Positions 1 to 64,000 of a stretch of DNA of 64,000 bases are shown in pieces (position 1 is the stretch's first letter; each line of letters starts with the position of its first letter). Below the pieces are notes generated by a model. The model was given only the letters and a program-made list of their open reading frames with translations, was not told the origin of the DNA and ran no database searches. Source of the DNA: Dolomitihabitans soli (GTDB lineage Bacteria; Actinomycetota; Actinomycetes; Streptosporangiales; Streptosporangiaceae); contig NZ_JAKNTW010000013.1 in assembly GCF_022213955.1 (NCBI RefSeq), positions 1 through 64,000 of the forward strand. Reading direction: 5' to 3'. The position numbers and the translations under genes were made by a program.

Positions 1-70
1 TCCGCTCGACTTGCATGTGTTAAGCACGCCGCCAGCGTTCGTCCTGAGCCAGGATCAAACTCTCCAAAAA
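1..70 (-). rRNA. rrs: 16S rRNA, 5' end (partial)
   Basis: The minus strand carries the conserved 5' end of bacterial 16S rRNA: GAGAGTTTGATCCTGGCTCA followed by the block that ends with ACATGCAAGTCGAGCGGA at the window edge. Only about 70 bases are inside the window; the rest of the rRNA operon lies to the left. The exact mature 5' end is uncertain by a few bases because it sits in a run of T just upstream of GGAGAG. Confidence 0.97.
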
Positions 71-264
71 ATGCTTGGAAACTTCACCTGGCTGACATAA
101 ATGTCAACCAAAGGAATCCGTCACAATAAACGTGACGGGGTTGTGCATCATGCACTGGCTTTTGAACACACTGTTGAGTTCTCAAGAAACGGACGCGTAC
201 ACCCTCAAACCAGTTCCGGAGAACCAGCCCTCAGGGGCGCTCATTTCCTTGTTTCGATGTCCTT
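71..264 (-). promoter_or_regulatory. rRNA operon leader (antitermination/processing region)
   Basis: This is the transcribed leader between the rRNA promoter and 16S. It holds the palindromic CTTGAGAACTCAACAG block (about 171-186), typical of actinobacterial rRNA leaders and assigned to antitermination. It also holds two short hairpins, CCGTCAC/GTGACGG at about 118-138 and GTGCA/TGCAC at about 143-155, which could form processing stems. An apparent 121-codon plus-strand ORF over this region (101-466) is not credible as a gene. Confidence 0.7.
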
Positions 265-294
265 ATTCTATTTCCACTCGCTGTTTTCAGTCAA
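265..294 (-). promoter_or_regulatory. rRNA operon promoter
   Basis: Reading the minus strand, TTGACT (-35, 289-294) and TAGAAT (-10, 265-270) are separated by 18 bases in an AT-richer stretch, about 200 bases upstream of 16S. This is a good match to the housekeeping sigma consensus. A second, weaker candidate (TAGAGT with TTGGCA-like upstream sequence) lies near 470-500, so tandem rRNA promoters are possible. The stretch up to the next gene at 638 otherwise shows nothing recognisable. Confidence 0.65.
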
Positions 295-637
295 ATCAGC
301 GGGTGTTCTAGAATTCGAACCGCCCCGTTTCCGGGACAACCCCTCTAACTTACCAGCCCATCTGAGTGGACGCGCACGAGTGCGCGTGTCAGCCGGATGG
401 TCCGGTGGGAGAGAGAGGTGCGGTGCGGCTTGCTGTCACCCAGAGGTGATCACCGCGCTGCGTTAAGAACTCTAGCAGCCCTCCAGGGGTGCCAAGAGCA
501 ACACAGGTAACTTCCAAACCATTCCCTCCTCCAGGGACGGCCAAACATGGACAGAAGCAAGCAGACATCAAGCCGCTCGCAATCGCTCCCCGGTACGAAG
601 TAGGCACGAGCTCTCTCCGTCCGTGGAGGTGTCCAAC

Positions 638-1042
638 ATGGCCCGCTCGGAGTTCGACGACATCCGCGCTCATCTCGCCGCCGCCGAGGCGACACACGCC
701 GGCGACCTGCTTCAGGTCGCCCGGACGCTGCTGGAGGACCTGGAGCATGCGCGCATGAGGGAGGCGACCTTGCGCGCTTACTACCTTCGGCTGCTCACCG
801 CCGCCCGGGCCACGGTCGCCGCCGAGATCACCGGCGCCACCGAGCCGACGACCTTTCTCAAGGACGAGCTCGCCAAGCGAGGGCAGCTCCCCGCCGAGGG
901 GGAGGAGGTCCACCGCATCCTCTCGGACGCGCGGACCGCCGCCGCCCTGGTCGCCGCGCTGGAGCAGAGTCCGATGCGGACCCTCTCCCCCGGTGGCCGT
1001 GTCCATCGCTGCGCCGGCGTCAGCCGCTCCACGCCTAACTGA
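638..1042 (+). CDS. hypothetical protein, 134 aa
   Basis: A small soluble protein I do not recognise. The ATG at 638 is preceded by a strong ribosome site, GGAGGT seven bases upstream, which is why I start here and not five codons earlier. The first 100 residues are Ala/Leu/Glu-rich and look helical; the C-terminal 30 residues are Gly/Pro/Ser-rich and may be disordered. It is transcribed away from the rRNA operon and stands alone. Function unknown. Confidence 0.6.
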   Translation: MARSEFDDIRAHLAAAEATHAGDLLQVARTLLEDLEHARMREATLRAYYLRLLTAARATVAAEITGATEPTTFLKDELAKRGQLPAEGEEVHRILSDARTAAALVAALEQSPMRTLSPGGRVHRCAGVSRSTPN

Positions 1043-1227
1043 TCTCTGCGGACGTATGGACGGGCCGAATGCCTGACCGATCTCCGCGCACGCACACGAC
1101 CGTCGAATGCCAAGCTGATCCGCGCATGCGGAGCGGGTCGAATGCCGGGCTGTTCTCCACCCATGCGGAACGGTCGAGTGGGTGGGCGTTGACCTGCGCT
1201 TGGAACGCGGTCTGTGAGACTTATCGC

Positions 1228-1428
1228 ATGTGGCAGCGGGGGCTGAACTGGGCCGCGGTCGCCCTGGTGGGAGTGTTCGGGGTGTTGTGGATCGGGGTGG
1301 TCGTCTTCGCCGCCGTGTCCACACCCATGTGGGTCCGCGCGCTCCAGGTGGGGTTCGGCTGCTTTCTCACCGGCTGGGCGGGGCGCCGCGCCGCCTGGAT
1401 GCTCCGCCGTACGGCCGGCGACGCCTGA
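1228..1428 (+). CDS. small two-helix membrane protein, 66 aa
   Basis: The ORF could be extended upstream, but the extension has poor composition. The ATG at 1228 gives a compact 66-residue protein with two hydrophobic segments (about residues 8-30 and 36-52) and a basic C-terminal tail (RRAAWMLRR), so it is probably an inner-membrane protein with a cytoplasmic tail. No family is recognised. It converges with the ABC permease gene on the other strand; the space between holds a 16-bp minisatellite. Confidence 0.5.
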   Translation: MWQRGLNWAAVALVGVFGVLWIGVVVFAAVSTPMWVRALQVGFGCFLTGWAGRRAAWMLRRTAGDA

Positions 1429-1440
1429 CGCCGCCGGCCG

Positions 1441-1545
1441 CGCACAGACCGCGCCACGCACAGACCGCACCACGCACAGACCGCACCACGCACAGACCGT
1501 GCAAGAACAGACCGTGCACGCACAGGGCGGGCAAGAACAGGGCCG
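1441..1545. repeat. 16-bp minisatellite
   Basis: CGCACAGACCGCGCCA is repeated head to tail at 1441, 1457, 1473 and 1489 with one to four changes, followed by shorter degenerate copies (GAACAGACCGTGCA, CGCACAGGGCGGGCAA). It lies between two convergent genes and has no coding role that I can see. Confidence 0.8.
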
Positions 1546-1572
1546 TAGCCCGCGGGCAGGATGTGAGTCGGG

Positions 1573-2733
1573 TCAGCGCATGACGTCGCTCAGCCGTACT
1601 CTCGCCCCGGTCCGCAGTACGGCGCGCTGGTAGATGCGGGCGCCGGCGAGGAGCACCAGCACGACGGCGACGATCATCAGGCCCCCGGCCAGGGCGATCT
1701 CCCAGAGCTGGACCTCGCCCACGGCCATCCGCACGGGCATGACCATCGAGGAGAACGGCGGGATCAGGGACAGCGTCCTGGCGACCGAACCGCTGGGATC
1801 GGTCACGGCGTAGAAGGCCACCAGGTAGGTGGCCATCAGCAGGGTGGTCATGGGGGTCAGCACGCTGCTGACGTCCTCCTGCCGGGAGACGAGCGCGCCG
1901 AACGCGGCGGCCATCGCGGAGAAGAAGGCGTACCCGAGCAGGAACCAGATCACCGCGCTGATCGCGATTCCGGTGATGCCTGGCGGAAGGTCGGTGGCCA
2001 GGCCGGTGACCAGGGAGGCGCCGAGTCCCGCGACGATGACGACGAGCAGGTTGACCAGGCCGAGCGCGCCCAGCCCGATGATCTTCCCGCCGAGCAGCTG
2101 CCATGGGCGGATCGAGGTGAGCAGGAGCTCGACGATCCGGCTGCCCTTCTCCTCGACGACTCCCATCGCCACCGAGGTGACGGAGGAGATGAGGAGGAAG
2201 AACAGGACGAGCACGATCAGGGTGGCGATGCCGGCGCGGACGCCCGCGTCACCCGCGACGGTGCTCACGGAGACCTCGGTGAGCGGCGGAACCCGCATGG
2301 CCTCGGTGACCTTGCCGGGATCGAGGCCGGCGGCGCGCAGCCGTTCCTCGGTCTGGAGCGCGCGGTGGGCGCTCTGCAGGAACAGGCCGAGCTGCTGGGA
2401 GACCTCGCCGTCGGCCAGCAGTTTCGTGCCGTCCAGCACGGCGGCGTCGAGGTCGCCGTCGGCCAGCGCGGCGCGGGCGGCGGCCTCGTCGGGCAGCTTT
2501 CGGAAGGCGACCTCGGCCTGCTCGGCCTCGGCCAACGGCTTGACGGCGGTCTCGAAACCGGCCGAACCGGCGCCGACGACCCCGACCGTGTAGGAGTCGT
2601 TGCCGCCGAGGAGTTTGGGGATGAAGGCCAGCGCCACCACGAGCAGCGCGCTGACCAGGAGGCCGATCAGGAAGCCCTTGGTCCGCCCGCGCACGGCGAT
2701 CTCCCGGCGCGCGACCAGCCAGACGTTGCTCAT
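1573..2733 (-). CDS. ABC transporter permease (NatB/ABC-2 type)
   Basis: A 386-residue integral membrane protein. One N-terminal helix (about residues 20-40) is followed by a long extracytoplasmic domain (about 45-190), then a cluster of about five helices. This is the layout of ABC-2/NatB-type exporter permeases (sodium or drug efflux). The ATG at 2733 overlaps the stop of the upstream ATPase by four bases (ATGA), so the two are translationally coupled and certainly form one transporter. It is the last gene of a four-gene operon whose other members are a small HTH regulator and a membrane protein. The substrate cannot be read from the sequence. Confidence 0.9.
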   Translation of the reverse strand: MSNVWLVARREIAVRGRTKGFLIGLLVSALLVVALAFIPKLLGGNDSYTVGVVGAGSAGFETAVKPLAEAEQAEVAFRKLPDEAAARAALADGDLDAAVLDGTKLLADGEVSQQLGLFLQSAHRALQTEERLRAAGLDPGKVTEAMRVPPLTEVSVSTVAGDAGVRAGIATLIVLVLFFLLISSVTSVAMGVVEEKGSRIVELLLTSIRPWQLLGGKIIGLGALGLVNLLVVIVAGLGASLVTGLATDLPPGITGIAISAVIWFLLGYAFFSAMAAAFGALVSRQEDVSSVLTPMTTLLMATYLVAFYAVTDPSGSVARTLSLIPPFSSMVMPVRMAVGEVQLWEIALAGGLMIVAVVLVLLAGARIYQRAVLRTGARVRLSDVMR

Positions 2734-3608
2734 GCCACGGCCTCCCTGAAGATCTCGGTAAGGGTGGGCTGCTGCCAGCCGAAGTGCTCGACCGTTCCGG
2801 CCTGTACGGCGGCGCGCAGGATGGCCTGGTCGTCGCCGTCGGGGGCGAGCAGCACGTGCCTGCCGTTCTCGGTGCTGACCTCGCCGGGCAGGCCGTCGGC
2901 CCAGCCGGGCGTCGCGTCGCGGACCACGACTTTCAGGAGTCTGCGTCCCTCCCTGGCGCGCACCTCCTCGACGGGTCCGCCGGCGACCATCCGGCCGGCG
3001 GAGATGATGCCGACCGAGTCGCACAGCCGGTCGACGAGTTCGAGCTGGTGGCTGGAGAAGATGACGGGGACGCCCGCGGCGCACCGCTCGGCCAGCGCCT
3101 CGGCCAGCGCGTCGACCGCGATGGGGTCGAGGCCGGAGAAGGGCTCGTCGAGGATCAGCACCGTCGGCCGGTGGACGAGCGCCACCGCGAGTTGCACGCG
3201 CTGCTGGTTGCCCAGGGACAGCGAGTCGACCGTGTCGTCTCGCCGCTCGGTGAGGCCCAGGCGCTCGACCAGCTCGTCCGTGGCGGATTTCGCCGCCGGT
3301 CGGCTCATGCCGTGCAACCGCCCGAAGTAGTCGACCTGTTCGGCGACCTTCATCTTCTGGTAGAGGCCGCGTTCCTCGGGCATGTAGCCGAAGCCGCGTC
3401 TGGTCTCGTAGGTGAGCGGCTGCCCCTGCCAGCTCAGCTCGCCGGAGTCGGCCTCCAGCACCCCCATCACGATGCGCATGGTCGTGGTCTTGCCTGCTCC
3501 GTTGGCGCCCACGAATCCGAACATCTCGCCGGGCCGTACCGTCAGGCTGACGCCGCGGAGTGCCTCGGTGTCGCCGTAGCGTTTGTGCAGCGCCTGTGCC
3601 TCAAGCAC
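2730..3608 (-). CDS. ABC transporter ATP-binding protein
   Basis: A 292-residue nucleotide-binding subunit. Visible motifs are Walker A GANGAGKTT (about 34-42), the signature LSLGNQQRV, Walker B VLILDEPFSGLDP and the switch histidine in FSSHQLELV. The roughly 70-residue extension after the ABC core is typical of the NatA/CcmA-like exporter group (DUF4162-like C-terminus). It pairs with the permease that overlaps its stop codon. Its start overlaps the last eight bases of the HTH regulator gene, supporting a single transcript. Confidence 0.93.
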   Translation of the reverse strand: MLEAQALHKRYGDTEALRGVSLTVRPGEMFGFVGANGAGKTTTMRIVMGVLEADSGELSWQGQPLTYETRRGFGYMPEERGLYQKMKVAEQVDYFGRLHGMSRPAAKSATDELVERLGLTERRDDTVDSLSLGNQQRVQLAVALVHRPTVLILDEPFSGLDPIAVDALAEALAERCAAGVPVIFSSHQLELVDRLCDSVGIISAGRMVAGGPVEEVRAREGRRLLKVVVRDATPGWADGLPGEVSTENGRHVLLAPDGDDQAILRAAVQAGTVEHFGWQQPTLTEIFREAVA

Positions 3609-3906
3609 CGGGTGCCCCCTCTGTTATCTGCCGTAGAACTTCGGTGTAGTCGCGAAAGGCTCTGCGTCCCTCGTCGGTGAGCGTCAGCCAGGTGCGGGCG
3701 CGTTTGCCCACGAAACCCTTCTCCACCCGCACGTAGCCGGCGGTTTCCAGGGTGATGATGTGTTTGGAGAGCAGGGAGTCGCTGACCTCGATCGTTTCCT
3801 TCAGGAACCGGAAGTCGGCCTTCTCCGCCGTGGCGAGCGCCGCCATGATCGACAGGCGGACGGGCGCGTGGATGATCTCGTCGAGCCCGTGGCGGGGGTG
3901 GGTCAC
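3601..3906 (-). CDS. winged-helix transcriptional regulator (HTH_34-like), 101 aa
   Basis: A compact winged-helix protein: DEIIHAPVRLSIMAAL at the N-terminus, a recognition region SDSLLSKHIITLETAGYV, and a wing KRARTWLTLTDEGRRAF. This matches the small MarR/ArsR-like HTH_34 class often encoded beside ABC exporters. I take the GTG at 3906, because it overlaps the stop of the upstream membrane gene (GTGA). It probably binds the AGTACT pair upstream of its own operon. A close paralogue is encoded at 19066-19362. Confidence 0.85.
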   Translation of the reverse strand: MTHPRHGLDEIIHAPVRLSIMAALATAEKADFRFLKETIEVSDSLLSKHIITLETAGYVRVEKGFVGKRARTWLTLTDEGRRAFRDYTEVLRQITEGAPGA

Positions 3907-4340
3907 CCCGTCACGTCCGCTGCGCGCAGCAGGCGCCAGGCCCCCCAGAGCAGCGGCGCGCTGGCCATGATCGCGACGGCCGCGGCGAGCGCCGCCCAAC
4001 CCCCGCCCGGATCGCCGGGCAACACGAACATCGAGAAGAGCGTCGCCAACGTCACCGTGCCGAGATAGGCGGCCGCGACCGGCCACTGGAGTCGCATTGC
4101 CAGCCTGCTGTAGACGCCCTTGCGGAAGATGTACAGAAAGGAGCCTGCGACGAACGACCCCCAGCCCAGTATGGCGGCCGTCTGCACCGGGCCGGGCCCC
4201 AGGAGCATCGCCACCCAGTAGACGGTCGAGAGGAGCCCGGCGACGAGCATCCATCGCCCCACCCACCGGCTCGACCTGCGGACGTCGCCGCTTACCTGAC
4301 TGATCCGCCGCAGGGCGTCGTCAGCGTTCAACCCGTTCAC
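3903..4340 (-). CDS. four-helix membrane protein of regulator/ABC operon
   Basis: About 145 residues with an N-terminal amphipathic stretch (NADDALRRISQVSGDVRR) and roughly four transmembrane segments. The GTG at 4340 is preferred; a TTG two codons upstream is possible, and neither has a clear ribosome site. It is the first gene of the four-gene operon and overlaps the regulator start by four bases. Its counterpart at 19359-19799 occupies the same position next to the paralogous regulator, so the membrane protein and regulator form a conserved pair. It may act as a sensor partner; that is inference. Confidence 0.7.
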   Translation of the reverse strand: MNGLNADDALRRISQVSGDVRRSSRWVGRWMLVAGLLSTVYWVAMLLGPGPVQTAAILGWGSFVAGSFLYIFRKGVYSRLAMRLQWPVAAAYLGTVTLATLFSMFVLPGDPGGGWAALAAAVAIMASAPLLWGAWRLLRAADVTG

Positions 4341-4356
4341 ACTCAACAGGTTAACG

Positions 4357-4383
4357 AGTACTCAACTACCGTTCAAGTACTTG
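4357..4383. promoter_or_regulatory. candidate operator, AGTACT-N13-AGTACT
   Basis: Two AGTACT palindromes (4357-4362 and 4376-4381, the second within CAAGTACTTG) are spaced 19 bases apart, 17 bases upstream of the first codon of the membrane-protein/regulator/ABC operon. The same pair with the same spacing lies upstream of the paralogous regulator pair at 19833-19861. It is probably the operator of the HTH_34-like regulators. Confidence 0.65.
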
Positions 4384-4390
4384 CAAAGCG

Positions 4391-5107
4391 CTACCCCAGG
4401 TACGGCGGCGCCACGCCCCAGCCCCAGCGGGGAACCGGCGCCTGCTGGAACGGCTTCGCGTCCGGCTGGGAGTTGGCGAAGGCCAACCGGGTGCCCCACT
4501 CGATGTAGCCGACGAAGGCGGCGCGGAACTCGGGATCGGCCGGCAGACCGACCTCGTCGGCCGCGTCGAGCAGCAGGGCGATCCAGCGGCGGCGCTGCCG
4601 TTCGGTGATCGCCTTGCCCACGTGCTGCCCGAGCATGTGGGCGTATCCGCCGCGTTCCCGGGTGTACCCGTCGGGCCCGCCGAAGACCTCGCCCAGCCAC
4701 ATGGCCACATATCGAGGGTGGGACGGGTCCATATGGGCGAAGATGGGTCCGATGACGTCGTCGTTCTTGACGTGGCCGTAGAAGACCTCGGTCAGCCGTT
4801 CCAGCGCCTCGGAGCCGCCCGCCCACTGGTAGATGGTCGGCACCGAGCCGCCCTGACCTCTGACGGGAGTGGGCCGGTGCCGGGATCGCTCCTCGACGAA
4901 CTCGCCGGCCGGGTCCTCCGGCAGGTCGTCGGCAGTGGTCCAGCGGACGCGCAGGAGGAGGCGGGAGGGGTCGCCGGTGTCGCGGGTGAGCTCGAAGTCG
5001 ACGCAGCGCGGCGACGCGGCCAGCTCCTTGGCGTGCCGCCGGTAGGCCTCCTCGAACTCCGCCATTCGCTCCGCCGGAACGTGATAGCGCACATAGTCGA
5101 TGACCAT
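4391..5107 (-). CDS. antibiotic monooxygenase (ABM)-truncated haemoglobin fusion
   Basis: A 238-residue two-domain protein. Residues 1-90 form an ABM-like ferredoxin-fold domain (YVRYHVPAERMAEFEEAYRRH and CVDFELTRDTGDPSRLLLRVRW). From about residue 92, TIYQWAGGSEALERLTEVFYGHV begins a group II truncated haemoglobin, with AMWLGEVFGGP, the proximal histidine region MLGQHVGKAI, and FVGYIEWGTRLA. The fusion is known in some Streptomyces and Frankia and is thought to couple haem-bound oxygen or NO chemistry to a small-molecule oxygenase; the substrate is unknown. The gene stands alone and has a symmetric operator-like dyad just upstream. Confidence 0.9.
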   Translation of the reverse strand: MVIDYVRYHVPAERMAEFEEAYRRHAKELAASPRCVDFELTRDTGDPSRLLLRVRWTTADDLPEDPAGEFVEERSRHRPTPVRGQGGSVPTIYQWAGGSEALERLTEVFYGHVKNDDVIGPIFAHMDPSHPRYVAMWLGEVFGGPDGYTRERGGYAHMLGQHVGKAITERQRRRWIALLLDAADEVGLPADPEFRAAFVGYIEWGTRLAFANSQPDAKPFQQAPVPRWGWGVAPPYLG

Positions 5108-5116
5108 CTGGCTCCC

Positions 5117-5140
5117 TAGTGTAATTATGTAATCGCACTA
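5117..5140. promoter_or_regulatory. 24-bp dyad upstream of the ABM-globin gene
   Basis: A symmetric element TAGTG-N2-ATTA-N2-TAAT-N2-CACTA begins ten bases upstream of the ABM-globin start codon and extends over the stop codon of kdpE. Nine of the twelve position pairs are complementary. It is AT-rich in a GC-rich setting, as expected of a repressor site in a promoter. I do not recognise the cognate regulator. Confidence 0.5.
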
Positions 5141-5809
5141 TAGAGGAATGAAGCGATATCCCATGCCCGGTTCGGTGATGAGCTGGACGGGATGCGCGGG
5201 ATCCGGCTCCAGCTTGCGCCGCAACTGGGCCATGTACTGCCGCAGGTAGTTGGTCTCCTTGAGATACGCGCTTCCCCACACGTCGGTGAGGAGCTGCCGC
5301 TGGCTGACCAGCTTGCCGGGATTGCGCACCAGGATCTGCAGCAGGTGCCACTCGGTGGGCGTCAGCCGTACGCCGCCCGAGACCGTCTTGCCCGCGAGGT
5401 CGACCACGTGCTCGCCGACCTGGACCTGGGACGGCTCCACCTCGTGCGGCGAGGTGCGGCGGGTGACGGCGCGGATGCGGGCCAGCAGTTCCTCGATGCC
5501 GAAGGGCTTCGTCACGTAGTCGTCGGCGCCCGCGTCGAGCGCCTCGACCTTGTCCTGACTGTCCGCGCGGCCCGACAGGACGAGGATGGGGACGGTGGTC
5601 CAGCCGCGCAGGCCGTGGATGACGTCCACCCCGTCGATGTCGGGCAGACCCAGGTCGAGCACGACCAGGTCGGGGTGCCAGTCGGCGGCCTGGCGCAGGG
5701 CGGCGCCGCCGTCACCGGCCACCGCCACCTCGTAGTGGCGGGCCACCAGGTTGATCCGAAGCGCCCGGAGGATCTGGGGCTCGTCGTCCACGACCAGGAT
5801 CCTCGTCAT
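5138..5809 (-). CDS. kdpE: response regulator KdpE
   Basis: A 223-residue OmpR/PhoB-type regulator. The receiver domain (1-120) has acidic residues DDE at 8-10, phosphorylation site Asp52 (VVLDLGLPDIDG), Thr in LVLSGRADS and Lys in VTKPF. The C-terminal winged helix (about 130-223) ends with the family motif GMGYRFIPL. The ATG at 5809 overlaps the kdpD stop by four bases. In intact systems KdpE activates the kdpFABC potassium pump operon, but here that operon is missing next door, so its present targets are unknown. Confidence 0.93.
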   Translation of the reverse strand: MTRILVVDDEPQILRALRINLVARHYEVAVAGDGGAALRQAADWHPDLVVLDLGLPDIDGVDVIHGLRGWTTVPILVLSGRADSQDKVEALDAGADDYVTKPFGIEELLARIRAVTRRTSPHEVEPSQVQVGEHVVDLAGKTVSGGVRLTPTEWHLLQILVRNPGKLVSQRQLLTDVWGSAYLKETNYLRQYMAQLRRKLEPDPAHPVQLITEPGMGYRFIPL

Positions 5810-8334
5810 GACGGCTCCGAGACGGGCAGGGTGATGATCATGGTGAGCCCTCCTCCTGGGGTCTCGTCGGGGACGAGCGTGCCGGCCATCGCCTCCACCA
5901 GACCGCGCGAGAGGGCCAGGCCGAGTCCGACGCCCGTGTGGGTGGTGCGGTCGCCGAGCCGCTGGAACGGCAGGAACACCTGCTCGTACACCTCCCGGGG
6001 GATACCCGGCCCCCGGTCCACCACCCGTACCTCCACCTGCCTGCCGTGCGTGCTGGCGGTGAGCAGGACCCTGCGTCCGGGCGGGGTGTAGCGGACCGCG
6101 TTCGACATCAGGTTGACCAGGACCCGTTCGAGCAGCGCCGGGTCGGCGACGACGTCGGGCAGGTCGGCGGGGATGTCGGTCTCGACCAGGCCGTCCACGT
6201 GGCCGAGGTCGTCGACGGCCCAGGGCACGACCTCCTCCAGCGAGGTCGGCAGCAGGTCCGCGCCGAGCACCCCCGCCTGCAGGCGGCTCATGTCGAGCAG
6301 GTTGGCGACCAGCCGGTCGAGCTTGACCAGCGACTCGTCGGCGGTGGCCAGCAGTTCCTCGACGTCCTCGGGCGACCACTCGATCTCGCTGCCGCGCAGG
6401 CTCTCCACCGCCGCCCTGGCCGAGGCGAGCGGGGTTCGCAGGTCGTGCGAGACGGCGGCCAGCAGCGCGGTGCGCATCCTGTCCGCCTCCGCCAGCGGGC
6501 GCACCCGGTCAGCCTCCACACGGAGCCGCTCCTGGCGCAGGGCCACCGCCGACTCCGCCGCGAACGCCTCCAGCACCCGCCGGTCCGACGCTTCGAGCAG
6601 CCGCCCCCGTACGGCGAGCGCCAGGTCGTCGTCCACCGCGACGTCCGTGTCCGCCGCTCCCGGACTGGTGCAGGGCGGGCCGCCCGCGCTGCCGACGATC
6701 CGCCACGCGTCGGGCTCGCCGTGATCGTCGGGGGCCGGCTCGGCCCGGCGTTCCAGCAGCGTGACCGAGACCAGGCCGAAGGTCTCGCGCAACCGCTCCA
6801 GCAGCGACGGCAGCGCCGACTCCCCCCGCAGCACGTGCCCAGCCAGCGTGGAGAGCACCTCGGCGTCCGCGGTCGCCCGCGCCGCCTCCCGGGTACGGCG
6901 GGCGGCGACGTCGACCACCGCGCTCACCATCATCGCCACCAGGATGTAGACGGACAGCGCCAGCAGGTTCTCCGGCTCGGCGATGGTCAGCGTGCGCACC
7001 GGCTGCGTGAAGAACCAGTTGAGCAGCCCGAACCCCCAGAACGCGGCGAACACCGCCGGCCGCATGCCGCCCGTGACGGCCGCGCCGACCACCGCCAGCA
7101 GGAAGAGCAGGATCTCCAGGTCCAGCCGGAGCGTGTCGTGGAAGGGCAGCAGCGCCGCCGCGAGCAGCGGCATCCCGGCCAGGGCCAGCACCCACCCGCT
7201 GATCCGCCGGGTCCGGGTGAGGGCGGCCCGCGAGGTGCCGAGCCGGGACCCCCTGCTCACCTGTTCGTGGGTGATCATGTGAACGTCGATCGGACCCGAC
7301 CGGAGGGTGGTCGTCACGCCGACGCCCGGCGCGAAGATCTGCGCGAACCTGCCCCGCCGCGACGCGCCCAGCACGAGCTGGGTCGCGTTCACCCCCGCCG
7401 CGAAGTCGAGCAGCGCCCGCGGCACGTCGTCGCCGATCACCTGGTGGTAGCTGCCGCCCAGGTTCTCGACCAGGGCGCGGTGCCGTACCAGGCTCGCGGG
7501 GTCGGCGCCGGTGAGCCCGTCGGCCCGGGTGACGTGTACGGCGAGCAGATCGGCGCCCTTCGAGCGGGCGGCGATCCTGGCGGCCCGCCGTACCAGGGTG
7601 TCGCCCTCGGGGCCGCCGGTGAGGGCGACGACCACCCGCTCGCGGGCCTCCCAGGTGCGGGCGATGTCGTGGTCGGCGCGGTAGCGGTCGAGCTGCTCGT
7701 CGACCTTTCCGGCGAGCCAGAGCAGCGCCAGCTCGCGCAGCGCGGTGAGGTTGCCGACCCGGAAGTAGTTGTGCAGGGCGGCGTCGACCCGCTCCGGCAG
7801 GTAGACGTTGCCGTGGGCCATCCGGCGGCGCAGCGCCTCGGGGGCCATGTCGACCAGTTCGACCTGGTCGGCCCGCCGTACGACGCCGTCGGGGATCGTC
7901 TCGCGCTGGAGGACGCCGGTGATCTGCTGGACGACGTCGTTGACGGACTCCAGGTGCTGGATGTTGACGGTGGAGACGACGTCGATGCCGGCGTCGAGCA
8001 GCTCCTGGACGTCCTGCCAGCGCTTGGCGTTGCGGGAGCCGGGCACGTTGGTGTGCGCCAGCTCGTCGACGAGGGCCACCTCGGGCGCGCGGGCCAGGAC
8101 GGCGTCGAGGTCCAGTTCGGTGAGCGTGATCTCCCGGTGGGTGTGCGTCCGCCGGGGGACCGTTTCGAGGCCGTCGAGCAGCTCCGCCGTACGGGGACGG
8201 TCGTGGGTCTCGACGAAGCCCACCACGACGTCGGTGCCCCGCTCCAGGCGGCGGCGGCCCTCGCTCAGCATCGCGAAGGTCTTGCCGACGCCGGGAGCCG
8301 CGCCCAGGTAGACGCGGAGCCGCCCGCGTGGCAT
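5806..8334 (-). CDS. kdpD: osmosensitive K+ sensor histidine kinase KdpD
   Basis: 842 residues, close to the family's usual length. The N-terminal KdpD domain has Walker A GAAPGVGKT and the DELAHTN motif. A UspA-like region (about 230-350) follows, then four transmembrane helices (about 375-480), a GAF-like linker and a HisKA/HATPase core with phospho-acceptor His in AVSHDLRTPL and the nucleotide boxes NLMSNAVRYT, DRGPGIP and GVGLGLALSRG. It overlaps kdpE by four bases. Its ribosome site AAGGAG lies in the last codons of the kdpC remnant, so it was originally the distal part of a kdpFABCDE operon. Confidence 0.95.
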   Translation of the reverse strand: MPRGRLRVYLGAAPGVGKTFAMLSEGRRRLERGTDVVVGFVETHDRPRTAELLDGLETVPRRTHTHREITLTELDLDAVLARAPEVALVDELAHTNVPGSRNAKRWQDVQELLDAGIDVVSTVNIQHLESVNDVVQQITGVLQRETIPDGVVRRADQVELVDMAPEALRRRMAHGNVYLPERVDAALHNYFRVGNLTALRELALLWLAGKVDEQLDRYRADHDIARTWEARERVVVALTGGPEGDTLVRRAARIAARSKGADLLAVHVTRADGLTGADPASLVRHRALVENLGGSYHQVIGDDVPRALLDFAAGVNATQLVLGASRRGRFAQIFAPGVGVTTTLRSGPIDVHMITHEQVSRGSRLGTSRAALTRTRRISGWVLALAGMPLLAAALLPFHDTLRLDLEILLFLLAVVGAAVTGGMRPAVFAAFWGFGLLNWFFTQPVRTLTIAEPENLLALSVYILVAMMVSAVVDVAARRTREAARATADAEVLSTLAGHVLRGESALPSLLERLRETFGLVSVTLLERRAEPAPDDHGEPDAWRIVGSAGGPPCTSPGAADTDVAVDDDLALAVRGRLLEASDRRVLEAFAAESAVALRQERLRVEADRVRPLAEADRMRTALLAAVSHDLRTPLASARAAVESLRGSEIEWSPEDVEELLATADESLVKLDRLVANLLDMSRLQAGVLGADLLPTSLEEVVPWAVDDLGHVDGLVETDIPADLPDVVADPALLERVLVNLMSNAVRYTPPGRRVLLTASTHGRQVEVRVVDRGPGIPREVYEQVFLPFQRLGDRTTHTGVGLGLALSRGLVEAMAGTLVPDETPGGGLTMIITLPVSEPS

Positions 8335-8340
8335 CTACGA

Positions 8341-8454
8341 TCACTCCTTGTCACGGGCGATGTCGAGCTCCAGTACGTCGACGCCGGGCTCGCCCATGTG
8401 ACCAAGGCTACGACCGGTGGCGTTCTCCTCGACCGGCCGCCTGACCTGGTCCAC
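8341..8454 (-). pseudogene. kdpC: kdpC remnant (C-terminal 37 codons)
   Basis: Immediately upstream of kdpD and in the same direction, a 37-codon stretch reads VDQVRRPVEENATGR then SLGHMGEPGVDVLELDIA and ends DKE-stop. This matches the C-terminus of the KdpC subunit of the K+-ATPase, whose usual ending resembles V-x2-V-x2-LV-x2-HTxGRxLGFLGEPxVNVLxLNxAL. Nothing recognisable of kdpC precedes it; after about 65 bases the end of the threonine dehydratase gene is reached. The kdpF, kdpA, kdpB and most of kdpC genes therefore appear deleted. Confidence 0.8.
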
Positions 8455-8521
8455 CGGCGGCCGCCCGGATGCGCCTGCCGGTCGACGCCGATCACTGAGC
8501 CGGGCCCGGTGTCCGGGGCGC

Positions 8522-9433
8522 TCAGATGACCTCGCGCAGCAGGGCGGGATCGGCGTTGCCGCCCGAGACGACCGCCACCGTCGTGCCCGCCGGGGTCCGG
8601 CCCGAGAGGAAGGCGGCGGCGGCGACGGCTCCGCTCGGCTCCGCGACCAGACGGGCGGACCTGGCCATGCGGCCCATCGCGGCACGGATCTCCTCCTCAC
8701 CGACCGTGACGATGCCGTCGAGCCGGTCGCGCAGATGGGCGAAGGTCAACTCGGAAAGGCCGCCGCGCAGGCCGTCGGCGACACTGCGGAAGGTCAGCTC
8801 GGGCGACCACGACACCAGGTGACCGGAGGCGAGGCTCTCCGCGGCGTCGGCGGCGAGCTCCGGTTCGACGCCGATGACGGTGACCCGGGGATCGAGGGCC
8901 TTGATCGCCGAGCTGACCCCCGAGGCCAGCCCGCCGCCGCCGATCGGCACCAGGACGACCTCGACGTCCGGCACGGCGTCCATGATCTCCAGCCCGATCG
9001 TCCCCTGCCCGGCGATCACCGCGAGATGGTCGTACGGCGGGATGAGGGTGAGCCCGCGCTCGACCGCCAGCGCCTCGCCCCGGGGGATCCGCTCGGCGGG
9101 CGGCACCAGCACCAACTCGGCCCCCCATCGCCGGATCCCCTCGGCCTTGACCTCGGGCATCCCCTCGGCGGCGAACACCACGCACGGCACGCCGTACTCC
9201 CTGGCGGCGTAGGCGAGGGCCTGGCCGTGGTTCCCCGAGGAGTAGGTGACCACGCCGGGCGGCCGGAGGGAGACGACGGCGTTGTAGGCGCCCCGGATCT
9301 TGAACGAGCCCACCTGCTGCAGGTTCTCCGCCTTCAGCAGGCAGCCTTCCCACGGCACCAGGGGGGTGGTCAGCGTCACCGGCGTGATTCGGTCGGCGGC
9401 CGTGCGGATGTCGTCGATCGTCACGAGTTCCAT
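8522..9433 (-). CDS. threonine dehydratase / serine racemase-like PLP enzyme
   Basis: 303 residues of the fold-type II PLP family. The PLP lysine lies in GSFKIRGAYN (about 43-52), the substrate loop is SSGNHGQA, and the phosphate loop is PIGGGGLASG. There is no C-terminal ACT domain, so this is a catabolic-type or serine/threonine dehydratase-racemase rather than feedback-regulated IlvA. It deaminates L-threonine or L-serine to the 2-oxo acid; the exact substrate is not determined. It is co-directional with the nitroreductase-like gene 13 bases upstream, and the two may form an operon controlled by the divergent Lrp regulator. Confidence 0.85.
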   Translation of the reverse strand: MELVTIDDIRTAADRITPVTLTTPLVPWEGCLLKAENLQQVGSFKIRGAYNAVVSLRPPGVVTYSSGNHGQALAYAAREYGVPCVVFAAEGMPEVKAEGIRRWGAELVLVPPAERIPRGEALAVERGLTLIPPYDHLAVIAGQGTIGLEIMDAVPDVEVVLVPIGGGGLASGVSSAIKALDPRVTVIGVEPELAADAAESLASGHLVSWSPELTFRSVADGLRGGLSELTFAHLRDRLDGIVTVGEEEIRAAMGRMARSARLVAEPSGAVAAAAFLSGRTPAGTTVAVVSGGNADPALLREVI

Positions 9434-9446
9434 CAGGCCATTCTGC

Positions 9447-10121
9447 CTACGGAACCGAGATGAGCACGTCAGACAGCGGCTTTCTGGTCAGATCTGGCAC
9501 TTCCGCGTGATCGGCGGCATATCCGACGGGGAACAGGATGTACGGCCGTTCGTTGCCCGGCCGCTCGCAGATCTCGCTCAGGAAGGCCATCGGGTTCGGC
9601 GTGTGGGTGAGCGTGGACAGCCCCATGGTGTGCAGGGCCGTGATGAACAGGCCGCAGGCGATCCCGACGCTCTCGTTGACGTAGTAGTTCTTCCGCCGGG
9701 AACCGTCGGGCAGCACGCCGTACTTCTCCGCGAAGCACACCACCAGCCAGGGCGCCACCTCCAGGTAGGACTTGTCGGAGGTCGTCTCCAGCGGGGCCAG
9801 CGCCTCCCGCCACTCGGGCGTCAGCCTGCCGCCCTCGTAGTTCTGCCGTTCCTCGGCCTCGGCGGCCTCTCTGATCCGCCGTCGGGTCGCCGGATCGCCG
9901 ATGACGGCGAATCTCCACGGCTGCTGGTGCGCCCCCGAAGGCGCGGTGCCGGCCGCCATGACCGCCAGTTCGACGCATTCGCGGGGCACCGGATCGTCGC
10001 TGAAGAACCGGACGCTTCTTCGCCGGTCGAGCGACTCGAAGAACTCCCGGCCGCGCGCGATCATGTCAGCCTCGGGGTAGCGGGACTGGACGTAGGGGAC
10101 GAAGGGATACGTGTGCTCCAT
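9447..10121 (-). CDS. nitroreductase family, iodotyrosine deiodinase-like
   Basis: A 224-residue FMN-binding protein. The N-terminal nitroreductase motifs are RRRSVRFFSDDPVP and APSGAHQQPW. The lid region EERQNYEGGRL then TPEW and DKSYLEVAPW carries the Glu-x3-Tyr and Lys pattern which, in iodotyrosine deiodinase, contacts the substrate zwitterion; the Tyr-to-Lys distance is one residue longer than in the human enzyme as I remember it. The C-terminal half has NYYVNESVGIACG. I infer a reductive dehalogenase or flavin reductase for tyrosine-like substrates. An unspecialised nitroreductase is the alternative. Confidence 0.75.
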   Translation of the reverse strand: MEHTYPFVPYVQSRYPEADMIARGREFFESLDRRRSVRFFSDDPVPRECVELAVMAAGTAPSGAHQQPWRFAVIGDPATRRRIREAAEAEERQNYEGGRLTPEWREALAPLETTSDKSYLEVAPWLVVCFAEKYGVLPDGSRRKNYYVNESVGIACGLFITALHTMGLSTLTHTPNPMAFLSEICERPGNERPYILFPVGYAADHAEVPDLTRKPLSDVLISVP

Positions 10122-10174
10122 GAGATCCGTATTGTCGGCAGCGCCATCGATCTCGACAACGGGGGCCCGTCAGT

Positions 10175-10191
10175 ACTGTCAGATAGACAGT
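10175..10191. promoter_or_regulatory. inverted repeat ACTGTC-N5-GACAGT
   Basis: A perfect six-base inverted repeat with five-base spacer lies between the divergently transcribed nitroreductase-like gene (start 10121) and the Lrp-type regulator (start 10216). Its position suits an operator controlling one or both genes, most simply the Lrp protein's own site. Confidence 0.5.
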
Positions 10192-10215
10192 CTTCTCACT
10201 GATTGGGTGGCAGAA

Positions 10216-10698
10216 ATGCCGGCACGTCGTATCGGCCTGGACGAACTCGACCTCCGGCTGCTCCGGATGGTCCGCGACCGCCCCCGCAGCGGACTGCTGG
10301 AGATCGCCCGCCTCCTCGGCGTGGCCCGCGGCACCGTCCAGGCCCGCCTCGACCGGATGACCGCCGACGGCGTGATCATCGACTACGGCCCGAACCTGTC
10401 CCCCGCCCGCCTCGGCTACCCGGTGCAGGCGTTCACCACGCTGGAGGTCGAACAGGCCTCCCGCGCGGACATCGCAGCCGCCCTGCACACCGTCCCCGAA
10501 CTGATCGAGGCCTACATCGTCACCGGGCCCGGCGACGTCTGGTGCCGCGTCGCCGGCCGCGACCACGAGCACATCCAGCAGGTCGTCGACCGGATGCTGA
10601 CCATCCCCGGCGTACGGCGCAGCACCACCGTGATCACCCTCTCGAACGTGGTCCCGCACCGGGTCCAGCCCCTGGCCGAGGCCCCGCCCACCGGTTGA
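10216..10698 (+). CDS. Lrp/AsnC family transcriptional regulator
   Basis: 160 residues. An N-terminal helix-turn-helix (LDELDLRLLRMVRDRPRSG and LGVARGTVQARLDRM) is followed by an AsnC ligand-binding (RAM) domain with PGDVWCRVAGRDHEHIQQVVDR. ATG at 10216 is chosen; an in-frame GTG three codons earlier is equally possible and neither has a clear ribosome site. Such regulators sense amino acids. It is divergent from the nitroreductase and threonine dehydratase genes, which makes them plausible targets. Confidence 0.88.
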   Translation: MPARRIGLDELDLRLLRMVRDRPRSGLLEIARLLGVARGTVQARLDRMTADGVIIDYGPNLSPARLGYPVQAFTTLEVEQASRADIAAALHTVPELIEAYIVTGPGDVWCRVAGRDHEHIQQVVDRMLTIPGVRRSTTVITLSNVVPHRVQPLAEAPPTG

Positions 10699-10881
10699 CC
10701 GCCGGGCGGGACGGCCAGTCGTCTGCCGGAACCGGCCGCTATTTCCGGCCATTTCCGCTTTTCGCCTGTGTGCCGCGCTTGGCGACCGACATCGCGCCCG
10801 CACATCCGAGCGAAAACTCTTAGCCAGCTCGGGATAAAAGCGAGAAAAGCGACCCCTCCGGCATTTCGCCCCGATAACGAC

Positions 10882-10918
10882 CAAAGGCCCGGCCCCGTTT
10901 CCGGAGGCCGAGCCTTTG
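10882..10918 (-). terminator. terminator after tRNA-fMet (copy 1)
   Basis: A GC-rich hairpin with arms CAAAGGC..GGCC and GGCC..GCCTTTG (10882-10896 and 10903-10918) lies 14 bases beyond the 3' end of the tRNA. It probably ends the tRNA transcript and any read-through from the MBL/ArsR-rhodanese operon. Confidence 0.65.
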
Positions 10919-10931
10919 ACGTGAAATTCTT

Positions 10932-11008
10932 TGGTAGCGGGGGCAGGATTTGAACCTGCGACCTCTGGGTTATGAGCCCAACGAGCTACCGAACTGCTCT
11001 ACCCCGCG
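10932..11008 (-). tRNA. tRNA-Met(CAT), initiator (fMet), copy 1
   Basis: 77 bases including encoded CCA. Anticodon CAT sits in the loop of GGG-CTCATAA-CCC, whose three G-C pairs are the initiator hallmark. The 5' base C1 cannot pair with T72, also an initiator trait. The T-arm GCAGGTTCAAATCCTGC is intact. The first ten bases overlap the 3' end of the ArsR-rhodanese gene, whose TAG stop lies at tRNA positions 8-10. It differs from copy 2 (21259-21335) at only a few positions. Confidence 0.97.
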
Positions 11009-11682
11009 TCGTTGTTATGTCTTAAGACTACACCCTCCACAGGGTGCCCCGTACGGTTCCACCGCGTCATGCCGCCGGCGAGTGGCCTGGCACGGTAGCC
11101 CCGGTGGCGCAGCAGCTCGACGGCGCGCGGTGAGACCACGCAGTAGGGCCCCTGGCAGTAGGCGATGATCTCGACGTGAACAGGCAGTTTGCCGAGTTCC
11201 TCGCGGAGCCGGCTCTCCGGCAGCGACACCGCGCCGGGCAGATGGCCGGCGGCGTACTCGGCGCTCGAACGGACGTCGAGAATCATGGTCTCCGGATCGT
11301 CGAGCCGGGCTCGCAGCTCCTCGGCCGTCACCGGCTCCAGGATCGCGGGGTCGCCGAGATGTTCGGCCACCGCGCCGCGAAGGTCGGCCAGCCGCTCCTC
11401 CGCGAAGTCCTGCAACCGGCCGAGGAACTCCGACACCTGGCGATCGGCCAGCCGGTAACGGACCCGGGTGCCCTCCTTCGTGGCGGTCACCAGGTGCGCG
11501 GCTCGGAGCTGCTGGAGCTGGGCGGAGGTGTTCTTCAACGGCACACCCGAAGCCTCCGCCAGCTCCTCGACGGTGTGCTCCCGCTGGTCGAGCAGGTCGA
11601 GCAGACGGAGACGCACAGGACTGGCCAGGACCTTGCCGATCCTGGCCAGCTCGGCGTAGATCGATTCCTCGGCGAAAGGCAC
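10999..11682 (-). CDS. ArsR-family regulator fused to a rhodanese domain
   Basis: 227 residues. Residues 1-100 are an ArsR winged helix (LASPVRLRLLDLLDQREHTVEELAEASG and LVTATKEGTRVRYRLA). Residues about 115-215 are a rhodanese domain (ILDVRSSAEYAAGHLPGAVS) with active-site cysteine in YCQGPYC. Fusions of this type are thought to sense sulfane sulfur or persulfide. The GTG at 11682 lies five bases after the stop of the MBL-fold gene, so the two are cotranscribed. The C-terminus and stop codon run ten bases into an initiator tRNA gene, so the last residues are constrained by the tRNA. Confidence 0.88.
   Translation of the reverse strand: MPFAEESIYAELARIGKVLASPVRLRLLDLLDQREHTVEELAEASGVPLKNTSAQLQQLRAAHLVTATKEGTRVRYRLADRQVSEFLGRLQDFAEERLADLRGAVAEHLGDPAILEPVTAEELRARLDDPETMILDVRSSAEYAAGHLPGAVSLPESRLREELGKLPVHVEIIAYCQGPYCVVSPRAVELLRHRGYRARPLAGGMTRWNRTGHPVEGVVLRHNNDAG
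11025..11030 (-). promoter_or_regulatory. -10 element for tRNA-fMet copy 1
   Basis: On the minus strand TAGTCTTAAG lies 16 bases upstream of the tRNA, inside the last codons of the ArsR-rhodanese gene. The same TAGTCTT element precedes tRNA copy 2 at a similar distance, which supports it as a real promoter element. No good -35 is visible for this copy. Confidence 0.45.
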
Positions 11683-11686
11683 CGGG

Positions 11687-12499
11687 TCACACCTCCCCGC
11701 GCAGGTGCTGGATGTATCGCTCTGCGGAGCTGTGCACCACGCTCTCGGCGTCGTGCCGCAGGATGGGGGTCCACCAGCCACCGTAGATGCGGTCGAACCG
11801 GTACGGCCGGACGGCGGCGACGACTCCGCGCACGTCGCGCTCGGGGAGGGGCAGCCGGTTGGGCGCGCTCCACACGAACGTGATCCGATCCTCGCCGGGG
11901 GTCACGAAGATGGTGTCGCCGCTCAACAGCACCCCCTTGCCCTGCGCCCCCTGTGACCAGTGCACGACCGCGCTGCCGGGGAAGTGGCCGCCGCACTGGA
12001 TCAGCGTCACGCCGGGAAGCACCTGGAGGGTGCCCGACCAGGTCTTGACGGCCGGGTCGGGGCGGGTGAGCCAGGACGCGTCGGCCTCCGGCAGCAGGAT
12101 CTCGGCGTCGAAGGCCCGGCTCCACTCGACGATGGACCCGTAGAAGTGCGGGTGACTGGCGCTCACCGCGCGCAGCCCGCCCAGTTCAGCGACCTGCTCG
12201 ATGGCGCGCTCGTCGACGAAGCCCGACGGATCCCACAGCAGGTTCCCCTCGGGCGTGCGGATCAGCAGGGCACGCTGGCCGATGGCCACCTGCGGGGCCG
12301 CCCCGATCCCGATCAGATCCGGCTCGACCTCCCGCACGTCGCTGCGGTGCCCGGCCGCCGCGAGCTCCGCCAGCGTGGTCCACCGTGGGCCGCCGGGCGG
12401 CACCCACTGCCGCTCGTCGGCGCAGATGACACAGGACTCGGGTGGCGACTCCGACTCTGGGTAGTGGTTGGCGCACGTCGCGCAGATCCAGGCCGGCAT
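11687..12499 (-). CDS. MBL-fold protein with N-terminal zinc ribbon
   Basis: 270 residues. An N-terminal rubredoxin-like knuckle (CATC and CVIC, about residues 6-28) precedes a metallo-beta-lactamase fold. The usual HxHxDH metal motif is degenerate (SHPHFYGSI), while GGHFPGSAV and LLSGDTIF are kept, so metal content and catalysis are uncertain. I choose the ATG at 12499, which has AAAAGG eight bases upstream; a GTG and an ATG just upstream are in frame. It is first in an operon with the ArsR-rhodanese regulator, suggesting a role in reactive sulfur or related stress. Confidence 0.75.
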   Translation of the reverse strand: MPAWICATCANHYPESESPPESCVICADERQWVPPGGPRWTTLAELAAAGHRSDVREVEPDLIGIGAAPQVAIGQRALLIRTPEGNLLWDPSGFVDERAIEQVAELGGLRAVSASHPHFYGSIVEWSRAFDAEILLPEADASWLTRPDPAVKTWSGTLQVLPGVTLIQCGGHFPGSAVVHWSQGAQGKGVLLSGDTIFVTPGEDRITFVWSAPNRLPLPERDVRGVVAAVRPYRFDRIYGGWWTPILRHDAESVVHSSAERYIQHLRGEV

Positions 12500-12511
12500 G
12501 TTCATCACCTT

Positions 12512-12529
12512 TTCTATGGATCTTTAGAA
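12512..12529. promoter_or_regulatory. candidate ArsR operator TTCTA-N8-TAGAA
   Basis: A perfect five-base inverted repeat with eight-base spacer lies 13 bases upstream of the MBL gene start. The size and placement fit ArsR-type operators, so the downstream ArsR-rhodanese protein probably represses its own operon here. Confidence 0.5.
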
Positions 12530-12536
12530 TAACAGT

Positions 12537-13157
12537 TCACTCGGAGCGCACGTCAAGACCCATCGCGGTGGCGATCACCACGGCCTGGAGGGGGTCGACG
12601 ATGGCTCCGCGCAACTCCACAGCGTGGGGGTCGAGCGCGTCGAGGTTGCTCCCGCGCAGGTCACAGCGGGTGAAGTCGACCTTGGTGAGTGAGGCCGCCG
12701 ACAGGTCGACCCGCTTGAGGGTGGCTTCCTGGAAGCGTGCGCCGGCGAGATCGGCCTCGCGCATCCTGACGTCGACGAAGGACGCGCCGTTCAGGTTGGC
12801 CCTCGGCAGCCCGACGAAGGACCAGTCGCCGCCCTCGACCTTCAGCAGGTCGAAGGTGCAGCCGTCGAATCTGCTGCCGACGAGCTTGCAGCCGGTGAAG
12901 GCCGCGTCGAAGAAGTCGCACCTGGTGAAGACGCAGTTCTCGAATGCGGCGTCGACGTGCGCGGACACGTTGAACCGGACGTGCCGGAAGACGCACTCAT
13001 GGAACCGCGCCCCCCGGTTCGTCACCTCCGTCATGTCCACGTTCACGAAGGCGACCCGGTCGTGACTCTGGCCCGACAGGTCGTCGCCGCCCCAGTCCTC
13101 GGAGTCGACGGTCGACCGGGGCTCGGGGTCGGGCACGCCGTACTTGCGATCAGCCAT
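12537..13157 (-). CDS. pentapeptide repeat protein
   Basis: 206 residues made largely of A(D/N)LXX-type pentapeptides (FENCVFTRCDFFDAAF, ANLNGASF, ADLAGARF, VDLSAASL, CDLRGSNL), forming a right-handed quadrilateral helix. The overall form resembles McbG/Qnr-like proteins that protect gyrase, but general pentapeptide proteins are common and function cannot be assigned. The ATG at 13157 has a good ribosome site (GAAGGTG). The gene is monocistronic and transcribed toward the MBL operon. Confidence 0.85.
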   Translation of the reverse strand: MADRKYGVPDPEPRSTVDSEDWGGDDLSGQSHDRVAFVNVDMTEVTNRGARFHECVFRHVRFNVSAHVDAAFENCVFTRCDFFDAAFTGCKLVGSRFDGCTFDLLKVEGGDWSFVGLPRANLNGASFVDVRMREADLAGARFQEATLKRVDLSAASLTKVDFTRCDLRGSNLDALDPHAVELRGAIVDPLQAVVIATAMGLDVRSE

Positions 13158-13276
13158 TCGTCGCACCTTCGGGTCAGGGGCCGGGAGGACTGCCACGCTA
13201 ACCGTTCCCCAAGGTCTTACCTTCATACGGTGATGGACCCGTAATCGAATGACTCCCCTGCGTCACAATCGGTCGC

Positions 13277-13996
13277 GTGTGCAAACCAATACGTCGATCC
13301 GTCGCCCCGCTCATCGGACTGTTCGGCCTGCTGGCCTCCGGTTGCGGCGCAGGCGGCGCGGCGGCGGTCGGATCCGGGGAGAAGTCGCAGTCCTCGGGTT
13401 CGGCCGCCGCCGCAACGAAGTGGACCCCAGAGAAGGTCAGCGCTCTCTTCCTCGATGCGGCCGGGGCCGGGCTGACGGGAGGCAAGAGCCATACCGTCCC
13501 GCAGGGCACCATCGACAAGATCATCTTGTGCGTGCCGTTGAACCCCCTGAAGATGCCGACCGTGCCGGTCGAAAAGACTCATTCCACGACGGGCCAGGAG
13601 AGCGGCGTCGCCGGCAAGGGCAGGATCGTGCAGGAGGGCTGGGTGCTTCCGGACGAGGCCAAGGCGACCGAGCTGTCGAGACAGATCGACAGCAAGATGT
13701 CCGAATGCCGCTATTCGGGGTCGACCCAGGCCCTGTTCGACAAGGACGTCCGCGTCGACAGCTCCTCGACCACCCATGCCTACCCGCGTGACGAGTTCGG
13801 CTGGCAGGGTCACCGCATCGAGCAGACCATGGCGCTCGACCGCAAGCGCAACTCGGTCAGCACCGAGCTGCTCGTCCGGCGGGGACCGGTCATCCTCAGG
13901 CTCCACTACATCAACTACACGCCCAAGACCGCCGAGCCCGAGCTGCGCTCACAGAACCTGTCCGTCCTTCGCAAGGTTCTCGCCCACCCGGCGTGA
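13277..13996 (+). CDS. putative secreted lipoprotein
   Basis: 239 residues beginning (GTG) with a short lipoprotein signal, RRSVAPLIGLFGLLASGC, and a lipobox LASGC at about residues 19-23. A Gly/Ser/Ala-rich linker leads to a globular domain with cysteines at about 85 and 144 that could form a disulfide. I do not recognise the family. It is probably anchored to the outer face of the cytoplasmic membrane. It converges with the phosphotransferase-like gene. Confidence 0.75.
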   Translation: MCKPIRRSVAPLIGLFGLLASGCGAGGAAAVGSGEKSQSSGSAAAATKWTPEKVSALFLDAAGAGLTGGKSHTVPQGTIDKIILCVPLNPLKMPTVPVEKTHSTTGQESGVAGKGRIVQEGWVLPDEAKATELSRQIDSKMSECRYSGSTQALFDKDVRVDSSSTTHAYPRDEFGWQGHRIEQTMALDRKRNSVSTELLVRRGPVILRLHYINYTPKTAEPELRSQNLSVLRKVLAHPA

Positions 13997-14088
13997 ACGA
14001 ACCCCTCGCCCCGGTCTCCGGACCTCCGCTGGCCGGGGCATGTCTCACCGAAGGCTCGTTCGGCGAACGTCCTGCTGCCCCGAGCCGG

Positions 14089-14847
14089 TCAGACCCGGAA
14101 ATCGGCCAGATCGACGAGCGCCTGATCGAGCCTGGCGGCGACGCCCTGCTGGAGGAGCCGGCCGAAGATCGGGTCATCCGCACGCTCCCGGATGCCCTCG
14201 GCGTGGGCCTTCACCCGTCCCCGGACCACGTCCAGCAGTTCCGCCGGTCGTCCCGCCCAGCCGTACGCGTCCAGGAGCCTGCGGAACCGGAGCGGCCGGG
14301 CGGCGAAGTCCGTGAACCCCTCGGCGACCACCACCGACCGGGCGTGCAGCGGCACCCAGCTGAAGGCCACGAACGCCAGATCCCATTCCGGGGTCACCGG
14401 CCCGGCGAAGTCCCAGTCGAAGAACCCGGCCAGCCGGCCGTCCCGGCGCACCGCGTTGTACGGCGCGGCGTCGTTGTGACCGATGATCAGCCCGGGAGCC
14501 CATCGGCCACCCTGCCGCCACACCGCCTCCGGCGAGGGGACGAAGTCCGCGACCGCGTCATGGTAGGCGCGCAGCCAGCGGGCCACCTCGTCCAGCGTGC
14601 CGGCCGCGTGTACCCAGGCAGGCCACGGCTTGGCGCTGCCCACCGTCTCCCCCTCCAGGTAGGACAGCACCTCGCGTCCCTCCCCGTCGAACCCCAGCGG
14701 CCGCGGGGCCCCCGGGAAGCCCTTGGACTCCAGATGGGCGAGAAGGTCGTGCACGGCCGGGGTCCACTCTCCGGTGACGCGGCGGACCGTGTCCCCCACC
14801 CGCACCGCTCCATGGGTGTTGCCACCGTCCAGCCGCTCTTCATCCAT
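14089..14847 (-). CDS. aminoglycoside phosphotransferase (APH) family protein
   Basis: 252 residues with the APH/choline-kinase fold. The catalytic loop is IIGHNDAAPYN (His-x-Asp-x4-Asn) and the metal-binding DWDFAG follows. The N-terminal lobe has RVGDTVRRVTGEWTPAVHDLL. Family members phosphorylate aminoglycosides, sugars or amino alcohols. There is no nearby clue to the substrate, and resistance should not be assumed. Monocistronic. Confidence 0.82.
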   Translation of the reverse strand: MDEERLDGGNTHGAVRVGDTVRRVTGEWTPAVHDLLAHLESKGFPGAPRPLGFDGEGREVLSYLEGETVGSAKPWPAWVHAAGTLDEVARWLRAYHDAVADFVPSPEAVWRQGGRWAPGLIIGHNDAAPYNAVRRDGRLAGFFDWDFAGPVTPEWDLAFVAFSWVPLHARSVVVAEGFTDFAARPLRFRRLLDAYGWAGRPAELLDVVRGRVKAHAEGIRERADDPIFGRLLQQGVAARLDQALVDLADFRV

Positions 14848-14910
14848 CAGAGAAGGGTGACATAGACCGATATCCAGCCACGATCCGTTTTTGGCGGATC
14901 GTCTGCCGCG

Positions 14911-15555
14911 TCAGGACTCGGCGGGAGGCGTGGCGGTGTACGCGGCCGTGGTGCGGGCCTCGGCTTCCCGGGCCTCGGCCTCGGGGGAGCCGGCGGCGAT
15001 GCTCGCGTCGCCCCAGTGCCGGCTGCTGAGCGTCATGAACTGCCTGCCCTCGTCCGAGGCGGCCCAGGCGGCGATCTCCTGCGGGTCCACGGCCTCGGCT
15101 CCGGACAGGTGGATGGCCAGGCCCATGAGACCCATGTCCCAGCCGACGCCCACCGCGCCGGGGCCGAACTCGGTCCATCGCTCGTCGTCGACATGGGCGA
15201 CGTGCTCGAGCTCGAACCGGGTCCCGCCCTCCGGGTCGGCGGACAGGCGGACCTCGATCCAGCTCACCTCGCCGCCGTACTCCCAGGTGGCGGCGAAGCT
15301 CTTGGGCGGATCGCAGCGCTCGATCGTCCCCTCGGCGTTGCCCTCGAACCGATAGCGGCCGTGTAGCTGCAGATCGCCCGAGATCGGGAGGAACCAGCGG
15401 GGGATGCGCTCGGGATTGGTACAGGCGTCCCAGACGTCGTCGACGGTGGTGTCGTAGGTCTGGCTGATGGTCAGGACACGTGCCTCGCCCGCTTCAAGGA
15501 CGCGGTTGCCGATCTGCCGTCGAACGGCGTTGATCTGCCCGGATACGTCGATCAC
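14911..15555 (-). CDS. SRPBCC/AHSA1-domain protein
   Basis: 214 residues. The START-like helix-grip fold typical of Aha1-type proteins is visible: ISQTYDTTVDDVWDACTNPERIPRWFLP, FAATWEYGGEVSWIEVRL and GWDMGLMGLAIHL. The GTG at 15555 overlaps the stop of the ArsR gene (GTGA). The ArsR-plus-SRPBCC pair is a very common actinobacterial cassette; its ligand is usually unknown. The last 30 residues are Ala/Glu-rich and probably disordered. Confidence 0.85.
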   Translation of the reverse strand: MIDVSGQINAVRRQIGNRVLEAGEARVLTISQTYDTTVDDVWDACTNPERIPRWFLPISGDLQLHGRYRFEGNAEGTIERCDPPKSFAATWEYGGEVSWIEVRLSADPEGGTRFELEHVAHVDDERWTEFGPGAVGVGWDMGLMGLAIHLSGAEAVDPQEIAAWAASDEGRQFMTLSSRHWGDASIAAGSPEAEAREAEARTTAAYTATPPAES

Positions 15556-15908
15556 GGAGTTCTCCTCTGGTCTGGTTCGTTGAGGCGGCGCGCTCGCTTG
15601 CCCCTGGCCAGCTCGGTGCCCAGCGCGTCCAGGTGTGGTGTCCAGAAGCGGCGGAAATGATCGAGCCAGGCGTCGATCTCACGCAACGGGTCGGCGTTCA
15701 CCATGTAGAGCCGCCTGGTTCCTTCAGGCCGCACGCTGGCGAAGCCGCTGTCGCGCAGCACCTTGAGATGCTGCGAAACGGCCGGCTGGGTAATGCCGAA
15801 CTCCTGCTGGATGACGGCGCACACCGCCCCGGAGGTCATCTCACCGCCGGCCAGCAGTTCGAGAATCCTGCGTCGCACGGGATCGCCGAGCACATCGAAC
15901 GCATGCAC
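15552..15908 (-). CDS. ArsR-family transcriptional regulator
   Basis: 118 residues with a winged helix: FDVLGDPVRRRILELLAGGEMTSGAV, recognition helix TQPAVSQHLKVLRDSGFA and wing RPEGTRRLYMVN. It lacks the CxC metal site of ArsR/SmtB metal sensors, as is usual for members paired with an AHSA1 gene. It is the first gene of a two-gene operon and overlaps the second by four bases. Confidence 0.9.
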   Translation of the reverse strand: MHAFDVLGDPVRRRILELLAGGEMTSGAVCAVIQQEFGITQPAVSQHLKVLRDSGFASVRPEGTRRLYMVNADPLREIDAWLDHFRRFWTPHLDALGTELARGKRARRLNEPDQRRTP

Positions 15909-16104
15909 GACGCGACAGTATCAACCATCGCTTATATAAGCAAAGCCGATCATTGACCCTGTGGGCAGCGCGGCGGCGGGTCGCGGGTCACCCGCGGGAG
16001 CCCCAGGACAGCCCGGGACAGGTCGGGACAGCCCCCGGACAGCAGGACGCCGCCGCACGACACCCGCCGCGCGAGGCGACGGAGTACGGCGGCGGCGTCC
16101 CAGC

Positions 16105-16740
16105 TCACATGGCGCCGACCATCCGGTCGATGAGCTGAGAACGGATCCGGCCCGGCACCTGCGGAGCAAACCGTTCGAGATAGGAGTCGAGATGGCCGGT
16201 GTGATCCCAGAGGAACGGGAGATCGAAGGGGAGCATCGCGCGAATCGCCAGCAACGGAATCGGGGAGCGTAACGGCCGGAACTTCTCGTTCCAGAGACCG
16301 GGCTCGGCACAGGTGGGATGGAACTGCCCGATCATCAGCCCGTCGGCGACATAGGCCTCCTTCATACCCCTCTGCAGATCGTCCAGCTCCGTGGAATCAC
16401 CGTGGTCGAGTCCGGGGAGCACCACGATGAAGGTCAGCAGTTCCCGGCTGGAGTCGGGCAGTTCGGCGGCCATCTCGTGAAAGCGCACCCGGAACGCGGA
16501 CAGCACCTCACCGATCCGCCCGATGTCCGCCACATCGTCCTGGACCGCCAGATAGAACAGGTCACGCCGTAACGAGGGGGCGCTGAACGGGCAGACGGGC
16601 CCGTTACGGCCCAGATCTGGATGGCTCGTGGTGAGAAACCGGCGGCTCCAGTCCAGGATCTCCCGCAGTTCCGGCAGACGAGGATGGTCGAAGCCCATGG
16701 TCACCTCGGCGGCGGACCACAGACGCGGTTCAGAAGTCAT
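16105..16740 (-). CDS. DUF6875-like protein, third gene of decarboxylase operon
   Basis: 211 residues, soluble, unknown function. Conserved-looking blocks are HPDLGRNGPVCPFSAPSLRRD, LLTFIVVLPGLDHG, FHPTCAEPGLWNEKF and RSPIPLLAIRAMLPFDLPFL. The VCPF block suggests the DUF6875 family, but that is from memory and uncertain. ATG at 16740 overlaps the last 11 bases of the acetyltransferase gene, so it is translationally coupled to it and shares its pathway with the PLP decarboxylase. Confidence 0.65.
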   Translation of the reverse strand: MTSEPRLWSAAEVTMGFDHPRLPELREILDWSRRFLTTSHPDLGRNGPVCPFSAPSLRRDLFYLAVQDDVADIGRIGEVLSAFRVRFHEMAAELPDSSRELLTFIVVLPGLDHGDSTELDDLQRGMKEAYVADGLMIGQFHPTCAEPGLWNEKFRPLRSPIPLLAIRAMLPFDLPFLWDHTGHLDSYLERFAPQVPGRIRSQLIDRMVGAM

Positions 16741-17329
16741 TCGGATCCCGCCACATCGGCCGCAGTCGGGGACCACCGGGAATCACGATCTCGGGCCCAT
16801 GAGGCTCGAACCCGAACTGACGCGACACCGCCTCCCCACCGGGAGAGCTGGCCTCCAGGTAGGCCGGAACGCCGTCACGGTCGCAGCCCGCCAGCACCTC
16901 TCGCATCGCCATCGACGCGAGGCCGGTGCGTTGCCGATGCGGGGCCACGGCGGCGAAGCCGAGGTAGAGGTGCCGGGGCGCGGCCGGATGGTGGGCCTCC
17001 TGAAGCCGGATGATGGTCATCAGCGCGTCGGCGTACTCCCCAGCCGCCGCGCGCAGCCGTACGGTGAAGTCCGCGCCGGGGTCCTTCGCGCCGGGCGGGG
17101 TCGACAGCACGACGATTTCCTGGTCGTCCGTGGTGAGCGCGCCGCCCTGAGCCAGCGCGAGATCGAGGAACACGCGGAAGAAACCGGGAAGGATCTGCCG
17201 TCGCCGATGGGGATCGGGGAAGGCCCAGACGGTTAACGCGTCGTCGTAGAACGACTCCGCGAGGAGCGCGGTCAAAGGGCCGGCATCGGCACGGGTCGCC
17301 TGTCTGAGGGTGATGACGGAACTGGACAA
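16730..17329 (-). CDS. GNAT family N-acetyltransferase
   Basis: 199 residues. The acetyl-CoA site is recognised in LYLGFAAVAPHRQRTGLASMAMREVL and the C-terminal strand in PAYLEASSPGGEAVSRQFGFEPHGPEIV. Its start lies 58 bases inside the decarboxylase gene, an unusually long overlap that implies tight coupling. The simplest reading is that it acetylates the amine produced by the decarboxylase; that is inference. Confidence 0.85.
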   Translation of the reverse strand: MSSSVITLRQATRADAGPLTALLAESFYDDALTVWAFPDPHRRRQILPGFFRVFLDLALAQGGALTTDDQEIVVLSTPPGAKDPGADFTVRLRAAAGEYADALMTIIRLQEAHHPAAPRHLYLGFAAVAPHRQRTGLASMAMREVLAGCDRDGVPAYLEASSPGGEAVSRQFGFEPHGPEIVIPGGPRLRPMWRDPNDF

Positions 17330-18684
17330 GGTTTACTCCTTCCGCCGGCAAGCTCCTCAAGACGGTTGTGGAGGGGCTCGAGATAATTGCCGGACTCGGG
17401 TTTGATCAGGACACTGCGAAGAATGCGAGCGGATCTGGCGTCTCCCATCAGCCGCGGATGACGCCCGAGGAACGCGCGGTCGTCCACTCGCAACGCGCTG
17501 ACGTACACGGGGTCGGCACTGGTCATGCCCTCGTTCAGCACTCGGGCGGTCGCGGCGTCGATACCGGTCAACGACGGCTCGGACGGGAAGTAGGTGACGA
17601 TGTCGAGTTCCGGCGGCTGGAACAGCGTCAGGTGGCGGGAGGTCCGCAGCAACACGGCCCAGCGGCGCGCCGCCTGCAGACCGGGCAGCAGGACGCTGCC
17701 GAGCCCGTCCGGCGTCGCCGGAAGCATTCGGAGGGTGAGCCAGAGCGCCGCCGCCGCCGCCCCGGAACGTGAGCACTCCAGGCTGATCTCACCGAGGTGC
17801 AGATCGCTGGCGGTGAAGTAGGTGTACGGCGAGTCGTGCAGGTAGTGCCGGGCCACCCCCGGATCGGGGAACAACACCGCGCCGCAGCCGTACGGCTGGA
17901 GCCCGTGCTTGTGGGGATCGACCACGACCGAATCGCAGGACGCGATCGCCTTCCACGGGCGCGGATCGAAGAGACCGTGGTCGGCCAGCAGGGTGAAGAA
18001 TCCGCCGTAGGCGGCGTCGACGTGCAGGCGCACGCCGTACCGTTCCTTCAGCGCCAGGGCTTCGTGGATCGGATCGACCGCGCCCGTCCCCGTCGTGCCC
18101 GCGGTGAGCACGACGGTGCCGATGCGCTCGGTGCGGAGCAGGGTCTCCAGCGCGTCGAGGTCCATCCTGCCCTGCAGGTCGACCGGCACGCTGTGCCCCT
18201 GCACGCCGAGCACGCGGCACATTCGGGCGTGGGTGAAATGGCTGTCCGCGCTGTAGGCGATTCCCGCGCCCGGATGGCTTTCACGGGCCACGAACAGGGC
18301 CTCCAGATTGCCCATCGTCCCGCTGGTCGTGAGATGTCCGAGGTGGTCGGGGAAACCGAACATGCCCGCGAGTTGGGCGATCACCTCCCGTTCCATGTCG
18401 GTCGTCGCCGGGCCGCCCTCGCGGGCGTGGTTGTTGGGGTTCACGAGCATCGCGGCGAGATAGCCGACGACCGCCACCGGGTGCGGCGGTTTCACCATCT
18501 GCCCCACATAGCGCGGGTGGAAGAACGGATAGTTGTCCTGGAGTCGCCTGGTGAAATCGGCGAAGGCCACGCCGAACCGCTCGTCGTCGACGTGATTGAC
18601 CGGATGAGAGGTGAACGGGCCGAATCCGTCGCGCCATTCGTCCACCGCCTCGACCGCACGGCCCAGCCAGTACTGGAGATCCAT
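17272..18684 (-). CDS. group II PLP-dependent amino acid decarboxylase
   Basis: 470 residues of the glutamate/aromatic-amino-acid decarboxylase family. The catalytic lysine lies in VVDPHKHGLQPYGCG. Other motifs are TSGTMGNLEAL for the phosphate pocket and HVDAAYGGFF with the Asp that contacts the pyridine nitrogen. It removes CO2 from an L-amino acid to give an amine; the family includes Glu, Tyr, Val and diaminobutyrate decarboxylases, and I cannot tell which substrate applies. The ATG at 18684 leads a three-gene operon with GNAT and DUF6875-like genes that looks like a small metabolite pathway. Confidence 0.88.
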   Translation of the reverse strand: MDLQYWLGRAVEAVDEWRDGFGPFTSHPVNHVDDERFGVAFADFTRRLQDNYPFFHPRYVGQMVKPPHPVAVVGYLAAMLVNPNNHAREGGPATTDMEREVIAQLAGMFGFPDHLGHLTTSGTMGNLEALFVARESHPGAGIAYSADSHFTHARMCRVLGVQGHSVPVDLQGRMDLDALETLLRTERIGTVVLTAGTTGTGAVDPIHEALALKERYGVRLHVDAAYGGFFTLLADHGLFDPRPWKAIASCDSVVVDPHKHGLQPYGCGAVLFPDPGVARHYLHDSPYTYFTASDLHLGEISLECSRSGAAAAALWLTLRMLPATPDGLGSVLLPGLQAARRWAVLLRTSRHLTLFQPPELDIVTYFPSEPSLTGIDAATARVLNEGMTSADPVYVSALRVDDRAFLGRHPRLMGDARSARILRSVLIKPESGNYLEPLHNRLEELAGGRSKPCPVPSSPSDRRPVPMPAL

Positions 18685-18935
18685 CGCTGTACAGCCCCTT
18701 TTCAGCCCGCGCGTTCGAAAGCCGGCTTCATCGGCGTGGCAGAGTCGAGAATGGTGAATCGGCAGGCTTGCCGCTCTTGACGATGGCGGCGTGACGCCTC
18801 CTCGATTCTCAGGCCATCGGAGATTCTTCCCGGTGCATGCGCACGACAAGTTCGATCGAAATCCAGACTGCCATTGTCCGGGCATTTTGACACCGAGGAG
18901 ATAGCCGAAGTCATTCATCCGCCCGCGGGAATGAG

Positions 18936-18975
18936 CAGGGCCCTGGGCACCGGCTTTCCGGTGATCAGGGCCCTG
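18936..18975. terminator. strong hairpin, related to the tRNA-fMet terminator
   Basis: CAGGGCCCTG-N2-CACCGG, a CTTT loop, then CCGGTG-N2-CAGGGCCCTG. The right arm shares CCGGTGATCAGGGCCCT with the terminator of tRNA copy 2 (21213-21256), but no tRNA is present here. It lies in the 380-base space between the decarboxylase start and the second HTH regulator and could terminate from either side. The rest of that space shows nothing recognisable. Confidence 0.5.
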
Positions 18976-19065
18976 GTGGCGGCGCTGTTCGGCCTGCTGT
19001 TCGGCAGCGTGTGCGAGGGAGGTGGAGGGCGACGCGCCCGACCCCGGCGACCGGAGCCACCTCTG

Positions 19066-19362
19066 TCACAGACCTCCGGCGATCTCCCTCAGCGCGGCGA
19101 GATGCCGCTCCAGCACCGTCCGGCCGGTCTTGGTCAGGGACAGATAGGTGCGCGGACGGTTCCCCACGAAGGTTTTGCGCATCTTCACGTAGTCGGCGTC
19201 CACCAGGATCGCGAGCTGCTTCGACAACGCCGAGTCGGTGATCTCGATCGCGTCGCGGAGCACCTTGAACTCCGCCTCGTCGACTCCGGACAGCGCGGCG
19301 ACTATGGAGAACCGGATCGGCATGTGGATGACATTGTCCAGCGACTTGCGTGGATGGGTCAT
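19066..19362 (-). CDS. winged-helix regulator (HTH_34-like), paralogue 2
   Basis: 98 residues, clearly related to the regulator at 3601-3906: THPRKSLDNVIHMPIRFSIVAAL, SDSALSKQLAILVDADYVK with Asp-Ser in place of similar residues, and NRPRTYLSLTKTGRTVL. Its ATG overlaps the stop of the upstream membrane gene by four bases. Unlike paralogue 1, no ABC exporter genes follow. It probably binds the AGTACT pair upstream of its operon. Confidence 0.87.
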   Translation of the reverse strand: MTHPRKSLDNVIHMPIRFSIVAALSGVDEAEFKVLRDAIEITDSALSKQLAILVDADYVKMRKTFVGNRPRTYLSLTKTGRTVLERHLAALREIAGGL

Positions 19363-19799
19363 GGCTTGCTCTTACGGCTGTTCCGCACTTTCAGGTTCAG
19401 ATAACCCACGAGGAAGAACGGCAACGCACAGAGGAACGCCCCCGGCAGCCACCACCACAGCTCGCCGGGAAAGACGACCCTGCCGACCACCACGACCACC
19501 GAATAGGCCGCCCCGCCGAGCGGCGTGATGATCGAGTAAAGAATGCGATTTCCCCGCGGCACCACAGACTGCATGGCCGTGAAAATGATCAGAAACAGCA
19601 GCGGCACAAGAAGTATGACGAATGCCGGGCTCGGTCCCGACTGAGTGGCCATCAATCCGTAGGTCATCGTCATGACGAGCATCACGAGGCCGAGCCCGAA
19701 TATCGCCGCCACATGCCATTGCTTCGTGGCGCCGTCGCGCATCCGCGCGTTCAGTGAGTCGGCGGCATCGAGTGCCTCCTGGGCTGCCAGCTTGTCCAT
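19359..19799 (-). CDS. membrane protein paired with HTH_34-like regulator
   Basis: 146 residues with four predicted helices (about 38-58, 66-86, 103-122 and 127-140) after an N-terminal helix AQEALDAADSLNARMRDGATKQWH. The ATG at 19799 has GAAGGGAAG nine bases upstream; the longer ORF start is unlikely. It occupies the same place as the membrane protein at 3903-4340: first in the operon and overlapping the regulator. The two may form a membrane sensor-regulator pair. Confidence 0.8.
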   Translation of the reverse strand: MDKLAAQEALDAADSLNARMRDGATKQWHVAAIFGLGLVMLVMTMTYGLMATQSGPSPAFVILLVPLLFLIIFTAMQSVVPRGNRILYSIITPLGGAAYSVVVVVGRVVFPGELWWWLPGAFLCALPFFLVGYLNLKVRNSRKSKP

Positions 19800-19832
19800 C
19801 GCAGCACTTCCCTTCGTTGCCTGCCAGGCTAA

Positions 19833-19861
19833 CAAGTACTTTCCGATGCGGCAAGTACTTG
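19833..19861. promoter_or_regulatory. candidate operator, AGTACT-N13-AGTACT (copy 2)
   Basis: CAAGTACTT (19833-19841) and CAAGTACTTG (19852-19861) place AGTACT cores at 19835 and 19854, exactly 19 bases apart, upstream of the membrane-protein/regulator pair. The arrangement matches that at 4357-4383 in front of the paralogous operon. Confidence 0.65.
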
Positions 19862-20035
19862 CCTAGCCGTCCTCTGGCCCCGTGACGGGTGGAATGGCTG
19901 GCTGAACCCGGGCCTCAGTGTTCGCGGGAGGGACGTAGCACGGCCTTGCCTAGCCGTCCTCCTCTGGTCCCTGTGACGTGCGGACTGGCTGGCTGAACCG
20001 GGGGCTCAGTGTTCGCGGGAGGGGCGTAGCACGGC
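19862..20035. repeat. tandem duplication of the esterase gene 3' end
   Basis: Two imperfect copies of about 86 bases (19862-19946 and 19949-20035) each start with CCTAGCCGTCCT and end at GTAGCACGGC. The right copy contains the last ten codons and TGA stop of the esterase gene (AVLRPSREH on the minus strand). The left copy repeats those same codons and stop outside the gene. Confidence 0.85.
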
Positions 20036-20950
20036 GCGGAGGGCCTCCGTCTGCTGCCGCCAGAATTCGCGGGAGACGCCGGCTTTGTGAAACACGCGGT
20101 CGAAAGCGTGGAACGCGCCCGGGACGACGTGCAGGGCACAGGGGACTCCGCTGTCGTTCAACCGCCGGGCGTAGGCGACGTCCTCGTCGTGGAAGAGGTC
20201 CAGCGTGCCGACACCGATCCAGGCGGGGGGCAGGCCGTTCAGCTCCTCGCGTCGCGCGGGCGCGGCATAGGGGGAGACGTCGGCGCCGCCGGGTGCTCTG
20301 CCCAGGTACGCCGACCACCCGAACCTGTTGTTCCGCGGGCGCCACAAGCGCGTGTTCCGGGTCTCCATATCGGTCCGCAGCACCGTGCGGTCGTCGAGCA
20401 TGGGGTACAACAACAGCTGGAAGACAGGGGCGACCTCGCCGCGATCGTGCGCGAGCAACGCGAGCGCGGCAGCGAGTCCTCCCCCTGCGCTGGCACCGCC
20501 GATCGCGATGAGTTCCCGGGCGATCCCGCGGGATTCGGCGTTCGCGAACAGCCAGCGAAGACCGGCGTACACGTCCTCCGTGGCGGCCGGAGCCGGATGG
20601 TCGGGCGCGAGCCTGTAGCCCACCGCGGCGACCGTGATGCCGAGTTCGCGGGCCATGGCGATACTCCGGCTTTCGTCCTGCTGTGGGCTGCCCAGGATGA
20701 ATCCGCCGCCGTGGATCCAGAACAGGGCCGGCGCTCCCCCTTCCACCGCTTTGGGCCGGTAGAGACGAAGGAGCACGGGTGGTTGACCAGGCGGTCCGGG
20801 GACCATCACGTTCTCGATCAGCATGTCGTCGGGGGCGGGCTTCGGCCGTACCTTCGCACGCTGCAACATGCGGGTGACGCGCCGCCCGACGGGCGGCGCC
20901 GGCAGGAACCTGGCCAGGCGCAGCTCAGGGTGAAACGCCGACACGACCAC
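20006..20950 (-). CDS. alpha/beta hydrolase, hormone-sensitive-lipase-like esterase
   Basis: 314 residues. The oxyanion motif HGGGF, the nucleophile elbow GGASAGGG and the late Asp/His segments (DLFHDEDVAYARRL and PGAFHAFD) mark the HSL (family IV) group of esterases, which hydrolyse short-chain esters or acetylated compounds. No signal peptide, so cytoplasmic. Monocistronic. Its 3' end is tandemly duplicated downstream. Confidence 0.9.
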   Translation of the reverse strand: MVVSAFHPELRLARFLPAPPVGRRVTRMLQRAKVRPKPAPDDMLIENVMVPGPPGQPPVLLRLYRPKAVEGGAPALFWIHGGGFILGSPQQDESRSIAMARELGITVAAVGYRLAPDHPAPAATEDVYAGLRWLFANAESRGIARELIAIGGASAGGGLAAALALLAHDRGEVAPVFQLLLYPMLDDRTVLRTDMETRNTRLWRPRNNRFGWSAYLGRAPGGADVSPYAAPARREELNGLPPAWIGVGTLDLFHDEDVAYARRLNDSGVPCALHVVPGAFHAFDRVFHKAGVSREFWRQQTEALRAVLRPSREH

Positions 20951-21068
20951 TCCTCGCTGTCGCTGGAATTCGGACTTGTATCAGCGCTGGCAGGGCAACC
21001 GCAAGCCACGACGGGGCCGGCGGCAGCTGACTATCCGCCGGTCTGGGACAGCGTGAGGTACGCGGTCG

Positions 21069-21200
21069 TCAGGTCTCCAGGATCTCCTGGCCACGAGCGT
21101 ACTTCTCGGTCGGCAGAAAGCCGACCTCCTCCAGCACCACCGGCCGCTGAGTCCCGCTCACCGAAATCGGCTGCGGAGTGACACACGGCCTTGCGGTCAT
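21069..21200 (-). CDS. small ORF, 43 aa, possible gene fragment
   Basis: ATG at 21200 opens a 43-residue ORF with non-random composition, including RPVVLEEVGFLPTEKYARGQ and ending EILET. It lies in the 300-base space between the esterase and tRNA-fMet copy 2, just beyond the tRNA terminator. I recognise no family. It could be a small gene or the tail of a lost gene. The rest of this space shows nothing else. Confidence 0.3.
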   Translation of the reverse strand: MTARPCVTPQPISVSGTQRPVVLEEVGFLPTEKYARGQEILET

Positions 21201-21212
21201 AATCTGGACAAA

Positions 21213-21256
21213 CTAAAAGGGCCCTGATCTCCGGTTTCCCGGTGATCAGGGCCCTC
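21213..21256 (-). terminator. terminator after tRNA-fMet (copy 2)
   Basis: On the minus strand a long hairpin with arms AGGGCCCTGATC/GATCAGGGCCCT plus an inner CCGG/CCGG is followed by TTTTAGTTTGT, a classical intrinsic terminator. It begins three bases after the encoded CCA of the tRNA. Confidence 0.85.
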
Positions 21257-21258
21257 CT

Positions 21259-21335
21259 TGGTAGCGGGGGCAGGATTTGAACCTGCGACCTCTGGGTTAT
21301 GAGCCCAGCGAGCTACCGAACTGCTCCACCCCGCG
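21259..21335 (-). tRNA. tRNA-Met(CAT), initiator (fMet), copy 2
   Basis: 77 bases with encoded CCA, anticodon CAT in GGG-CTCATAA-CCC, unpaired C1, and T-arm identical to copy 1. Differences from copy 1 are confined to a few positions in the D-arm region and anticodon stem (for example CGCTGGG in place of CGTTGGG). Confidence 0.97.
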
Positions 21336-21350
21336 TCGGTGTGTGTTTAA

Positions 21351-21378
21351 AGACTATCGGGGGTACGGGGTGGGCGCA
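21351..21378 (-). promoter_or_regulatory. promoter of tRNA-fMet copy 2
   Basis: On the minus strand TTGCGC (-35) and TAGTCT (-10, 21351-21356) are separated by 17 bases, and the -10 lies 15 bases upstream of the tRNA. The -10 and following bases match those in front of tRNA copy 1. Confidence 0.55.
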
Positions 21379-21389
21379 AATTGAATGGA

Positions 21390-24362
21390 CTAGGAGCTCG
21401 GGACCGGCGTGGGCGTGGCCGAGCCGGTCGGGGCGGGTGAGCCCGTCGGCGTGGCCGAGGGCGTCGGTGTGGTGGTCGGGGCCGGGGTGGGCACCGCGGC
21501 GGGCTTGGACTCCTGGAGCTTGTTGAGGGCGTCCTGGAGGCGCGCCTGGGCCTTGCCGTACTCGACCCAGTTCGGCGGGTCGGCGGTCAGGGCCTTCTGG
21601 GCGTCCTCGTACGCCTTCTTCGCCTCGTCGATGGCGCTGGTCAGCGCGGCTCCGGTGTTGGTCTCCGCCGGGGTGTTCGGTTTCTGCTCGGTCTCGGTCT
21701 CGGTGTCGGCGGGAGCGTTGCCGAAGACCTGCTTCAGCGCGCCCTCGAGAGTGTCGTGCGAGCCGACCTTGTTGCCGTACGACACCAGGACGCGGCGCAG
21801 GATGGGATACGGCTCCTGGCCGGAGGCGGCGGCGGTCTGGACGTAGACGGGCTCGATGTAGACCAGGCCGTTGGCGAAGGGCAGCGTGAGCAGGTTGCCG
21901 TAGCGGATCTGCGCGTTGCCCAGGCCGAGCAGGTTGAGCTCACCGGAGAACTTGTTGGTGAAGTTGTTCTGCACCTGTCCGGGGCCCGGGATGGTGGTGT
22001 TGGACGGCATGCGCAGGATGCGCAACTTGCCGTAATCCGGGCCGGGGGTCGCGTTGACCGACATGAAGGCCGCGAGGTTCGGCCCCTGGCGGGGGACGAA
22101 CGTCGTGGTCAGCGAGAAGGACGGCTGCGACGCGCCGGGCATCTTGACCGACAGGTAGTACGGCGGCTGCTTGACGTCGCCGTCGCGCAGGGACGGGTCG
22201 TTGGGGACGTTCCAGAAGTCCTGGCCGCTGTAGAAGGCGTTGGCGTCCTGGATGTGATACTGCGAGAGCAGGTCGCGCTGGACCTTGAAGAGGTCTTCCG
22301 GGTAGCGCAGGTGCGAGCTCAGGTCCGGGGACATCGCGGACTTCGGCTTGACGATGTTCGGGAAGGCGCTCCGCCAGGTCTTCAGGACCGGGTCGGTGTC
22401 GTCCCAGGCGTAGAGGTTCACGGTGCCGTCGTGCGCGTCGACCGTCGCCTTCACCGAGTTGCGCATGTAGTTGATCTCGTCACGGGGCTGCTGGGCGATG
22501 GCCCGGGTGTCCGTGGCGGTGTCGCGGACCATGTCGCCGAGGCTCTTGCTCTGCGAGTAGGGGTACTCGTTCGACATGGTGTAGCCGTCGACGATCCAGA
22601 CCACCCGGCCGTCGACGATCGCCGGGTAGGGGTTGGCGTCCATCTGCAGGAACGGCGCCACCTTGGCGATCCGCTCACGCGGGTTCCGCACGTAGAGGAT
22701 CTTCGAACCGGCGTTGACGTCGCCCGACAGCAGCATGTTGATCTCGCTGTACTTCGCGGCGTAGAGCAGCCGGTTGAAGAAGGAGCCAATGGGAACGCCA
22801 CCCTTGCCCTGATAGGTGGTGTTCTGCTGGCCGGTGCCGCCGCTCTCCGGATAGTCGAGCTCCTGCGGCCGCTGCGGGTCGCCGCCGCCGGCGATGACGT
22901 ATTCCGTCGAGGAGCTTTCGCCGTAGTAGATCCGGGATTCCTTCAGGCCGGTTCGCTCGACCAGGCTGCCGGTGACCGGCATGTCCTTGGCGTCGAAGTC
23001 GGGCAGGCCCTCGGAGTCGACCTCGTTGCCCGGTGCGGCGACGATGCCGTAGCCGTGGGTGTAGACGAGGTGCCGGTTGATCCAGTTGTCCTGCTCAGAA
23101 GGCGGCCCGGTGAGCTGGCGGACTCCCACGACGGTGTCGCGCATCTGACCGTTCGGGTCAGGGTAGCGGTCGACGTCGAGCTGGTCGGGGAAGTCGTAGT
23201 AACCGCGGATCCGCTGCTTCTGCTGGTAGGTCTTGGAGACCAGGCTCGGGTCGAGGAGGCGCACACCGGAGATCGAGCTGTCGGTGCTCACGTCGACCTT
23301 GTTCGGATCGCCCTGAGCGTTGTAGTCGATGACCTCGCTCTTGTCGATGCCGAAGGCTTTCCTGGTGGCCTCGATGTTGCGGGTGATGTAGGAGGCTTCC
23401 CTGGCCTGCTGGTTGGGCTTGACCTGGAACTGCTCGACCAGCGCCGGATAGACGCCGCCGATCAGCACGGCCGAGAGCACGAGCAGGCCGAAGGCGACAC
23501 CGGGGAGCATGCCGCCGCGCCGTACGACGCCGGCGAAGAACAGCGCGGCGCAGATGAGGGCGATGATCGCCAGAATGGTCTTGGCCGGGAGCACCGCGCT
23601 GACGTCCGTGTAGGACGCGCCGTGCCGGAACCCACGGTCGGAGAAGACCAGACCGTAGCGGTCGACCCAGTAGGCGATGGCCTTGAGCAGCACGAAGACG
23701 CCCACCAGGACCGACAGGTGGGCGCGGGCCGCGCGGGAGGCGTGCACGCCGGGTGACTGCAGGCGGAAACCGCCGTACAGATAGTGGACGATCGCCGACA
23801 TGACGGCCGATATCACCACGGCCGTGAACAGGAACGTCAGCACCATCCGCAGGAACGGATAGGTGAACATGAAGAACGACTTGTCCATGTCGAACAAAGG
23901 GTCGGTCTCGTTGAAGGACGTTCCGTTCACGTACTGCAGCCAGGTCCGCCACTGCCCCGCGAGCGGTGAGCCCGAGAACAGCGCCAGCACGCCCATGCCG
24001 ACCAGGAAGATCATCTTCCGGTGCGGGTCGATGGCCATGCGATAGCGGTCGGCGCCGCTTGACCCGCCGAACATGGCAGGGCCGAACATGGGCCGCGTCC
24101 GGAAGGCCAGCACCATGTTGCCGCCGACGATCGCGACCATCAGGATCGCGCCCACCAGGAACAGCAGCACCTGGGTCAGCAGCACAGTGGAGAAGACCGA
24201 CGAGTAGTTCACCGCGTCAAACCAGAGATAGTCGGTGAACACGCCGGAGAACATGAAGAAGAGCGCCACGAGGGCCACGATCGCGATCACGACGGGCAGC
24301 AGGAGGCGCGGCCGGCGGGGCAAGCGCATCGCCCTGCCGGATCCGGGGGTCCGGAAGCTCAA
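21390..24362 (-). CDS. UPF0182 family membrane protein
   Basis: About 990 residues. Seven transmembrane helices occupy roughly residues 15-320. A large extracytoplasmic domain follows (about 330-900; WINRHLVYTHGYG, YYGESSSTEYVIAGGG and the GLVYIEPVY motif are characteristic of UPF0182). A disordered Pro/Thr/Ser-rich tail (about 930-990) ends it. I choose the TTG at 24362 because AAGGGG lies six bases upstream; a TTG two codons earlier is also open. Function is unknown though the family is widespread in actinobacteria (Rv3193c is the mycobacterial homologue, from memory). Confidence 0.93.
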   Translation of the reverse strand: MSFRTPGSGRAMRLPRRPRLLLPVVIAIVALVALFFMFSGVFTDYLWFDAVNYSSVFSTVLLTQVLLFLVGAILMVAIVGGNMVLAFRTRPMFGPAMFGGSSGADRYRMAIDPHRKMIFLVGMGVLALFSGSPLAGQWRTWLQYVNGTSFNETDPLFDMDKSFFMFTYPFLRMVLTFLFTAVVISAVMSAIVHYLYGGFRLQSPGVHASRAARAHLSVLVGVFVLLKAIAYWVDRYGLVFSDRGFRHGASYTDVSAVLPAKTILAIIALICAALFFAGVVRRGGMLPGVAFGLLVLSAVLIGGVYPALVEQFQVKPNQQAREASYITRNIEATRKAFGIDKSEVIDYNAQGDPNKVDVSTDSSISGVRLLDPSLVSKTYQQKQRIRGYYDFPDQLDVDRYPDPNGQMRDTVVGVRQLTGPPSEQDNWINRHLVYTHGYGIVAAPGNEVDSEGLPDFDAKDMPVTGSLVERTGLKESRIYYGESSSTEYVIAGGGDPQRPQELDYPESGGTGQQNTTYQGKGGVPIGSFFNRLLYAAKYSEINMLLSGDVNAGSKILYVRNPRERIAKVAPFLQMDANPYPAIVDGRVVWIVDGYTMSNEYPYSQSKSLGDMVRDTATDTRAIAQQPRDEINYMRNSVKATVDAHDGTVNLYAWDDTDPVLKTWRSAFPNIVKPKSAMSPDLSSHLRYPEDLFKVQRDLLSQYHIQDANAFYSGQDFWNVPNDPSLRDGDVKQPPYYLSVKMPGASQPSFSLTTTFVPRQGPNLAAFMSVNATPGPDYGKLRILRMPSNTTIPGPGQVQNNFTNKFSGELNLLGLGNAQIRYGNLLTLPFANGLVYIEPVYVQTAAASGQEPYPILRRVLVSYGNKVGSHDTLEGALKQVFGNAPADTETETEQKPNTPAETNTGAALTSAIDEAKKAYEDAQKALTADPPNWVEYGKAQARLQDALNKLQESKPAAVPTPAPTTTPTPSATPTGSPAPTGSATPTPVPSS

Positions 24363-24510
24363 GGCCAACCCCTTGTCTTAAGAGCAACGGTCCGTGTCTG
24401 GCAACCTACACCGGTGGGAACCCGGTCGCGGCTGTACCCACCGGCACAGTCCGGCCACAAAGGCCCCCACATCTGGACACAACGTACGGCACGCTTCGAG
24501 AGTGCCCCGA

Positions 24511-25557
24511 TCAGCTCCCGGAGCAGGACGGAGTCGGTCCCGAACCCGCCCGGATCGTGTCGATCGCCTGCACGGCGGTGTGCAGATCACCGACCTTGAC
24601 CAGCCGAAGCCCGTCGGGCACGGCCTTGAGCGCCTCTTCGCAGTTGTCGGCGGGCGTCAGGAAGGTGGTCGCGCCGGCCCTGCGCGCACCGACCATCTTC
24701 TGCTGGATGCCGCCGATCGGGCCGACCCGCCCGTCGGGCGTGATCGTGCCGGTGCCCGCGATGGACTTCCCGCCGGTCAGGGCGCCGGGTGTCAGCTTGT
24801 CGAGGATGCCGAGGGAGAACATCAGGCCCGCGCTCGGCCCGCCGACGTCACCCACGCTGATCGCGACCTCGAAGGGAAACTTGAACTTGGCCTGCATGAC
24901 CACCCCGACCATGGGCTTGCCGTCCTCGCCCGGCACGGTCGTGAGGGGCACGGTCAGCTTCTCCTTGCCCCTGACGACGCTGAAGGCGACGTCCTCGCCC
25001 GCCTTGTGGGCGCGCACGGTCTGGGCGACCTTCTCCACGTCGCCGGCCGGCGCGTCGTCGACCAGGGTGATCTCGTCGCCCGGCTTCAGCTTTCCGTCCG
25101 CGGGCTTGCCCTTCTCCGTGGAGACCACGGTGACCACGGAGGTAAAGGGGATCTTGAGCTCGGAGAGGGCGGCGGCCGTCGCGTCGTCCTGGGAGTTGGT
25201 CATCTCCTGGGTGTTCTGCTGGTCGACCTGCTCCGCCGTGGTCGTGCGCGGGAAGATCGTCTCCTCCGGCACCACCGCGACACTCGGGTCGACCCAGCCG
25301 CGCAACGCGGTGAGCAGGTCGATCCGGGTGCCGGGACCGCCCTGGTAGGCGACCGTGACGAGGCTGAGCTCGCCGTCGGTGGGGTACGTCTGGCGTCCCT
25401 CGATCGTGATCACCGGCTTGCCCTTGACCTGGCCGATGGTGTTCTCGGTCGGCCCGGGACTCAGCACGACGTACGGCACCGGCAGCAGGGCGCCCGCTAC
25501 AGCGAGCAGGAGAGTCAGCAGTGTCGCCACCATCAGCGTCAGCGCTCGTCGGGACAT
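24511..25557 (-). CDS. YlbL-type PDZ/Lon-like serine protease
   Basis: 348 residues. A single N-terminal membrane anchor (about 8-30) is followed by a PDZ domain (about 140-225) and a Lon-type proteolytic domain with catalytic Ser in GGPSAGLMFSLGILDKLT and Lys in LTGGKSIAGTGTI. It is probably anchored facing outward and cleaves membrane or envelope proteins. It precedes the UPF0182 gene in the same direction with about 150 bases between. The same neighbours occur in mycobacteria (Rv3194c/Rv3193c, from memory). Confidence 0.92.
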   Translation of the reverse strand: MSRRALTLMVATLLTLLLAVAGALLPVPYVVLSPGPTENTIGQVKGKPVITIEGRQTYPTDGELSLVTVAYQGGPGTRIDLLTALRGWVDPSVAVVPEETIFPRTTTAEQVDQQNTQEMTNSQDDATAAALSELKIPFTSVVTVVSTEKGKPADGKLKPGDEITLVDDAPAGDVEKVAQTVRAHKAGEDVAFSVVRGKEKLTVPLTTVPGEDGKPMVGVVMQAKFKFPFEVAISVGDVGGPSAGLMFSLGILDKLTPGALTGGKSIAGTGTITPDGRVGPIGGIQQKMVGARRAGATTFLTPADNCEEALKAVPDGLRLVKVGDLHTAVQAIDTIRAGSGPTPSCSGS

Positions 25558-25586
25558 GAAAGCAGCCTATGCGCTGTAACGGCGGG

Positions 25587-26012
25587 TTATTCGCAGGCAC
25601 CGACCCACTCGGTCGCGCCGTCGGCGAAGAGCTGCTTCTTCCAGATCGGGACCTCGCCCTTGAGATCGTCGATGAGCCGCCGAGACGCCTGGAACGCCTC
25701 GCCGCGATGCGGGCAGGCCACGGCCACGATGACCGCGATGTCACCGAGCGCGAGGTCGCCCACCCGGTGCACGGCGGCCAGCGCGGTGACCGGGAAGTCG
25801 GCGGCGACCTTCTCCGCGACCCGCCGCAGCTCCGCCTCGGCTCCGGGGTGCGCGGAGTAGGACAACGTGACCACGGGTTTTCCGTGATCCTGGTCACGGA
25901 CCGTGCCGACGAAGAGGGTTGTGCCTCCCGCGCCGTGGTCTCCGACGGCGGTCAGCACCTCGTCGACCGACAGCGTGGTGTCGCGGATTCCGAGCAGGCG
26001 TATGACGTCCAC
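25587..26012 (-). CDS. moaE: molybdopterin synthase catalytic subunit MoaE
   Basis: 141 residues. MoaE motifs are GGTTLFVGTVRDQDHGKPV, LSYSAHPGAEAELRRV, HRVGDLALGDIAVIVAVACPHRGEAF and the catalytic lysine segment EVPIWKKQLFADG. It transfers sulfur from MoaD thiocarboxylate to precursor Z to make molybdopterin. It follows an epimerase-like gene closely on the same strand. No moaD or other moa gene is in the window. Confidence 0.95.
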   Translation of the reverse strand: MDVIRLLGIRDTTLSVDEVLTAVGDHGAGGTTLFVGTVRDQDHGKPVVTLSYSAHPGAEAELRRVAEKVAADFPVTALAAVHRVGDLALGDIAVIVAVACPHRGEAFQASRRLIDDLKGEVPIWKKQLFADGATEWVGACE

Positions 26013-26021
26013 GACCCGAGC

Positions 26022-27092
26022 CTACAACCGCCGCTTGCGCCTGGCCCTGCGCACGATTGCCGCGGTTCCGATCACCGCCACGGTCGCGCCGGCCGCGGTG
26101 ATCGTCGCCTCCTTGCCGGACAGCCGCCGGCCGACGACGGCGTGCTTGCCCTCGCGCAGTTCGAGCAACTGCTCAAGGGCCGCCTCGTTGGTCCAGGCGG
26201 GTTTCCAGCCGGCCTCGCGCAGTGAGCCGCAGTCGGCGACCCACGGGTAGACGACGTAGTGCAGATCCGTCGCGGGAGCCGGGGTGATGCCCAGCCGGTG
26301 CAGCCGCTGCGCCGTGCCGAAGGTGAGCCCGGCGGGCAGTTCGAACCTGCGCAGGCCGGAGATCTCCTCCACCTGGTCCTGCTCCAGCCATCCGTCGGAG
26401 CCGACGGCCACGATCCCGGTGACGGTGCCGAGCGCGGCCAGCTCCAGGGCGGTGACCAGGTCGTCGATGTGGCAGAACTGCCAGCGCGGCTCGCAGCCCT
26501 TCACCGTGAGCAGCCGGGGCGCCTCGAAGTGCCGGGTGACCACGGTGTCGATGCCCTGCCCCACCACCGCGGCGGGCCGCATGACGGTGACCTCGAGTCC
26601 CGGATGGCTGCGCAGGGATCGGCGGACCAGAGCCTCGATCTCCAGGTAGTCGCCGACGACGCCGGTGTCGGGCTCGGCGGCGACCGCTGAGTCCTCAGGC
26701 AGGGGGACGGGGTTGTCGGCCGCCGCGCCGTACACCATCGCGCTGGTCACCAGCACGACGCGGCGAACCCGGGCGGCGGCGCTGGCGGTCAGCACGGTCT
26801 GGGCGGCGCGCAGGTTATAGGCGCGCCGTTCGCCGGGGGCGGCGTCCAGGGCGTAGTCGGCCGAGAGGTGGACGAGGACGTCGATGTCGGAGAGCCGGTT
26901 CGCCAAGAGCGGATCTCGCACGTCGATCACGCGCCAGGTGACGTCGGACACATCGCCGCGCTGCTCGTCGATGGCCACGACCCTGCGAAAATCCGCAGAC
27001 GAGGCGACATGGGCGAGGAACGCACGGCCGAGGCCGGAGGCCGCGCCGGTGACGGCGACGACTGGTGGCCGGTGGCGTTTCGAGGTAGGCAC
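26022..27092 (-). CDS. NAD(P)-dependent epimerase/dehydratase (extended SDR)
   Basis: 356 residues. The Rossmann motif is VTGAASGLGRAF near the N-terminus, the NAD strand is VLVHLSADYALDA, and the usual catalytic YxxxK is altered (VVGDYLEIEALV), so activity is uncertain. A C-terminal hydrophobic helix (ITAAGATVAVIGTAAIVRRARRKRRL) suggests membrane anchoring. GTG at 27092 is chosen because GAGG lies seven bases upstream; the longer ORF start has none. It sits upstream of moaE with a nine-base gap. Confidence 0.85.
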   Translation of the reverse strand: MPTSKRHRPPVVAVTGAASGLGRAFLAHVASSADFRRVVAIDEQRGDVSDVTWRVIDVRDPLLANRLSDIDVLVHLSADYALDAAPGERRAYNLRAAQTVLTASAAARVRRVVLVTSAMVYGAAADNPVPLPEDSAVAAEPDTGVVGDYLEIEALVRRSLRSHPGLEVTVMRPAAVVGQGIDTVVTRHFEAPRLLTVKGCEPRWQFCHIDDLVTALELAALGTVTGIVAVGSDGWLEQDQVEEISGLRRFELPAGLTFGTAQRLHRLGITPAPATDLHYVVYPWVADCGSLREAGWKPAWTNEAALEQLLELREGKHAVVGRRLSGKEATITAAGATVAVIGTAAIVRRARRKRRL

Positions 27093-27174
27093 CAGGTCCT
27101 CACTTTGCACTGATCCGCCCCACGACGGATAACGTGGCGGATGTGGACTCCTCCATCCTGCACGAGGTAGACCG

Positions 27175-28464
27175 GTGACTGACCTGCCAGGTCGTGAAAA
27201 CGACCCAAACGACAATCCGTTCGCCATGTTCGGTGACCCTGAGCAGATCGCGGCAGCGATGCGCCAGTTCGCCGACATGTTGTCCGCCCCGCAGAGCGCG
27301 GGGCCGGTCAACTGGGACATGGCCAAGAACATCGCCCGCCACGCCGTGGTCGCGGAAGGCGACCCCAGCGTCATGGAGGGTGAACGCCGTCAGGTGGTCG
27401 AGGCGCTCAGCCTCGCCGACCTGTGGCTCAACGAGGCGACCACGTTGCCGAGCGGGGTCTCCGCGCCACAGGCGTGGAGCCGTTCGGAGTGGATAGAGAA
27501 GACCGTCCCTGTTTGGCAAAAACTCTGTGACCCGATCGCGGCGCGCATGGTCGAGACCATGGGCGGCACGCTCGGCTCCGCCGGGTTGCCCGCGGAGGCC
27601 CAGGCGATGGCCGGGCCGCTGATGGGCATGCTCAAGCAGATGGGCGGCATGATGGTGGGCAGCCAGATCGGCCAGGCCCTCGGCACCCTCGCCCGCGAGG
27701 TGGTGGGTTCGACCGACATCGGCCTGCCGCTGTCCGACACCGCCGCGCTGCTGCCGGGCGGGATCGCCGCCTTCAGCGACGGTCTCGAACTGCCCGCCGA
27801 CGAGATCCGGCTCTATCTGGCGCTCCGCGAGGCCGCGCACCACCGGCTGTTCCAGCACGTCCCGTGGCTGCGGTCGCACCTGCTGGGCGCGGTCGAGGAG
27901 TACGCCAGGGGGATCACGGTCGACGTCTCCGCCCTGGAGGAACAACTCCGCGGGCTCGACATGAGCAACCCCGAGGAGCTCCAGCGGGCGCTGAGCGGCG
28001 GCGCGCTGCTCAAGCCCGAGGAGACGGATCGGCAGAAGGCCGCGCTGGCCCGGCTGGAGACCATGCTCGCCCTCGTCGAGGGCTGGGTCGGCACCGTGGT
28101 CGACGCCGCCGCCAGCGGGAAACTGCCCTCCTCGGCGGCTCTGGCGGAGACCGTACGGCGCCGCCGCGCGACCGGGGGTCCGGCCGAACGCACCTTCGGC
28201 ACCCTCGTCGGTCTGGAGCTCCGCCCGCGCCGGCTGCGTGAGGCCGCCGCGCTCTGGCAGGCGCTCGAAGCCGGCCGCGGGGTCGACGGCCGGGACGCCC
28301 TCTGGGGCCACCCCGACCTGATGCCGACGGCCGAGGACCTCGACGACCCCGAGGGGTTCGTCACCGGTGGCGTCCCGCTCGACCTGTCCACGCTCGACTC
28401 CCCATCCGAATCCACGCCCGACGACGCGTCCGACAAGCCCGACAAGCCCGACGAGGAGCGGTGA
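27175..28464 (+). CDS. zinc-dependent metalloprotease (DUF2342/zincin_2 family)
   Basis: 429 residues. The family's zinc-binding helix is YLALREAAHHRLFQHVPWL (variant ExxHH). The N-terminal half is rich in Met/Gly (LMGMLKQMGGMMVGSQIGQALG), a known trait of this actinobacterial family (Rv3195-like, from memory). A disordered acidic tail PDDASDKPDKPDEER ends it. The GTG start is 82 bases from the divergent epimerase gene. The stop overlaps the NUDIX gene start by four bases. Confidence 0.9.
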   Translation: MTDLPGRENDPNDNPFAMFGDPEQIAAAMRQFADMLSAPQSAGPVNWDMAKNIARHAVVAEGDPSVMEGERRQVVEALSLADLWLNEATTLPSGVSAPQAWSRSEWIEKTVPVWQKLCDPIAARMVETMGGTLGSAGLPAEAQAMAGPLMGMLKQMGGMMVGSQIGQALGTLAREVVGSTDIGLPLSDTAALLPGGIAAFSDGLELPADEIRLYLALREAAHHRLFQHVPWLRSHLLGAVEEYARGITVDVSALEEQLRGLDMSNPEELQRALSGGALLKPEETDRQKAALARLETMLALVEGWVGTVVDAAASGKLPSSAALAETVRRRRATGGPAERTFGTLVGLELRPRRLREAAALWQALEAGRGVDGRDALWGHPDLMPTAEDLDDPEGFVTGGVPLDLSTLDSPSESTPDDASDKPDKPDEER

Positions 28465-29003
28465 CCCTCCACGCCGACGCCGACGCGGTGCTGAGCGGCT
28501 GGACCGCGCCCACCGACGAGGAGGAGTTGCTCCGCAAGGAGTTCCTGGAGCATCTTCACACCCACGATGACGCGATGTGGCGCGGCTGCGTCCCCGGCCA
28601 TCTGACCGCCACCACGGCCGTGATCTCGCACGACGGCGCGTCCGTGCTGCTCACCCTGCATCCCAAGGCGGGCCTGTGGCTGCCGATGGGCGGTCACTGC
28701 GAGGAGACCGACGACTCGCTGGAGGCGGCCGCGCTGCGCGAGGCGACCGAGGAGTCCGGCATCGCGGGGCTGCGGCTGCTCCCCGGCCCGCTCGCGCTCG
28801 ACCGGCACGAGGTGTGGTGCCACCCGCCGCGCAGCTGGCATCTCGACGTGGAGTACGGCGCGGTGGCCCCGCCCGGGGTCGAGCCGGTGATCAGCGACGA
28901 GTCGCTCGACCTGCGTTGGTTCCCGGTGGCGGAGGTTCCCGAGCTGAGTGACGAGGCCACCAGGCGACTCGCCAGGCGGGCTCAGAAGGTCGTGCGCGGC
29001 TGA
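28461..29003 (+). CDS. NUDIX hydrolase
   Basis: 180 residues with a Nudix box GGHCEETDDSLEAAALREATEESGI (G-x5-E-x7-REAxEExG, about residues 76-98). It hydrolyses a nucleoside-diphosphate-linked compound; substrate not determinable. The GTG start overlaps the metalloprotease stop (GTGA), so the two are coupled. Confidence 0.92.
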   Translation: MTLHADADAVLSGWTAPTDEEELLRKEFLEHLHTHDDAMWRGCVPGHLTATTAVISHDGASVLLTLHPKAGLWLPMGGHCEETDDSLEAAALREATEESGIAGLRLLPGPLALDRHEVWCHPPRSWHLDVEYGAVAPPGVEPVISDESLDLRWFPVAEVPELSDEATRRLARRAQKVVRG

Positions 29004-29061
29004 CCGCCTGGCCCATTATCGTCCATGGCTGACAGGGTCGACGGCGGAGGCAGTGCACACG

Positions 29062-30072
29062 GTGGACAGAACGGCCGACGAGACCGAGCAGCCGGTGGGC
29101 GGCGTGATCGTGACACCGGCCAGGCGCCGGTGGCGGGTGTCCGCGATCCTGGCCTGGGTGGTCGTGACGCCGTTCGCGGCCTGGGCGGTGACCCGGGTGG
29201 GCGGGCTCGAACGGGGATCGTTCGCCACGCCGATCATGACCGCCACGCCGTACGCGGCGGCCGGGTCTCTGCTGCCCGTGCTGATCGCGGCGCTGTCGCG
29301 CAGCCGCTGGGCCATCGCGGTCGCGCTGGTGACCACGGTGGCGCTGGGGTTCAGCGTGCTGCCGCGGGCCGTCGGCTCGTCCGATACGGCAGGCGGCCGG
29401 CCGCTCAAGGTGCTGACGATCAACATGCTGTACGGCCGGGCGGACACGGAGGCCGTGATCGACCTGGTCAAACGCCTCGATCCGGACGTGGTCAGCGCCC
29501 AGGAACTGACCACGGGCATGGTCGAGGACCTCGACGCGGCCGGATTCGAGCAGCTGATGCCGTATCGGCACCTGCAGGACGAGTGGAACGCGAGTGGCAG
29601 CGGGACCTACGCCAAATACCCGCTGACCCCGGTCACCGACCTGTTCCAGCCGATCGGGCACAACATGCCGGTGGCGAAGCTGGCGCTGCCCGGCGGCCCG
29701 TCCGTCGAGATCGTCAACGTGCACCCCGTCCCGCCGATCGGCCGGCAGACGAGCCAGTGGGCGGCGGCGTTCGACGCCTTCCCCGCCCCGTCGAAGGAGA
29801 TCGTGCGGGTCCTGGCGGGCGACTTCAACGCCAGCCTCGACCATGCCGCGCTGCGTCGCCTGCTCGGCCGCGGCTACCTGGACGCCGCCGACCAGGTGGG
29901 CGAAGGGCTGACGCCGACCTGGCCGGCCAACGGGTCGATGCCGCCGATCATCACCATCGACCACGTGCTGGTCGATCGGCGGGCGAGCGTCCGCACGGTG
30001 AGCGTGCACACCGTGCCCGGCACCGATCACCGGGCCGTCTTCGCCGAGCTGGGCCTGCCGGTCGCTCCGTGA
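29062..30072 (+). CDS. membrane-anchored endonuclease/exonuclease/phosphatase-family protein
   Basis: 336 residues. Three N-terminal helices (about 25-100) are followed by an EEP domain with VLTINMLYGRAD, VVSAQELT, VNVHPVPP, LAGDFNASLDH and the terminal pair TIDHVLV and TDHRAVFAEL, all expected for a DNase I-like metal-dependent phosphoesterase facing the outside. Start is ambiguous between GTG at 29053 and 29062. Family members include nucleases and phospholipases; the substrate is unknown. Confidence 0.85.
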   Translation: MDRTADETEQPVGGVIVTPARRRWRVSAILAWVVVTPFAAWAVTRVGGLERGSFATPIMTATPYAAAGSLLPVLIAALSRSRWAIAVALVTTVALGFSVLPRAVGSSDTAGGRPLKVLTINMLYGRADTEAVIDLVKRLDPDVVSAQELTTGMVEDLDAAGFEQLMPYRHLQDEWNASGSGTYAKYPLTPVTDLFQPIGHNMPVAKLALPGGPSVEIVNVHPVPPIGRQTSQWAAAFDAFPAPSKEIVRVLAGDFNASLDHAALRRLLGRGYLDAADQVGEGLTPTWPANGSMPPIITIDHVLVDRRASVRTVSVHTVPGTDHRAVFAELGLPVAP

Positions 30073-30110
30073 CCGCACGCCCGTGGTCCCGGCTGCCGGA
30101 CCCGGTCAGC

Positions 30111-30725
30111 TCACCCTGACAGCAGGCTTCTGGTGTTCTCCCAGCCCTCCAGGCCGGGGTCGAGCAGGCCCAGGTCGCCCGCCTCGCGCAGGCGGTGCCA
30201 GCCGGGGCCGGTGGCCACCATGCGGCGCCCGGGGGCCGCCGCGCGCAGGTCGGCGACGATGTGCGGGGCGTCCATGCCGCTGCGGGCCCACTCCGGGTAC
30301 GGCAGGTGCGCGGCGATGGCCACGGCGCCGCCGCCTGCCGAGGGGCACACCGAGATTCGCGCCCGGCCCAGCTCACGGAACAGCTTGCCGATCAGCAGCG
30401 GCGGCAGGTCGGGCGCGTCGGCGCTGATCAGGACCGCCTGTTCCGCCGCGGGGACGGCCGCGGCGATGCCCTCGAACGCCGCCGTGACCAGGGCCTCGCC
30501 CGTCAGCTCCGGCAGCGGGACCACGGGCGTGCCCGGCCAGATGATCTTCTCCATCCCCGGGACGGTGGTCACCAGGACCGGCGTGACCAGGTCGAGCCCG
30601 GCGGCGATCTCGTAGGTGTCCTCCGCGAGGGCCGTGTGGAACTCGTCGGGATCCACCCCCGGCGGCACGGCATGACCGCTCTCCACGGTGACGAGCACGG
30701 CCGCGATTCGTTCCACGCCTGGCAC
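30111..30725 (-). CDS. DUF2064-like glycosyltransferase/nucleotidyltransferase-fold protein
   Basis: 204 residues. A nucleotide-sugar-transferase-like core is suggested by VLISADAPDLPPLLIGKLFREL (the Asp-x-Pro-x-Leu-Pro of the GT-A-like DUF2064/TIGR04282 family), with a GGGAVAIAAHLPYPEWARSG segment. Function is not established. The gene converges with the EEP-family gene. The assignment to DUF2064 is by pattern only. Confidence 0.6.
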   Translation of the reverse strand: MPGVERIAAVLVTVESGHAVPPGVDPDEFHTALAEDTYEIAAGLDLVTPVLVTTVPGMEKIIWPGTPVVPLPELTGEALVTAAFEGIAAAVPAAEQAVLISADAPDLPPLLIGKLFRELGRARISVCPSAGGGAVAIAAHLPYPEWARSGMDAPHIVADLRAAAPGRRMVATGPGWHRLREAGDLGLLDPGLEGWENTRSLLSG

Positions 30726-30736
30726 TTTACGGCAGA

Positions 30737-31252
30737 TCAGTATTCCTCGGCCGTGCCGTGGGACGCCACGGAGAAGCCCTCAAGGAAGCCGCGGGCCCGT
30801 TCCGCCTTGGGATACTGCTCCACGAGGGCCCAGAACCGCGGGCCGTGGTTCGGCACCAGCAGATGCGCCAGCTCGTGCATGATCACGTAGTCGACGACCC
30901 ACGCCGGCATGCCCCGGAGCCGCATGGAGATCCTTATGGTGCCGTGGTCGGGCGTGCACGAGCCCCAGCGGTGCTGCTGGTTCTCGACCCAGCGCACGCT
31001 CACCGGGTCGGCCCTGCCGCCGAGGTAGCGAGCCGACAGATCTCTCGCCCGTTCCAGCAACTCCGCGTCCGACGGGCGCCGTCGCTGCTCTTTGGCCGCC
31101 AACCGGTCGAGCATCCGGCGAACCCATTGTTCCTCATCGGTACGGCTCAGCCCGGCGGGCAGCAAAACGATCGTCTTGTCGCCGTCACGGTATGCGGAAA
31201 CAGTCCGCCGGCGACGAGAACTTCGACGGACCTCGACAGTCTCGGGGGGCAC
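30737..31252 (-). CDS. YgjP/M48-like metallopeptidase (DUF45)
   Basis: 171 residues. The zinc site [18 protein letters not shown] (HExxH, third ligand in the NHGxxFW segment) and the upstream [17 protein letters not shown] are signature features of the YgjP family. GTG start at 31252. It sits 11 bases upstream of the DUF2064-like gene on the same strand, so the two may be cotranscribed. Confidence 0.88.
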
Positions 31253-31394
31253 ATATGCACGGTAGCCGAGACTTGGGAAATTCCAACAGGGGGTGAGTCT
31301 TGTTTTCCCTGGTCAGTCACCGTTCGCGTAATGTTCAGCCAGACCCGACGGTTATGGATGGATCATTTCCGAATTCACAGTGTTAACAGTGGTC

Positions 31395-32180
31395 TCATGA
31401 GCCGCTGAAACGTGGCGGACGCCGTTCACGTTGCGCCTTGATCCCTTCCGCCATATCGGCCGACGCCATGGTCACGGGCTGCGCGAGTGATTCCCAGCGC
31501 AGTGCGGCTTCCATATCGGGGTGACCGCCTCCGTTGAGTGCGACTTTGGTCAGCCTGGTGGCGACCGGGGCCTTCGCGGCCACCTGACGGGCGATCTTCA
31601 GCGCCTCCGGCAGGAGGGTCTCGCCGGGAAACGATCTGGTGACCAACCCCACTCTGGCCGCCTCCGCGCCGAGCATCGCACGCCCGGTCAGCAGCATCTC
31701 CCTGGCCACTCCCACCCCGGCGACCCTCGGCAGCAGGTAGGTGGCCGCCATGCCCGGATGCAGTCCCAGGGCGGTGAAGGGCGCCAGCAGCTTGGCGTCG
31801 TCGGCGGCGTAGACGAGGTCGCAGGCGAGCGCGACGCACAGCCCCGCACCCACCGCCGGGCCGTTGACCACCGCGATGGTGGGCATCTCCAGGTCGGCGA
31901 TCGCCAGCCAGGTGCGGTAGAAGGCGAGCATGCGGTCACGCAACGCGGGGACGTCCTCCGCCCCCAGATCCGCCAGCCACGACAGGTCGCCTCCCGCGCT
32001 GAACGCGCTGCCCGAGCCGGTCACCACGACGCACCGTGCGGCGGGGTCCGCCGCGAGCCCGGCCATCGCCTGCCGCCACTCCTCCGTCATGCCGTCGGTC
32101 ATCGCGTTGCGCCGGTCGGGGAGATTGAAGGTCAGGACCACGACGCCGTCGTCATGCCGGTCGATCAGAAGCTCGCTCAT
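31395..32180 (-). CDS. enoyl-CoA hydratase/isomerase family protein
   Basis: 261 residues of the crotonase fold. Oxyanion-hole motifs are SAFSAGGDLSWL and NGPAVGAGLCVALACDLVYA. Members hydrate or isomerise enoyl-CoA. It is a single gene, divergent from the ThiF-like gene. No beta-oxidation partners are adjacent. Confidence 0.9.
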   Translation of the reverse strand: MSELLIDRHDDGVVVLTFNLPDRRNAMTDGMTEEWRQAMAGLAADPAARCVVVTGSGSAFSAGGDLSWLADLGAEDVPALRDRMLAFYRTWLAIADLEMPTIAVVNGPAVGAGLCVALACDLVYAADDAKLLAPFTALGLHPGMAATYLLPRVAGVGVAREMLLTGRAMLGAEAARVGLVTRSFPGETLLPEALKIARQVAAKAPVATRLTKVALNGGGHPDMEAALRWESLAQPVTMASADMAEGIKAQRERRPPRFSGS

Positions 32181-32266
32181 GCCGGGAGCGTACCGAGTCA
32201 TCCACAGGGCTTGGAGTTATCCACAGGGCGTCTCCGGACTTCCGGCGGCCGTGTCACGCTTCCGCC

Positions 32267-33373
32267 ATGACCTCTCCGCTGCGGCCCAGATTGAAGCCGG
32301 CGCTCCGACGCTTCCCCCGTGACCAGCGCACACTCCAGTTCGGCGTGCACCCCCGGCGTGCGGTCGTGCTCCATGACCTGGAGCCGGGTGTGCGGGGCGT
32401 GATCGAAGGGCTCGACGGCACCCGCGACCTCGCCCAGGTCGTGGCCGACGCCACGGCCGCCGGGCTCGACCCCGACCAGGCGCGCGCCCTGCTCCATCTG
32501 CTGGCCCGCCGGGGAGTGCTCGACGACGCGGCGGCCCGGCCGGTGCCGCTGCGCGCGCTGGGGCAGGCCGAGCGCGACCGGCTGCAGCCCGACCTCGACG
32601 CGCTGTCGTTGCATCCGGGCACGACCGACTCGGGTTACGGCGCGCTTGAGCGGCGGCGCGGCGCCCACATCAGGATCTACGGCGCGGGCCGGGTGGGCGC
32701 CCAGGTCGCGGCGTTGCTGGCCGCGTCGGGCGTGGGCCATCTGTGCGTGGTGGATCCGGCCATCGCCCAACCGCGCGACGTGGTGCCCGGCGGGCTGGGC
32801 TGGGCCGAGGTGGGCGCGCCGCGGCACGACGGCGCGGTGGCGGCGGCCCGGCGGCTCGCCCCCGGGGTCAACGCCTGGACCGCGGCCGCAGCCTCCCGCC
32901 CCGGCGACGCGGCCCGTCCGCCCGACCTGGCGATCCTGGCCCCGGCCGAGCCGCTCGACGAGGTCCTGGTGGCCGAGTTGATGGCCGCCGGCATCCCGCA
33001 CCTGCTGGTCACCGCGTTCGAGGGATTCGGCTCGATCGGCCCGCTGGTGCTGCCGGGCCGTACGGCCTGCCTGCGGTGCGTGGAGTTGGCCAGGCGTGAT
33101 CGCGACCCCGCCTGGCCAATCGTGAGCGCACGGCTGGGTGGCTTTCCGGCCGGGGAGATCGCATGTGACACGGTGCTGTCCACGCTGGTGGCGGCGGCAG
33201 CCTCCGGTCATGCGCTTGCTTCTATCGACGGAATCGAGCACGTTGTGACAAACGGCACACTCGACGTCTTGCCTGATTGGGGGTGGCGAAGGCGGTCTTG
33301 GGCGCGTCATCCGAAATGTCGTTGCTTCCGAAACGAGTTCGGTTCGCTGACAATGGTCACGGCGGCACTCTGA
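32267..33373 (+). CDS. ThiF/E1-like adenylyltransferase-fold protein
   Basis: 368 residues. An N-terminal winged-helix-like part (TLQFGVHPRRAVVLHDLEPGVRGVIEGLDG) resembles the leader-binding region of TOMM-type proteins. A ThiF Rossmann domain follows, with RIYGAGRVGAQVAALLAASGVGHLCVVD. Zinc-type cysteines are visible in CLRC and CRCF. The ATP-site arginine finger is not obvious, so adenylation is uncertain. No precursor peptide, cyclodehydratase or oxidase is nearby, so a RiPP role is not supported. It is a common orphan upstream of the AarF-like gene in actinobacteria. Confidence 0.75.
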   Translation: MTSPLRPRLKPALRRFPRDQRTLQFGVHPRRAVVLHDLEPGVRGVIEGLDGTRDLAQVVADATAAGLDPDQARALLHLLARRGVLDDAAARPVPLRALGQAERDRLQPDLDALSLHPGTTDSGYGALERRRGAHIRIYGAGRVGAQVAALLAASGVGHLCVVDPAIAQPRDVVPGGLGWAEVGAPRHDGAVAAARRLAPGVNAWTAAAASRPGDAARPPDLAILAPAEPLDEVLVAELMAAGIPHLLVTAFEGFGSIGPLVLPGRTACLRCVELARRDRDPAWPIVSARLGGFPAGEIACDTVLSTLVAAAASGHALASIDGIEHVVTNGTLDVLPDWGWRRRSWARHPKCRCFRNEFGSLTMVTAAL

Positions 33374-33416
33374 GGGGTGCCGCCGCGATCACGCCGGAGA
33401 ACGAAGGGAGGGAGCG

Positions 33417-33467
33417 GTGCCCCCGTCGATTCGTCTTCGTGGCCGCGCCGCGGAGCAGGGTGAGTGA
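33417..33467 (+). CDS. possible 16-codon upstream ORF before the AarF-like kinase
   Basis: GTG at 33417 has a very strong ribosome site (GAAGGGAGGGAG) and opens a 16-residue ORF ([16 protein letters not shown] with GTG read as Met). Its stop overlaps the kinase start by eight bases (GGTGAGTGA). It may deliver ribosomes to the kinase start, which has only a weak site of its own. It could be chance. Confidence 0.35.
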   Translation: MPPSIRLRGRAAEQGE

Positions 33468-34788
33468 CCTTCCGCGTCGCGCAGTGACACGTTCGGCCAA
33501 ACTGGCCACCCTTCCGCTGGGGTTCGCGGGCCGCACGGCCCTCGGCATCGGCAAACGTCTCGGCGGCAAGCCGGCGGAGATGGTCGCCCAGGAGATCCAG
33601 CAACGCACCGCGGAGCAGGTCTTCAAGGTCCTCGGGGAGCTCAAGGGCGGGGCGATGAAGCTCGGTCAGGCCCTGTCGATCTTCGAGGCCGCGCTGCCCC
33701 CGGAGATCGTCGGCCCCTACCGCGCCACCCTGACCAAGTTGCAGGACTCCGCGCCACCGCTGCCCACCTCGACGGTTCACCGGGTGCTCCGCGAGCAACT
33801 CGGCGACGACTGGCGGGAGAACTTCGTCTCCTTCGACGACGCGCCGACCGCCGCCGCCTCCATCGGCCAGGTGCACCGGGCCGTCTGGCACGACGGTCGC
33901 ACGGTCGCGGTCAAGATCCAGTATCCGGGCGCGGGCAAGGCTCTGCTGTCCGACTTCAACCAGCTCTCCCGGCTCGGCACCCTCTTCGGGGTGCTCCTGC
34001 CGGGGCTCGACATCAAGGCGGTCCTCGACGAGCTGCGCGAGCGCATCGCCGAGGAACTCGACTACTTCAAGGAGGCGGAGGCCCAGCACGCCTTCGCCAT
34101 GGAGTTCAAGGACGATCCCGACTTCTGCGTCCCCGACGTGATCGCCGCCAACGAGCAACTCCTCATCACCGAATGGATGGACGGCACTCCCCTGTCCCGC
34201 ATCATCACCGGCGGGACCCGCGAGCAGCGCGACCAGGCGGGGCTGCTGCTGGTGCGCTTCCTGTTCTCCTCCCCCGCCAGGGTCGGCATGCTCCACGCCG
34301 ACCCGCATCCGGGCAACTTCCGCGTCACTCCCGACGGGCGCCTCGGCGTGCTCGACTTCGGCGCCGTCAACCACCTGCCCGACGGTTATCCCTCGGTGTT
34401 CGGCGCGTTGACCAGGATCTTCAACCAGGGCGACATGGAGACGGTGGTCCAGGGACTGCGCGACACCGGGTTCATCCGCCCGCACATCGCCGTAGACGTC
34501 GACGCCCTGCGCGGGTTCCTCGCGCCCTACATCGAGCCCACCCGGGTGGAGGAGTTCACCTTCAGCCGCGAGTGGCTCCAGCGGCAGGCCGCGACGGCTG
34601 CCGACATGCGCTCCAACAACGTCGTCCGGTTGCTCAACCTGCCTCCCTCCTACGTGCTCATCCACCGGGTGCACGCGGCGGGCATCGGCGTCCTGTGCCA
34701 GCTCGGCACCACCGCCCGCTTTCGCGACGAGGTGATCCGCTGGGTCCCCGGCTTCGCCGACGACTCCGAGCCGCTCCCCACCGGCTGA
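33460..34788 (+). CDS. ABC1/AarF (UbiB-like) atypical kinase
   Basis: 442 residues. The start is the GTG at 33460, giving [21 protein letters not shown], which matches the usual N-terminus of actinobacterial homologues. Hallmarks are the KxGQ motif [11 protein letters not shown], the Ala-rich loop [13 protein letters not shown], catalytic lysine VAVKIQYPG, and the HADPHPGNF and LDFGAV loops. These kinase-like ATPases act in quinone or membrane-lipid homeostasis. A mutated partial copy of this gene lies at 43925-44262. Confidence 0.92.
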
Positions 34789-34805
34789 CAGGCTCCCGAC
34801 ACGAC

Positions 34806-34839
34806 GAGGCCGGGTGCGGAATCACCCCCACCCGGCCTC
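34806..34839 (+). terminator. terminator downstream of the AarF-like gene
   Basis: An 11-bp perfect hairpin GAGGCCGGGTG/CACCCGGCCTC (34806-34816 and 34829-34839) lies 17 bases after the kinase stop codon. There is no long T run, as is usual in high-GC actinobacteria. Confidence 0.75.
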
Positions 34840-34887
34840 AATCCATCTACCGCCCAGCTCCTACGAGGCATTCCCCGCCTCGCAGAC

Positions 34888-35460
34888 AAGCCGGCCCTCA
34901 GCCCAACCGGGGCAAAGCGCCCCAGACGGGCCGACCCTCAGCCCAACCGAAGCAACGCGCGCCCCGACGCGACGCATACCCCAAACGGGCCGACCCTCAG
35001 CCCAACCGGGGCAACACACGCCCCAGACGGGCCGATCCTCAGCCCAACCGAAGCAACGCGCGCCCCGACGCGACGCATACCCCAAACGGGCCGACCCTCA
35101 GCCCAACCGGGGCAACACACGCCCCAGATGCGCCGATCCTCAGCTCAACCGAAGCAACGCGCGCCCCGACGCGACGCATACCCCAAACGGGCCGACCCTC
35201 AGCCCAACCGGGGCAACACACGCCCCAGATGCGCCGATCCTCAGCTCAACCGAAGCAACGCGCGCCCCGACGCGACGCATACCCCAAACGGGCCGACCCT
35301 CAGCCCAACCGGGGCAACACACGCCCCAGATGCGCCGATCCTCAGCTCAACCGAAGCAACGCGCGCCCCGACGCGACGCGTACCCCAAACGGGCCGACCC
35401 TCAGCTCATCTGGGGCAACGCGCGCCGCGAGCGGGCCTAGCCTCAGTTCATCCGGAGCAA
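34888..35460. repeat. 101-bp tandem repeat array derived from a gene 3' end
   Basis: About five copies of a 101-bp unit made of a 42-bp and a 59-bp half. The block GAAGCAACGCGCGCC recurs at 34949, 35050, 35151, 35252 and 35353, and GGGGCAACACACGCC at 35009, 35110, 35211 and 35312. Each half contains a variant of TTGCTCCGGATGAACTGAGG (minus strand), which is the last codons and stop of the small gene at 35443-35637. The open frames on both strands within the array are consequences of its composition. There are no unique spacers. Confidence 0.9.
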
Positions 35461-35637
35461 CGCGCGTCGTAGACGGGCCGACGCCCGTTCCGCGCCACGC
35501 CGGGCGCGCCGTACGCGCAGGATCTGGGTGACCAGGCGTTGCTCCTCGGCCTCGCGGTGGAGGGTTTGTATTCGGTCCTGCACCACGTTTTCAAACATGG
35601 AGGGGATCTCGTTGCTCCTACCGACGAAGGTGCTCAT
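35443..35637 (-). CDS. small basic protein downstream of whiB7, 64 aa
   Basis: ATG at 35637 has GAAAGGACC nine bases upstream. The protein has an N-terminal segment STFVGRSNEIPSMF, a helical middle (VQDRIQTLHREAEEQRLV) and an Arg-rich C-terminus (RVRRARRGAERASARLRRAL), suggesting nucleic-acid or ribosome binding. It follows whiB7 by 38 bases on the same strand and is probably cotranscribed. I recognise no family. Its 3' end is the seed of the 101-bp repeat array. Confidence 0.65.
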   Translation of the reverse strand: MSTFVGRSNEIPSMFENVVQDRIQTLHREAEEQRLVTQILRVRRARRGAERASARLRRALLRMN

Positions 35638-35675
35638 TGCTTTGGTCCTTTCGAAGTGAGTCATGTGTTAGACGG

Positions 35676-35945
35676 TCAGGCTGCGACCGGGGTCTTACGG
35701 GGACGGCCACGAGGCCGCTTGCGGGGAACCACGGTCCCCCTCAGGATGAGTTCGCCGCCCCAGACACCCCATGGCTCCTCGCGCTCCAGCGCTCGGGCCA
35801 GGCAGTTCTCCCTGATGGGGCAGCCTCCGCAGAGCGCCTTGGCGAACTCCACGTCCTCCGGAGACTCGGCGAACCACAGGTCTGGGTCGGTACGACAGGG
35901 GATGTCGGCTTCGTCGATCAGGTCCATGATCGTCTTGGCCCCCAT
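35676..35945 (-). CDS. whiB7: WhiB7 transcriptional regulator
   Basis: 89 residues. Iron-sulfur cysteines are C17, C39, C42 and C48 (CGGCPIRENC). The sigma-binding turn GVWGG is at about 60-64, and the AT-hook RGRPRK is at 79-84, which distinguishes WhiB7/WblC from other Wbl proteins. WhiB7 activates intrinsic resistance genes after ribosome-targeting antibiotics. The ATG at 35945 has AGGTG nine bases upstream. The long upstream region carries a promoter with an AT-rich element, a leader ORF and a terminator. The uvrD2/mycoredoxin/nudC context is as in mycobacteria. Confidence 0.96.
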   Translation of the reverse strand: MGAKTIMDLIDEADIPCRTDPDLWFAESPEDVEFAKALCGGCPIRENCLARALEREEPWGVWGGELILRGTVVPRKRPRGRPRKTPVAA

Positions 35946-36010
35946 CTGCGTCACCTCTCTGATGTTTGGTTGAGCTGTCGGCTTTACCTCATGGGTGGGG
36001 GTCAGGAAGG

Positions 36011-36058
36011 GCGGACAAAACAAGAAGGCCGCGGATCCTGTTTGCGGATCCGCGGCCT
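36011..36058 (-). terminator. intrinsic terminator (attenuator) in the whiB7 leader
   Basis: A perfect 13-bp hairpin AGGCCGCGGATCC/GGATCCGCGGCCT with seven-base loop (36026-36058), followed on the minus strand by TTCTTGTTTTGT, lies about 70 bases before the whiB7 start. Its position inside the leader, not after a gene, marks it as an attenuator. A second hairpin, AACCGGTCA/TGACCGGTT (36069-36091), lies just upstream and contains the leader ORF stop codon. Confidence 0.85.
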
Positions 36059-36074
36059 GGAGGCTTTCAACCGG

Positions 36075-36365
36075 TCAGGTTATGACCGGTTGACTCCAGG
36101 GATGCGGACCTCGCAACCCACCACTGCTGGCGTGCTTGGTCTCATTACGCTTGGCCGCGATGGCCGGGGTGCTCGTGCCGGGGACATAGCCGCCGAGGAC
36201 GGCCACGCCGAGCAGAGCGAACTTCTGGGTGCGGGCAGCCGCGTGCGGCCGCAGTCTGTCTTGGCCGCCGACGGTCAGGAACACGGTCGGCACGCCGGCT
36301 TCAACGGCGGTACCAGAGCATGCGGAGGCGCCCCACGGCTTGGAAGCCATCTCGAAAATCTTCAC
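36075..36365 (-). CDS. leader ORF upstream of whiB7 (up to 96 codons)
   Basis: GTG at 36365, with AGGTGAG seven bases upstream, opens a 96-codon frame whose TGA (36075-36077) lies inside the hairpin that precedes the attenuator. An internal ATG six codons in would shorten it slightly. Placement suggests that ribosome progress over its end decides whether the terminator forms, as reported for whiB7/wblC leaders in other actinobacteria. I do not recognise the peptide and it may have no function beyond translation. Confidence 0.55.
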   Translation of the reverse strand: MKIFEMASKPWGASACSGTAVEAGVPTVFLTVGGQDRLRPHAAARTQKFALLGVAVLGGYVPGTSTPAIAAKRNETKHASSGGLRGPHPWSQPVIT

Positions 36366-36431
36366 CGGGTGCTCACCTCGCTTCTCTGTATGAGATCGTT
36401 CGGACAGGACCGTCCGACTCGCTTGACCATG

Positions 36432-36469
36432 ACCCTAAACCCGGAGCCCAGGAGTGGGCAACATATTTT
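36432..36469 (-). promoter_or_regulatory. whiB7 promoter with AT-rich WhiB7-type element
   Basis: On the minus strand an AT-rich block AAAATAT (36463-36469) immediately precedes TTGCCC (-35, 36456-36461), then 18 bases, then TAGGGT (-10, 36432-36437). An AT-rich motif just upstream of -35 is the known signature of WhiB7-dependent promoters, so whiB7 is probably autoregulated here. Transcription would begin near 36425, giving a leader of about 480 bases. Confidence 0.65.
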
Positions 36470-36481
36470 CCACCTGCAGAT

Positions 36482-37354
36482 TTACCCGTCCGCGACGCGG
36501 ATCATGCACTCCTGCACCACCGATACCACGAGGTCTCCCGACGCCGTGAACATCTGTCCCCGGGCGAGCCCGCGCGCCGAACCCGACCACGGCGACTCCT
36601 GCGCGTAGAGCAGCCAGTCGTCCACCCGGAAGGGACGGTGGAACCACATCGCGTGGTCGAGAGAGGCTCCCACGACGTTGTTCGCCCCCCAGGCGAGACC
36701 GTGGGCGAGCAGCACCGTGTCGACCAGCGTGTAGTCGGAGGCGTAGGCCGCGAGCACGACGTGCAGCAGCGGATCGTCCGGCAGCTCGTCGTCGACGCGG
36801 AGCCAGACCTGCGTCTCGGAACTGATCAGCGACGGGTCGCGCTGCGCCTCCCAGGTCAGGGGCGTCACGTAGCGCGTGTCCACCGGGCGCGGCATCGCCA
36901 TGAGGTCACGCCAGGCCGGATCGTCGGCGAACAGCTCGCGCATCCGGTCCAGGGAGTTGGGCAGGGACTCGGGCGGCGGCACCACGGGCATGGTCGCCGC
37001 CTGATGATGGACACCGGGCTCGTCGATGTGGAACGACGCCGACATCGTGAAGATCGCCTTGCCGTGCTGGATGGCGACGATCCTGCGCGTGCTGAACGAA
37101 CGGCCGTCACGCTGCCGCTCCACGTTGTAGATGATCGGGATCGTGGGGTCGCCCGGCCTGATGAAGTAGGCGTGCAACGAGTGCACCAGACGATCGTCGG
37201 GAACCGTACGGCCCGCCGCCACCAGCGCCTGAGCGGCCACCTGACCGCCGAACACCCGCTGGATGCGCTCCTCGGGGCTGCGCCCGCGGAAGATGTCCAG
37301 CTCGATCTGCTCCAGGTCGAGTAGATCGAGTAACTCCTTGAGCGCCTGCTCCAC
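36482..37354 (-). CDS. tesB: acyl-CoA thioesterase II (TesB)
   Basis: 290 residues forming a double hotdog. The N-terminal hotdog has RVFGGQVAAQALVAAGRTVP and HSLHAYFIRPGD. The C-terminal hotdog holds the catalytic-type Asp, Ser/Thr and Gln region (AAYASDYTLVDTVLLAHG, SLDHAMWFHRPFRVDDWLLY and GLARGQMFTASGDLV). It hydrolyses medium/long acyl-CoA to free acid. It follows uvrD2 by eight bases on the same strand. Confidence 0.94.
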   Translation of the reverse strand: MEQALKELLDLLDLEQIELDIFRGRSPEERIQRVFGGQVAAQALVAAGRTVPDDRLVHSLHAYFIRPGDPTIPIIYNVERQRDGRSFSTRRIVAIQHGKAIFTMSASFHIDEPGVHHQAATMPVVPPPESLPNSLDRMRELFADDPAWRDLMAMPRPVDTRYVTPLTWEAQRDPSLISSETQVWLRVDDELPDDPLLHVVLAAYASDYTLVDTVLLAHGLAWGANNVVGASLDHAMWFHRPFRVDDWLLYAQESPWSGSARGLARGQMFTASGDLVVSVVQECMIRVADG

Positions 37355-37362
37355 GCGTCCTC

Positions 37363-39417
37363 CTATGCACTCGCGGCACGGCAGAGTGCGAGGACCGCCT
37401 CGCCGTACCGGTCCAGTTTGACGCGTCCTATGCCGGGGATCGCCAGCAGGTCACCCTCAACCGCCGGGACCCGTTCCGCGATGGCCTGGAGGGTGACGTC
37501 GGTGAAGATCACATATGGCGGGATCTTGGCCTCCTTGGCCGCGACGGCACGCCAGGACTTCAGCCGCTCCAGCAGCCCCTCGTCGAGGTCGGCCGGGCAA
37601 CCGGCGCAGCGGCCGAGTTTCTGCTCGGCGCCGGTGATGAGGGTCTTGGCGCAGACCCGGCAGCTCAGCGGCGCGGCCACCTGGCGGCGTTCCCTGGGCG
37701 GCGCGGCGGCGGCGCGGGGCGAGGCCACCGGACGGCCCGCGAGACCGTCGAGGAAGCGTGAGGGCCGCCGGGACCTGCGCCCGCCGGCCGAGCGGGCCAG
37801 CGCCCAGGACAGGCGCAGGTGGGCACGGGCACGGGTGACTCCGACGTAGAGGAGGCGGCGCTCCTCCTCGATCTGGTCGGGCGTCTCGGCGTAGATGATC
37901 GGCAGCATCCCGTCGGTGACCCCGACGAGGAACACCGCGTCCCACTCCAGGCCCTTCGCCGCGTGCAGCGAGGCCAGCGTGACGCCCTCGATCGGCGGGG
38001 CGTGCTGCTCGCTGGCCCGGCGTTCCAGCTCGGCCACGAACGCCGGGAGGTCGGCCCCCTTGGTCGCGAGGTCCTCGGCCAGCTCGGCCAGCGCGTTGAG
38101 GGACTCCCAGCGCTCGCGTGCCGTACCGCCGCCGGGTGGCTCGGGGGTGAGGCCGATCCCGGCCAGGATGTGGTGGACGGTCGGGGCCAGGTCGTCCTCC
38201 GCGGCCGCCGAACGGGCCGCGCCGCGCAGCAGCACGACCGCCTGCCGTACCTCCGGGCGTTCGAAGAAGCGCTCGGCGCCGCGCAGGAGGTAGGACACCC
38301 CGGCCGACTTGAACGCCTGCTCGTAGACCTCCGACTGGGCGTTGACCCGGAACAGCACGGCGATCTCGCTGGCCGGGGTGCCCGTGTCCATCAGCTTGCG
38401 CACGGCGCGGGCGACGCCCTCGCCCTCGGCCGCCTCGTCGTCGAACTCGGTGAAGACCGGGTCGGGACCGTCGGGACGCTGGGCGATCAGCTCCAGCCGG
38501 TGCGGGGTCCTGGCCTTGGCGAGGATCCGGTTGGCCAGGCCGACCACCTGGGGTGTGGACCGGTAGTCGCGGACCAGCTTGATCACGGCGGCGTCGGGGT
38601 GCTCGACGGCGAACCCGGTCAGGTAGCGGGGAGTGGCGCCGGTGAAGGAGTAGATGGTCTGGTTGGGGTCGCCGACGACGCAGACGTCGTCGCGACCGCC
38701 GAGCCAGGTGTCGAGCAGGAGCTTCTGCAGCGGGTTGACGTCCTGGTACTCGTCCACGACGAAGTAGCGGTACTGCTGCCGGATCTGGGCGGCGACCTCC
38801 CGGTGCTCGGTCATCACCGCCGCGGTGAGCTCCAGGATGGTCTCGAAGTCGAGGAGGTGCCGCTCGCGCCGGAGCCGCTCGTAGGCCTCGTAGAGGCGGG
38901 CGACCTCCTCCACGGGGACCGGGGAGGCACGGCCGGCCTTGGCCGCGCCCGCCGCGTAGTCGTCGGGGGCGAGCTGGGTGACCTTGGCCCACTCGATCTC
39001 ACTGGCGATATCCCTCAGCTCCGACTTATCCGGATTTTTCCGGATAAGTCGGCAAGCGTCGATCAGCAACGGCAGCTTCGACTGGATGATCGACGGCGGA
39101 TCGCCCCCGATCACCTTCGGCCAGAAGTAGGTCAGCTGCCGCAGCGCCGCCGCATGGAACGTGCGCGCCTGCACCCCCGGCGCGCCGAGCATCCGCAGCC
39201 GCTGCCGCAACTCCCCCGCGGCGCGCGTGGTGAACGTCACAGCGAGCACGCCCTGCGGGTCGACCACCCCGGTGCGGACCGCGTGCGCGATGCGATGGGT
39301 GATCGCCCGGGTCTTGCCGGTTCCCGCCCCCGCGAGGACGCACACCGGACCCCGGACGGCCTCGGCGACCTGCCGTTGTTCGGGGTCCAATCCCGCCAGA
39401 ACGTCATCGGGCTCCAC
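37363..39417 (-). CDS. uvrD2: ATP-dependent DNA helicase UvrD2
   Basis: 684 residues. SF1A helicase motifs are Walker A AGAGTGKTRAI, DEYQDVNPLQ, GDPNQTIYSFTGA and ASLHAAKGLEWDAVFLVG, with VGVTRARAHL near the end. A four-cysteine zinc knuckle (CRVC and CAGC, about 590-612) and a C-terminal HRDC domain (about 620-684) identify the actinobacterial UvrD2 subtype, a 3'-5' translocase. GTG start at 39417. Confidence 0.95.
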   Translation of the reverse strand: MEPDDVLAGLDPEQRQVAEAVRGPVCVLAGAGTGKTRAITHRIAHAVRTGVVDPQGVLAVTFTTRAAGELRQRLRMLGAPGVQARTFHAAALRQLTYFWPKVIGGDPPSIIQSKLPLLIDACRLIRKNPDKSELRDIASEIEWAKVTQLAPDDYAAGAAKAGRASPVPVEEVARLYEAYERLRRERHLLDFETILELTAAVMTEHREVAAQIRQQYRYFVVDEYQDVNPLQKLLLDTWLGGRDDVCVVGDPNQTIYSFTGATPRYLTGFAVEHPDAAVIKLVRDYRSTPQVVGLANRILAKARTPHRLELIAQRPDGPDPVFTEFDDEAAEGEGVARAVRKLMDTGTPASEIAVLFRVNAQSEVYEQAFKSAGVSYLLRGAERFFERPEVRQAVVLLRGAARSAAAEDDLAPTVHHILAGIGLTPEPPGGGTARERWESLNALAELAEDLATKGADLPAFVAELERRASEQHAPPIEGVTLASLHAAKGLEWDAVFLVGVTDGMLPIIYAETPDQIEEERRLLYVGVTRARAHLRLSWALARSAGGRRSRRPSRFLDGLAGRPVASPRAAAAPPRERRQVAAPLSCRVCAKTLITGAEQKLGRCAGCPADLDEGLLERLKSWRAVAAKEAKIPPYVIFTDVTLQAIAERVPAVEGDLLAIPGIGRVKLDRYGEAVLALCRAASA

Positions 39418-39581
39418 GCGGACTCCTTACGGGCGCTGAACAAGTCTGCCGCCATCATCTTCCCAGCAGCCGACCCGCTGCCGCTCCGGTCTGTTGACAA
39501 CCAACCTGACCATGAAGATGCGAAAACCACGGGCCGTACCCCAGAATGGGGGCGACCATGCCTTGGGGGAAGGAATTACCC

Positions 39582-40532
39582 GTGCGGATTGCGGTGACTG
39601 TGGGTGCGCTCGGCCTGGCGTTAGCCGTGCCGGCCCCCACTTCGGCGCTGGCCCTCAGTTCGGCCCCGGTGCCCGGCTCGGCGGTCTCAGAGGCGCGTTC
39701 CGGGCCGAAGGGCGACCCCCTCCCGGAGCCGGCCCCCACGCCCGACTACCTGCTCCCCGACGTCAGCGTCGAGACCGTCGCCTACGGGCAGCACACCCGT
39801 CAGAACATGGACGTCTGGTGGCAGGACGACGGGACCAGGCACCCCGCCGTGTTCCTGATTCACGGCGGCTGGTGGTCCAGCGGCGACAAGAAGCAGATGA
39901 GCACCATCAGCCGGAGTTACGCCGAGCAGGGCTACACGGTCTTCAACATCAACTACCGGCTCTCCAGCGAGGCGATCTGGCCGGCCCAGCGCGTCGACGC
40001 GTTCGACGCGATCATGACCGCCCGGCGGCACGCGGCCCGCTGGTCCTTCGACCCCGGCAAGTACGTCGTGGTCGGCTTCTCCGCGGGCGGACACCTCGCG
40101 ACCGCGGTCGGCACCTACAAGGACGGCGTCCCCGGGCTCAAGGGCGTCGTCGGGATATCGCCGGTGGTCTCCCCGCTGACGGCCTACAACGACGGACGCG
40201 GCACCCTCGACCTCAACAAGCGCAAGCTCCGGACCGCGGCGATCAAGCTGGCCGGTGGATGCGGGCCGAAGACCAAGGGGTGCGCCAGGATGTGGGCCAG
40301 CATGGAGGTCCCCAACCACGCGAGCCGCGGTGACGCGCCCACGCTGACCGTGCACTCGGAGGACGAGTTCGTCGCACCCGCGCAGAGCGAGCTGCTCAAG
40401 GCCCGGCTCCGCGCGGCGGGCGTCGCCATGACGATCCGTACGGTGCCGGGCATCAACCACAGCTCGCCGCTGTATCGCCTCCTCGGCGTGGCGGAGGGTG
40501 TCCACGCGTGGATCGCGGAGAAGCTGCGGTGA
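39582..40532 (+). CDS. secreted alpha/beta hydrolase (carboxylesterase-like)
   Basis: 316 residues. I choose the GTG at 39582, which has AAGGA eight bases upstream and gives a clean Sec signal (RIAVTVGALGLALAVPAPTSALA). The mature enzyme has the HGGWW oxyanion motif, nucleophile GFSAGGHLA, and a late Asp/His (HSEDEFVAPAQSELL and GINHSSPLYRLL). It is probably exported and hydrolyses an ester or amide; substrate unknown. It is divergent from uvrD2. Confidence 0.85.
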   Translation: MRIAVTVGALGLALAVPAPTSALALSSAPVPGSAVSEARSGPKGDPLPEPAPTPDYLLPDVSVETVAYGQHTRQNMDVWWQDDGTRHPAVFLIHGGWWSSGDKKQMSTISRSYAEQGYTVFNINYRLSSEAIWPAQRVDAFDAIMTARRHAARWSFDPGKYVVVGFSAGGHLATAVGTYKDGVPGLKGVVGISPVVSPLTAYNDGRGTLDLNKRKLRTAAIKLAGGCGPKTKGCARMWASMEVPNHASRGDAPTLTVHSEDEFVAPAQSELLKARLRAAGVAMTIRTVPGINHSSPLYRLLGVAEGVHAWIAEKLR

Positions 40533-40619
40533 CTTACCTCACCCAGGGAAGATGAAAGCCGTTCGCCTTGTTTCACTGAGCGCTTGACGTCAATCCCGCC
40601 CACGAAGGGAAAACCGGAC

Positions 40620-40859
40620 ATGGCGCTCACGGTCTACACCACCAGCTGGTGCGGTCCCTGCCGACGGCTCAAGAGCCAGCTCACCCGCGAGGGGATCGAC
40701 TACCAGGAGGTCGACATCGAGCGTGACCCCGCCGCCGCCGAGTTCGTGATGAGCGTCAACAAGGGCAACCAGACGGTGCCGACCGTCCTGTTCCCCGACG
40801 GCACCGCCGTGACCAACCCTTCGGTGATCGAGATCAAGTCGCGCCTCGCGGCGGTCTGA
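40620..40859 (+). CDS. mrx: mycoredoxin / glutaredoxin-like protein
   Basis: 79 residues with redox site WCGPC at residues 10-14 and the thioredoxin-fold cis-proline segment QTVPTVLFPDGT. The size and neighbours (uvrD2, nudC) match mycoredoxin-1, which uses mycothiol to reduce mixed disulfides; the CGPC site is more thioredoxin-like than the CGYC of mycobacterial Mrx1 as I recall it. ATG at 40620. Confidence 0.88.
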   Translation: MALTVYTTSWCGPCRRLKSQLTREGIDYQEVDIERDPAAAEFVMSVNKGNQTVPTVLFPDGTAVTNPSVIEIKSRLAAV

Positions 40860-40865
40860 TCCAGG

Positions 40866-41840
40866 TCACCAGTCGCCGGTGAGCGGCCCGCCGTACCAGG
40901 TCTCGATCAGGCGGCGCGCGATCGAGACCTCGGGCGGCAGCCGGATCTCCCCGGACGCGAGCGCCTCGGACAGCTCCGCCCTGGTGTACCACCTCGCCTC
41001 GGCGATCTCCTCGCGGTCACACGTGATCTCAGTGGTGGTCGCCTGGGCGAAGAATCCCAGCATGAGACTGCGCGGGAACGGCCAGGGCTGGCTCCCCAGA
41101 TAGTGCGGGGCGCGAACCACCACGCCGACCTCCTCGGCGACCTCCCGGATCACGGCGTGCTCCAGCGACTCACCCGGCTCCACGAACCCGGCCAGCACCG
41201 AGAACCGCCCCGGAGGCCACTGCGGCCCCCGCGCGAGCAGACATCGGTCGTCGGCGTCGTGGACAAGCATGATCACCGCTGGATCGACCCGGGGGAAGTG
41301 CTGGCTCGCGTCGTCCGGGCAGCTACGCACGTGCCCGCCCGCCTTGACCTCGGTACGGCTTCCGCAGCGCGGGCAGAACTCGTGCGTGGTGTGCCATGCC
41401 TCCAACGCCACCGCGTAGACCATCAGCCCCGCGTCCCGATCGCCGAGCAGCACGCCCACCTGCCGTAATCCCGCCGGCACGGCCTCACCTTCGGGCAGTT
41501 CGCCCGGCCCCATCGGGGGCGCCGCCCGCTGGGAGCCGTTCCGCTCCGACTGGGGCAACGACGCCGCGACCGCGAAGTAGGCGATCCCCTCGGCGTCGAC
41601 GCCCAGCAGGTAGCGCTCCCCCTCGGGCGCCTCGGCCGGCGAGAAGTACACGATCGAGGTGTCCTCCCCGACCCGCCGCACGAGACTGCGCCCCTGGTCG
41701 ACGACCATCACCTGCGTCGTCGTATCGTTCCAAGCCCGCTTCAGCCACTCCTCGTCGACACGGAGGTGTGCCGACCGGTCGATGGCGCTTCGCGCGAGCA
41801 GCAGTGGTCCCAGAAGTTGGTCTTCCGCCACGATTTCCAA
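40866..41840 (-). CDS. nudC: NAD+ diphosphatase NudC
   Basis: 324 residues. The central four-cysteine-type zinc knuckle (CPRCGSRTEVKAGGHVRSC) is followed by a Nudix box in GFVEPGESLEHAVIREVAEEVGV, with the family tail SQPWPFPRSLMLGF. It cleaves NADH/NAD and can decap NAD-RNA. The TTG at 41840 or GTG three codons later could start it. It converges closely with the mycoredoxin gene (six bases between stops). Confidence 0.94.
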   Translation of the reverse strand: MEIVAEDQLLGPLLLARSAIDRSAHLRVDEEWLKRAWNDTTTQVMVVDQGRSLVRRVGEDTSIVYFSPAEAPEGERYLLGVDAEGIAYFAVAASLPQSERNGSQRAAPPMGPGELPEGEAVPAGLRQVGVLLGDRDAGLMVYAVALEAWHTTHEFCPRCGSRTEVKAGGHVRSCPDDASQHFPRVDPAVIMLVHDADDRCLLARGPQWPPGRFSVLAGFVEPGESLEHAVIREVAEEVGVVVRAPHYLGSQPWPFPRSLMLGFFAQATTTEITCDREEIAEARWYTRAELSEALASGEIRLPPEVSIARRLIETWYGGPLTGDW

Positions 41841-42082
41841 ACCCGCCCACCCCTTAAACCGCGGCCCATCCTATGCGTCCCCCGAATCACCCCTCGCTTT
41901 CTTCCCCGGCGGACCCCATCCTCACCTCCCTAAAACCACCACTCTCAAAAATCTTGCCCCACACCGCCACCTCCCCCCGAAGCCCCGCTCATCCCGCGCT
42001 CCGGTGACACGCGATCGCGTCCCAAGACGTACGGCAAGCCCAGTGAGCGCCACGCGCCGCCTGACGAACGCGCGGCGGGGAG

Positions 42083-42134
42083 CCGCTACTCGGGCGCGGC
42101 GGCTGAGCGCCGTCACGCCGCACCCGAGTAGCGG
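42083..42134 (-). terminator. long hairpin terminator after the sortase gene
   Basis: A perfect 12-bp outer stem CCGCTACTCGGG/CCCGAGTAGCGG (42083-42094 and 42123-42134) encloses an inner GCGGCG/CGCCGC stem, nine bases beyond the sortase stop. The remaining space to nudC (41841-42082) shows no gene. Confidence 0.75.
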
Positions 42135-42142
42135 CCCGGCGG

Positions 42143-42967
42143 TCAACGTCCGACCCGTGCCCGGTCCGCGAAGACCACCACGTTGTCCCGGTAGCTCCCG
42201 CGCCCACGGTCGAAGACGCCGCCGCAGGTGATGAGCCGGAGCTGGGCGTCCCTGGTCGCGCCGTACACGACCTTGTCGGGGATGCGGTTCTTGGGATAGC
42301 GGGCGACCCGGCGCACGGTGAAGGCCACCACACTGCCGTCGGCCCGCTCCACCCGGATCGTCGCGCCCGCCTTGACCTGGCGCAGGCGGTAGAAGACGGC
42401 CGGCCCGGTGCGCGAGTCGACATGTCCGGCGATGACCGCCGCCCCGGCCTCCCCGGGCTCCGGCCCGGCCACGTTCCATCCGACCCGGTCGAACGCCCGG
42501 GGAGCGACCAACCGCCCCGACGCGTCGAGCCGTAACCCGATCACTTTCGTGGAGACCCCGATCGAGTCCACCCGAAGCCGCACCGGGTCGGCGGCCTCCG
42601 CACCCTTCGAGGCGTCACCCGCCGCGCCTTGCACCGCGGCTCGTTGGTCCACACCTCGTTGGTCCGCACCTCGTTGGTCCGCGCCTCGTTGCGCCGCGCC
42701 GTCGTTCGGTTCCGCGCCCGGGTCTCCGTCCGTCGATCGATCGGCCCCACGAGCGGGCTCTCCTCCGGTGCCATCCATCGACCGGCCGTCAGCGCCGTCC
42801 TGGTCGGCGCCGCTCACCGATCGTGCCTCGACACCCTCCGCCAACGATCCGTCCGCGACCCCCGCCGACGCCGTGGTGCCCATCGAGCACCCTCCGGCGG
42901 CGAGGACCGCGGCGACCGCGAGGGCCAGGCCCCCACGACCGCCACCGCTCCTGACGAGCATGCCCAT
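42143..42967 (-). CDS. class F sortase, lipoprotein-like
   Basis: 274 residues. An N-terminal hydrophobic segment ends in a possible lipobox (LAAGGC, about 22-27). A long low-complexity linker with GADQR-type five-residue repeats follows. The C-terminal catalytic domain has the sortase triad: His in VIAGHVDSRTGPAVF, Cys in LITCGGVFD and Arg in SYRDNVVVFA. Class F sortases are typical of actinobacteria, with little-known substrates. It lies two bases after the stop of the repetitive surface protein gene, its probable partner. Confidence 0.9.
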   Translation of the reverse strand: MGMLVRSGGGRGGLALAVAAVLAAGGCSMGTTASAGVADGSLAEGVEARSVSGADQDGADGRSMDGTGGEPARGADRSTDGDPGAEPNDGAAQRGADQRGADQRGVDQRAAVQGAAGDASKGAEAADPVRLRVDSIGVSTKVIGLRLDASGRLVAPRAFDRVGWNVAGPEPGEAGAAVIAGHVDSRTGPAVFYRLRQVKAGATIRVERADGSVVAFTVRRVARYPKNRIPDKVVYGATRDAQLRLITCGGVFDRGRGSYRDNVVVFADRARVGR

Positions 42968-42969
42968 GA

Positions 42970-43635
42970 TCAGCTCTCCGATCCGAGCCTGCGCCGCAGC
43001 CACATGCCGCCACCGGCCAGCACCCCGATCCCGCCGAGCCCGGCCAGCCCGGCCATCACCATCCCAGCGGGCACACCCTCGTCCTCGGACCCCGCCAGCC
43101 CACCGGCCCCAGCATCGACGCCCCCTCGAGGCGCCCCACCATCGTCGTCCAGGGACACGCCGCCCTTGCCCGTGTCGACCCCACCCCGCGGAGCCCCACC
43201 GTCATCGTCATCGTCGTCATCCCGGGACACGCCGCCCTTACCCGTGTCCACCCCACCCCGCGGAGCCCCACCATCATCGTCATCGTCGTCATCCCGAGAG
43301 ACGCCGCCCTTACCCGTGTCCACCCCACCCCGCGGAGCCCCACCATCGTCGTCATCGTCGTCATCCCGGGACACGCCGCCCTTACCCGTGTCCACCCCAC
43401 CCCGCGGAGCCCCACCATCGTCGTCATCGTCGTCATCCCGGGACACGCCGCCCTTACCCGTGTCCACCCCACCCCGCGGAGCCCCACCATCATCGTCATC
43501 GTCGTCATCCACGGTGGTGACGGCCGTGAGAGGTGCGGCGGCGGCGATGCCTGGGGAGGAGAGCACGACGCCCGCCGTGCTCATGCCGAGGGTGATGGAG
43601 ATGGCGAGAAGTGCCCGCCGCATTGCCAGAGTCAT
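42970..43635 (-). CDS. secreted acidic repeat protein with C-terminal membrane anchor
   Basis: 221 residues. A Sec signal (about 1-36, MRRALLAISITLGMSTAG) is followed by five 24-residue repeats of seven Asp, then GGAPRGG and VDTGKGG, plus a partial sixth. A C-terminal hydrophobic helix (about 188-210) and a basic tail WLRRRLGSES end it. No LPxTG or LAxTG motif is visible, so sortase anchoring is not proven. Asp7 clusters suggest Ca2+ binding or charge display. ATG at 43635 has GGAGGG four bases upstream. The DNA repeat is 72 bp and nearly identical between copies, indicating recent expansion. Confidence 0.85.
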   Translation of the reverse strand: MTLAMRRALLAISITLGMSTAGVVLSSPGIAAAAPLTAVTTVDDDDDDDGGAPRGGVDTGKGGVSRDDDDDDDGGAPRGGVDTGKGGVSRDDDDDDDGGAPRGGVDTGKGGVSRDDDDDDDGGAPRGGVDTGKGGVSRDDDDDDDGGAPRGGVDTGKGGVSLDDDGGAPRGGVDAGAGGLAGSEDEGVPAGMVMAGLAGLGGIGVLAGGGMWLRRRLGSES

Positions 43636-43695
43636 GAGACCCTCCATGTCGCATTCCGCGGCCTTTCCGCGGATAACTCCAGCTTTGGACTCAGT

Positions 43696-43723
43696 CGTGA
43701 GGCATCCGTGAGCCCGACATGAG
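43696..43723. promoter_or_regulatory. three 11-bp-spaced TGAG repeats upstream of surface protein
   Basis: CGTGAG (43696), CGTGAG (43707) and CATGAG (43718) are in phase at 11-bp spacing, 60-90 bases upstream of the surface protein start. This is the usual form of an OmpR/PhoB-family response-regulator site. A similar set precedes the two-component operon at 46853-46880. A CCGCGG-N5-CCGCGG hairpin lies between this site and the gene (43657-43673). Confidence 0.55.
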
Positions 43724-43924
43724 AGCCTCTTCATCCACGTACCACCCCCGAACGCGCCAAAGTCGAACGGACTGACCACAGCACGCAAAGGGAACAGGGA
43801 AGCAGCCCGGCACGAGCAGCGAACATCGCCCGCCAAGCACCCGAAGCCCGCCTCCGAAGGGCACCCAACCTCAAGATCAGGACCACGCCCAGAACCACGG
43901 CCAAGGGCCAGGCCCCAAGGCCTA

Positions 43925-44262
43925 GGGCATGTGGTTGACGGCACCGAAACCGGGCACACCCGAGACACCCGTCCGGAGATGAGACGCGGAAGCGGTCACC
44001 GCGGAGCATGCCGACCCTGGCAGAGAGAAGAAGCGGAAGTTGTCCGGACGCGGGTCGCCGCGGAGCATGCCGACCCTGACAGGGAAAGAGAAGCCAGCCC
44101 TGGCCTTGGGGAGGAGACCCGACTTCAGCGCGCCCACGGCATCGGGGCGGTATCCCCGCTCGCTGGCCGCGCGGTGCCCGCGATCGGGCCGGGCAGGGGG
44201 AGGAGAACAAGAAGCGCACCAGCAGCCCTACCCGGTCGGGCTGCTCGGGCTGCTCGTCGGTC
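43925..44262 (-). pseudogene. decayed fragment of the AarF-like kinase gene
   Basis: Blocks on the minus strand match the kinase gene at 33460-34788: [11 protein letters not shown] near 44190-44235, RVGMLRGDPRPDNFR near 44040-44085 (40 of 44 bases identical to the intact gene there) and FGAVNHMP at 43925-43949. Between them are frame changes, unrelated sequence and an internal repeat of the GCATGCTCCGCGG block. Everything before and after this central part of the kinase is absent. No functional product is expected. From 43736 to 43924 I see no gene. Confidence 0.8.
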
Positions 44263-44279
44263 CCGTCGGGGAGGCCCGC

Positions 44280-44939
44280 TCAGGGGCGCAGACGGTACCC
44301 CGTGCCGCGGATGGTCTGGATCCGATCGGGACCGATCTTCCGGCGTAGATACCGGACATAGACGTCAACCACATTGGAGCCGGGGTCGAAGTCGAACCCC
44401 CACACGTGGCTGAGCAGTTGCTCGCGGGTGAGGACCTGGTCGGGATGGCGGCAGAAGACCTCCGCCAGCGCGAACTCCCTCGTGGACAGGTCGACTGCCT
44501 GCCCGCCCACGTTGACCCGCCGGGCCCGGAGGTCGAGGGAGAGGTCCCCGACCCGCAGCACGGTCACCTCGGGAACCCGGTCCGCCCGGAGCCGGAGCCG
44601 GACTCGGGCCAGCAGCTCCTCGAAGGCGAACGGCTTGGCGATGTAGTCGTCGGCCCCGCCCTCCAGACCGGCGACCGTGTCGGCGACGCTGTCGCGGGCG
44701 GTCAGGATGATGACCGGGATGGCGATCCTCGCGTCCCTGAGCCGGCGCAGCACGCTGAACCCGTCGCGCAACGGCAGGCCGATGTCCAGGATCAGCAGGT
44801 CGAAGTCGCCACCGGCGGCGTAGTCGTAGGCGCGCACGCCGTCTTCCACGACGGTGGTCGCGAAGCCGTTCCCGCGCAGCCCCTTCTCCAGGAAGGACGC
44901 GATCCGGTGCTCGTCCTCGGCGATCAGAATCCGGTTCAT
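44280..44939 (-). CDS. OmpR/PhoB-family response regulator
   Basis: 219 residues. Receiver domain with acidic EDE at 8-10, phosphorylation site Asp52 (LILDIGLPLRDG), Thr in ILTARDS and Lys in IAKPF. The C-terminal winged helix includes LTREQLLSHVWGFDFDPGSNVVDVYVRYLRRKIG and ends TIRGTGYRLRP. It is cotranscribed with the histidine kinase upstream. The 11-bp TGAG repeats before its own operon and the surface-protein operon are its likely sites. Confidence 0.93.
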   Translation of the reverse strand: MNRILIAEDEHRIASFLEKGLRGNGFATTVVEDGVRAYDYAAGGDFDLLILDIGLPLRDGFSVLRRLRDARIAIPVIILTARDSVADTVAGLEGGADDYIAKPFAFEELLARVRLRLRADRVPEVTVLRVGDLSLDLRARRVNVGGQAVDLSTREFALAEVFCRHPDQVLTREQLLSHVWGFDFDPGSNVVDVYVRYLRRKIGPDRIQTIRGTGYRLRP

Positions 44940-45060
44940 CGGGAACTCCTTCGCTGGAGACCCCGGGCCTGAGCCCTGGGGAGGAAAGCGAACGTGCCGC
45001 GTAGCGGCGCAACGGGCGTCAGCCCTCGTGGACAGGGCCGGGCACGGCCGTGGTGGGAAG

Positions 45061-46461
45061 TCACGCGATCGGGGTCAGCACCGCGGTGTCGAAGCCGAGC
45101 GCGGCGGATCGCAGGGGAATGGTGATGGTGAACAGCGCGCCTCCGCCCTCGGCATCGCCGACGGAAACGTCGCCCCCATGGGCCTCGGCGATGGACCGCA
45201 CGATGGCCAGCCCGAGCCCGGCCCCCTCGTGCGTACGGCTGCCGCCCCGGACGAAACGGGCGAAGATCCGCTCCCGATCCTGAACACGCACGCCCGGCCC
45301 GACGTCCCGGACCCACAGGACCACGTCGGGACCTCGTACGGCGGAGCCGACCGCGACCAGGTCGCCCGATGCGGTGTGGCGGACGGCGTTGGCCAGCAGT
45401 TGCATGAGGGCCTGGGTCAGGCGCTGGCGGTCGGCGCTGATGGTGGCGTCGGCCACCTCCTCGATCCGCCAGTTGCGGTCGCCGAGGCCGCGCGCCTTGG
45501 CGAGGACGCTCACCGTGAGGTCGGCGAGTTCGACGTCGTCGAGAGCGAGGAAGCCGGGCTGCTCGGACTTGGCGAGGGTGAGGAGGTCGTCGACGATCCG
45601 GTTCATCCGGATCAGCTCGTCGGTGACCAGGGCGATGGTCTCGGCGCGTTCGCCGGGGTCGTCGCCCATGAGTTCGAGGTGGCCGCGGATGACGGTGATG
45701 GGGGTGCGGAGTTCGTGGCCGGCGTCGTCGACGAACTCGCGCTGGACCGCGAAGGCACGTTCCAAACGGTCGAGCATGTGGTTGAAGGTGCCGGCCAGGG
45801 CGGCCACGTCGTCGTTGCCGGGCACGATGAGGCGGCGGGTCAGGTCGGAGGAGTCGCTGATCCGTTCGGCCGTCTGGCGGACCAGCCGTACCGGGGCGAG
45901 GACGCGGCCCGCCACAAACCACCCGGCGGTGCCCGCGAGGCCGAGGGCCAGCAGGGCGGTCAGGCTGAGTGCCCTGATCGCGTCGTCGACCTCCTCCCGG
46001 TGCTTGTCGTAGAAGACCGCGATCACGAAGGCGCCCGTATGGCCGCCTCCCTTGATCGGTTTGACCGCGTAGCGGACCTCTCCGGCGGCGCTCTCGGTCC
46101 GGTCGTGCGTGGGCGTGGTGGCGGCCACCAGTTTGGCGACCAGGGCGCGGTCGGTGTGCAGCGCGGTGGGCGGTTTGACGAACGTCAGGCTGTCCACCTC
46201 GCCGTCGAGGATGGTGAAGAAGGTCTCGTGCCGGTCCGGGGCGTTCACGGTCAGGTGGCCTTCGAGCAGGGCGGCGACGTCGCGGCCGGGCGGTGCCTGC
46301 TCGACGTACCAGTCGAACTTGCGCGCCTCGTTGCTGAGTTCGGCGTTCACCCGGTCGTCGAGCTTGGCCAGCATGTAGGACCAGGTCGCGAAGATCGACA
46401 CCACCAGGGCGAGCATGACGACGAGCAACATCCAGCCCACGATCCGGGCTCTCGCACTCAC
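45061..46461 (-). CDS. membrane sensor histidine kinase
   Basis: 466 residues. TM1 (about 9-30), an extracytoplasmic sensor (about 31-165) and TM2 (about 166-188), then HAMP, HisKA with phospho-acceptor His in DDAGHELRTPITVI, and HATPase boxes LLANAVRHTASG, VRDVGPGVR and GAGLGLAIVRSIAEAHGG. The GTG at 46461 lies three bases after the stop of the small secreted-protein gene. The response regulator follows at 44939 after a 120-base gap. The ligand is unknown. Confidence 0.93.
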   Translation of the reverse strand: MSARARIVGWMLLVVMLALVVSIFATWSYMLAKLDDRVNAELSNEARKFDWYVEQAPPGRDVAALLEGHLTVNAPDRHETFFTILDGEVDSLTFVKPPTALHTDRALVAKLVAATTPTHDRTESAAGEVRYAVKPIKGGGHTGAFVIAVFYDKHREEVDDAIRALSLTALLALGLAGTAGWFVAGRVLAPVRLVRQTAERISDSSDLTRRLIVPGNDDVAALAGTFNHMLDRLERAFAVQREFVDDAGHELRTPITVIRGHLELMGDDPGERAETIALVTDELIRMNRIVDDLLTLAKSEQPGFLALDDVELADLTVSVLAKARGLGDRNWRIEEVADATISADRQRLTQALMQLLANAVRHTASGDLVAVGSAVRGPDVVLWVRDVGPGVRVQDRERIFARFVRGGSRTHEGAGLGLAIVRSIAEAHGGDVSVGDAEGGGALFTITIPLRSAALGFDTAVLTPIA

Positions 46462-46464
46462 CGC

Positions 46465-46830
46465 TCAGTCATCTCCGCCGTCGTCGTCATCACCGTCATC
46501 GCCATCATCATCGCCGTCGCCTCTCGGCGGTGGCGGCGGGTTCACCGGCTTCGCCGGCCGCTTCTCGTCCTCCGAGGACCTCGACGACGACTCAGACGAT
46601 GGTTTGGGCGACGGCTTGGGCGATGGCTCGGGCGATTTGGATGGTTTGGGGGACGGGCCGGAGGTGGCTGTCGCGTCGGGAGCCGTCGGCTTCGGCGGCG
46701 CGTCGGACACGACCACGGTCTTTCCCAGGTTAGGCGGGTCGCTGGTGAACGCCTGCACCATCCCCACCATGGCGAGCACCGCGACGATCGTCCCGACGAG
46801 GACGGCAATGATGGAAGTACGGCGGCTCAT
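46465..46830 (-). CDS. small anchored protein with Ser/Pro/Lys and Asp-rich tail
   Basis: 121 residues: a short cytoplasmic MSRR, one N-terminal helix (about 7-27), then a disordered Pro/Ser/Lys-rich region (SPKPSKSPEPSPKPSPKPSS) and a terminal Asp/Gly run (DGDDDGDD). It is probably an outward-facing anchored polyelectrolyte. It is the first gene of the kinase/regulator operon and shares the poly-Asp theme with the surface protein at 42970-43635, so it may be part of the same cell-surface sensing system. No family recognised. Confidence 0.7.
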   Translation of the reverse strand: MSRRTSIIAVLVGTIVAVLAMVGMVQAFTSDPPNLGKTVVVSDAPPKPTAPDATATSGPSPKPSKSPEPSPKPSPKPSSESSSRSSEDEKRPAKPVNPPPPPRGDGDDDGDDGDDDDGGDD

Positions 46831-46852
46831 GCTCCAACGGTAGGTGCCGTGC

Positions 46853-46880
46853 AGGAAGACAACGGTGAGACGAAGATGAG
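46853..46880. promoter_or_regulatory. 11-bp-spaced TGAG repeats upstream of the two-component operon
   Basis: GGTGAG (46864) and GATGAG (46875) are 11 bases apart, with a weaker AGGAAG one step further (46853), 23-50 bases upstream of the first gene. The pattern and spacing match the repeats at 43696-43723, suggesting autoregulation by the response regulator. Confidence 0.5.
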
Positions 46881-46949
46881 AACCCTCTCATACAGCGACA
46901 TTCTTCACTCGGTACACGACATGATCCCCGCCCGGCTAGGATGCATTAG

Positions 46950-46968
46950 TTAGGTTAGCCTTACCTGA
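46950..46968. promoter_or_regulatory. iron box (IdeR/DmdR-type operator)
   Basis: TTAGGTTAGCCTTACCTGA matches the 19-bp consensus of actinobacterial IdeR/DmdR1 boxes (TTAGGTTAGGCTAACCTAA) at 16 of 19 positions. It lies 15 bases before the first codon of the ATP-grasp gene, with CGGAGG between. Repression in iron-replete cells is expected. Confidence 0.88.
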
Positions 46969-46982
46969 TCCGGAGGCACTGC

Positions 46983-48188
46983 GTGCGGCTGTATGTCACC
47001 GCGCTCAAACCGACCGACTCGGTCACCCACGGTTTCCTGCCTGCCGCCCGCGCACTGGGCTGCGAGGTGACCATTCTCACCGACCGGCCGGATCGGCACG
47101 CCGAGGTCCTCGATGGGGCCCACAACAGGACCCACGACGGGGCGCTCGATGGGACCGAGATCGTCCCCTGCGACGTGCGCGACCCGCGAGCCGTGATCGA
47201 CACGATCGCCCACCATCACCCGCCCGGCGCGATCTTCTCCAACTCCGACCACCTCCAGGCCGAGACCGCGTTGGCCGCCGCCTACTTCGGCCTGCCGGGC
47301 AAGGACTGGCGGGCCTGCGTGTCCACCAAGAACAAGGCGCTCACCAGGCGCCGGCTGGCCGAGGCCGGCGTGGAGCGGGTTACCTCGGCACGGCTGGCGC
47401 CGGGCGACCCCGTGCCCGCCGTACCGTTGCCCGCCGTGGTCAAGCCGCGCGAAGGGGTGGCTAGCGAGGACGTGGTGCTGGTGCGGACGGCGGACGAGCT
47501 GACCAGGGCCGTCGCGGACATCCGGGCCAGGCGTCCGGGCGAGGCCCTGGTCGTCGAGGAGTACCTCCAGGGCCCGCTGCACACGCTGGAGACGCTCGGC
47601 GACGGCCGTACGACCCGGGTTCTCGGCGGGTTCGCCACCACCCTCGGCCCGCTGCCCCACTTCGTGGAGGAACGGCTCGACTGGGCGCCGGAGAACGCGG
47701 CGCACCGGCACGTGCTGAAGGCCCTGGCCGCGCTGGGGGCGGGGTTCGGGGCCTGCCACACCGAGTACGCGATCACCGAGCGCGGGCCGCGGATCATCGA
47801 GGTCAACTACCGGGTGATCGGCGACCACTGCGACTTCCTGCTGGCGGATCTGCTGGGCGTGCCGCTCTTCGAATGGATTCTCGCGGTCCACCTCGGCGAG
47901 CCCCTCCCCGGCCCACCGGCGGCCTTCGCCGGACACGGGACCGCGGTCAGCCTCGTCGCCCAGACCTCGGGCACGATCAGCTCGGCCCCGCCCGCCATCA
48001 CCCCGCGCGACAGCGACGCGGTACGGCTGTGGCACCGCCCGCTCCGCGCCGTCGGCGACCGGGTGGACGTCGGCAACACCAACCGCGACTACCTGGGCCT
48101 CGTCCGCGCGATCGGACACGACAGGGAGAGCGTGGACACCGCCATCGCCGCCTTCGCCGCCGCCCACCCCTGGACGGTGACCCCATGA
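46983..48188 (+). CDS. ATP-grasp ligase of siderophore operon (PvsA-like)
   Basis: 401 residues with the ATP-grasp fold: AVVKPREGVASEDVVLVRT and ALVVEEYLQGPLHTLETL for nucleotide binding, and the metal-binding end RIIEVNYRVIGDHCDFLLADLLGV. The GTG at 46983 follows a GGAGG ribosome site and an iron box. In vibrioferrin synthesis PvsA is the ATP-grasp enzyme that makes an alanine-2-oxoglutarate unit; this gene has the same position before two IucA/IucC genes and a PLP decarboxylase. The stop overlaps the start of a 73-codon repeat ORF (ATGA). Confidence 0.8.
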   Translation: MRLYVTALKPTDSVTHGFLPAARALGCEVTILTDRPDRHAEVLDGAHNRTHDGALDGTEIVPCDVRDPRAVIDTIAHHHPPGAIFSNSDHLQAETALAAAYFGLPGKDWRACVSTKNKALTRRRLAEAGVERVTSARLAPGDPVPAVPLPAVVKPREGVASEDVVLVRTADELTRAVADIRARRPGEALVVEEYLQGPLHTLETLGDGRTTRVLGGFATTLGPLPHFVEERLDWAPENAAHRHVLKALAALGAGFGACHTEYAITERGPRIIEVNYRVIGDHCDFLLADLLGVPLFEWILAVHLGEPLPGPPAAFAGHGTAVSLVAQTSGTISSAPPAITPRDSDAVRLWHRPLRAVGDRVDVGNTNRDYLGLVRAIGHDRESVDTAIAAFAAAHPWTVTP

Positions 48189-48406
48189 CCGGCCAGCACC
48201 GCCATCGCCGCCGCTCACCCCTGGATGGTGAGCCCGTGACCGGCCAGCACCCGCCCATCGCCGGACCACGTCCCCGCGACCGGCCACCACAGGGACACCA
48301 TCGCCCATCCCTGGACGGTGACCTCACGACCCGACACCACCGCCCATCCATGGACAGCGCCCCCATGACCGCCACCACCGCCCACCCCTGGACGGTGACC
48401 CCGTGA
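48185..48406 (+). repeat. repeat-derived 73-codon ORF bridging two siderophore genes
   Basis: The ATP-grasp gene ends in codons for AHPWTVTP then TGA. That junction, roughly CACCCCTGGACGGTGACC, recurs in degenerate form near 48217, 48308, 48345 and 48383, filling the 214 bases before the first IucA/IucC gene. A continuous frame from the ATG at 48185 runs through the repeats, ends with the same eight residues AHPWTVTP, and its stop overlaps the next start (GTGA). So the array is open and linked by stop-start overlaps at both ends. Whether the Pro/Arg/His-rich peptide has any function is unknown. Confidence 0.75.
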
Positions 48407-49956
48407 TCCCCGATACGCGTGAGACCGAGCGTTACCTCGCGGCGAGGGTCCTGAACGCGTTGCTGCGCGAGGACTTCGGCGGGCTCGCCTCGCGGGTGAC
48501 CCGGACGCCCAGGGGCGGGGTCGCGATCGAGCTCGCGGGCGGTCACGCCGTACGGCTGGCGCCCGGTTCGCTGTTCCAGGATTTCGTGGTGGCCGCCGGG
48601 GAGGCGATCGGCCTGGACGATGTGCTCGCCACGGCGCGGGAGGTGGCCGATCCGGCGGACGCGGCCGGGGTCGAGGCGTTCGCGGTGGAGTGCGGGGAGG
48701 CGTTGCGCGCGCTGGAGTTGCACGACGCGCACCGGGCGGAGGTGCTGGCCAGGATCGAGCCCGGCGACCACGAGACCCTCGCCGCGTTCGTCGATCATCC
48801 GGTCTACCCGACGGCGCGGGCGCGGCACGGGCTGCCCGCGGAGGCGCTGCTCGCCTACGCTCCGGAGTTCGCGCCGTCGTTCGAGCTGCGCTGGGCGGCG
48901 GTCCCCCGGGAGCGGGCGCGGGGCGGGGAGGTGCCGTGGCGGCCGGAGTTCGCGTCGGTGGGGCTGCCCGACCTCGGGGAGACGCACGTGCTGTTCCCGG
49001 TGCATCCGCTGACCGTGGCGACGGTCGGGGACCTGCCCGGAGTGATCGTCGCGAGCCGGCCGTACCTCCGGGTCAGGCCGACCCTGTCCATGCGCACGGT
49101 GATGGTGGGCCCGCGAACCCACCTCAAGCTGCCCCTCCCCACCAGCACCCTCGGCCTGCGCAACCGCCGCTCGATCAAACCGGGGGTGCTGGCCGACGGC
49201 GCGCGGGCCGAACTGCTGCTCAGGGAGGTGCTCGCCCGCGAGCCCGACCTCGGGAACGTGCAGATCGCCGACGAGCAGACGTACGGGCATGCCGGGCACG
49301 AGTACCTCGGATGGATGATTCGGGAGTATCCGGAAGGCGACCTCGTCCCGGTGGCCGCCCTGGCCGCGCCGGCCCTCCGGGGCGGCGCCGTGATCGAGGA
49401 GGTCTCCGGCGGTGACGTGGCCGGGCTCCTGCACGACTACCTGACGGTGCTGCTGCGCTGGAACGTGTGCCTGTTCGTGAAGTACGGCATAGCGGTCGAA
49501 TCCCATCAGCAGAACCTCTCCCTGGTCCTCGGCGACTCCCCCGGCCTGCTGCTCAAGGACAACGACGGGCTGCTCGTCTCGCCCGGTCCACTGGCCGCCG
49601 CCGGGCTCGCCGTACCCGCCTTCGAGGACGGTCGGATGCTCACCCACGACCCGCACGCCCTCGCCGACGTGTTCGTCACGATCACCCTGCACCTCGCCGC
49701 GGCGGCCGTGGCCTTCCACACGCTGCCCGCCGAACAGGCCCGCAGGCTGGTCAGGGACGCACTCGGCGCGGCCATCGGGGAGTACGGCGAGCACCCGATG
49801 GCCCGCCTGCTCCGCGCCCGGACCCTGGACGCCGACCGCCTGGTCGGCAAATCGATGATCACCGCCGGCACCCTGGTGGACAAATCGCGCACCGGGGCGC
49901 TGGATGTGAACAAGTTCTACGGCACCAGCGGACCCAACTACCTGCGACGCCCCTGA
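48403..49956 (+). CDS. IucA/IucC NIS siderophore synthetase 1 (PvsB-like position)
   Basis: 517 residues. NIS-synthetase motifs are DHPVYPTARARHG (substrate/ATP loop), FPVHPLTVATV, RPTLSMRTVMV, HLKLPLPTSTLGLRNRRS and the signature GIAVESHQQNLSLVL. C-terminal FerR-like residues include KSMITAGTLVDKSR. It couples a carboxylate (citrate or 2-oxoglutarate type) to an amine or alcohol using ATP. The GTG at 48403 overlaps the stop of the repeat ORF. By gene order it corresponds to PvsB, but order alone does not fix the subtype. Confidence 0.9.
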   Translation: MIPDTRETERYLAARVLNALLREDFGGLASRVTRTPRGGVAIELAGGHAVRLAPGSLFQDFVVAAGEAIGLDDVLATAREVADPADAAGVEAFAVECGEALRALELHDAHRAEVLARIEPGDHETLAAFVDHPVYPTARARHGLPAEALLAYAPEFAPSFELRWAAVPRERARGGEVPWRPEFASVGLPDLGETHVLFPVHPLTVATVGDLPGVIVASRPYLRVRPTLSMRTVMVGPRTHLKLPLPTSTLGLRNRRSIKPGVLADGARAELLLREVLAREPDLGNVQIADEQTYGHAGHEYLGWMIREYPEGDLVPVAALAAPALRGGAVIEEVSGGDVAGLLHDYLTVLLRWNVCLFVKYGIAVESHQQNLSLVLGDSPGLLLKDNDGLLVSPGPLAAAGLAVPAFEDGRMLTHDPHALADVFVTITLHLAAAAVAFHTLPAEQARRLVRDALGAAIGEYGEHPMARLLRARTLDADRLVGKSMITAGTLVDKSRTGALDVNKFYGTSGPNYLRRP

Positions 49957-50118
49957 CCCGCACCCCCACGAACCGCCACACCACGGACCCGCACCCACGA
50001 ACCCGCCGCGTCATCGCAGCACACCCCAGCACGGTTCACACCATCGAAACCGCCCCACCGCACACCATCCGGCTCAGAGCCTCCCGGACGCACCACCGCA
50101 ACGCCACACCACCGCATC

Positions 50119-50220
50119 GCCGCACCACACGCACTGCCGCACCACCGCACCGCCGCACCACCGCTCCGCCGCACCACCGCTCTGCCGCACCACACGCACT
50201 GCCGCACCACACGCACTGCC
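50119..50220. repeat. 16/17-bp minisatellite between the two NIS synthetase genes
   Basis: About six copies of GCCGCACCACCGCACC (16 bp) or GCCGCACCACACGCACT (17 bp) in tandem fill part of the 309-base space between the synthetase genes. The sequence before it (49957-50118) is also low-complexity and holds no gene. There is no iron box or obvious promoter, so the second synthetase is probably transcribed through it. Confidence 0.8.
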
Positions 50221-50265
50221 GACCCGCCGCACGACAAGATCGACTCGTAAGGGGTATCTCCGCCT

Positions 50266-51816
50266 GTGGACAGCCTTGTGCTCGACATCCCCGCCGTCGC
50301 CGTCGCCGAGGACGCCTCGCTGGCGGCCCTGCTGCGTTGCTGTGTGAGGGAGGTGGCGGGGCCGCGCGGCCAGGTGTGGGAGGCCAGGCCGTACCTCCTG
50401 CTCAGGCTGGCGGAGACGTTGATCCGGGTGCGCGCGGGCGGCGGGATCGCGCTGCGGCTGGAGGACGCGGAACGGCTGGACCACGGGGTCTGGCGCCCGC
50501 TCACCCTCGATCTGCTCGTCGAACTGGTGGAGAGCGAACTCGGCGGGCAGAACCAGGAGTTCGCCGCCCAGGTCTCCGCGAGCCGCGAGGCGATGGCGAT
50601 CATGCTCAAGGCCCGCGCCGACGCCGACCCGCCCGAGAGTCCCTGGCTCGCCTCCGAGCAGTCGCTCGTCTTCGGCCACCCGTTCCATCCCTCGCCCAAG
50701 GCCCGGGGCGGCGCCGGCTGGCTCGCCTACGCCCCCGAGGCCCACGCCAGCTTCCCGCTCCGGCTGCTCGCCGTACGCGAGGATCTGCTCGCCGCGCGGG
50801 GGGACACGGCCGCGCTCGACCGGCTGGGGACGGCCCCGCCCGGGTACGCCCTGCTGCCCGCGCATCCCTGGCAACTCGACCTTCTCGGTCCCGCCCTCGA
50901 CGGTCCGCTCGGCGACGGCCGCCTCGTCGACCTCGGTCCGGGGACGCGCCCGGTGGTGCCGACCTCCTCGGTGCGCACCGTCTACGAGCCGGAGACCGGG
51001 ACCTGCCTGAAGTTCAGCCTGGACATCCGGATCACCAACTGCGTGCGGAAGAACTCCTGGTACGAGTTGGAGGGCGCGGTGGCGCTCACCGGGCTGCTGG
51101 CCCCGGTCTTCGAGGACCTGTCGGCCCGCTTCCCCGGCACCCGATGGCTGCCCGAACCCGGCTACCGGTCCGCCGCCCTCGGCTCCCGCCTGCTGGAGGG
51201 CCTGGGCGTGATCGTCCGTACCGCCCCGGGCCCCGCCGCCCTGCTGGCCGCCTCCCTCACCACCCACCGGGTCCGCGACGCCGCCCGCTGGTGGCGCGCC
51301 TACGTCGAGCACGTGGCCCGCCCCGTGCTCGACGCCTATTTCACGCACGGCGTCGTCCTGGAACCCCACCTCCAGAACGTGCTCATCGGCCTCGACCCCG
51401 ACGGCATCCCCGCCGAGGCCGTCTTCCGCGACCTGGAAGGCACCAAACTCCTCCCCGCGCGGCATCCCGCCCTCCCCGCCGAGCTGGCCGGCACCCTGAC
51501 CTACACCCCCGACCAGGGCTGGAACCGCGTCGTCTACTGCCTGTTCGTCAACCATCTGTCCGAGATCGCCGCCACCCTCGCGGACGACGAGGACACCCTG
51601 CGCGAACTGTGGACCATCGCGGGTGAGGTGCTCGCCGCGTACGCGGAGACGGTCGGCCGGCCGGCGAAGCTGATGGACCTGCTGGCCGGGGCCCCGCTCC
51701 CGGCGAAGGCGAACCTCACCGTGCGCTGGGCCCGCTCGGCCGACCGCACGGCCGGCTACGTCCCCGTCGCCAACCCGTTCGCCGCCAACCCGCCCGCCTG
51801 CGAGGTGACCCGTTGA
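50266..51816 (+). CDS. IucA/IucC NIS siderophore synthetase 2 (PvsD-like position)
   Basis: 516 residues. Motifs are FGHPFHPSPKARGG (the classical GHPxHPxxKxR ATP/substrate loop), LLPAHPWQLDLL, VVPTSSVRTVYEP, CLKFSLDIRITNCVRKNS, GVVLEPHLQNVLIGL and RDLEGTKLLP. This is a typical type A/B NIS synthetase that condenses citrate with an amino acid or amino alcohol. In vibrioferrin synthesis PvsD joins citrate and serine before decarboxylation; the next gene here is the decarboxylase. The GTG at 50266 lacks a strong ribosome site. Confidence 0.92.
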   Translation: MDSLVLDIPAVAVAEDASLAALLRCCVREVAGPRGQVWEARPYLLLRLAETLIRVRAGGGIALRLEDAERLDHGVWRPLTLDLLVELVESELGGQNQEFAAQVSASREAMAIMLKARADADPPESPWLASEQSLVFGHPFHPSPKARGGAGWLAYAPEAHASFPLRLLAVREDLLAARGDTAALDRLGTAPPGYALLPAHPWQLDLLGPALDGPLGDGRLVDLGPGTRPVVPTSSVRTVYEPETGTCLKFSLDIRITNCVRKNSWYELEGAVALTGLLAPVFEDLSARFPGTRWLPEPGYRSAALGSRLLEGLGVIVRTAPGPAALLAASLTTHRVRDAARWWRAYVEHVARPVLDAYFTHGVVLEPHLQNVLIGLDPDGIPAEAVFRDLEGTKLLPARHPALPAELAGTLTYTPDQGWNRVVYCLFVNHLSEIAATLADDEDTLRELWTIAGEVLAAYAETVGRPAKLMDLLAGAPLPAKANLTVRWARSADRTAGYVPVANPFAANPPACEVTR

Positions 51817-52901
51817 TCGTCCCCCCGCCCGCCGTACAGGCGCTCGCCGAGCATGCCCCCGCCTACGTCTACGACCTCGCCGACCTGCACACCCACGCCC
51901 GGTCCGTACGGCAGGCGGTACACGGCGCCGAGCTCTACTACGCGGTCAAGGCCAATCCCGACCCCGAGATCCTCCGGGTCCTCGCTCCCCATCTGGACGG
52001 CTTCGAGGTCTCCTCGGCGGGCGAACTGGCCCACGTCCGCGCCACGGTCCCCGGCGCCAGGATCGCCCTGGGCGGCCCCGGCAAGACGGCCGGGGAACTC
52101 ACCGCCCCCGTCGACCGCCTGCACGTCGAGAGCCCCGGCGAACTGCGCCGCCTGCTGGCCACCGGGATCACGGCCGACATCCTGCTCAGGCTCAACCTGG
52201 ACATCCCCATCGGCGGCGCGGCACTCACCATGGGCGGCGGCGCCACCCCCTTCGGCATGGACCCCGCAGGCGCGCAGGAGTGCGCGGACCTCCTGAAACC
52301 CCAGCACCGCGTACGGCTGCGCGGCATCCACGCCCACCTGGCCAGCGGCCTGGACGCCGCCGACCTCGCCGGCCTGGCGCGCGCCGTACTGGATCACGCC
52401 GGAGACCACGACGAGGTCAATCTCGGCGGCGGCATGAACGTGTCCTACACCGACCCGGGCGCGAGGTTCGACTGGACCTCCTACGGCACCGCCCTGAGGG
52501 CCCTGGGACGGCCGGGCCGGACGCTGCGGATCGAGCCGGGCCGTGCCCTGACGGCGTACTGCGGCTGGTATCTCACCCGGGTGATCGACCTGAAGCGGGT
52601 CCACGGCGCGCTGTTCGCCGTGGTCACCGGCGGCACCCACCACCTGCGCACCCCGGTCGCCAAGTCACACGACCAGCCCTTCGCCGTACTCCCCACCGGC
52701 CACGGCCCCGCCATCACCGACGAACCGGTCACGATCGTCGGCCAGCTCTGCACCCCCAAGGACGTCTTCGCCCGCCAAATCCCCATAAATCACCTTCAAA
52801 CAGGGGACACCATCGCCTTCGCCCTGGCCGGCGCCTACGCCTGGAACATCTCCCACCACGACTTCCTCATGCACCCCAAACCAACCTTCCACTACGTCTG
52901 A
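51813..52901 (+). CDS. type III PLP decarboxylase (PvsE/SbnH-like)
   Basis: 362 residues of the alanine-racemase-fold decarboxylases. The PLP lysine lies in YYAVKANPDPEIL, with GIHAHLASGLD, NLGGGMNVSY, RIEPGRALTAYCG for phosphate, the catalytic Cys/Asp in GQLCTPKDVFA, and GAYAWNISHHDFLMHP near the end, a hallmark of siderophore decarboxylases. It would decarboxylate a citryl-amino-acid intermediate to the amine, as PvsE and SbnH do. Its TTG start overlaps the stop of synthetase 2 (TTGA), fixing it in the same pathway. It is the last gene of the operon; no exporter or receptor follows. Confidence 0.88.
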   Translation: MIVPPPAVQALAEHAPAYVYDLADLHTHARSVRQAVHGAELYYAVKANPDPEILRVLAPHLDGFEVSSAGELAHVRATVPGARIALGGPGKTAGELTAPVDRLHVESPGELRRLLATGITADILLRLNLDIPIGGAALTMGGGATPFGMDPAGAQECADLLKPQHRVRLRGIHAHLASGLDAADLAGLARAVLDHAGDHDEVNLGGGMNVSYTDPGARFDWTSYGTALRALGRPGRTLRIEPGRALTAYCGWYLTRVIDLKRVHGALFAVVTGGTHHLRTPVAKSHDQPFAVLPTGHGPAITDEPVTIVGQLCTPKDVFARQIPINHLQTGDTIAFALAGAYAWNISHHDFLMHPKPTFHYV

Positions 52902-52941
52902 CCCACGAAATTCGATCTCTCCCTTGACACCATGGCGATCT

Positions 52942-55900
52942 TCAGCTGACCGCTGGGACGGATTCGACGAGGGCGGCCAGGCCGGGGGCGTCGAGGAGGT
53001 CCACCGGGCGGATGGTCTCGTTCGAACGCACGTAGTGGAAGGCGGCCCGGACCTGCTCGATGGGCGCGCCGGCGAGCTCGGCCCAGGCCAGGCGGTAGGC
53101 GGCGAGCTGGATCGCGGCGGTCTCCGCGGCCCTGCCCCGGGGGCGTTCGCCGGTCTTCCAGTCGACGACCTCGTAACCGCCGTCGGGAGCGCGGAAGACC
53201 GCGTCCATCCGGCCGCGCACCAGCCGATCAGCGATCATGGTCTCGAACGGCACCTCAAGATCGAGCGGCTCCCGCGAAGCCCACTCGCTCTCCTCGAACC
53301 TGTCCTGGAGCTCCGAAAGCCGCACATCGGTCTCGGGGACGTCGCCCGCGGTCCCCGGCAGCTCGAAGTCGTCGATCAGCCGCTGCTGTCCCCACCGTGA
53401 CTCCAGCCAGTGGTGGAAGGCGGTGCCCCGGCGGGCGAGCGGCGCCGGGCGTACGGGGACGGGACGGCGGATGCGTCTGGCCAGTTCCCTCGGGTCGTCG
53501 GCGAGGGTGACGAGCGAGGAGACGGTCAGCCGGGACGGCAGCTCGACCCGGGTGGCTGGGCGTCGCCGTACGTGCTCGCGTTCGCGCAGCAGCAGCTCGG
53601 TGTCACGTTCCCAGGAGCTCATCCGGTCACGGTCGAAGACCCGGACCTGGTCGGGCTCGTCGTCGGCGAGCGAGCCGTCCAGCGCCGCCTCGACCAGGCG
53701 GGCGCCGTCGAGCACCGCCTCGTAGCGCAGGCCCTCGGGGGTGACCGGCCACGGAGCCTCGGCGGGCACCGCGAGCAGCGGGTTCTCCGCGCCGTCCGCG
53801 ATGGGCTCGGCCCAGTGGGCCACCCGGCCGCAGGTCTCGCTGACCTCCCGCAGGAAGTCGGAGGGTTCGAGCGGTTTGGTGGCGCTGCCCCAGCGGTAGC
53901 CGGAGGCGATCAGCAGGTAGTGGGCGCGGGTGACCGCCACATACGCCAGCCTGCGCTCCTCCATCAGGTCGCGCTCGCGGCAGTGCTCGTCGAAGTCGCC
54001 GAGCTCCTCCTTCGTCAGGCCGGCGAGTCTGGGCAGGTCGGCCGCGTCGCCGCGGAGCGGGTAGGGCAGCTTGCGTGGGTTCTCCGTCCACCTCGGGGTG
54101 GTGACGGGCCGGGCCGGGAAGATGGTCCCGCTCGCCAGGGCGCCGGTCTTGGAACGGAGCTGCGACATGCCGGGCACCACCACGACCGGCCACTCCAGGC
54201 CCTTGGAGGCGTGGATGGTCATCAGCTTGACGCTGTTGCTCTCGCCGACCCGGCCGGCGTCGAGGCCGTTCTCCTCCTCGTCGGCGGCCTTCAGATAGGC
54301 CAGGAACGCGCCGAGCGTGGGATCTTCGGCGTCGCCGGCGAACCTGGACGCGGCGTCCTGGAACGCGTCCAGGTCGGCACGGGCGGCGAACGCGCTCGCC
54401 GTGGCCGCCTGCGCGGCCACCTCCACCTCCAGCCCGGTCCTGCGCTCGATCTCGGTGATCAGGTCGGGCAGCGGCTGCCCGGCGTGCGCCCGCAGCAACC
54501 GCAGCTCTCCCGCCATCGCGATCAGCCGGATCCTGGCCAGCGGCGAGAACCGGGACAGCCACTCGGCCCGGTCGGGCAGCTCGTCCAGCGCGTCGACCAG
54601 GCTGCCGCGCTCCTCCGCCAGATCCGCGACGACCTGGTCGAGCGGGTCCTCCTGCCGGCCGCCGCCGTCGCGCGTCTCGCGGTTCAGCTCGCGGGCGCAG
54701 TCGCCGAGCACCTTCAGGTCGGCGGGCCCGATCCGCCACCTCGGCCCGGCGAGCAGCCGCACCAGCGCGTCGCCGGCCGTCGGGTCGTAGAGCACCCGCA
54801 GCGTCGCCACGATGTCGGACACCTCGGGCACCGTGAGCAGGCCGCCCAGCCCGACCACCTCGACCGGCACCCCCCGCTCGGCAAGGGCCCGCCGCAACGC
54901 GGGAAACTGCGAACGCCGCCGCGCGAGGATCGCCACATCCGACGGCTGTACGGCAAGCGGCCCGCCCCAGGAGCTCGGCTTGGCCTTCTCGCGCTCCCCC
55001 TCGCCCCACGGCAGCCCGTCGGGCGCGGTCTCCTCACCCAGCAGGCGGACCACCCCGTCGGCGACCCACCGGGCCTCGTCCTCGGCGGTCTCGTGGAACG
55101 CGCACAGCACCCGGCCACGGTCCACCCGGTTCTTGCCGGGCACCAGCACAGGCACCTCCCGCGCCTCCATCCGGAGCGGGAGCTGCACCCTGGCGGCGAC
55201 GTCGAGCACCCGGTCGCCGTTGCGGAAGCTCACCGACAGCCGGCGTACCGGGGCCTCGTCGCCGCTGGCCGTACGGAAGTCGGTGGCGAAGCGGGTGAGG
55301 TTGCCCGCCGAGGCGCCGCGCCAGCCGTAGATGGACTGGCAGGGGTCGCCGACGGCGGTCACCGGATGCCCGGTGGCGAACAGCGCGCGCAGCAGCACCA
55401 GCTGGGCGTGGCTGGTGTCCTGGTACTCGTCGAGGAGGACCACCGAGAACCTGCCCCGCTCGATCTCGCCCACCTCCTGGTGCCCGGCGGCGATCCTGGC
55501 GGCCAGGGCCATCTGGTCGCCGTAGTCGATGACCTCCCTGGACCTCTTCAGCCTGCCGTACTCCTCGACCAGCGGCAGGAGTTGCTCCCTGGCGGCCTGG
55601 ACGGCGACGGGCTTGCGCTGCGCGATCGTGGTCCGGCCGGGCAGTTCGGCGAGCCGGTCGGCCAGCCACGCGCCCGCCCGCCGTACATCACCGGCGTCGC
55701 GGAGGTGCTCGGCCATCTCGCCGGACAGCTCCAGCACGGCACGTGTGACCGTCGCGGGGCCCCACTCGATCTCCTCCATCGGCCCGTCGTAGAGGCTGAC
55801 GATCCGGCTCGCCAGCTGCCAGGAGACGGCGGGCGGCACCAGGCGCATGGTGGGTTCGAGCGCCTCGCGGAGGGCGTGGTCGGTCACCAGCCGCGCGGCG

Positions 55901-56229
55901 TACGCGTGGTAGGTGGAGACGGTCGGCTCCTCCTCCAGCACCTCCGCGTCGACCAGCTTGGCCTCGGCGAGCCCGGCCAGCCGCTTGCGGACCCGGGCGG
56001 CCAGCTCGGTGGCGGCCTTGCGGGTGAAGGTGAGCCCCAGCACGCGTTCGGGCCTGGCCAGCCCGTTGGCGACCAGCCAGACCACCCGGCCCGCCATGGT
56101 CTCGCTCTTGCCCGAGCCCGCGCCCGCCATCACGACCGTGGGCTCCAGCGGAGCCTCGATCACGGCGGCCTGCTCGGGGGTCGGCGGCAGGATGCCGAGC
56201 CTGTCGGCCAGCTCGACCGCGCTCAGCAC
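52942..56229 (-). CDS. adnB: AdnB-like helicase-nuclease (double-strand break end resection)
   Basis: 1095 residues, the length I recall for mycobacterial AdnB. SF1 helicase motifs are VVMAGAGSGKSETM, VVLLDEYQDTSHAQ, GDPCQSIYGWRGA, MTIHASKGLEWPVVVVPG and YVAVTRAHYLL. The C-terminal RecB-type nuclease has RRGTAFHHWLESRW, GRMDAVFRAPDGGYEVVDWKTG and AIQLAAYRLAWAEL. With AdnA it forms the motor-nuclease that processes DNA ends. Start is the GTG at 56229, overlapping the adnA stop by seven bases. Confidence 0.92.
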   Translation of the reverse strand: MLSAVELADRLGILPPTPEQAAVIEAPLEPTVVMAGAGSGKSETMAGRVVWLVANGLARPERVLGLTFTRKAATELAARVRKRLAGLAEAKLVDAEVLEEEPTVSTYHAYAARLVTDHALREALEPTMRLVPPAVSWQLASRIVSLYDGPMEEIEWGPATVTRAVLELSGEMAEHLRDAGDVRRAGAWLADRLAELPGRTTIAQRKPVAVQAAREQLLPLVEEYGRLKRSREVIDYGDQMALAARIAAGHQEVGEIERGRFSVVLLDEYQDTSHAQLVLLRALFATGHPVTAVGDPCQSIYGWRGASAGNLTRFATDFRTASGDEAPVRRLSVSFRNGDRVLDVAARVQLPLRMEAREVPVLVPGKNRVDRGRVLCAFHETAEDEARWVADGVVRLLGEETAPDGLPWGEGEREKAKPSSWGGPLAVQPSDVAILARRRSQFPALRRALAERGVPVEVVGLGGLLTVPEVSDIVATLRVLYDPTAGDALVRLLAGPRWRIGPADLKVLGDCARELNRETRDGGGRQEDPLDQVVADLAEERGSLVDALDELPDRAEWLSRFSPLARIRLIAMAGELRLLRAHAGQPLPDLITEIERRTGLEVEVAAQAATASAFAARADLDAFQDAASRFAGDAEDPTLGAFLAYLKAADEEENGLDAGRVGESNSVKLMTIHASKGLEWPVVVVPGMSQLRSKTGALASGTIFPARPVTTPRWTENPRKLPYPLRGDAADLPRLAGLTKEELGDFDEHCRERDLMEERRLAYVAVTRAHYLLIASGYRWGSATKPLEPSDFLREVSETCGRVAHWAEPIADGAENPLLAVPAEAPWPVTPEGLRYEAVLDGARLVEAALDGSLADDEPDQVRVFDRDRMSSWERDTELLLREREHVRRRPATRVELPSRLTVSSLVTLADDPRELARRIRRPVPVRPAPLARRGTAFHHWLESRWGQQRLIDDFELPGTAGDVPETDVRLSELQDRFEESEWASREPLDLEVPFETMIADRLVRGRMDAVFRAPDGGYEVVDWKTGERPRGRAAETAAIQLAAYRLAWAELAGAPIEQVRAAFHYVRSNETIRPVDLLDAPGLAALVESVPAVS

Positions 56230-59200
56230 ACCTGGCCCCCGTCGTCGTTGACCGGGCAGCTCGACCTGGCCGCGCAGGTACGGCAGCCGTCGTTGACCTG
56301 TGCCTGGAAGAACGGGCCCGACATGCCGGTGGCCACGGTGTCGACCAGCTTCTCCGCCCACTTCGGATCGTCGTCGTCGCCGAGTGCCCGCTGGCCCTGT
56401 TCCTTGGCGTCCTTGCCGGCCGCCTTGCCGACCTGCACCAGCGCCGCGCCGCCCGGCTCGGTGAGCCCGTGCCGCCGGAACGCGCCGAGCAGCGTGGCGA
56501 GCTGGTAGACGCCGAGCTGCGGGTGGCGGTCGAGATCGGCGTCCGAGGGCTTGGAACTGCCGGTCTTCAGGTCGATGATCACCGCTCGGCCCTCGCCGTC
56601 ACGCTCGACCCGGTCGACCCTGCCCTTGATCTGCACGCCCTCGGAGACCATCGCGGTGAACGCCTCCTCGGGGGCGACCAGCTCCCTGGGGTTCTCCTGA
56701 TGCCAGCGGACGAACTTGCCGATCATCTGCTCGGCGACCTTGCGCTGCTTGCGGTTGAACCATTTGCCGCCGAAGTCGAGCTCGTCCCAGATCCCGTCGA
56801 GGCGCTTGCCCAGCGTCTCCTCGGTGGGCAGGCCGGTCGCGGCGAGCGCGGCGAGCGCGTGCACGACCGTGCCGAGCCCCTGCGCCGCGCTGGTGCCGCT
56901 CGCGCCCACCGAGGTCTCCAGCAGCCACCGCAGGCCGCACTTGGTGAAGCTCTCCACGGCCGAGGGCGAGATCCGGACGATGTCGTCGGGCCAGCCGAGC
57001 GGGCGGTCGTCGGAGATCGGGGTCAGGCCGTACCAGTCGTCGGGGTGCGCGCCCTGCACGCCCGCCTCCGCCAGCCTGGCCAGATGACTCGCCGCCGCCT
57101 GGCGCAGGCGTTCCGGCCTGGTCGGGTCGCACACCGCCTGCCGCAGGTCGGCCACCAGGGCGGACATGCTCAGCCAGCGCGCCCGGTCGGTCGCGCCCGC
57201 CTCCTCCACGCTGCCGGGCAGCAGCTCCGACAGGAACCGCGAGGGCCGCTCGTCGGTGTCCTCGCCGCCGACCGCCGTGACCACGAGCTTCTTCCGCGCC
57301 CTGGTCGCGGCCACGTAGAACAGACGGCGTTCCTCGGCGAGCAGTTTGGAGGCCAGCGCGGCGGAGGCGGCGTCCGTGCCGCCCGGCGCCGACCCCCTGG
57401 ACAGCTCGACCATGTCCTCCACGCCCAGCATCGAACCGCGCAGCCGCAGGTCGGGCCAGACCCCCTCCTGCACCCCCGCGACCACCACGACGTCCCACTC
57501 CAGGCCCTTGGCGCGGTGCGCGGTCAGGATGCGTACGGCGTCGCCTTCCGGGGCGTGCTCGGCCAGGGTGTCACCGGCGATCTCCTGCGACGCCAGATCG
57601 TCGAGGAACACCTCGGGCCCCGCCTTCGGCAACCGGTCCACGAACCGCGCCGCGTGGTCGAACAGCGCCATCACCGCGTCGAGATCCCGGTCGGCCGCCG
57701 CGCCCCTCGCCCCGCCGCCCAGGCTCACCTCGGTCCAGGTCTGCGCGAGGCCGCTGGCCTGCCACACCGCCCACAGCACGTCCTCCGCCGTACCGCTCTG
57801 CCGTACGGCCTCGCCCGCGGTGACGAGCAGCTTGGCCAGCCGCTCGGCCGGCGCCGCGATGTGCGGCTCCACCCGCACCAGCTCCCGCGCGTCCCGCACC
57901 GCCGCCACCAGCAGTTCCCCCGCCGTCCGCAGACCCCCCTCCCGCTCCGCCACCCGGACGGCCCCGTCCTCTGCGACACCCTCACGCACGGCAGGAGCCA
58001 GCGGGACAGACTCCCCGCCGTCACCCTCACGCACGGCGGAAGCCTGCGGGGCAGAGTCCCCACCGGCACCCACACGTACAGCGGGAGCCAGAAGGACGGA
58101 CTCCCCATCGGCACCCTCACGCACGGCGGAAGCCTGCGGGGCAGAGTCCCCACCGACACCCACCACACCACCCTCACGTACAGCGGGAACCTGCGGGACG
58201 GACTCCCCATCGGCACCCACCTCACCGGCGAGCCGCCGCGCGGCCGAATCCAGCACGCCCCTCTCGGAGACGGCATCGTCCTGCACGGTGCCAACCTGGT
58301 CGACGGGATCCTGCACGTCGTCCTCGTCGGCGGGATCCTGCACACCGTCCTCGTCGGCGGGATCCTGCACACCGTCCTCGTGGGCGGCTTCGGCGGCCTC
58401 GGCGGCCTCGGCGGCGTGTTCGGCGATGCGGAGGGCGCGACGGAGGCGGCGGACGCCGATCATGTCGGTGCCGCCCAGCGGGCCGGTGAGCAGTTCCTCG
58501 ACGACGGCCTCGTCCAGGGTCTCGGGGTGCATCGCCACCCGCAGCAGGGTGATCATCGGCCGGACCCCGGGCTCCGCGGCCACCGGCAGCTCGTCGCTCG
58601 CGACCGTGACCGGCACCCCGGCCGTCACCAGGGCCCTGCGCAGCAACGGCACCTGCCGTGCCGCCGACCGCACCAGCACCGCCATCCGCGACCACGCCAC
58701 CCCGTCGAGCAGGTGTGCCCGGCGCAGCGTGTCGGCCACCACGGCGGCCTCCTGGCTCGCGCCGTCGGTGAGCAGCGCCCGCACCTCGCCCGGCTCGGCG
58801 TCCTGGCTCGGGAGCAGGTCGCGGTGCCCCCGGCCGGCGGCGCCGGACGGCGGGCCGACGGCGCTGGACGGCGGGGCGGCGGCGCTGGACGGCGGGGCGG
58901 CGGCGCTGGACGGCGGGGCGGCGGGGAGGCGGGCGGTCACCCGGCGGGAGGCGGTCAGCAGGCCGGGCGCCATCCGGCGGCAGACGCGCAGGGCGACCAC
59001 GGGGGCGTCGTGGCCGTCGCGGGTGGGGAACCGTTCGGGGAAGCGGAGGATGCCGCCGACTTCGGCCCCGCGGAAGCCGTAGATGGACTGGTCGGGGTCG
59101 CCGACCGCGATCAGGTCGCGCCCGTCGCCGGCGAGCTGCCTGAGCAGGAACTCCTGCGCGGGATCGGTGTCCTGGTACTCGTCCACGTAGACGACGTCGT

Positions 59201-59927
59201 AGGCGGCCCGCTCACGTTCGCGGACCTCGCCGTCGGCGAGCAGCCCCGCGGCGGCGCGGATCAGCTCGGCGTAGTCGAGCGAGGGCACCGGGTCCAGGTC
59301 GAAACGGGCCTGGTAGCGGTCGGCGAACCGGCCGGCCGCCGCCCAGTCGGCGCGGCCGTGCGTCCGGCCCAGCGCGACGAGGTCCGCACCGTCGAGGCCG
59401 CGCTCCGCGGCCCTGGACATGAAGTCGCGCAGTTCCTCGGCGAACCCGCGGGTCTTCAGCGCCTCCCTGAGCTTCTCCGGCCACTCGGGCGCGCCGCCCT
59501 GCAGCTCGCCGTGCAGCAGGCGGCGGACCTCCAGGAGCTGCTCGGGGCCGGTCAGCAGGCGCGGCGGCGGCTCCCCGGCGAGGACGGCGTCCCGACGGAG
59601 CAGCGTGTAGGCGTAGCTGTGGAAGGTGAGGGCCAGCGGCGTGCGGGTGGTGCGCCGCATCCGGCCGGTGATGCGCTCGCGCAGTTCGCCAGCCGCCTTG
59701 CGGCTGAAGGTGAGCACCAGGATCCGCTCGGGATCGATCCCGCGGCGCTCGACCCGGTCGACGACGCTCTCCACGATGGTGGTGGTCTTACCGGTGCCCG
59801 GCCCCGCGAGCACGAGCAGCGGACCGCCCCGATGCTCGACCACGGCACGCTGGTACTCGTCGAGCACAGGGGCCTCGGCACGCCCCGTGGCCCCATCCCG
59901 CACCAGTCGCCAGCTCTGAGCACTCAC
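56223..59927 (-). CDS. adnA: AdnA-like helicase-nuclease with repeat insertions
   Basis: 1234 residues. N-terminal motor: VLAGPGTGKTTTIV, VVYVDEYQDTDPAQEF, GDPDQSIYGFRGAEVGG, LTAHRAKGLEWDVVVVAGVQ and YVAATRARKKL. C-terminal nuclease: SPSAVESFTKCGLRWLLE, GTVVHALAALA, GRVDRVERDGEGRAVIIDLKTG and a terminal Cys cluster (CRTCAARSSC), which with the earlier Cys could hold an Fe-S cluster as in AddB. It is nearly 200 residues longer than mycobacterial AdnA as I recall it. The excess is mostly a low-complexity insert at about residues 505-655 and a PPSSAAA repeat at about 332-360. GTG start at 59927. Confidence 0.92.
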   Translation of the reverse strand: MSAQSWRLVRDGATGRAEAPVLDEYQRAVVEHRGGPLLVLAGPGTGKTTTIVESVVDRVERRGIDPERILVLTFSRKAAGELRERITGRMRRTTRTPLALTFHSYAYTLLRRDAVLAGEPPPRLLTGPEQLLEVRRLLHGELQGGAPEWPEKLREALKTRGFAEELRDFMSRAAERGLDGADLVALGRTHGRADWAAAGRFADRYQARFDLDPVPSLDYAELIRAAAGLLADGEVRERERAAYDVVYVDEYQDTDPAQEFLLRQLAGDGRDLIAVGDPDQSIYGFRGAEVGGILRFPERFPTRDGHDAPVVALRVCRRMAPGLLTASRRVTARLPAAPPSSAAAPPSSAAAPPSSAVGPPSGAAGRGHRDLLPSQDAEPGEVRALLTDGASQEAAVVADTLRRAHLLDGVAWSRMAVLVRSAARQVPLLRRALVTAGVPVTVASDELPVAAEPGVRPMITLLRVAMHPETLDEAVVEELLTGPLGGTDMIGVRRLRRALRIAEHAAEAAEAAEAAHEDGVQDPADEDGVQDPADEDDVQDPVDQVGTVQDDAVSERGVLDSAARRLAGEVGADGESVPQVPAVREGGVVGVGGDSAPQASAVREGADGESVLLAPAVRVGAGGDSAPQASAVREGDGGESVPLAPAVREGVAEDGAVRVAEREGGLRTAGELLVAAVRDARELVRVEPHIAAPAERLAKLLVTAGEAVRQSGTAEDVLWAVWQASGLAQTWTEVSLGGGARGAAADRDLDAVMALFDHAARFVDRLPKAGPEVFLDDLASQEIAGDTLAEHAPEGDAVRILTAHRAKGLEWDVVVVAGVQEGVWPDLRLRGSMLGVEDMVELSRGSAPGGTDAASAALASKLLAEERRLFYVAATRARKKLVVTAVGGEDTDERPSRFLSELLPGSVEEAGATDRARWLSMSALVADLRQAVCDPTRPERLRQAAASHLARLAEAGVQGAHPDDWYGLTPISDDRPLGWPDDIVRISPSAVESFTKCGLRWLLETSVGASGTSAAQGLGTVVHALAALAATGLPTEETLGKRLDGIWDELDFGGKWFNRKQRKVAEQMIGKFVRWHQENPRELVAPEEAFTAMVSEGVQIKGRVDRVERDGEGRAVIIDLKTGSSKPSDADLDRHPQLGVYQLATLLGAFRRHGLTEPGGAALVQVGKAAGKDAKEQGQRALGDDDDPKWAEKLVDTVATGMSGPFFQAQVNDGCRTCAARSSCPVNDDGGQVC
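57960..58400. repeat. tandem repeats inside adnA
   Basis: In-frame repeats within the helicase: five copies of a 45-bp (15-residue) unit of form GG(D/E)SxPxxxAVREG that alternates two variants, then three 27-bp copies encoding EDGVQDPAD, and a run of AAEAAEAAEA. All unit lengths are multiples of three, so the frame is kept. A further 21-bp repeat (PPSSAAA) lies at 58850-58930. Confidence 0.85.
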
Positions 59928-59986
59928 AACTCAGCATTCCACCAGACCCCGGGGACAGATCGTGCCGACTTGACCCGTCTCCCCGG

Positions 59987-60370
59987 CTATCCGGGACAGA
60001 TCGGCCCCCAAATTCGGCAGAACACGCTATCCACCGACATGTCGCCGCACACCGCGACACGCCGCCGGTTGAACGAAGGATCGTCCACGTTCGCCCCGAA
60101 AGCGGCCCTGGTCCACCGCGCCGTTCGTCCCCCGGAGGCAACCTGCGCTCCCAGAGCTGGCGAAGGCCACCAGCCTTCCAGCCCCACCGCCCTCCACCAC
60201 GAACCCGGCCCAGCCGTCGCCGAACCCCACCAGCCCGACACCACGCAACGCCCCAGCCCACGTAAGTCCAAACCCACACTGAGCACATCGTCGCGCCGGA
60301 TGCCGATGACCTTCATGCCGACCATCTGGCCGTTCCCGAAGGCGTGCGACAGCCGGTAGTGAAGGAAGAC
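59987..60370 (-). pseudogene. possible remnant of an RDD-type membrane protein
   Basis: On the minus strand a frame without a good start reads FLHYRLSHAFGNGQMVGMKV then IGIRRDDVLSVGLDLRGLGR, which resembles the second half of RDD-domain proteins (aromatic, G-x-GQ-x-x-GMKxxGIR, then a GLGR segment). The downstream part does not keep an RDD pattern and the upstream part is replaced by the duplicated end of the GH20 gene. I read it as a broken gene; a chance resemblance is possible. The rest of the space before adnA shows no other gene. Confidence 0.3.
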
Positions 60371-60379
60371 GGCCGGCGC

Positions 60380-60492
60380 GGAGACGCCGAACCGCTAGTC
60401 CGCCCACGGGATCTGGGCCCTCCGTACAGCCGGTGGCTCGGTGGCCTGGCGCAGGGAGACGCCGAACCGCTAGTCCGCCCACGGGATCTGGG
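60380..60492. repeat. duplicated 3' end of the GH20 gene
   Basis: A 38-bp sequence beginning GGAGACGCCGAACCGCTAGT occurs at 60380-60417 and again, identical, at 60455-60492. The right copy contains the last codons and TAG stop of the hexosaminidase gene (IPWAD on the minus strand); the left copy lies outside the gene. Weaker similarity continues on the left of each copy (ACCGGCTGT). Confidence 0.9.
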
Positions 60493-61984
60493 GAGACCGG
60501 TGGTAGGTGACGTCCCACCGTTTCCAGAGGGCGGCGTGCGAGGCGAGGCGGGCGGCGAACCGGTCGAAGGACCGGGCCCGTTGCGGCGACCAGGCGACCT
60601 CGGCCACCGCGGGGAGCCGTGGAAAGGCGAGATACTCCACGTCGGCGATCGTCTCCACCGTCTCCGTCCACAACGGCGTCTCCACGCCCAGCACGTCCTG
60701 CTCGCCGACGCCCTGGACCACCGTGGCCGGATCCCACTCGTAGGCGTCGCGCACCTCGACGAACCCGGCCCAGTCGAGACCGATCCTGGTGTCCGCGTCG
60801 TACTTCATGTCGAGATAGACCCGGGAGGCCGGCGACATGACGAGCTTGCCGCCCTGCCGTACGGCCTGCTGGACCTCGTCCGGAGGGTCGTTGGTCTGCC
60901 AGAACTGGGTGATCGAGTCGGCGGCGAGCTTCGCCTTGCCGATCTCCTGCCAGCCGACCATGCGCTTGCCCGTCGCGCGGACCAGCTCCTGGGCGCGCTC
61001 GACGAACGCGGCGTACTCCTGCGCGCTCAGCGTCTGCACCTCGTCACCGCCGATGTGGAGGTACGGCCCCGGGGTCAGCCGGGCGACGGCCGCGACCACG
61101 TCGGAGACGAACCTGTCGGTGGCCGGCGAGCCCACGCACAGCGCGCTGAACCCGACCTTCATCCCGGTGTACGGCTCGCGCCTGCGGCCGTCGCAGTTGA
61201 GCTCGGCATAGGAGGCGAGGGCGGCGTTGGTGTGGCCCGGCAGGTCGATCTCGGGCACGATCTCGACGAACCTGTCACGGGCGTAGGCGACGATCTCCCG
61301 GTAGTCGTCCGCGTCGTAGAAGCCGCCGGGCCCGCCGCCGATCTCGGTCGAGCCGCCCACGGCGGTGAGGTCGGGCCATCCGTCGATCGCCAGCCGCCAG
61401 CCCTGGTCGTCGCTGAGGTGCAGGTGGAGCACGTTGAGCTTGTAGGCAGAGATCAGGTCGATGTAGCGCTTGACGTCGGCCACGGCGAAGAAGTGCCGCG
61501 CGACGTCCAGCATCGCGCCCCGCCACGCGAACCGCGGCCGGTCGGAGACACGGATCCCGTCGATCTGCCGCCCGGGTCCGGTGGGCAGCAGTTGCCTGAG
61601 GGTCTGCACCCCCCAGAAGAGCCCCGCCGGGGTGGCCGCGCTCAGCCGTACGCCATCGGGGTCGACGACCAGGTCATACCCCTCCGCGCCGGCCTGCGGC
61701 GCGTCCAGGCTCAGCCGCACCGCCCCCGCCGCCCCCAGCTCCGGCCGCCTCCCGGTCGCATCGAGTACGGCCCGCACCAGGTGACCGGCCACGGCGGCGG
61801 CCTCGGGCGGCGCGCTGATCACCATGGGCTCGTCGAGGGCGAACCCGGCGGGCAGGATCTCGACCTCCGAGGGCAGCGGAACCAGGTTCACCTCGTCAGC
61901 CACGCCGCCACCCACCGCACACGCCGCCAGCGCCACACCCACCAGGACACCGGCCGCCATCCGCGCCAACCACGATTCCCCCAT
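60470..61984 (-). CDS. beta-N-acetylhexosaminidase, GH20, lipoprotein
   Basis: 504 residues from the ATG at 61984. A signal (WLARMAAGVLVGVALAAC) ends in a lipobox LAAC, so it is probably membrane-anchored outside. A GH20b-type N-domain precedes the GH20 barrel with RGAMLDVARHFF, VLHLHLSDDQGWRLAI, VPEIDLPGHTNAAL and the catalytic Asp-Glu pair in YLHIGGDEVQ. It removes terminal GlcNAc from chitin or peptidoglycan fragments. Monocistronic; its 3' end is duplicated downstream. Confidence 0.93.
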   Translation of the reverse strand: MGESWLARMAAGVLVGVALAACAVGGGVADEVNLVPLPSEVEILPAGFALDEPMVISAPPEAAAVAGHLVRAVLDATGRRPELGAAGAVRLSLDAPQAGAEGYDLVVDPDGVRLSAATPAGLFWGVQTLRQLLPTGPGRQIDGIRVSDRPRFAWRGAMLDVARHFFAVADVKRYIDLISAYKLNVLHLHLSDDQGWRLAIDGWPDLTAVGGSTEIGGGPGGFYDADDYREIVAYARDRFVEIVPEIDLPGHTNAALASYAELNCDGRRREPYTGMKVGFSALCVGSPATDRFVSDVVAAVARLTPGPYLHIGGDEVQTLSAQEYAAFVERAQELVRATGKRMVGWQEIGKAKLAADSITQFWQTNDPPDEVQQAVRQGGKLVMSPASRVYLDMKYDADTRIGLDWAGFVEVRDAYEWDPATVVQGVGEQDVLGVETPLWTETVETIADVEYLAFPRLPAVAEVAWSPQRARSFDRFAARLASHAALWKRWDVTYHRSPQIPWAD

Positions 61985-62303
61985 TGGATCACCGACCCCA
62001 TCACTCTCCGCGGCTTTATCGGAAAGCTTGTTAACCATTCTAGGACCAGCACCCACGAGACGACATACTCCGGACCCCGGACGACCCGGCCGTGGCAGTC
62101 GGCTGACCCCGCGTCACACCGCCCGCCCTGGCCGGTGACACGGTAGGGTCATGCCGTCACAGAGTGCGACGGCGTGACGCCGAGCGCCGAGAAGAGGCCC
62201 CCGCCTCGGCGATCCGGCGGGTTGTCAGCACTCGCCACGGGAAGGTTGCAGGTGTCTCGGGATCTGTGAGACGGCTACGACCAGGCGTGAAAGAGTGCAG
62301 ATC

Positions 62304-62759
62304 ATGCTTACGATCGAACAGCATGTGCGGTTGACCGGAGTCGGGTACGAGGGCTGCGACCTCGACGAGTTCATCCGGCGCCTTCGCCACGAAGACGTGG
62401 GACTGCTGGTCGACGTGCGGCTGAATCCGATCTCCCGCAAGCGGGGTTTCAGCAAGACCGCGCTGGGCGACGCGCTTGCCGATGCGGGGATCGCCTACGA
62501 GCACATGCGCGAACTCGGCAATCCCAAATCGAACAGAGCCGGGTTCGGCGGCAACCAGGTCGAACTGAGGACCGCCCGCGGTATCTACGCGGGGCTGCTC
62601 ACGGCTGTCGGCGCGCGTGAATGCCTGGACCGGATCTCCGAGGCCGCTCGGCGGCAGAGGGTGTCGCTCATGTGCTTCGAAGCCGACGAGCACCGCTGTC
62701 ATCGCGATCTCGTTCTGGAGGCCGTCCGCGAACGCCTCAGCTCCGCGGTACGGGTTTGA
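62304..62759 (+). CDS. DUF488 family protein
   Basis: 151 residues. DUF488 features are VRLTGVGYEGCDLDEFIRRL, LLVDVRLNPISRKRGFSK, MRELGNPK and the C-terminal LMCFEADEHRCHRDLV, with conserved Cys and His residues. The function of the family is not established. Start is the ATG at 62304 (an in-frame GTG lies three codons before). Its 3' end overlaps the convergent unknown gene by 23 bases. Confidence 0.88.
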   Translation: MLTIEQHVRLTGVGYEGCDLDEFIRRLRHEDVGLLVDVRLNPISRKRGFSKTALGDALADAGIAYEHMRELGNPKSNRAGFGGNQVELRTARGIYAGLLTAVGARECLDRISEAARRQRVSLMCFEADEHRCHRDLVLEAVRERLSSAVRV

Positions 62760-63600
62760 GCCGGCGAGGATAGAGCACGCCCAGAATGATGAAGCTCTGC
62801 GGATGGGCTTGCTGGTTGCCCACGTAGAAGACGGTGTCGCGGTCCGGTGCGCACATCTGGTCCCAGAATTTTTCGCGAATGGCCTGCTTCACCCCTTCGT
62901 CGTCACGGGCGCCCACGGTGCGCTGCAGGGCGGACAGCTCCCAGTCGTAGATCCCCTGACGGTGTGTATTGCAGCCGGAGGAGTGACATCGGTAGCGGTA
63001 CCACGCCTTGAAGCGAGGGGCCTGGAGCACGGCGCGTGGCGCTGAGTCGAAGAGATCGAACTGTTGGACATACCTGTCAATCTTGTTCTGCTCGGCAGGC
63101 GTCCAACCGGGGTGAGACTCGATGTCAAGCGCAAGAATTCTTGCCGGCCGGACTGCCGCCAGCGACCGAGCCGAAGGACGGTTACGGACAGCGGTGATGA
63201 GGCCGCACATGGACTCCTCGATGTAATCGTCGAGAAAGGCCATTCGTTTCGGCCAGCCGTCGAGATGCTTTACCACGACGAAGCTGTCGGCTCGTGGCCT
63301 CCAGCTCTCCGCCCGTGGATCGTTCGCGCTGGGTTTGGCTTCCAGCGCAACGACGTCGTACTTCCTGAACTGACGGTCGCTGTCCAACTCGCGAAAGTTG
63401 ATCGGGTAGAGCCTTATCCAGCCCGGTTGGTCCAAGTCGAGCCGCAGCGCGGCCACGCATACGGTCTCTCCGTAGGTCTCTGAGGGATTGGGGGCGGCCT
63501 TGACGGTGATCAACACCTTCATCCGCTGGAATCGGGTATCCGATGGCTTGGTGTGGATCGTTCCCAAATCTGGACCGAAGAGAGAAGGCTGCTCTGCCAT
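62737..63600 (-). CDS. hypothetical protein convergent with DUF488 gene
   Basis: 287 residues, soluble. The N-terminus SLFGPDLG precedes a mixed alpha/beta region (MKVLITVKAAPNPSETYGETVCVAALRLD and WIRLYPINFRELD). A possible zinc-binding segment YRYRCHSSGCNTHRQGIYDWEL lies at about 200-222. The C-terminus reads TVFYVGNQQAHPQSFIILGVL. I do not recognise a named family. It overlaps the DUF488 gene tail to tail, and the two may be functionally linked. Confidence 0.75.
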   Translation of the reverse strand: MAEQPSLFGPDLGTIHTKPSDTRFQRMKVLITVKAAPNPSETYGETVCVAALRLDLDQPGWIRLYPINFRELDSDRQFRKYDVVALEAKPSANDPRAESWRPRADSFVVVKHLDGWPKRMAFLDDYIEESMCGLITAVRNRPSARSLAAVRPARILALDIESHPGWTPAEQNKIDRYVQQFDLFDSAPRAVLQAPRFKAWYRYRCHSSGCNTHRQGIYDWELSALQRTVGARDDEGVKQAIREKFWDQMCAPDRDTVFYVGNQQAHPQSFIILGVLYPRRLKPVPRS

Positions 63601-63773
63601 GGAATCCTCCGCACTGACCGCCCCACCTATATCCAGAGATTAGCTTTACTGATTCGTCAACCGTCTTGAGCGAAGCAAGTTGACCACAACTGGACAATCA
63701 ACCTGCCATCAGGCGCCGCCGAGATCGTTGCCGGTAGCGAGATGGCGTGTCTGCTGTATTTCGGGTTCGGGCA

Positions 63774-64000
63774 TTGGAAGATGTGCTGGTGGACTACGTC
63801 GGGCATTTTCGCCGCGAGGTCGCCGGGTTCGAGGACGCGGTTCGTGTCGCGGCGGCCGCCGAGATCGCCCCCCAGGTGCCGTCTTGTCCCGGTTGGGTGA
63901 TGACGGATCTGGTGCTGCATCTCGGGACCGTGCATCGGGCCGTGACCACCGTCATCGTCGAGCGGATGACCGGGCCGCCCGTGGCACCCGGGGCGTCATC
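63774..64000 (+). CDS. MDMPI/DinB-like N-terminal domain protein (partial)
   Basis: An open frame to the window end reads DYVGHFRREVAGFEDAVRVA, then VPSCPGWVMTDLVLHLGTVHR. This matches the N-terminal helix bundle of the maleylpyruvate isomerase (mycothiol-dependent, DinB-like) superfamily, including the metal-binding His in LHLGxVHR. TTG at 63774, GTG at 63747 or GTG at 63783 could start it. The C-terminal half is outside the window. Confidence 0.75.
   Translation, partial: MEDVLVDYVGHFRREVAGFEDAVRVAAAAEIAPQVPSCPGWVMTDLVLHLGTVHRAVTTVIVERMTGPPVAPGAS

Follow-up and report, generated by a model that had tools for sequence, protein, structure and literature searches.

The locus studied here lies within a window of 64,000 nucleotides (i.e. 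the whole stretch of DNA that was analysed) from Dolomitihabitans soli and consists of a three-gene operon read on the minus strand from position 18684 to position 16105. It comprises the following features:

17272-18684, minus strand: gene for a group II PLP-dependent amino acid decarboxylase (470 aa, PF00282)
16730-17329, minus strand: gene for a GNAT N-acyltransferase (199 aa), with a TTG start inside the decarboxylase gene
16105-16740, minus strand: gene for a DUF6875 protein (211 aa, PF21780)
17272-17329, minus strand: overlap of the decarboxylase and GNAT genes (58 bases)
16730-16740, minus strand: overlap of the GNAT and DUF6875 genes (11 bases)
17336-17343, minus strand: ribosome binding site of the GNAT gene, GGAAGGAG, read from the sequence

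Positions of the open reading frames agree with a preliminary description of this DNA, which had placed three minus-strand genes here with overlaps of 58 and 11 bases. The longer overlap is plausible because a good ribosome site, GGAAGGAG (17343-17336), precedes the TTG start by six bases. This overlap is peculiar to the window copy: none of the other decarboxylases in the alignment extends over the final ~20 residues of the window protein, and elsewhere neighbouring genes of the module mostly share just 4 bases or are separated by a short gap.

Third-position G+C of the operon genes is 0.80-0.85, and three in-frame TTA codons were found in them (one in the GNAT gene and two in the DUF6875 gene). 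Among the nine neighbour genes tested, third-position G+C ranges from 0.80 to 0.95 (seven at 0.88 or above, the hydrolase gene at 0.85 excepted) and no in-frame TTA codon occurs. Together with the patchy distribution described below, this codon use suggests that the operon may have arrived horizontally. Two tRNA-Met genes, alike at 75 of 77 bases, are located at 10932-11008 and 21259-21335; a mobile island bounded by them was considered and rejected, as the bases flanking them show no longer repeat.

Each protein was assigned to a known family. The decarboxylase scored 87.7 bits against PF00282 (cut-off 27), and its D256, P257, H258 and K259 (DPHK) are invariant in all 14 aligned sequences; we take K259 to be the PLP lysine, within the DxHK motif of group II PLP decarboxylases. 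The third protein scored 202.1 bits against PF21780 (DUF6875, cut-off 24.5), and nine of its residues (Arg45, Gly47, Cys50, Pro51, Met136, Asn151, Arg167, Asp173 and Phe176) are invariant in 58 of 58 DUF6875 sequences, the window protein included. As the second protein scored 20.0 bits against PF00583 (Acetyltransf_1), just below the cut-off of 20.7, it was checked by fold. Its structure model (pLDDT 89.2) gave 131 PDB matches at E <= 0.001, headed in Foldseek by the puromycin N-acetyltransferase 7k09 (E 5.7e-15, TM 0.84/0.86), with dopamine, serotonin and arylalkylamine N-acetyltransferases, among others, further down; phmmer matched the protein to 7k09 as well (E 2.3e-11). On this model, the 199-aa protein can confidently be given a GNAT fold, with puromycin N-acetyltransferase as its best match in both fold and sequence. 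Puromycin N-acetyltransferase is a resistance enzyme, whereas the window protein, ~29% identical to it, sits in an operon of biosynthetic type.

All three genes are contiguous in at least 22 loci, a count that may include one strain twice, and three further loci are cut by contig ends. The 22 loci are those of the window, of genome G134, of six plasmids, of two Kibdelosporangium strains, of genomes G443, G515 and G555, and of nine members of a Streptomyces sample. Such recurrence of gene order and packing is not due to chance, and the window operon is thus a conserved three-gene module built from known families.

Searches from the two ends of the operon gave different pictures. Among the decarboxylase matches listed (many more exist), 80 loci were scanned: both partners are carried by two of them (Kibdelosporangium philippinense and K. 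banguiense), one (Streptomyces lushanensis) has the decarboxylase and GNAT genes followed by a contig end, and 77 have neither partner gene. The preliminary description had set beforehand, as the test of its single-pathway reading, that the three families should not co-occur only rarely in other genomes. At the level of whole families this expectation fails, as these 80 loci make plain; at the level of subfamilies it holds, the partners always being found where the contig is long enough. Of eight plasmid records with a decarboxylase at 60-80% identity, six, all Streptomyces plasmids, have the three genes in a row and two do not. When whole genomes were searched with DUF6875, a match at 1e-10 or better was obtained in 20 of 394 genomes of the class, and with the window genome excluded the GNAT and decarboxylase genes adjoin DUF6875 in all three of G443, G515 and G555 (53-58% DUF6875 identity); G134, from an order-level search, also carries the module. 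DUF6875 is present in 55 of 392 Streptomyces genomes, from which 30 loci were examined among the matches listed. Operon-type DUF6875 (51-57% identity) accounts for 11 of these 30, and it is accompanied by the GNAT gene in 11 of 11 and by the decarboxylase gene in all nine uncut loci, the other two being cut by contig ends. Neither gene lies beside DUF6875 in any of the 19 other loci among these matches (Fisher p ~2e-8 for GNAT and ~1e-7 for the decarboxylase, values that ignore phylogeny).

Phylogenetic trees agree with this distribution. In a tree of 98 decarboxylases, built before the Streptomyces sample and leaving out duplicates and matches covering fewer than ~380 residues, the 12 operon sequences all fall in one clade (SH-aLRT 96), the window sequence standing beside that of G134. 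Likewise, the DUF6875 tree (58 proteins) gathers all 11 operon sequences in one clade (100/99). In addition, the decarboxylase and GNAT are fused as a single 668-aa protein in Streptomyces genome G837 (locus L274, 7878-9884), where an overlapping DUF6875 gene comes next. This fusion is the strongest sign that decarboxylation and acylation are successive steps. That the three genes are mere neighbours with no common pathway could be argued from how common each family is alone, GNAT relatives occurring in 102 of 296 genomes and 77 of the 80 decarboxylase loci lacking both partners. Exceptionless subfamily co-occurrence, matching clades and the natural fusion nevertheless make this scarcely credible, and it was dropped as contradicted by the Streptomyces co-occurrence and the fusion; the same three observations support the earlier proposal of one pathway, in which an amino acid becomes an amine and then an N-acyl amine.

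Several Streptomyces and both Kibdelosporangium carry the module within a conserved larger cluster, of which some loci show only part. This cluster encodes a multicopper oxidase, two DUF1772/anthrone-oxygenase-like proteins, TrpD-, TrpF-, TrpC- and TrpA-like proteins, an adenylating enzyme, a carrier protein, an ectoine-synthase-like cupin, ketosynthases and a RedW-like prolyl-carrier dehydrogenase (362 bits against a cut-off of 650). A search of the literature on the trpDFCA-like neighbouring cluster returned nothing matching. The window genome was searched for counterparts of the trpC-like gene and the multicopper oxidase, but nothing close was found: the trpC match stands at 35%, and the two multicopper oxidases obtained (~40% identical) belong to another subfamily; moreover, the genes flanking the window operon are of other kinds than those of the larger cluster. 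Given these absences and these neighbours, the window operon was taken as freestanding, i.e. the module can stand alone.

What the DUF6875 protein might contribute can be approached through its relatives. The accessible part of PMC13307353 reports DUF6875 proteins as heme-binding enzymes of L-tryptophan oxidation, with C-7 hydroxylases among them, describes the loss of the methoxylated product on deletion of zigI, and refers to a preprint (bioRxiv) about a family named 'cytochrome P422'. In the preliminary description, this protein had been given an unknown third step, which is probably wrong both as to its order and as to its being unknown: because DUF6875 is reported in L-tryptophan oxidation, the product of the third gene most likely starts the pathway by hydroxylating the amino acid, and the window protein is a probable heme-dependent tryptophan hydroxylase. 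It shares its Pfam family with ZigI and the 'cytochrome P422' enzymes. Operon DUF6875 forms a clade of its own, placed beside ZigI by family and not by ZigI sequence, and its chemistry may differ, since it is less than ~45% identical to other DUF6875 subfamilies. ZigI-like loci were sought by gene context in eight regions and none was recognised. On one plasmid, DUF6875 overlaps a different, histidine-decarboxylase-like gene near trpA.

A structure model of the DUF6875 protein, made from three sequences, had a mean pLDDT of 56 and was not used for a fold search. No match to PF08892 (YqcI/YcgG) was obtained up to E 10, and hhalign of DUF6875 with 28 YqcI/YcgG proteins scored 40.6 and 32.3 according to direction, the E-values being those of single pairs. 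Controls, run as 100 column shuffles in the 32.3 direction only, reached at most 20.2, and a reversed alignment 25.5. The profile alignment pairs Cys50 with the conserved YqcI/YcgG cysteine, and the neighbouring segment also aligns with the heme-thiolate hydroxylases of that family, such as AglA, in which, according to the available text of PMC12866846, Cys44 is the heme ligand. As a PF08892 match is lacking, we speak of a resemblance and not of membership; the known chemistry of YqcI/YcgG is guanidine N-hydroxylation.

This remote similarity to a family in which AglA hydroxylates a guanidine nitrogen (PMC12866846, in the part available) raises the alternative of a final or nitrogen-directed step for DUF6875, which would oxidise the amine or N-acyl amine, for example to a hydroxylamine or hydroxamate, or else hydroxylate the ring once acylation has taken place. 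It would accord with the last place of DUF6875 in the gene order and with the expectation, in the accessible part of PMC13307353, that ZigI acts on a processed indole rather than on free tryptophan. Reaction order is not set by the gene order of an operon, however, and the published DUF6875 work, as far as that same text goes, concerns tryptophan oxidation, C-7 hydroxylation included (PMC13307353), so that we judge this alternative unlikely.

The neighbours of non-operon DUF6875 agree with the reported role in tryptophan oxidation. Among the matches listed, tryptophan 2,3-dioxygenase or kynureninase relatives lie no more than 1.5 kb from DUF6875 in 11 of the 19 non-operon Streptomyces loci, the two reference genes having been confirmed by Pfam and NCBIfam. 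From the many DUF6875 loci that adjoin such genes, it could also be proposed that DUF6875 itself opens the indole ring and that the decarboxylase and GNAT work on kynurenine-type acids to give N-acetylkynuramine. Most of these loci already contain a dioxygenase relative, though, which suggests that DUF6875 is not the ring opener, and around the window operon no gene for a dioxygenase was recognised; we therefore regard ring opening as very improbable.

Regarding the decarboxylase, its score is far under all NCBIfam equivalog cut-offs, e.g. 122.7 against a curated cut-off of 299.4 for TIGR03812 and 111.2 against 905.3 for TIGR03811 (the equivalogs for tyrosine decarboxylase MfnA and the enterococcal TDC, respectively, with NCBIfam curated cut-offs). 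By sequence, aromatic amino acid and tyrosine decarboxylases are among the solved chains nearest to it. Relatives at 65-68% identity lie beside HpaE/HpaD/HpaG-like genes in four loci (S. lunaelactis, K. banguiense, S. swartbergensis and Nonomuraea soli), where the NCBIfam scores of the Hpa-like genes, taken on those of S. lunaelactis, are all under the curated cut-offs; by their gene content, these contexts look like tyramine or dopamine breakdown. The operon enzymes differ from 37 relatives at several fixed positions, the sharpest being His280, which is present in 12 of 12 operon decarboxylases and in 0 of 37 relatives (mostly Phe there). Differences of this type would fit a changed substrate, without naming it. 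The substrate of the window decarboxylase is probably an aromatic (hydroxylated) amino acid, and the wider contexts of the enzyme appear to point equally to amines of the tyrosine/DOPA type and to tryptophan.

The same three steps could accordingly be imagined on tyrosine, DOPA or another aromatic amino acid, with an acetylated tyramine- or dopamine-like amine as the product. Tyrosine and aromatic enzymes among the nearest solved decarboxylases are in keeping with such a product, and the 65-68% relatives stand in homoprotocatechuate-type clusters with gamma-glutamyl-amine genes, which suits tyramine or dopamine breakdown. On the other hand, the neighbours of DUF6875 are tryptophan-pathway genes, the distribution of His280 suggests another substrate than that of the relatives, and the DUF6875 activity published in the accessible part of PMC13307353 is on L-tryptophan; we thus assign a low probability to this product.

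On balance, we favour a pathway in which the three genes would convert tryptophan to hydroxytryptophan, then to hydroxytryptamine and finally to N-acetyl-hydroxytryptamine. The sequences themselves show the families of the decarboxylase and of DUF6875, the fold of the GNAT, the constant gene order, the co-inheritance and the fusion of decarboxylase and GNAT, whereas the three reactions are predictions. The DUF6875 protein, as a putative small heme enzyme with its heme probably held by the Cys50 thiolate, would hydroxylate the indole ring of L-tryptophan; C-7 is the ring position reported for DUF6875 relatives, and the position here is left as a prediction from them. Judging from its family and context, the PLP decarboxylase would then remove CO2 to give hydroxytryptamine, and the puromycin-acetyltransferase-like GNAT would acylate the amine, most likely with acetyl-CoA. 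Where the module belongs to the larger cluster (many Streptomyces, Kibdelosporangium), the multicopper oxidase could oxidise the hydroxyindole further.

Known systems offer partial parallels. As described in the available text of PMC8403405, PsmH and PsmF, a decarboxylase and an N-acetyltransferase, take 5-hydroxytryptophan to serotonin and N-acetylserotonin in Streptomyces, and the physostigmine cluster has no tryptophan hydroxylase gene, the hydroxylase not being identified there. The decarboxylase and N-acetyltransferase logic of PsmH/PsmF, likened here by described function, is common to the window operon, which in contrast to the physostigmine cluster includes a heme-type hydroxylase candidate. 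In animals, melatonin is made through tryptophan hydroxylase, aromatic amino acid decarboxylase and AANAT, three reactions that follow one another just as in the pathway we favour, should it be right, and animal tryptophan hydroxylase belongs to a family unrelated to DUF6875. While the families are known, their combination in a three-gene module was not found described in the literature searched on DUF6875, N-acetylserotonin/Streptomyces, physostigmine and 7-hydroxytryptophan; the P422 preprint, outside that scope, may contain it.

Going further, we tentatively propose that the module is a compact, horizontally mobile three-gene route of bacteria from tryptophan to N-acetyl-hydroxytryptamine, relying on a thiolate-heme hydroxylase unrelated to the animal enzyme. 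Where it stands alone, its product might be a small indole with a signalling or protective role; elsewhere the module might serve as a plug-in cassette within a cluster whose TrpD/F/C/A-like set supplies a dedicated indole. The pathway would give a function and a place to genes annotated as 'hypothetical protein' or 'DUF6875' in many actinobacteria, and it predicts that bacteria run a melatonin-like route in which the hydroxylase is not homologous to that of animals. Finally, a candidate heme-type tryptophan hydroxylase travelling with a decarboxylase and an acetyltransferase would be useful for making hydroxytryptamines.

The operon of decarboxylase, GNAT and DUF6875 genes is adjoined in other genomes by a larger conserved cluster, and DUF6875 genes recur beside tryptophan catabolism genes. 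The loci concerned were as follows:

L167, 14628-24656: conserved cluster adjoining the operon; also found in L049, L047, L170, L076, L084 and L274
L261-L269, L271 and L273; L238 and L240: DUF6875 with tryptophan 2,3-dioxygenase/kynureninase/esterase neighbours

Across L167 and the six other loci, some of which show fewer of these genes, the cluster contains TrpD-, TrpF-, TrpC- and TrpA-like genes, together with a RedW-like prolyl-carrier dehydrogenase, an ectoine-synthase-like cupin, a carrier protein, an adenylating enzyme and a multicopper oxidase. Beside the operon, it has the appearance of a second tryptophan-type pathway.

Tryptophan 2,3-dioxygenase, kynureninase and esterase genes adjoin DUF6875 in Streptomyces (11 of 19 loci). 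One reading of these loci would be a route from 7-hydroxytryptophan to 3-hydroxykynurenine. At L240 (9529-11259), with a kynureninase gene nearby, DUF6875 is fused to the C-terminal end of a polyprenyl synthase.

ResE of the RES-701 lasso peptide cluster is a protein of 209 amino acids which, according to PMC7280977, had no known domain as of 2020 and is proposed to be the C-7 hydroxylase of a tryptophan residue. In size and proposed chemistry, ResE would suit the DUF6875 family.

Peptide synthetase clusters with DUF6875 also occur in the family of the window (L184, 5706-11871; L173, L175, L177, L182 and L183). The protein adjoining DUF6875 in these clusters looks like a flavin monooxygenase; in a scan of the L184 protein only, its best match was VioC (153.7 bits for a cut-off of 760).

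DUF6875 was likewise observed on plasmids. On a Streptomyces plasmid (L166, 8778-13371), it overlaps a histidine-decarboxylase-like gene, with ATP-grasp and trpA genes nearby. Rhizobium plasmids carry it (L165, 6869-14268), with matches in 42 records, and in R. etli p42d it lies close to nodD2 and nodD3.

Contig C1 of genome G690 and contig C1 of genome G757 each bear two operon-type DUF6875 copies, one near either end and in opposite directions, as if part of terminal inverted repeats.

In the window, a pentapeptide repeat protein resembling MfpA/Qnr is encoded at 12537-13226 (76.7 bits, cut-off 360). Across 16105-17329, three in-frame TTA codons were found (one in the GNAT gene, two in DUF6875), and third-position G+C is lower than in most neighbouring genes. 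Such codon use in these two genes may reflect bldA-type control and a horizontal origin.

Follow-up and report, generated by a model that had tools for sequence, protein, structure and literature searches.

The ATP-grasp and IucA-like genes of a siderophore-type operon are separated, in the actinomycete genome examined here, by an array of degenerate copies of their own stop/start junction, and a 73-codon frame that overlaps the stop of the first gene and the start of the second runs unbroken through this array. Our preferred reading, held with moderate rather than high confidence and built on sequence comparison, is that a termination–reinitiation site was duplicated locally, that the duplication would have been tolerated since a coupling device comes with each copy, and that the 73-codon frame (hereafter the relay) retains coupling between the two genes. 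The chief rival, which we regard as possible yet doubtful, is neutral expansion, whereby repeats drift at gene ends, IucA has a ribosome-binding site of its own and the relay is an unused and inevitable by-product.

The operon and its genes

The window (the whole 64,000-nt stretch of DNA analysed) comes from an actinomycete genome of 10.8 Mb in 81 contigs and contains a siderophore-type cluster, an operon of an ATP-grasp gene, two genes for IucA/IucC-type synthetases and one for a PLP-dependent decarboxylase. The upstream gene of the pair considered here (46983–48188, + strand) encodes a 401 aa ATP-grasp protein (Pfam ATP-grasp_4 and ATP-grasp_3) with up to 79% identity to its relatives, and by this gene the relatives are Streptosporangiaceae (e.g. 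Spongiactinospora, Planomonospora, Nonomuraea and Thermocatellispora). The downstream gene (48403–49956, + strand) encodes a 517 aa IucA/IucC-type siderophore synthetase (Pfam IucA_IucC and FhuF). It is followed by the second IucA/IucC-type synthetase gene (50266–51816, + strand) and by the decarboxylase gene (51813–52901, + strand), whose TTGA start overlaps the preceding stop (−4).

Several other repeats are found in the window. The two IucA genes are separated by 309 nt (49957–50265). This gap contains a 16-nt repeat array and is estimated at −4 to about 20 nt in most relatives, making it a second expanded junction of the siderophore operon, one without an obvious relay. Further tandem arrays lie at 34890–35466, 43142–43510, 50089–50232, 57977–58226, 58295–58387 and 58830–58933. 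An ORF at 42970–43968 (− strand) comprises near-identical 24-residue repeats (DDDDDDDGGAPRGGVDTGKGGVSR) encoded by a 72-nt array, and adjoins a gene that we take to be possibly sortase-like.

Six copies of a stop/start junction

The array spans 48160–48406 and consists of six copies of about 29 nt from the 3′ end of the ATP-grasp gene, including its ATGA stop/start. The copies begin at 48160, 48211, 48251, 48301, 48340 and 48378, at spacings of 51, 40, 50, 39 and 38 nt, and TRF detects a 51-nt period over 48141–48263 and a 39-nt period over 48294–48402. The initial annotation had recognised the repetition and put it at about four copies beyond the gene end; the repetition is real, the number of additional copies is five. 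Copy 1 (48160–48188, + strand; CCGCCCACCCCTGGACGGTGACCCCATGA), the reference for all comparisons, encodes the C-terminus AHPWTVTP and the stop codon, with the ATGA at 48185–48188 (+ strand) forming a −4 overlap between the ATP-grasp stop and the relay start. Copy 2 (48211–48239, + strand) matches the 29-nt core at 25 positions and keeps a GTGA at 48236, copy 3 (48251–48279, + strand; 20/29) is without either TGA triplet, copy 4 (48301–48329, + strand; 25/29) has lost the start (ACGA) and copy 5 (48340–48368, + strand; 24/29) keeps an ATGA at 48365. Copy 6 (48378–48406, + strand) matches copy 1 at 28 of 29 positions and both abuts and includes the IucA start, the GTGA at 48403–48406 (+ strand) being the relay stop overlapped with the start of the IucA-like gene. 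Across 2000 dinucleotide-shuffled sequences the best match had a mean of 17.0 and a maximum of 24, and the fourth-best was always 17 or lower.

The interior copies thus show 4 to 9 differences from the 29-nt core. The better preservation of copy 6 counts against neutral expansion, though the contrast is a modest one (one-sided P = 0.03). Preserved ends and a decayed interior fit constraint on copy 1 as coding sequence and on copy 6 as an initiation site. When the array sequence was searched against the whole genome it matched its own locus only, which argues that the array arose locally.

The ancestral junction in relatives

The IucA-frame start overlaps the ATP-grasp stop in 62 of the 65 relatives compared, typically as RTGA (one of the 62 has a TTG start), and the coupling arrangement of the two genes is kept in all 65. 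Three Spongiactinospora, the nearest relatives by C-terminal sequence, have a single 29-nt core with 1 or 2 differences. Because the relatives overlap and Spongiactinospora is single-copy, the 214-nt gap and the array are derived, and the comparison supports the proposal of the initial annotation that the two genes once overlapped and were moved apart when the junction was duplicated in tandem. That annotation had also suggested that related strains be compared for a conserved, non-repetitive protein in the gap. None was found, nor was there any counterpart of the relay frame among the 65 relatives.

Broken ATP-grasp/IucA junctions were likewise absent (0/65), the relatives sharing ancestry and not amounting to 65 independent tests; placing 1 or 2 extra nt behind the stop, as a control, left a chain in 3/65 or 23/65. 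Three species have relays at this same junction. In Actinomadura rudentiformis (L086), a 20-nt junction duplication gives GTG AAC GAA TGG ACG ATC GCG TGA, a relay of 7 codons (VNEWTIA, then stop) between −4 overlaps. In A. barringtoniae (L082), units of 17 to 24 nt give a relay chain of 6 codons (MNETIR, then stop) and 21 codons. In a Microtetraspora (L032) a distance of 61 nt is spanned by a relay of 22 codons in which repeats are not clear. These cases look separate from one another and from ours, both Actinomadura relays apparently having come about by their own junction duplications, and the fact that separated copies of the junction are chained in three other species too speaks against neutral expansion. 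In other genera junction repeats have added in-frame residues to the IucA N-terminus (L042, L045 and L046; L081 and L090; L089; e.g. RVKAVRDRVKAVRERV), which, judged from the sequences, is a second outcome of junction duplication, with coupling kept directly.

The 73-codon relay frame

The relay (48185–48406, + strand) runs from ATG to TGA with −4 overlaps at both ends. Its 73 codons, its ATGA and GTGA overlaps and its AHPWTVTP terminus are all as first described. Stop/start overlap of the kind that defines termination–reinitiation sites is thus present at each end of the relay and not directly between the two genes, which are 214 nt apart. The frame passes through successive copies in different registers and its codon score is not coding-like (−0.08 per codon, vs a median of 0.43 for called genes), as neutral expansion would have it.

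Also in keeping with neutral expansion, the frame, given the phase, stays open in 40% of dinucleotide shuffles. Its openness is unremarkable also in that long overlapping ORFs run on other frames and strands. After random insertion or removal of 1 or 2 nt, a stop/start chain to IucA survives in 62–98% of trials, each copy supplying a stop and a start of its own, and a phase-shift null for the ATP-grasp/IucA array alone gives P = 0.86. For this array the relay is nearly automatic and is, on its own, weak evidence of selection; we had considered inferring selection from the chain alone and, after the phase-shift control, rejected the chain as strong evidence.

It is very unlikely that the array is instead an RNA structure or regulatory element such as an attenuator, terminator or riboswitch: the repeats do sit at an operon junction, with small hairpins upstream of some copies, but the fold energy is no better than that of shuffles (z = −0.25) and searches gave no Rfam match and no terminator- or promoter-like site. 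A hairpin sequestering the GGTGA before IucA was also considered and is a lead at most; it folds in some copies and in one Spongiactinospora, inconsistently. A genuine small protein of 73 residues, acting in its own right within the siderophore operon, is a barely credible reading: the frame is open with start and stop in place, but has no Pfam match and lacks both conservation in the relatives and gene-like codon usage, quite apart from its shifting registers. The relay peptide itself is probably without function.

Expanded junctions elsewhere in the genome

Genes were called on 1.66 Mb of the genome and co-directional pairs were sought in which the stop region of the upstream gene recurs downstream. 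Seven expanded junctions were found in which the upstream stop overlaps a start, and in 7/7 an unbroken chain of ORFs leads to the next gene. Besides ATP-grasp/IucA these are ABC ATPase/permease (C30:16808; relays of 101 and 56 codons), E1-alpha/E1-beta (C30:316671, in L138 at C30:316491–316682; two 24-codon relays), MetG/TatD (C3:379942, in L217 at C3:379875–379942; five serial 5-codon ORFs, each VSAES then stop, from a 14-nt unit), ModB/ModC (C30:256682; 40 and 4 codons), DeoR-type/enolase superfamily (C30:220816; 74 codons) and flippase/sulfotransferase (C3:331468; 59 codons). The last is weakly repeated, with a repeat score of 37 vs a control maximum of 39. Gene names outside the siderophore cluster were read from the sequences rather than obtained by family search. 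Match coordinates indicate overlap in relatives at the E1 junction (G003) and at ModB/ModC (G003, G005, G009 and G025), and the state of the MetG/TatD junction varies among relatives. None of the seven arrays, each searched across the 1.66 Mb sample, had a match elsewhere.

No broken chain was seen among the seven, nor did any overlapping pair in the 1.66 Mb sample show an expansion that lengthened its downstream member, a uniformity that neutral expansion does not readily explain. Amongst non-array gaps of 60–500 nt with an overlapping start, chains are present in 21/99; the difference from the arrays (Fisher P = 5e-5) partly reflects the fact that arrays copy junction signals. When phase was randomised array by array, the P value for all seven being chained was about 0.04. 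The genome also offers neutral expansion some support. Intergenic arrays are common, accounting for 2.7–9.2% of intergenic bases in four long contig stretches, and most stop-duplicated junctions in the sampled genome have no overlapping start at all. Most arrays lie between genes that run in the same direction or converge, and few in divergent (promoter) gaps; the corresponding share is 0.5% in genome G012 and 8% in G044. Keeping a relay may simply follow from the copying of a junction, but the wider evidence, that is, the seven chains and the independent cases in other species, is more suggestive of selection than this array alone. The earlier suggestion that stop–start coupling had been kept therefore holds as a description of architecture, in the chain here, at six other junctions and in other species, and not as one of function.

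As a separate observation, RTGA...RTGA gaps of 25–900 nt in the sampled genomes fall into 36 linked, 17 unlinked and 15 downstream-frame cases. The excess of linked over unlinked phase (P = 0.013) is exploratory and the frames are mostly non-coding-like; they might represent hidden relay ORFs or small genes that escaped calling.

How the junction may have expanded

On our preferred reading, the ATP-grasp and IucA-like genes would first have shared an RTGA stop/start, a termination–reinitiation junction. Local tandem duplication would then have produced six copies of a 38–51 nt unit spanning the gene 3′ end and the stop/start, after which the copies would have decayed, with copy 1 still terminating ATP-grasp, copy 6 still initiating IucA and the middle copies read as one 73-codon relay from the first RTGA to the last. 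A ribosome leaving ATP-grasp would restart on the relay, terminate at GTGA and restart on IucA, and coupling would thereby outlast a 214-nt gap otherwise expected to abolish it. In experimental studies coupling requires overlap or a very short distance, and 15 nt from the end of the upstream gene are enough for it (PMC10666635), so a unit reaching from the gene end across RTGA would carry the complete coupling device. The length of an RTGA unit would set the outcome: 2 mod 3 would give a relay, 0 mod 3 would extend the downstream protein and 1 mod 3 would break coupling. Relay and extension are both seen; breakage is not.

Use of the relay by ribosomes, and selection against duplications that break it, are what we infer from these patterns. 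IucA could also be initiated independently at the GTG at 48403. Sequence inspection reveals a GGTGA (48394–48398, + strand) 4 nt before this codon, a possible weak Shine-Dalgarno sequence whose function is presumed, and GGTGA is also present in copies 1, 2 and 4.

More tentatively, and with somewhat less than even confidence, RTGA junction duplication might be a recurrent route to longer operon spacers in Streptosporangiaceae and related actinomycetes, with selection keeping those lengths that give a relay or a direct start and leaving chains of meaningless ORFs, down to 5 codons, that would pass ribosomes between genes. In the gene pairs tested, hardly any reinitiation is left once the gap reaches about 20 nt (PMC10666635). 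With coupling nearly lost beyond this distance in the E. coli and Haloferax experiments, overlapping genes should be trapped in overlap, and duplication of a junction with its stop/start would be a way out, the spacer growing as relay ORFs keep the coupling. Multi-step reinitiation in nature thus becomes testable, MetG/TatD offering five 5-codon steps in a row. A note of caution is that relay ORFs may get annotated as small genes.

Comparison with known systems

In the literature searched, no paper was found on junction duplication of the ATP-grasp/IucA kind, but three known systems bear a resemblance to it. The first is the termination–reinitiation pair with an ATGA or GTGA junction (PMC6728339, PMC10666635), whose −4 overlap is present at both ends of the relay; here, however, two such overlaps follow each other in series across a lengthened spacer and enclose an ORF that appears meaningless. 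The second is the bicistronic design, in which a short leader ORF delivers ribosomes to a gene (PMC12548453). In both, the stop of a short ORF overlaps a gene start, but the present arrangement is natural, lies within an operon and was made by duplication of a gene junction.

The closest parallel is with mycobacterial interspersed repetitive units (MIRUs; Supply et al. 1997, via PMC12548453). These repeats connect to start codons through a −4 overlap, an arrangement considered to make insertion less costly (PMC12548453). In MIRUs, as here, a repeat occupies a stop/start junction and the ORF inside it is linked to its neighbouring gene by such an overlap (here ATGA at 48185 and GTGA at 48403), and MIRU insertion leaves expression largely intact. 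MIRUs, however, are dispersed and apparently mobile, whereas our array matches its own locus only, bears no sign of mobility or of insertion into a pre-existing site and consists of units copied from the adjacent gene end, a composition indicative of tandem duplication. The array shares the working principle of MIRUs without being one of them, and can be regarded as their locus-born counterpart.
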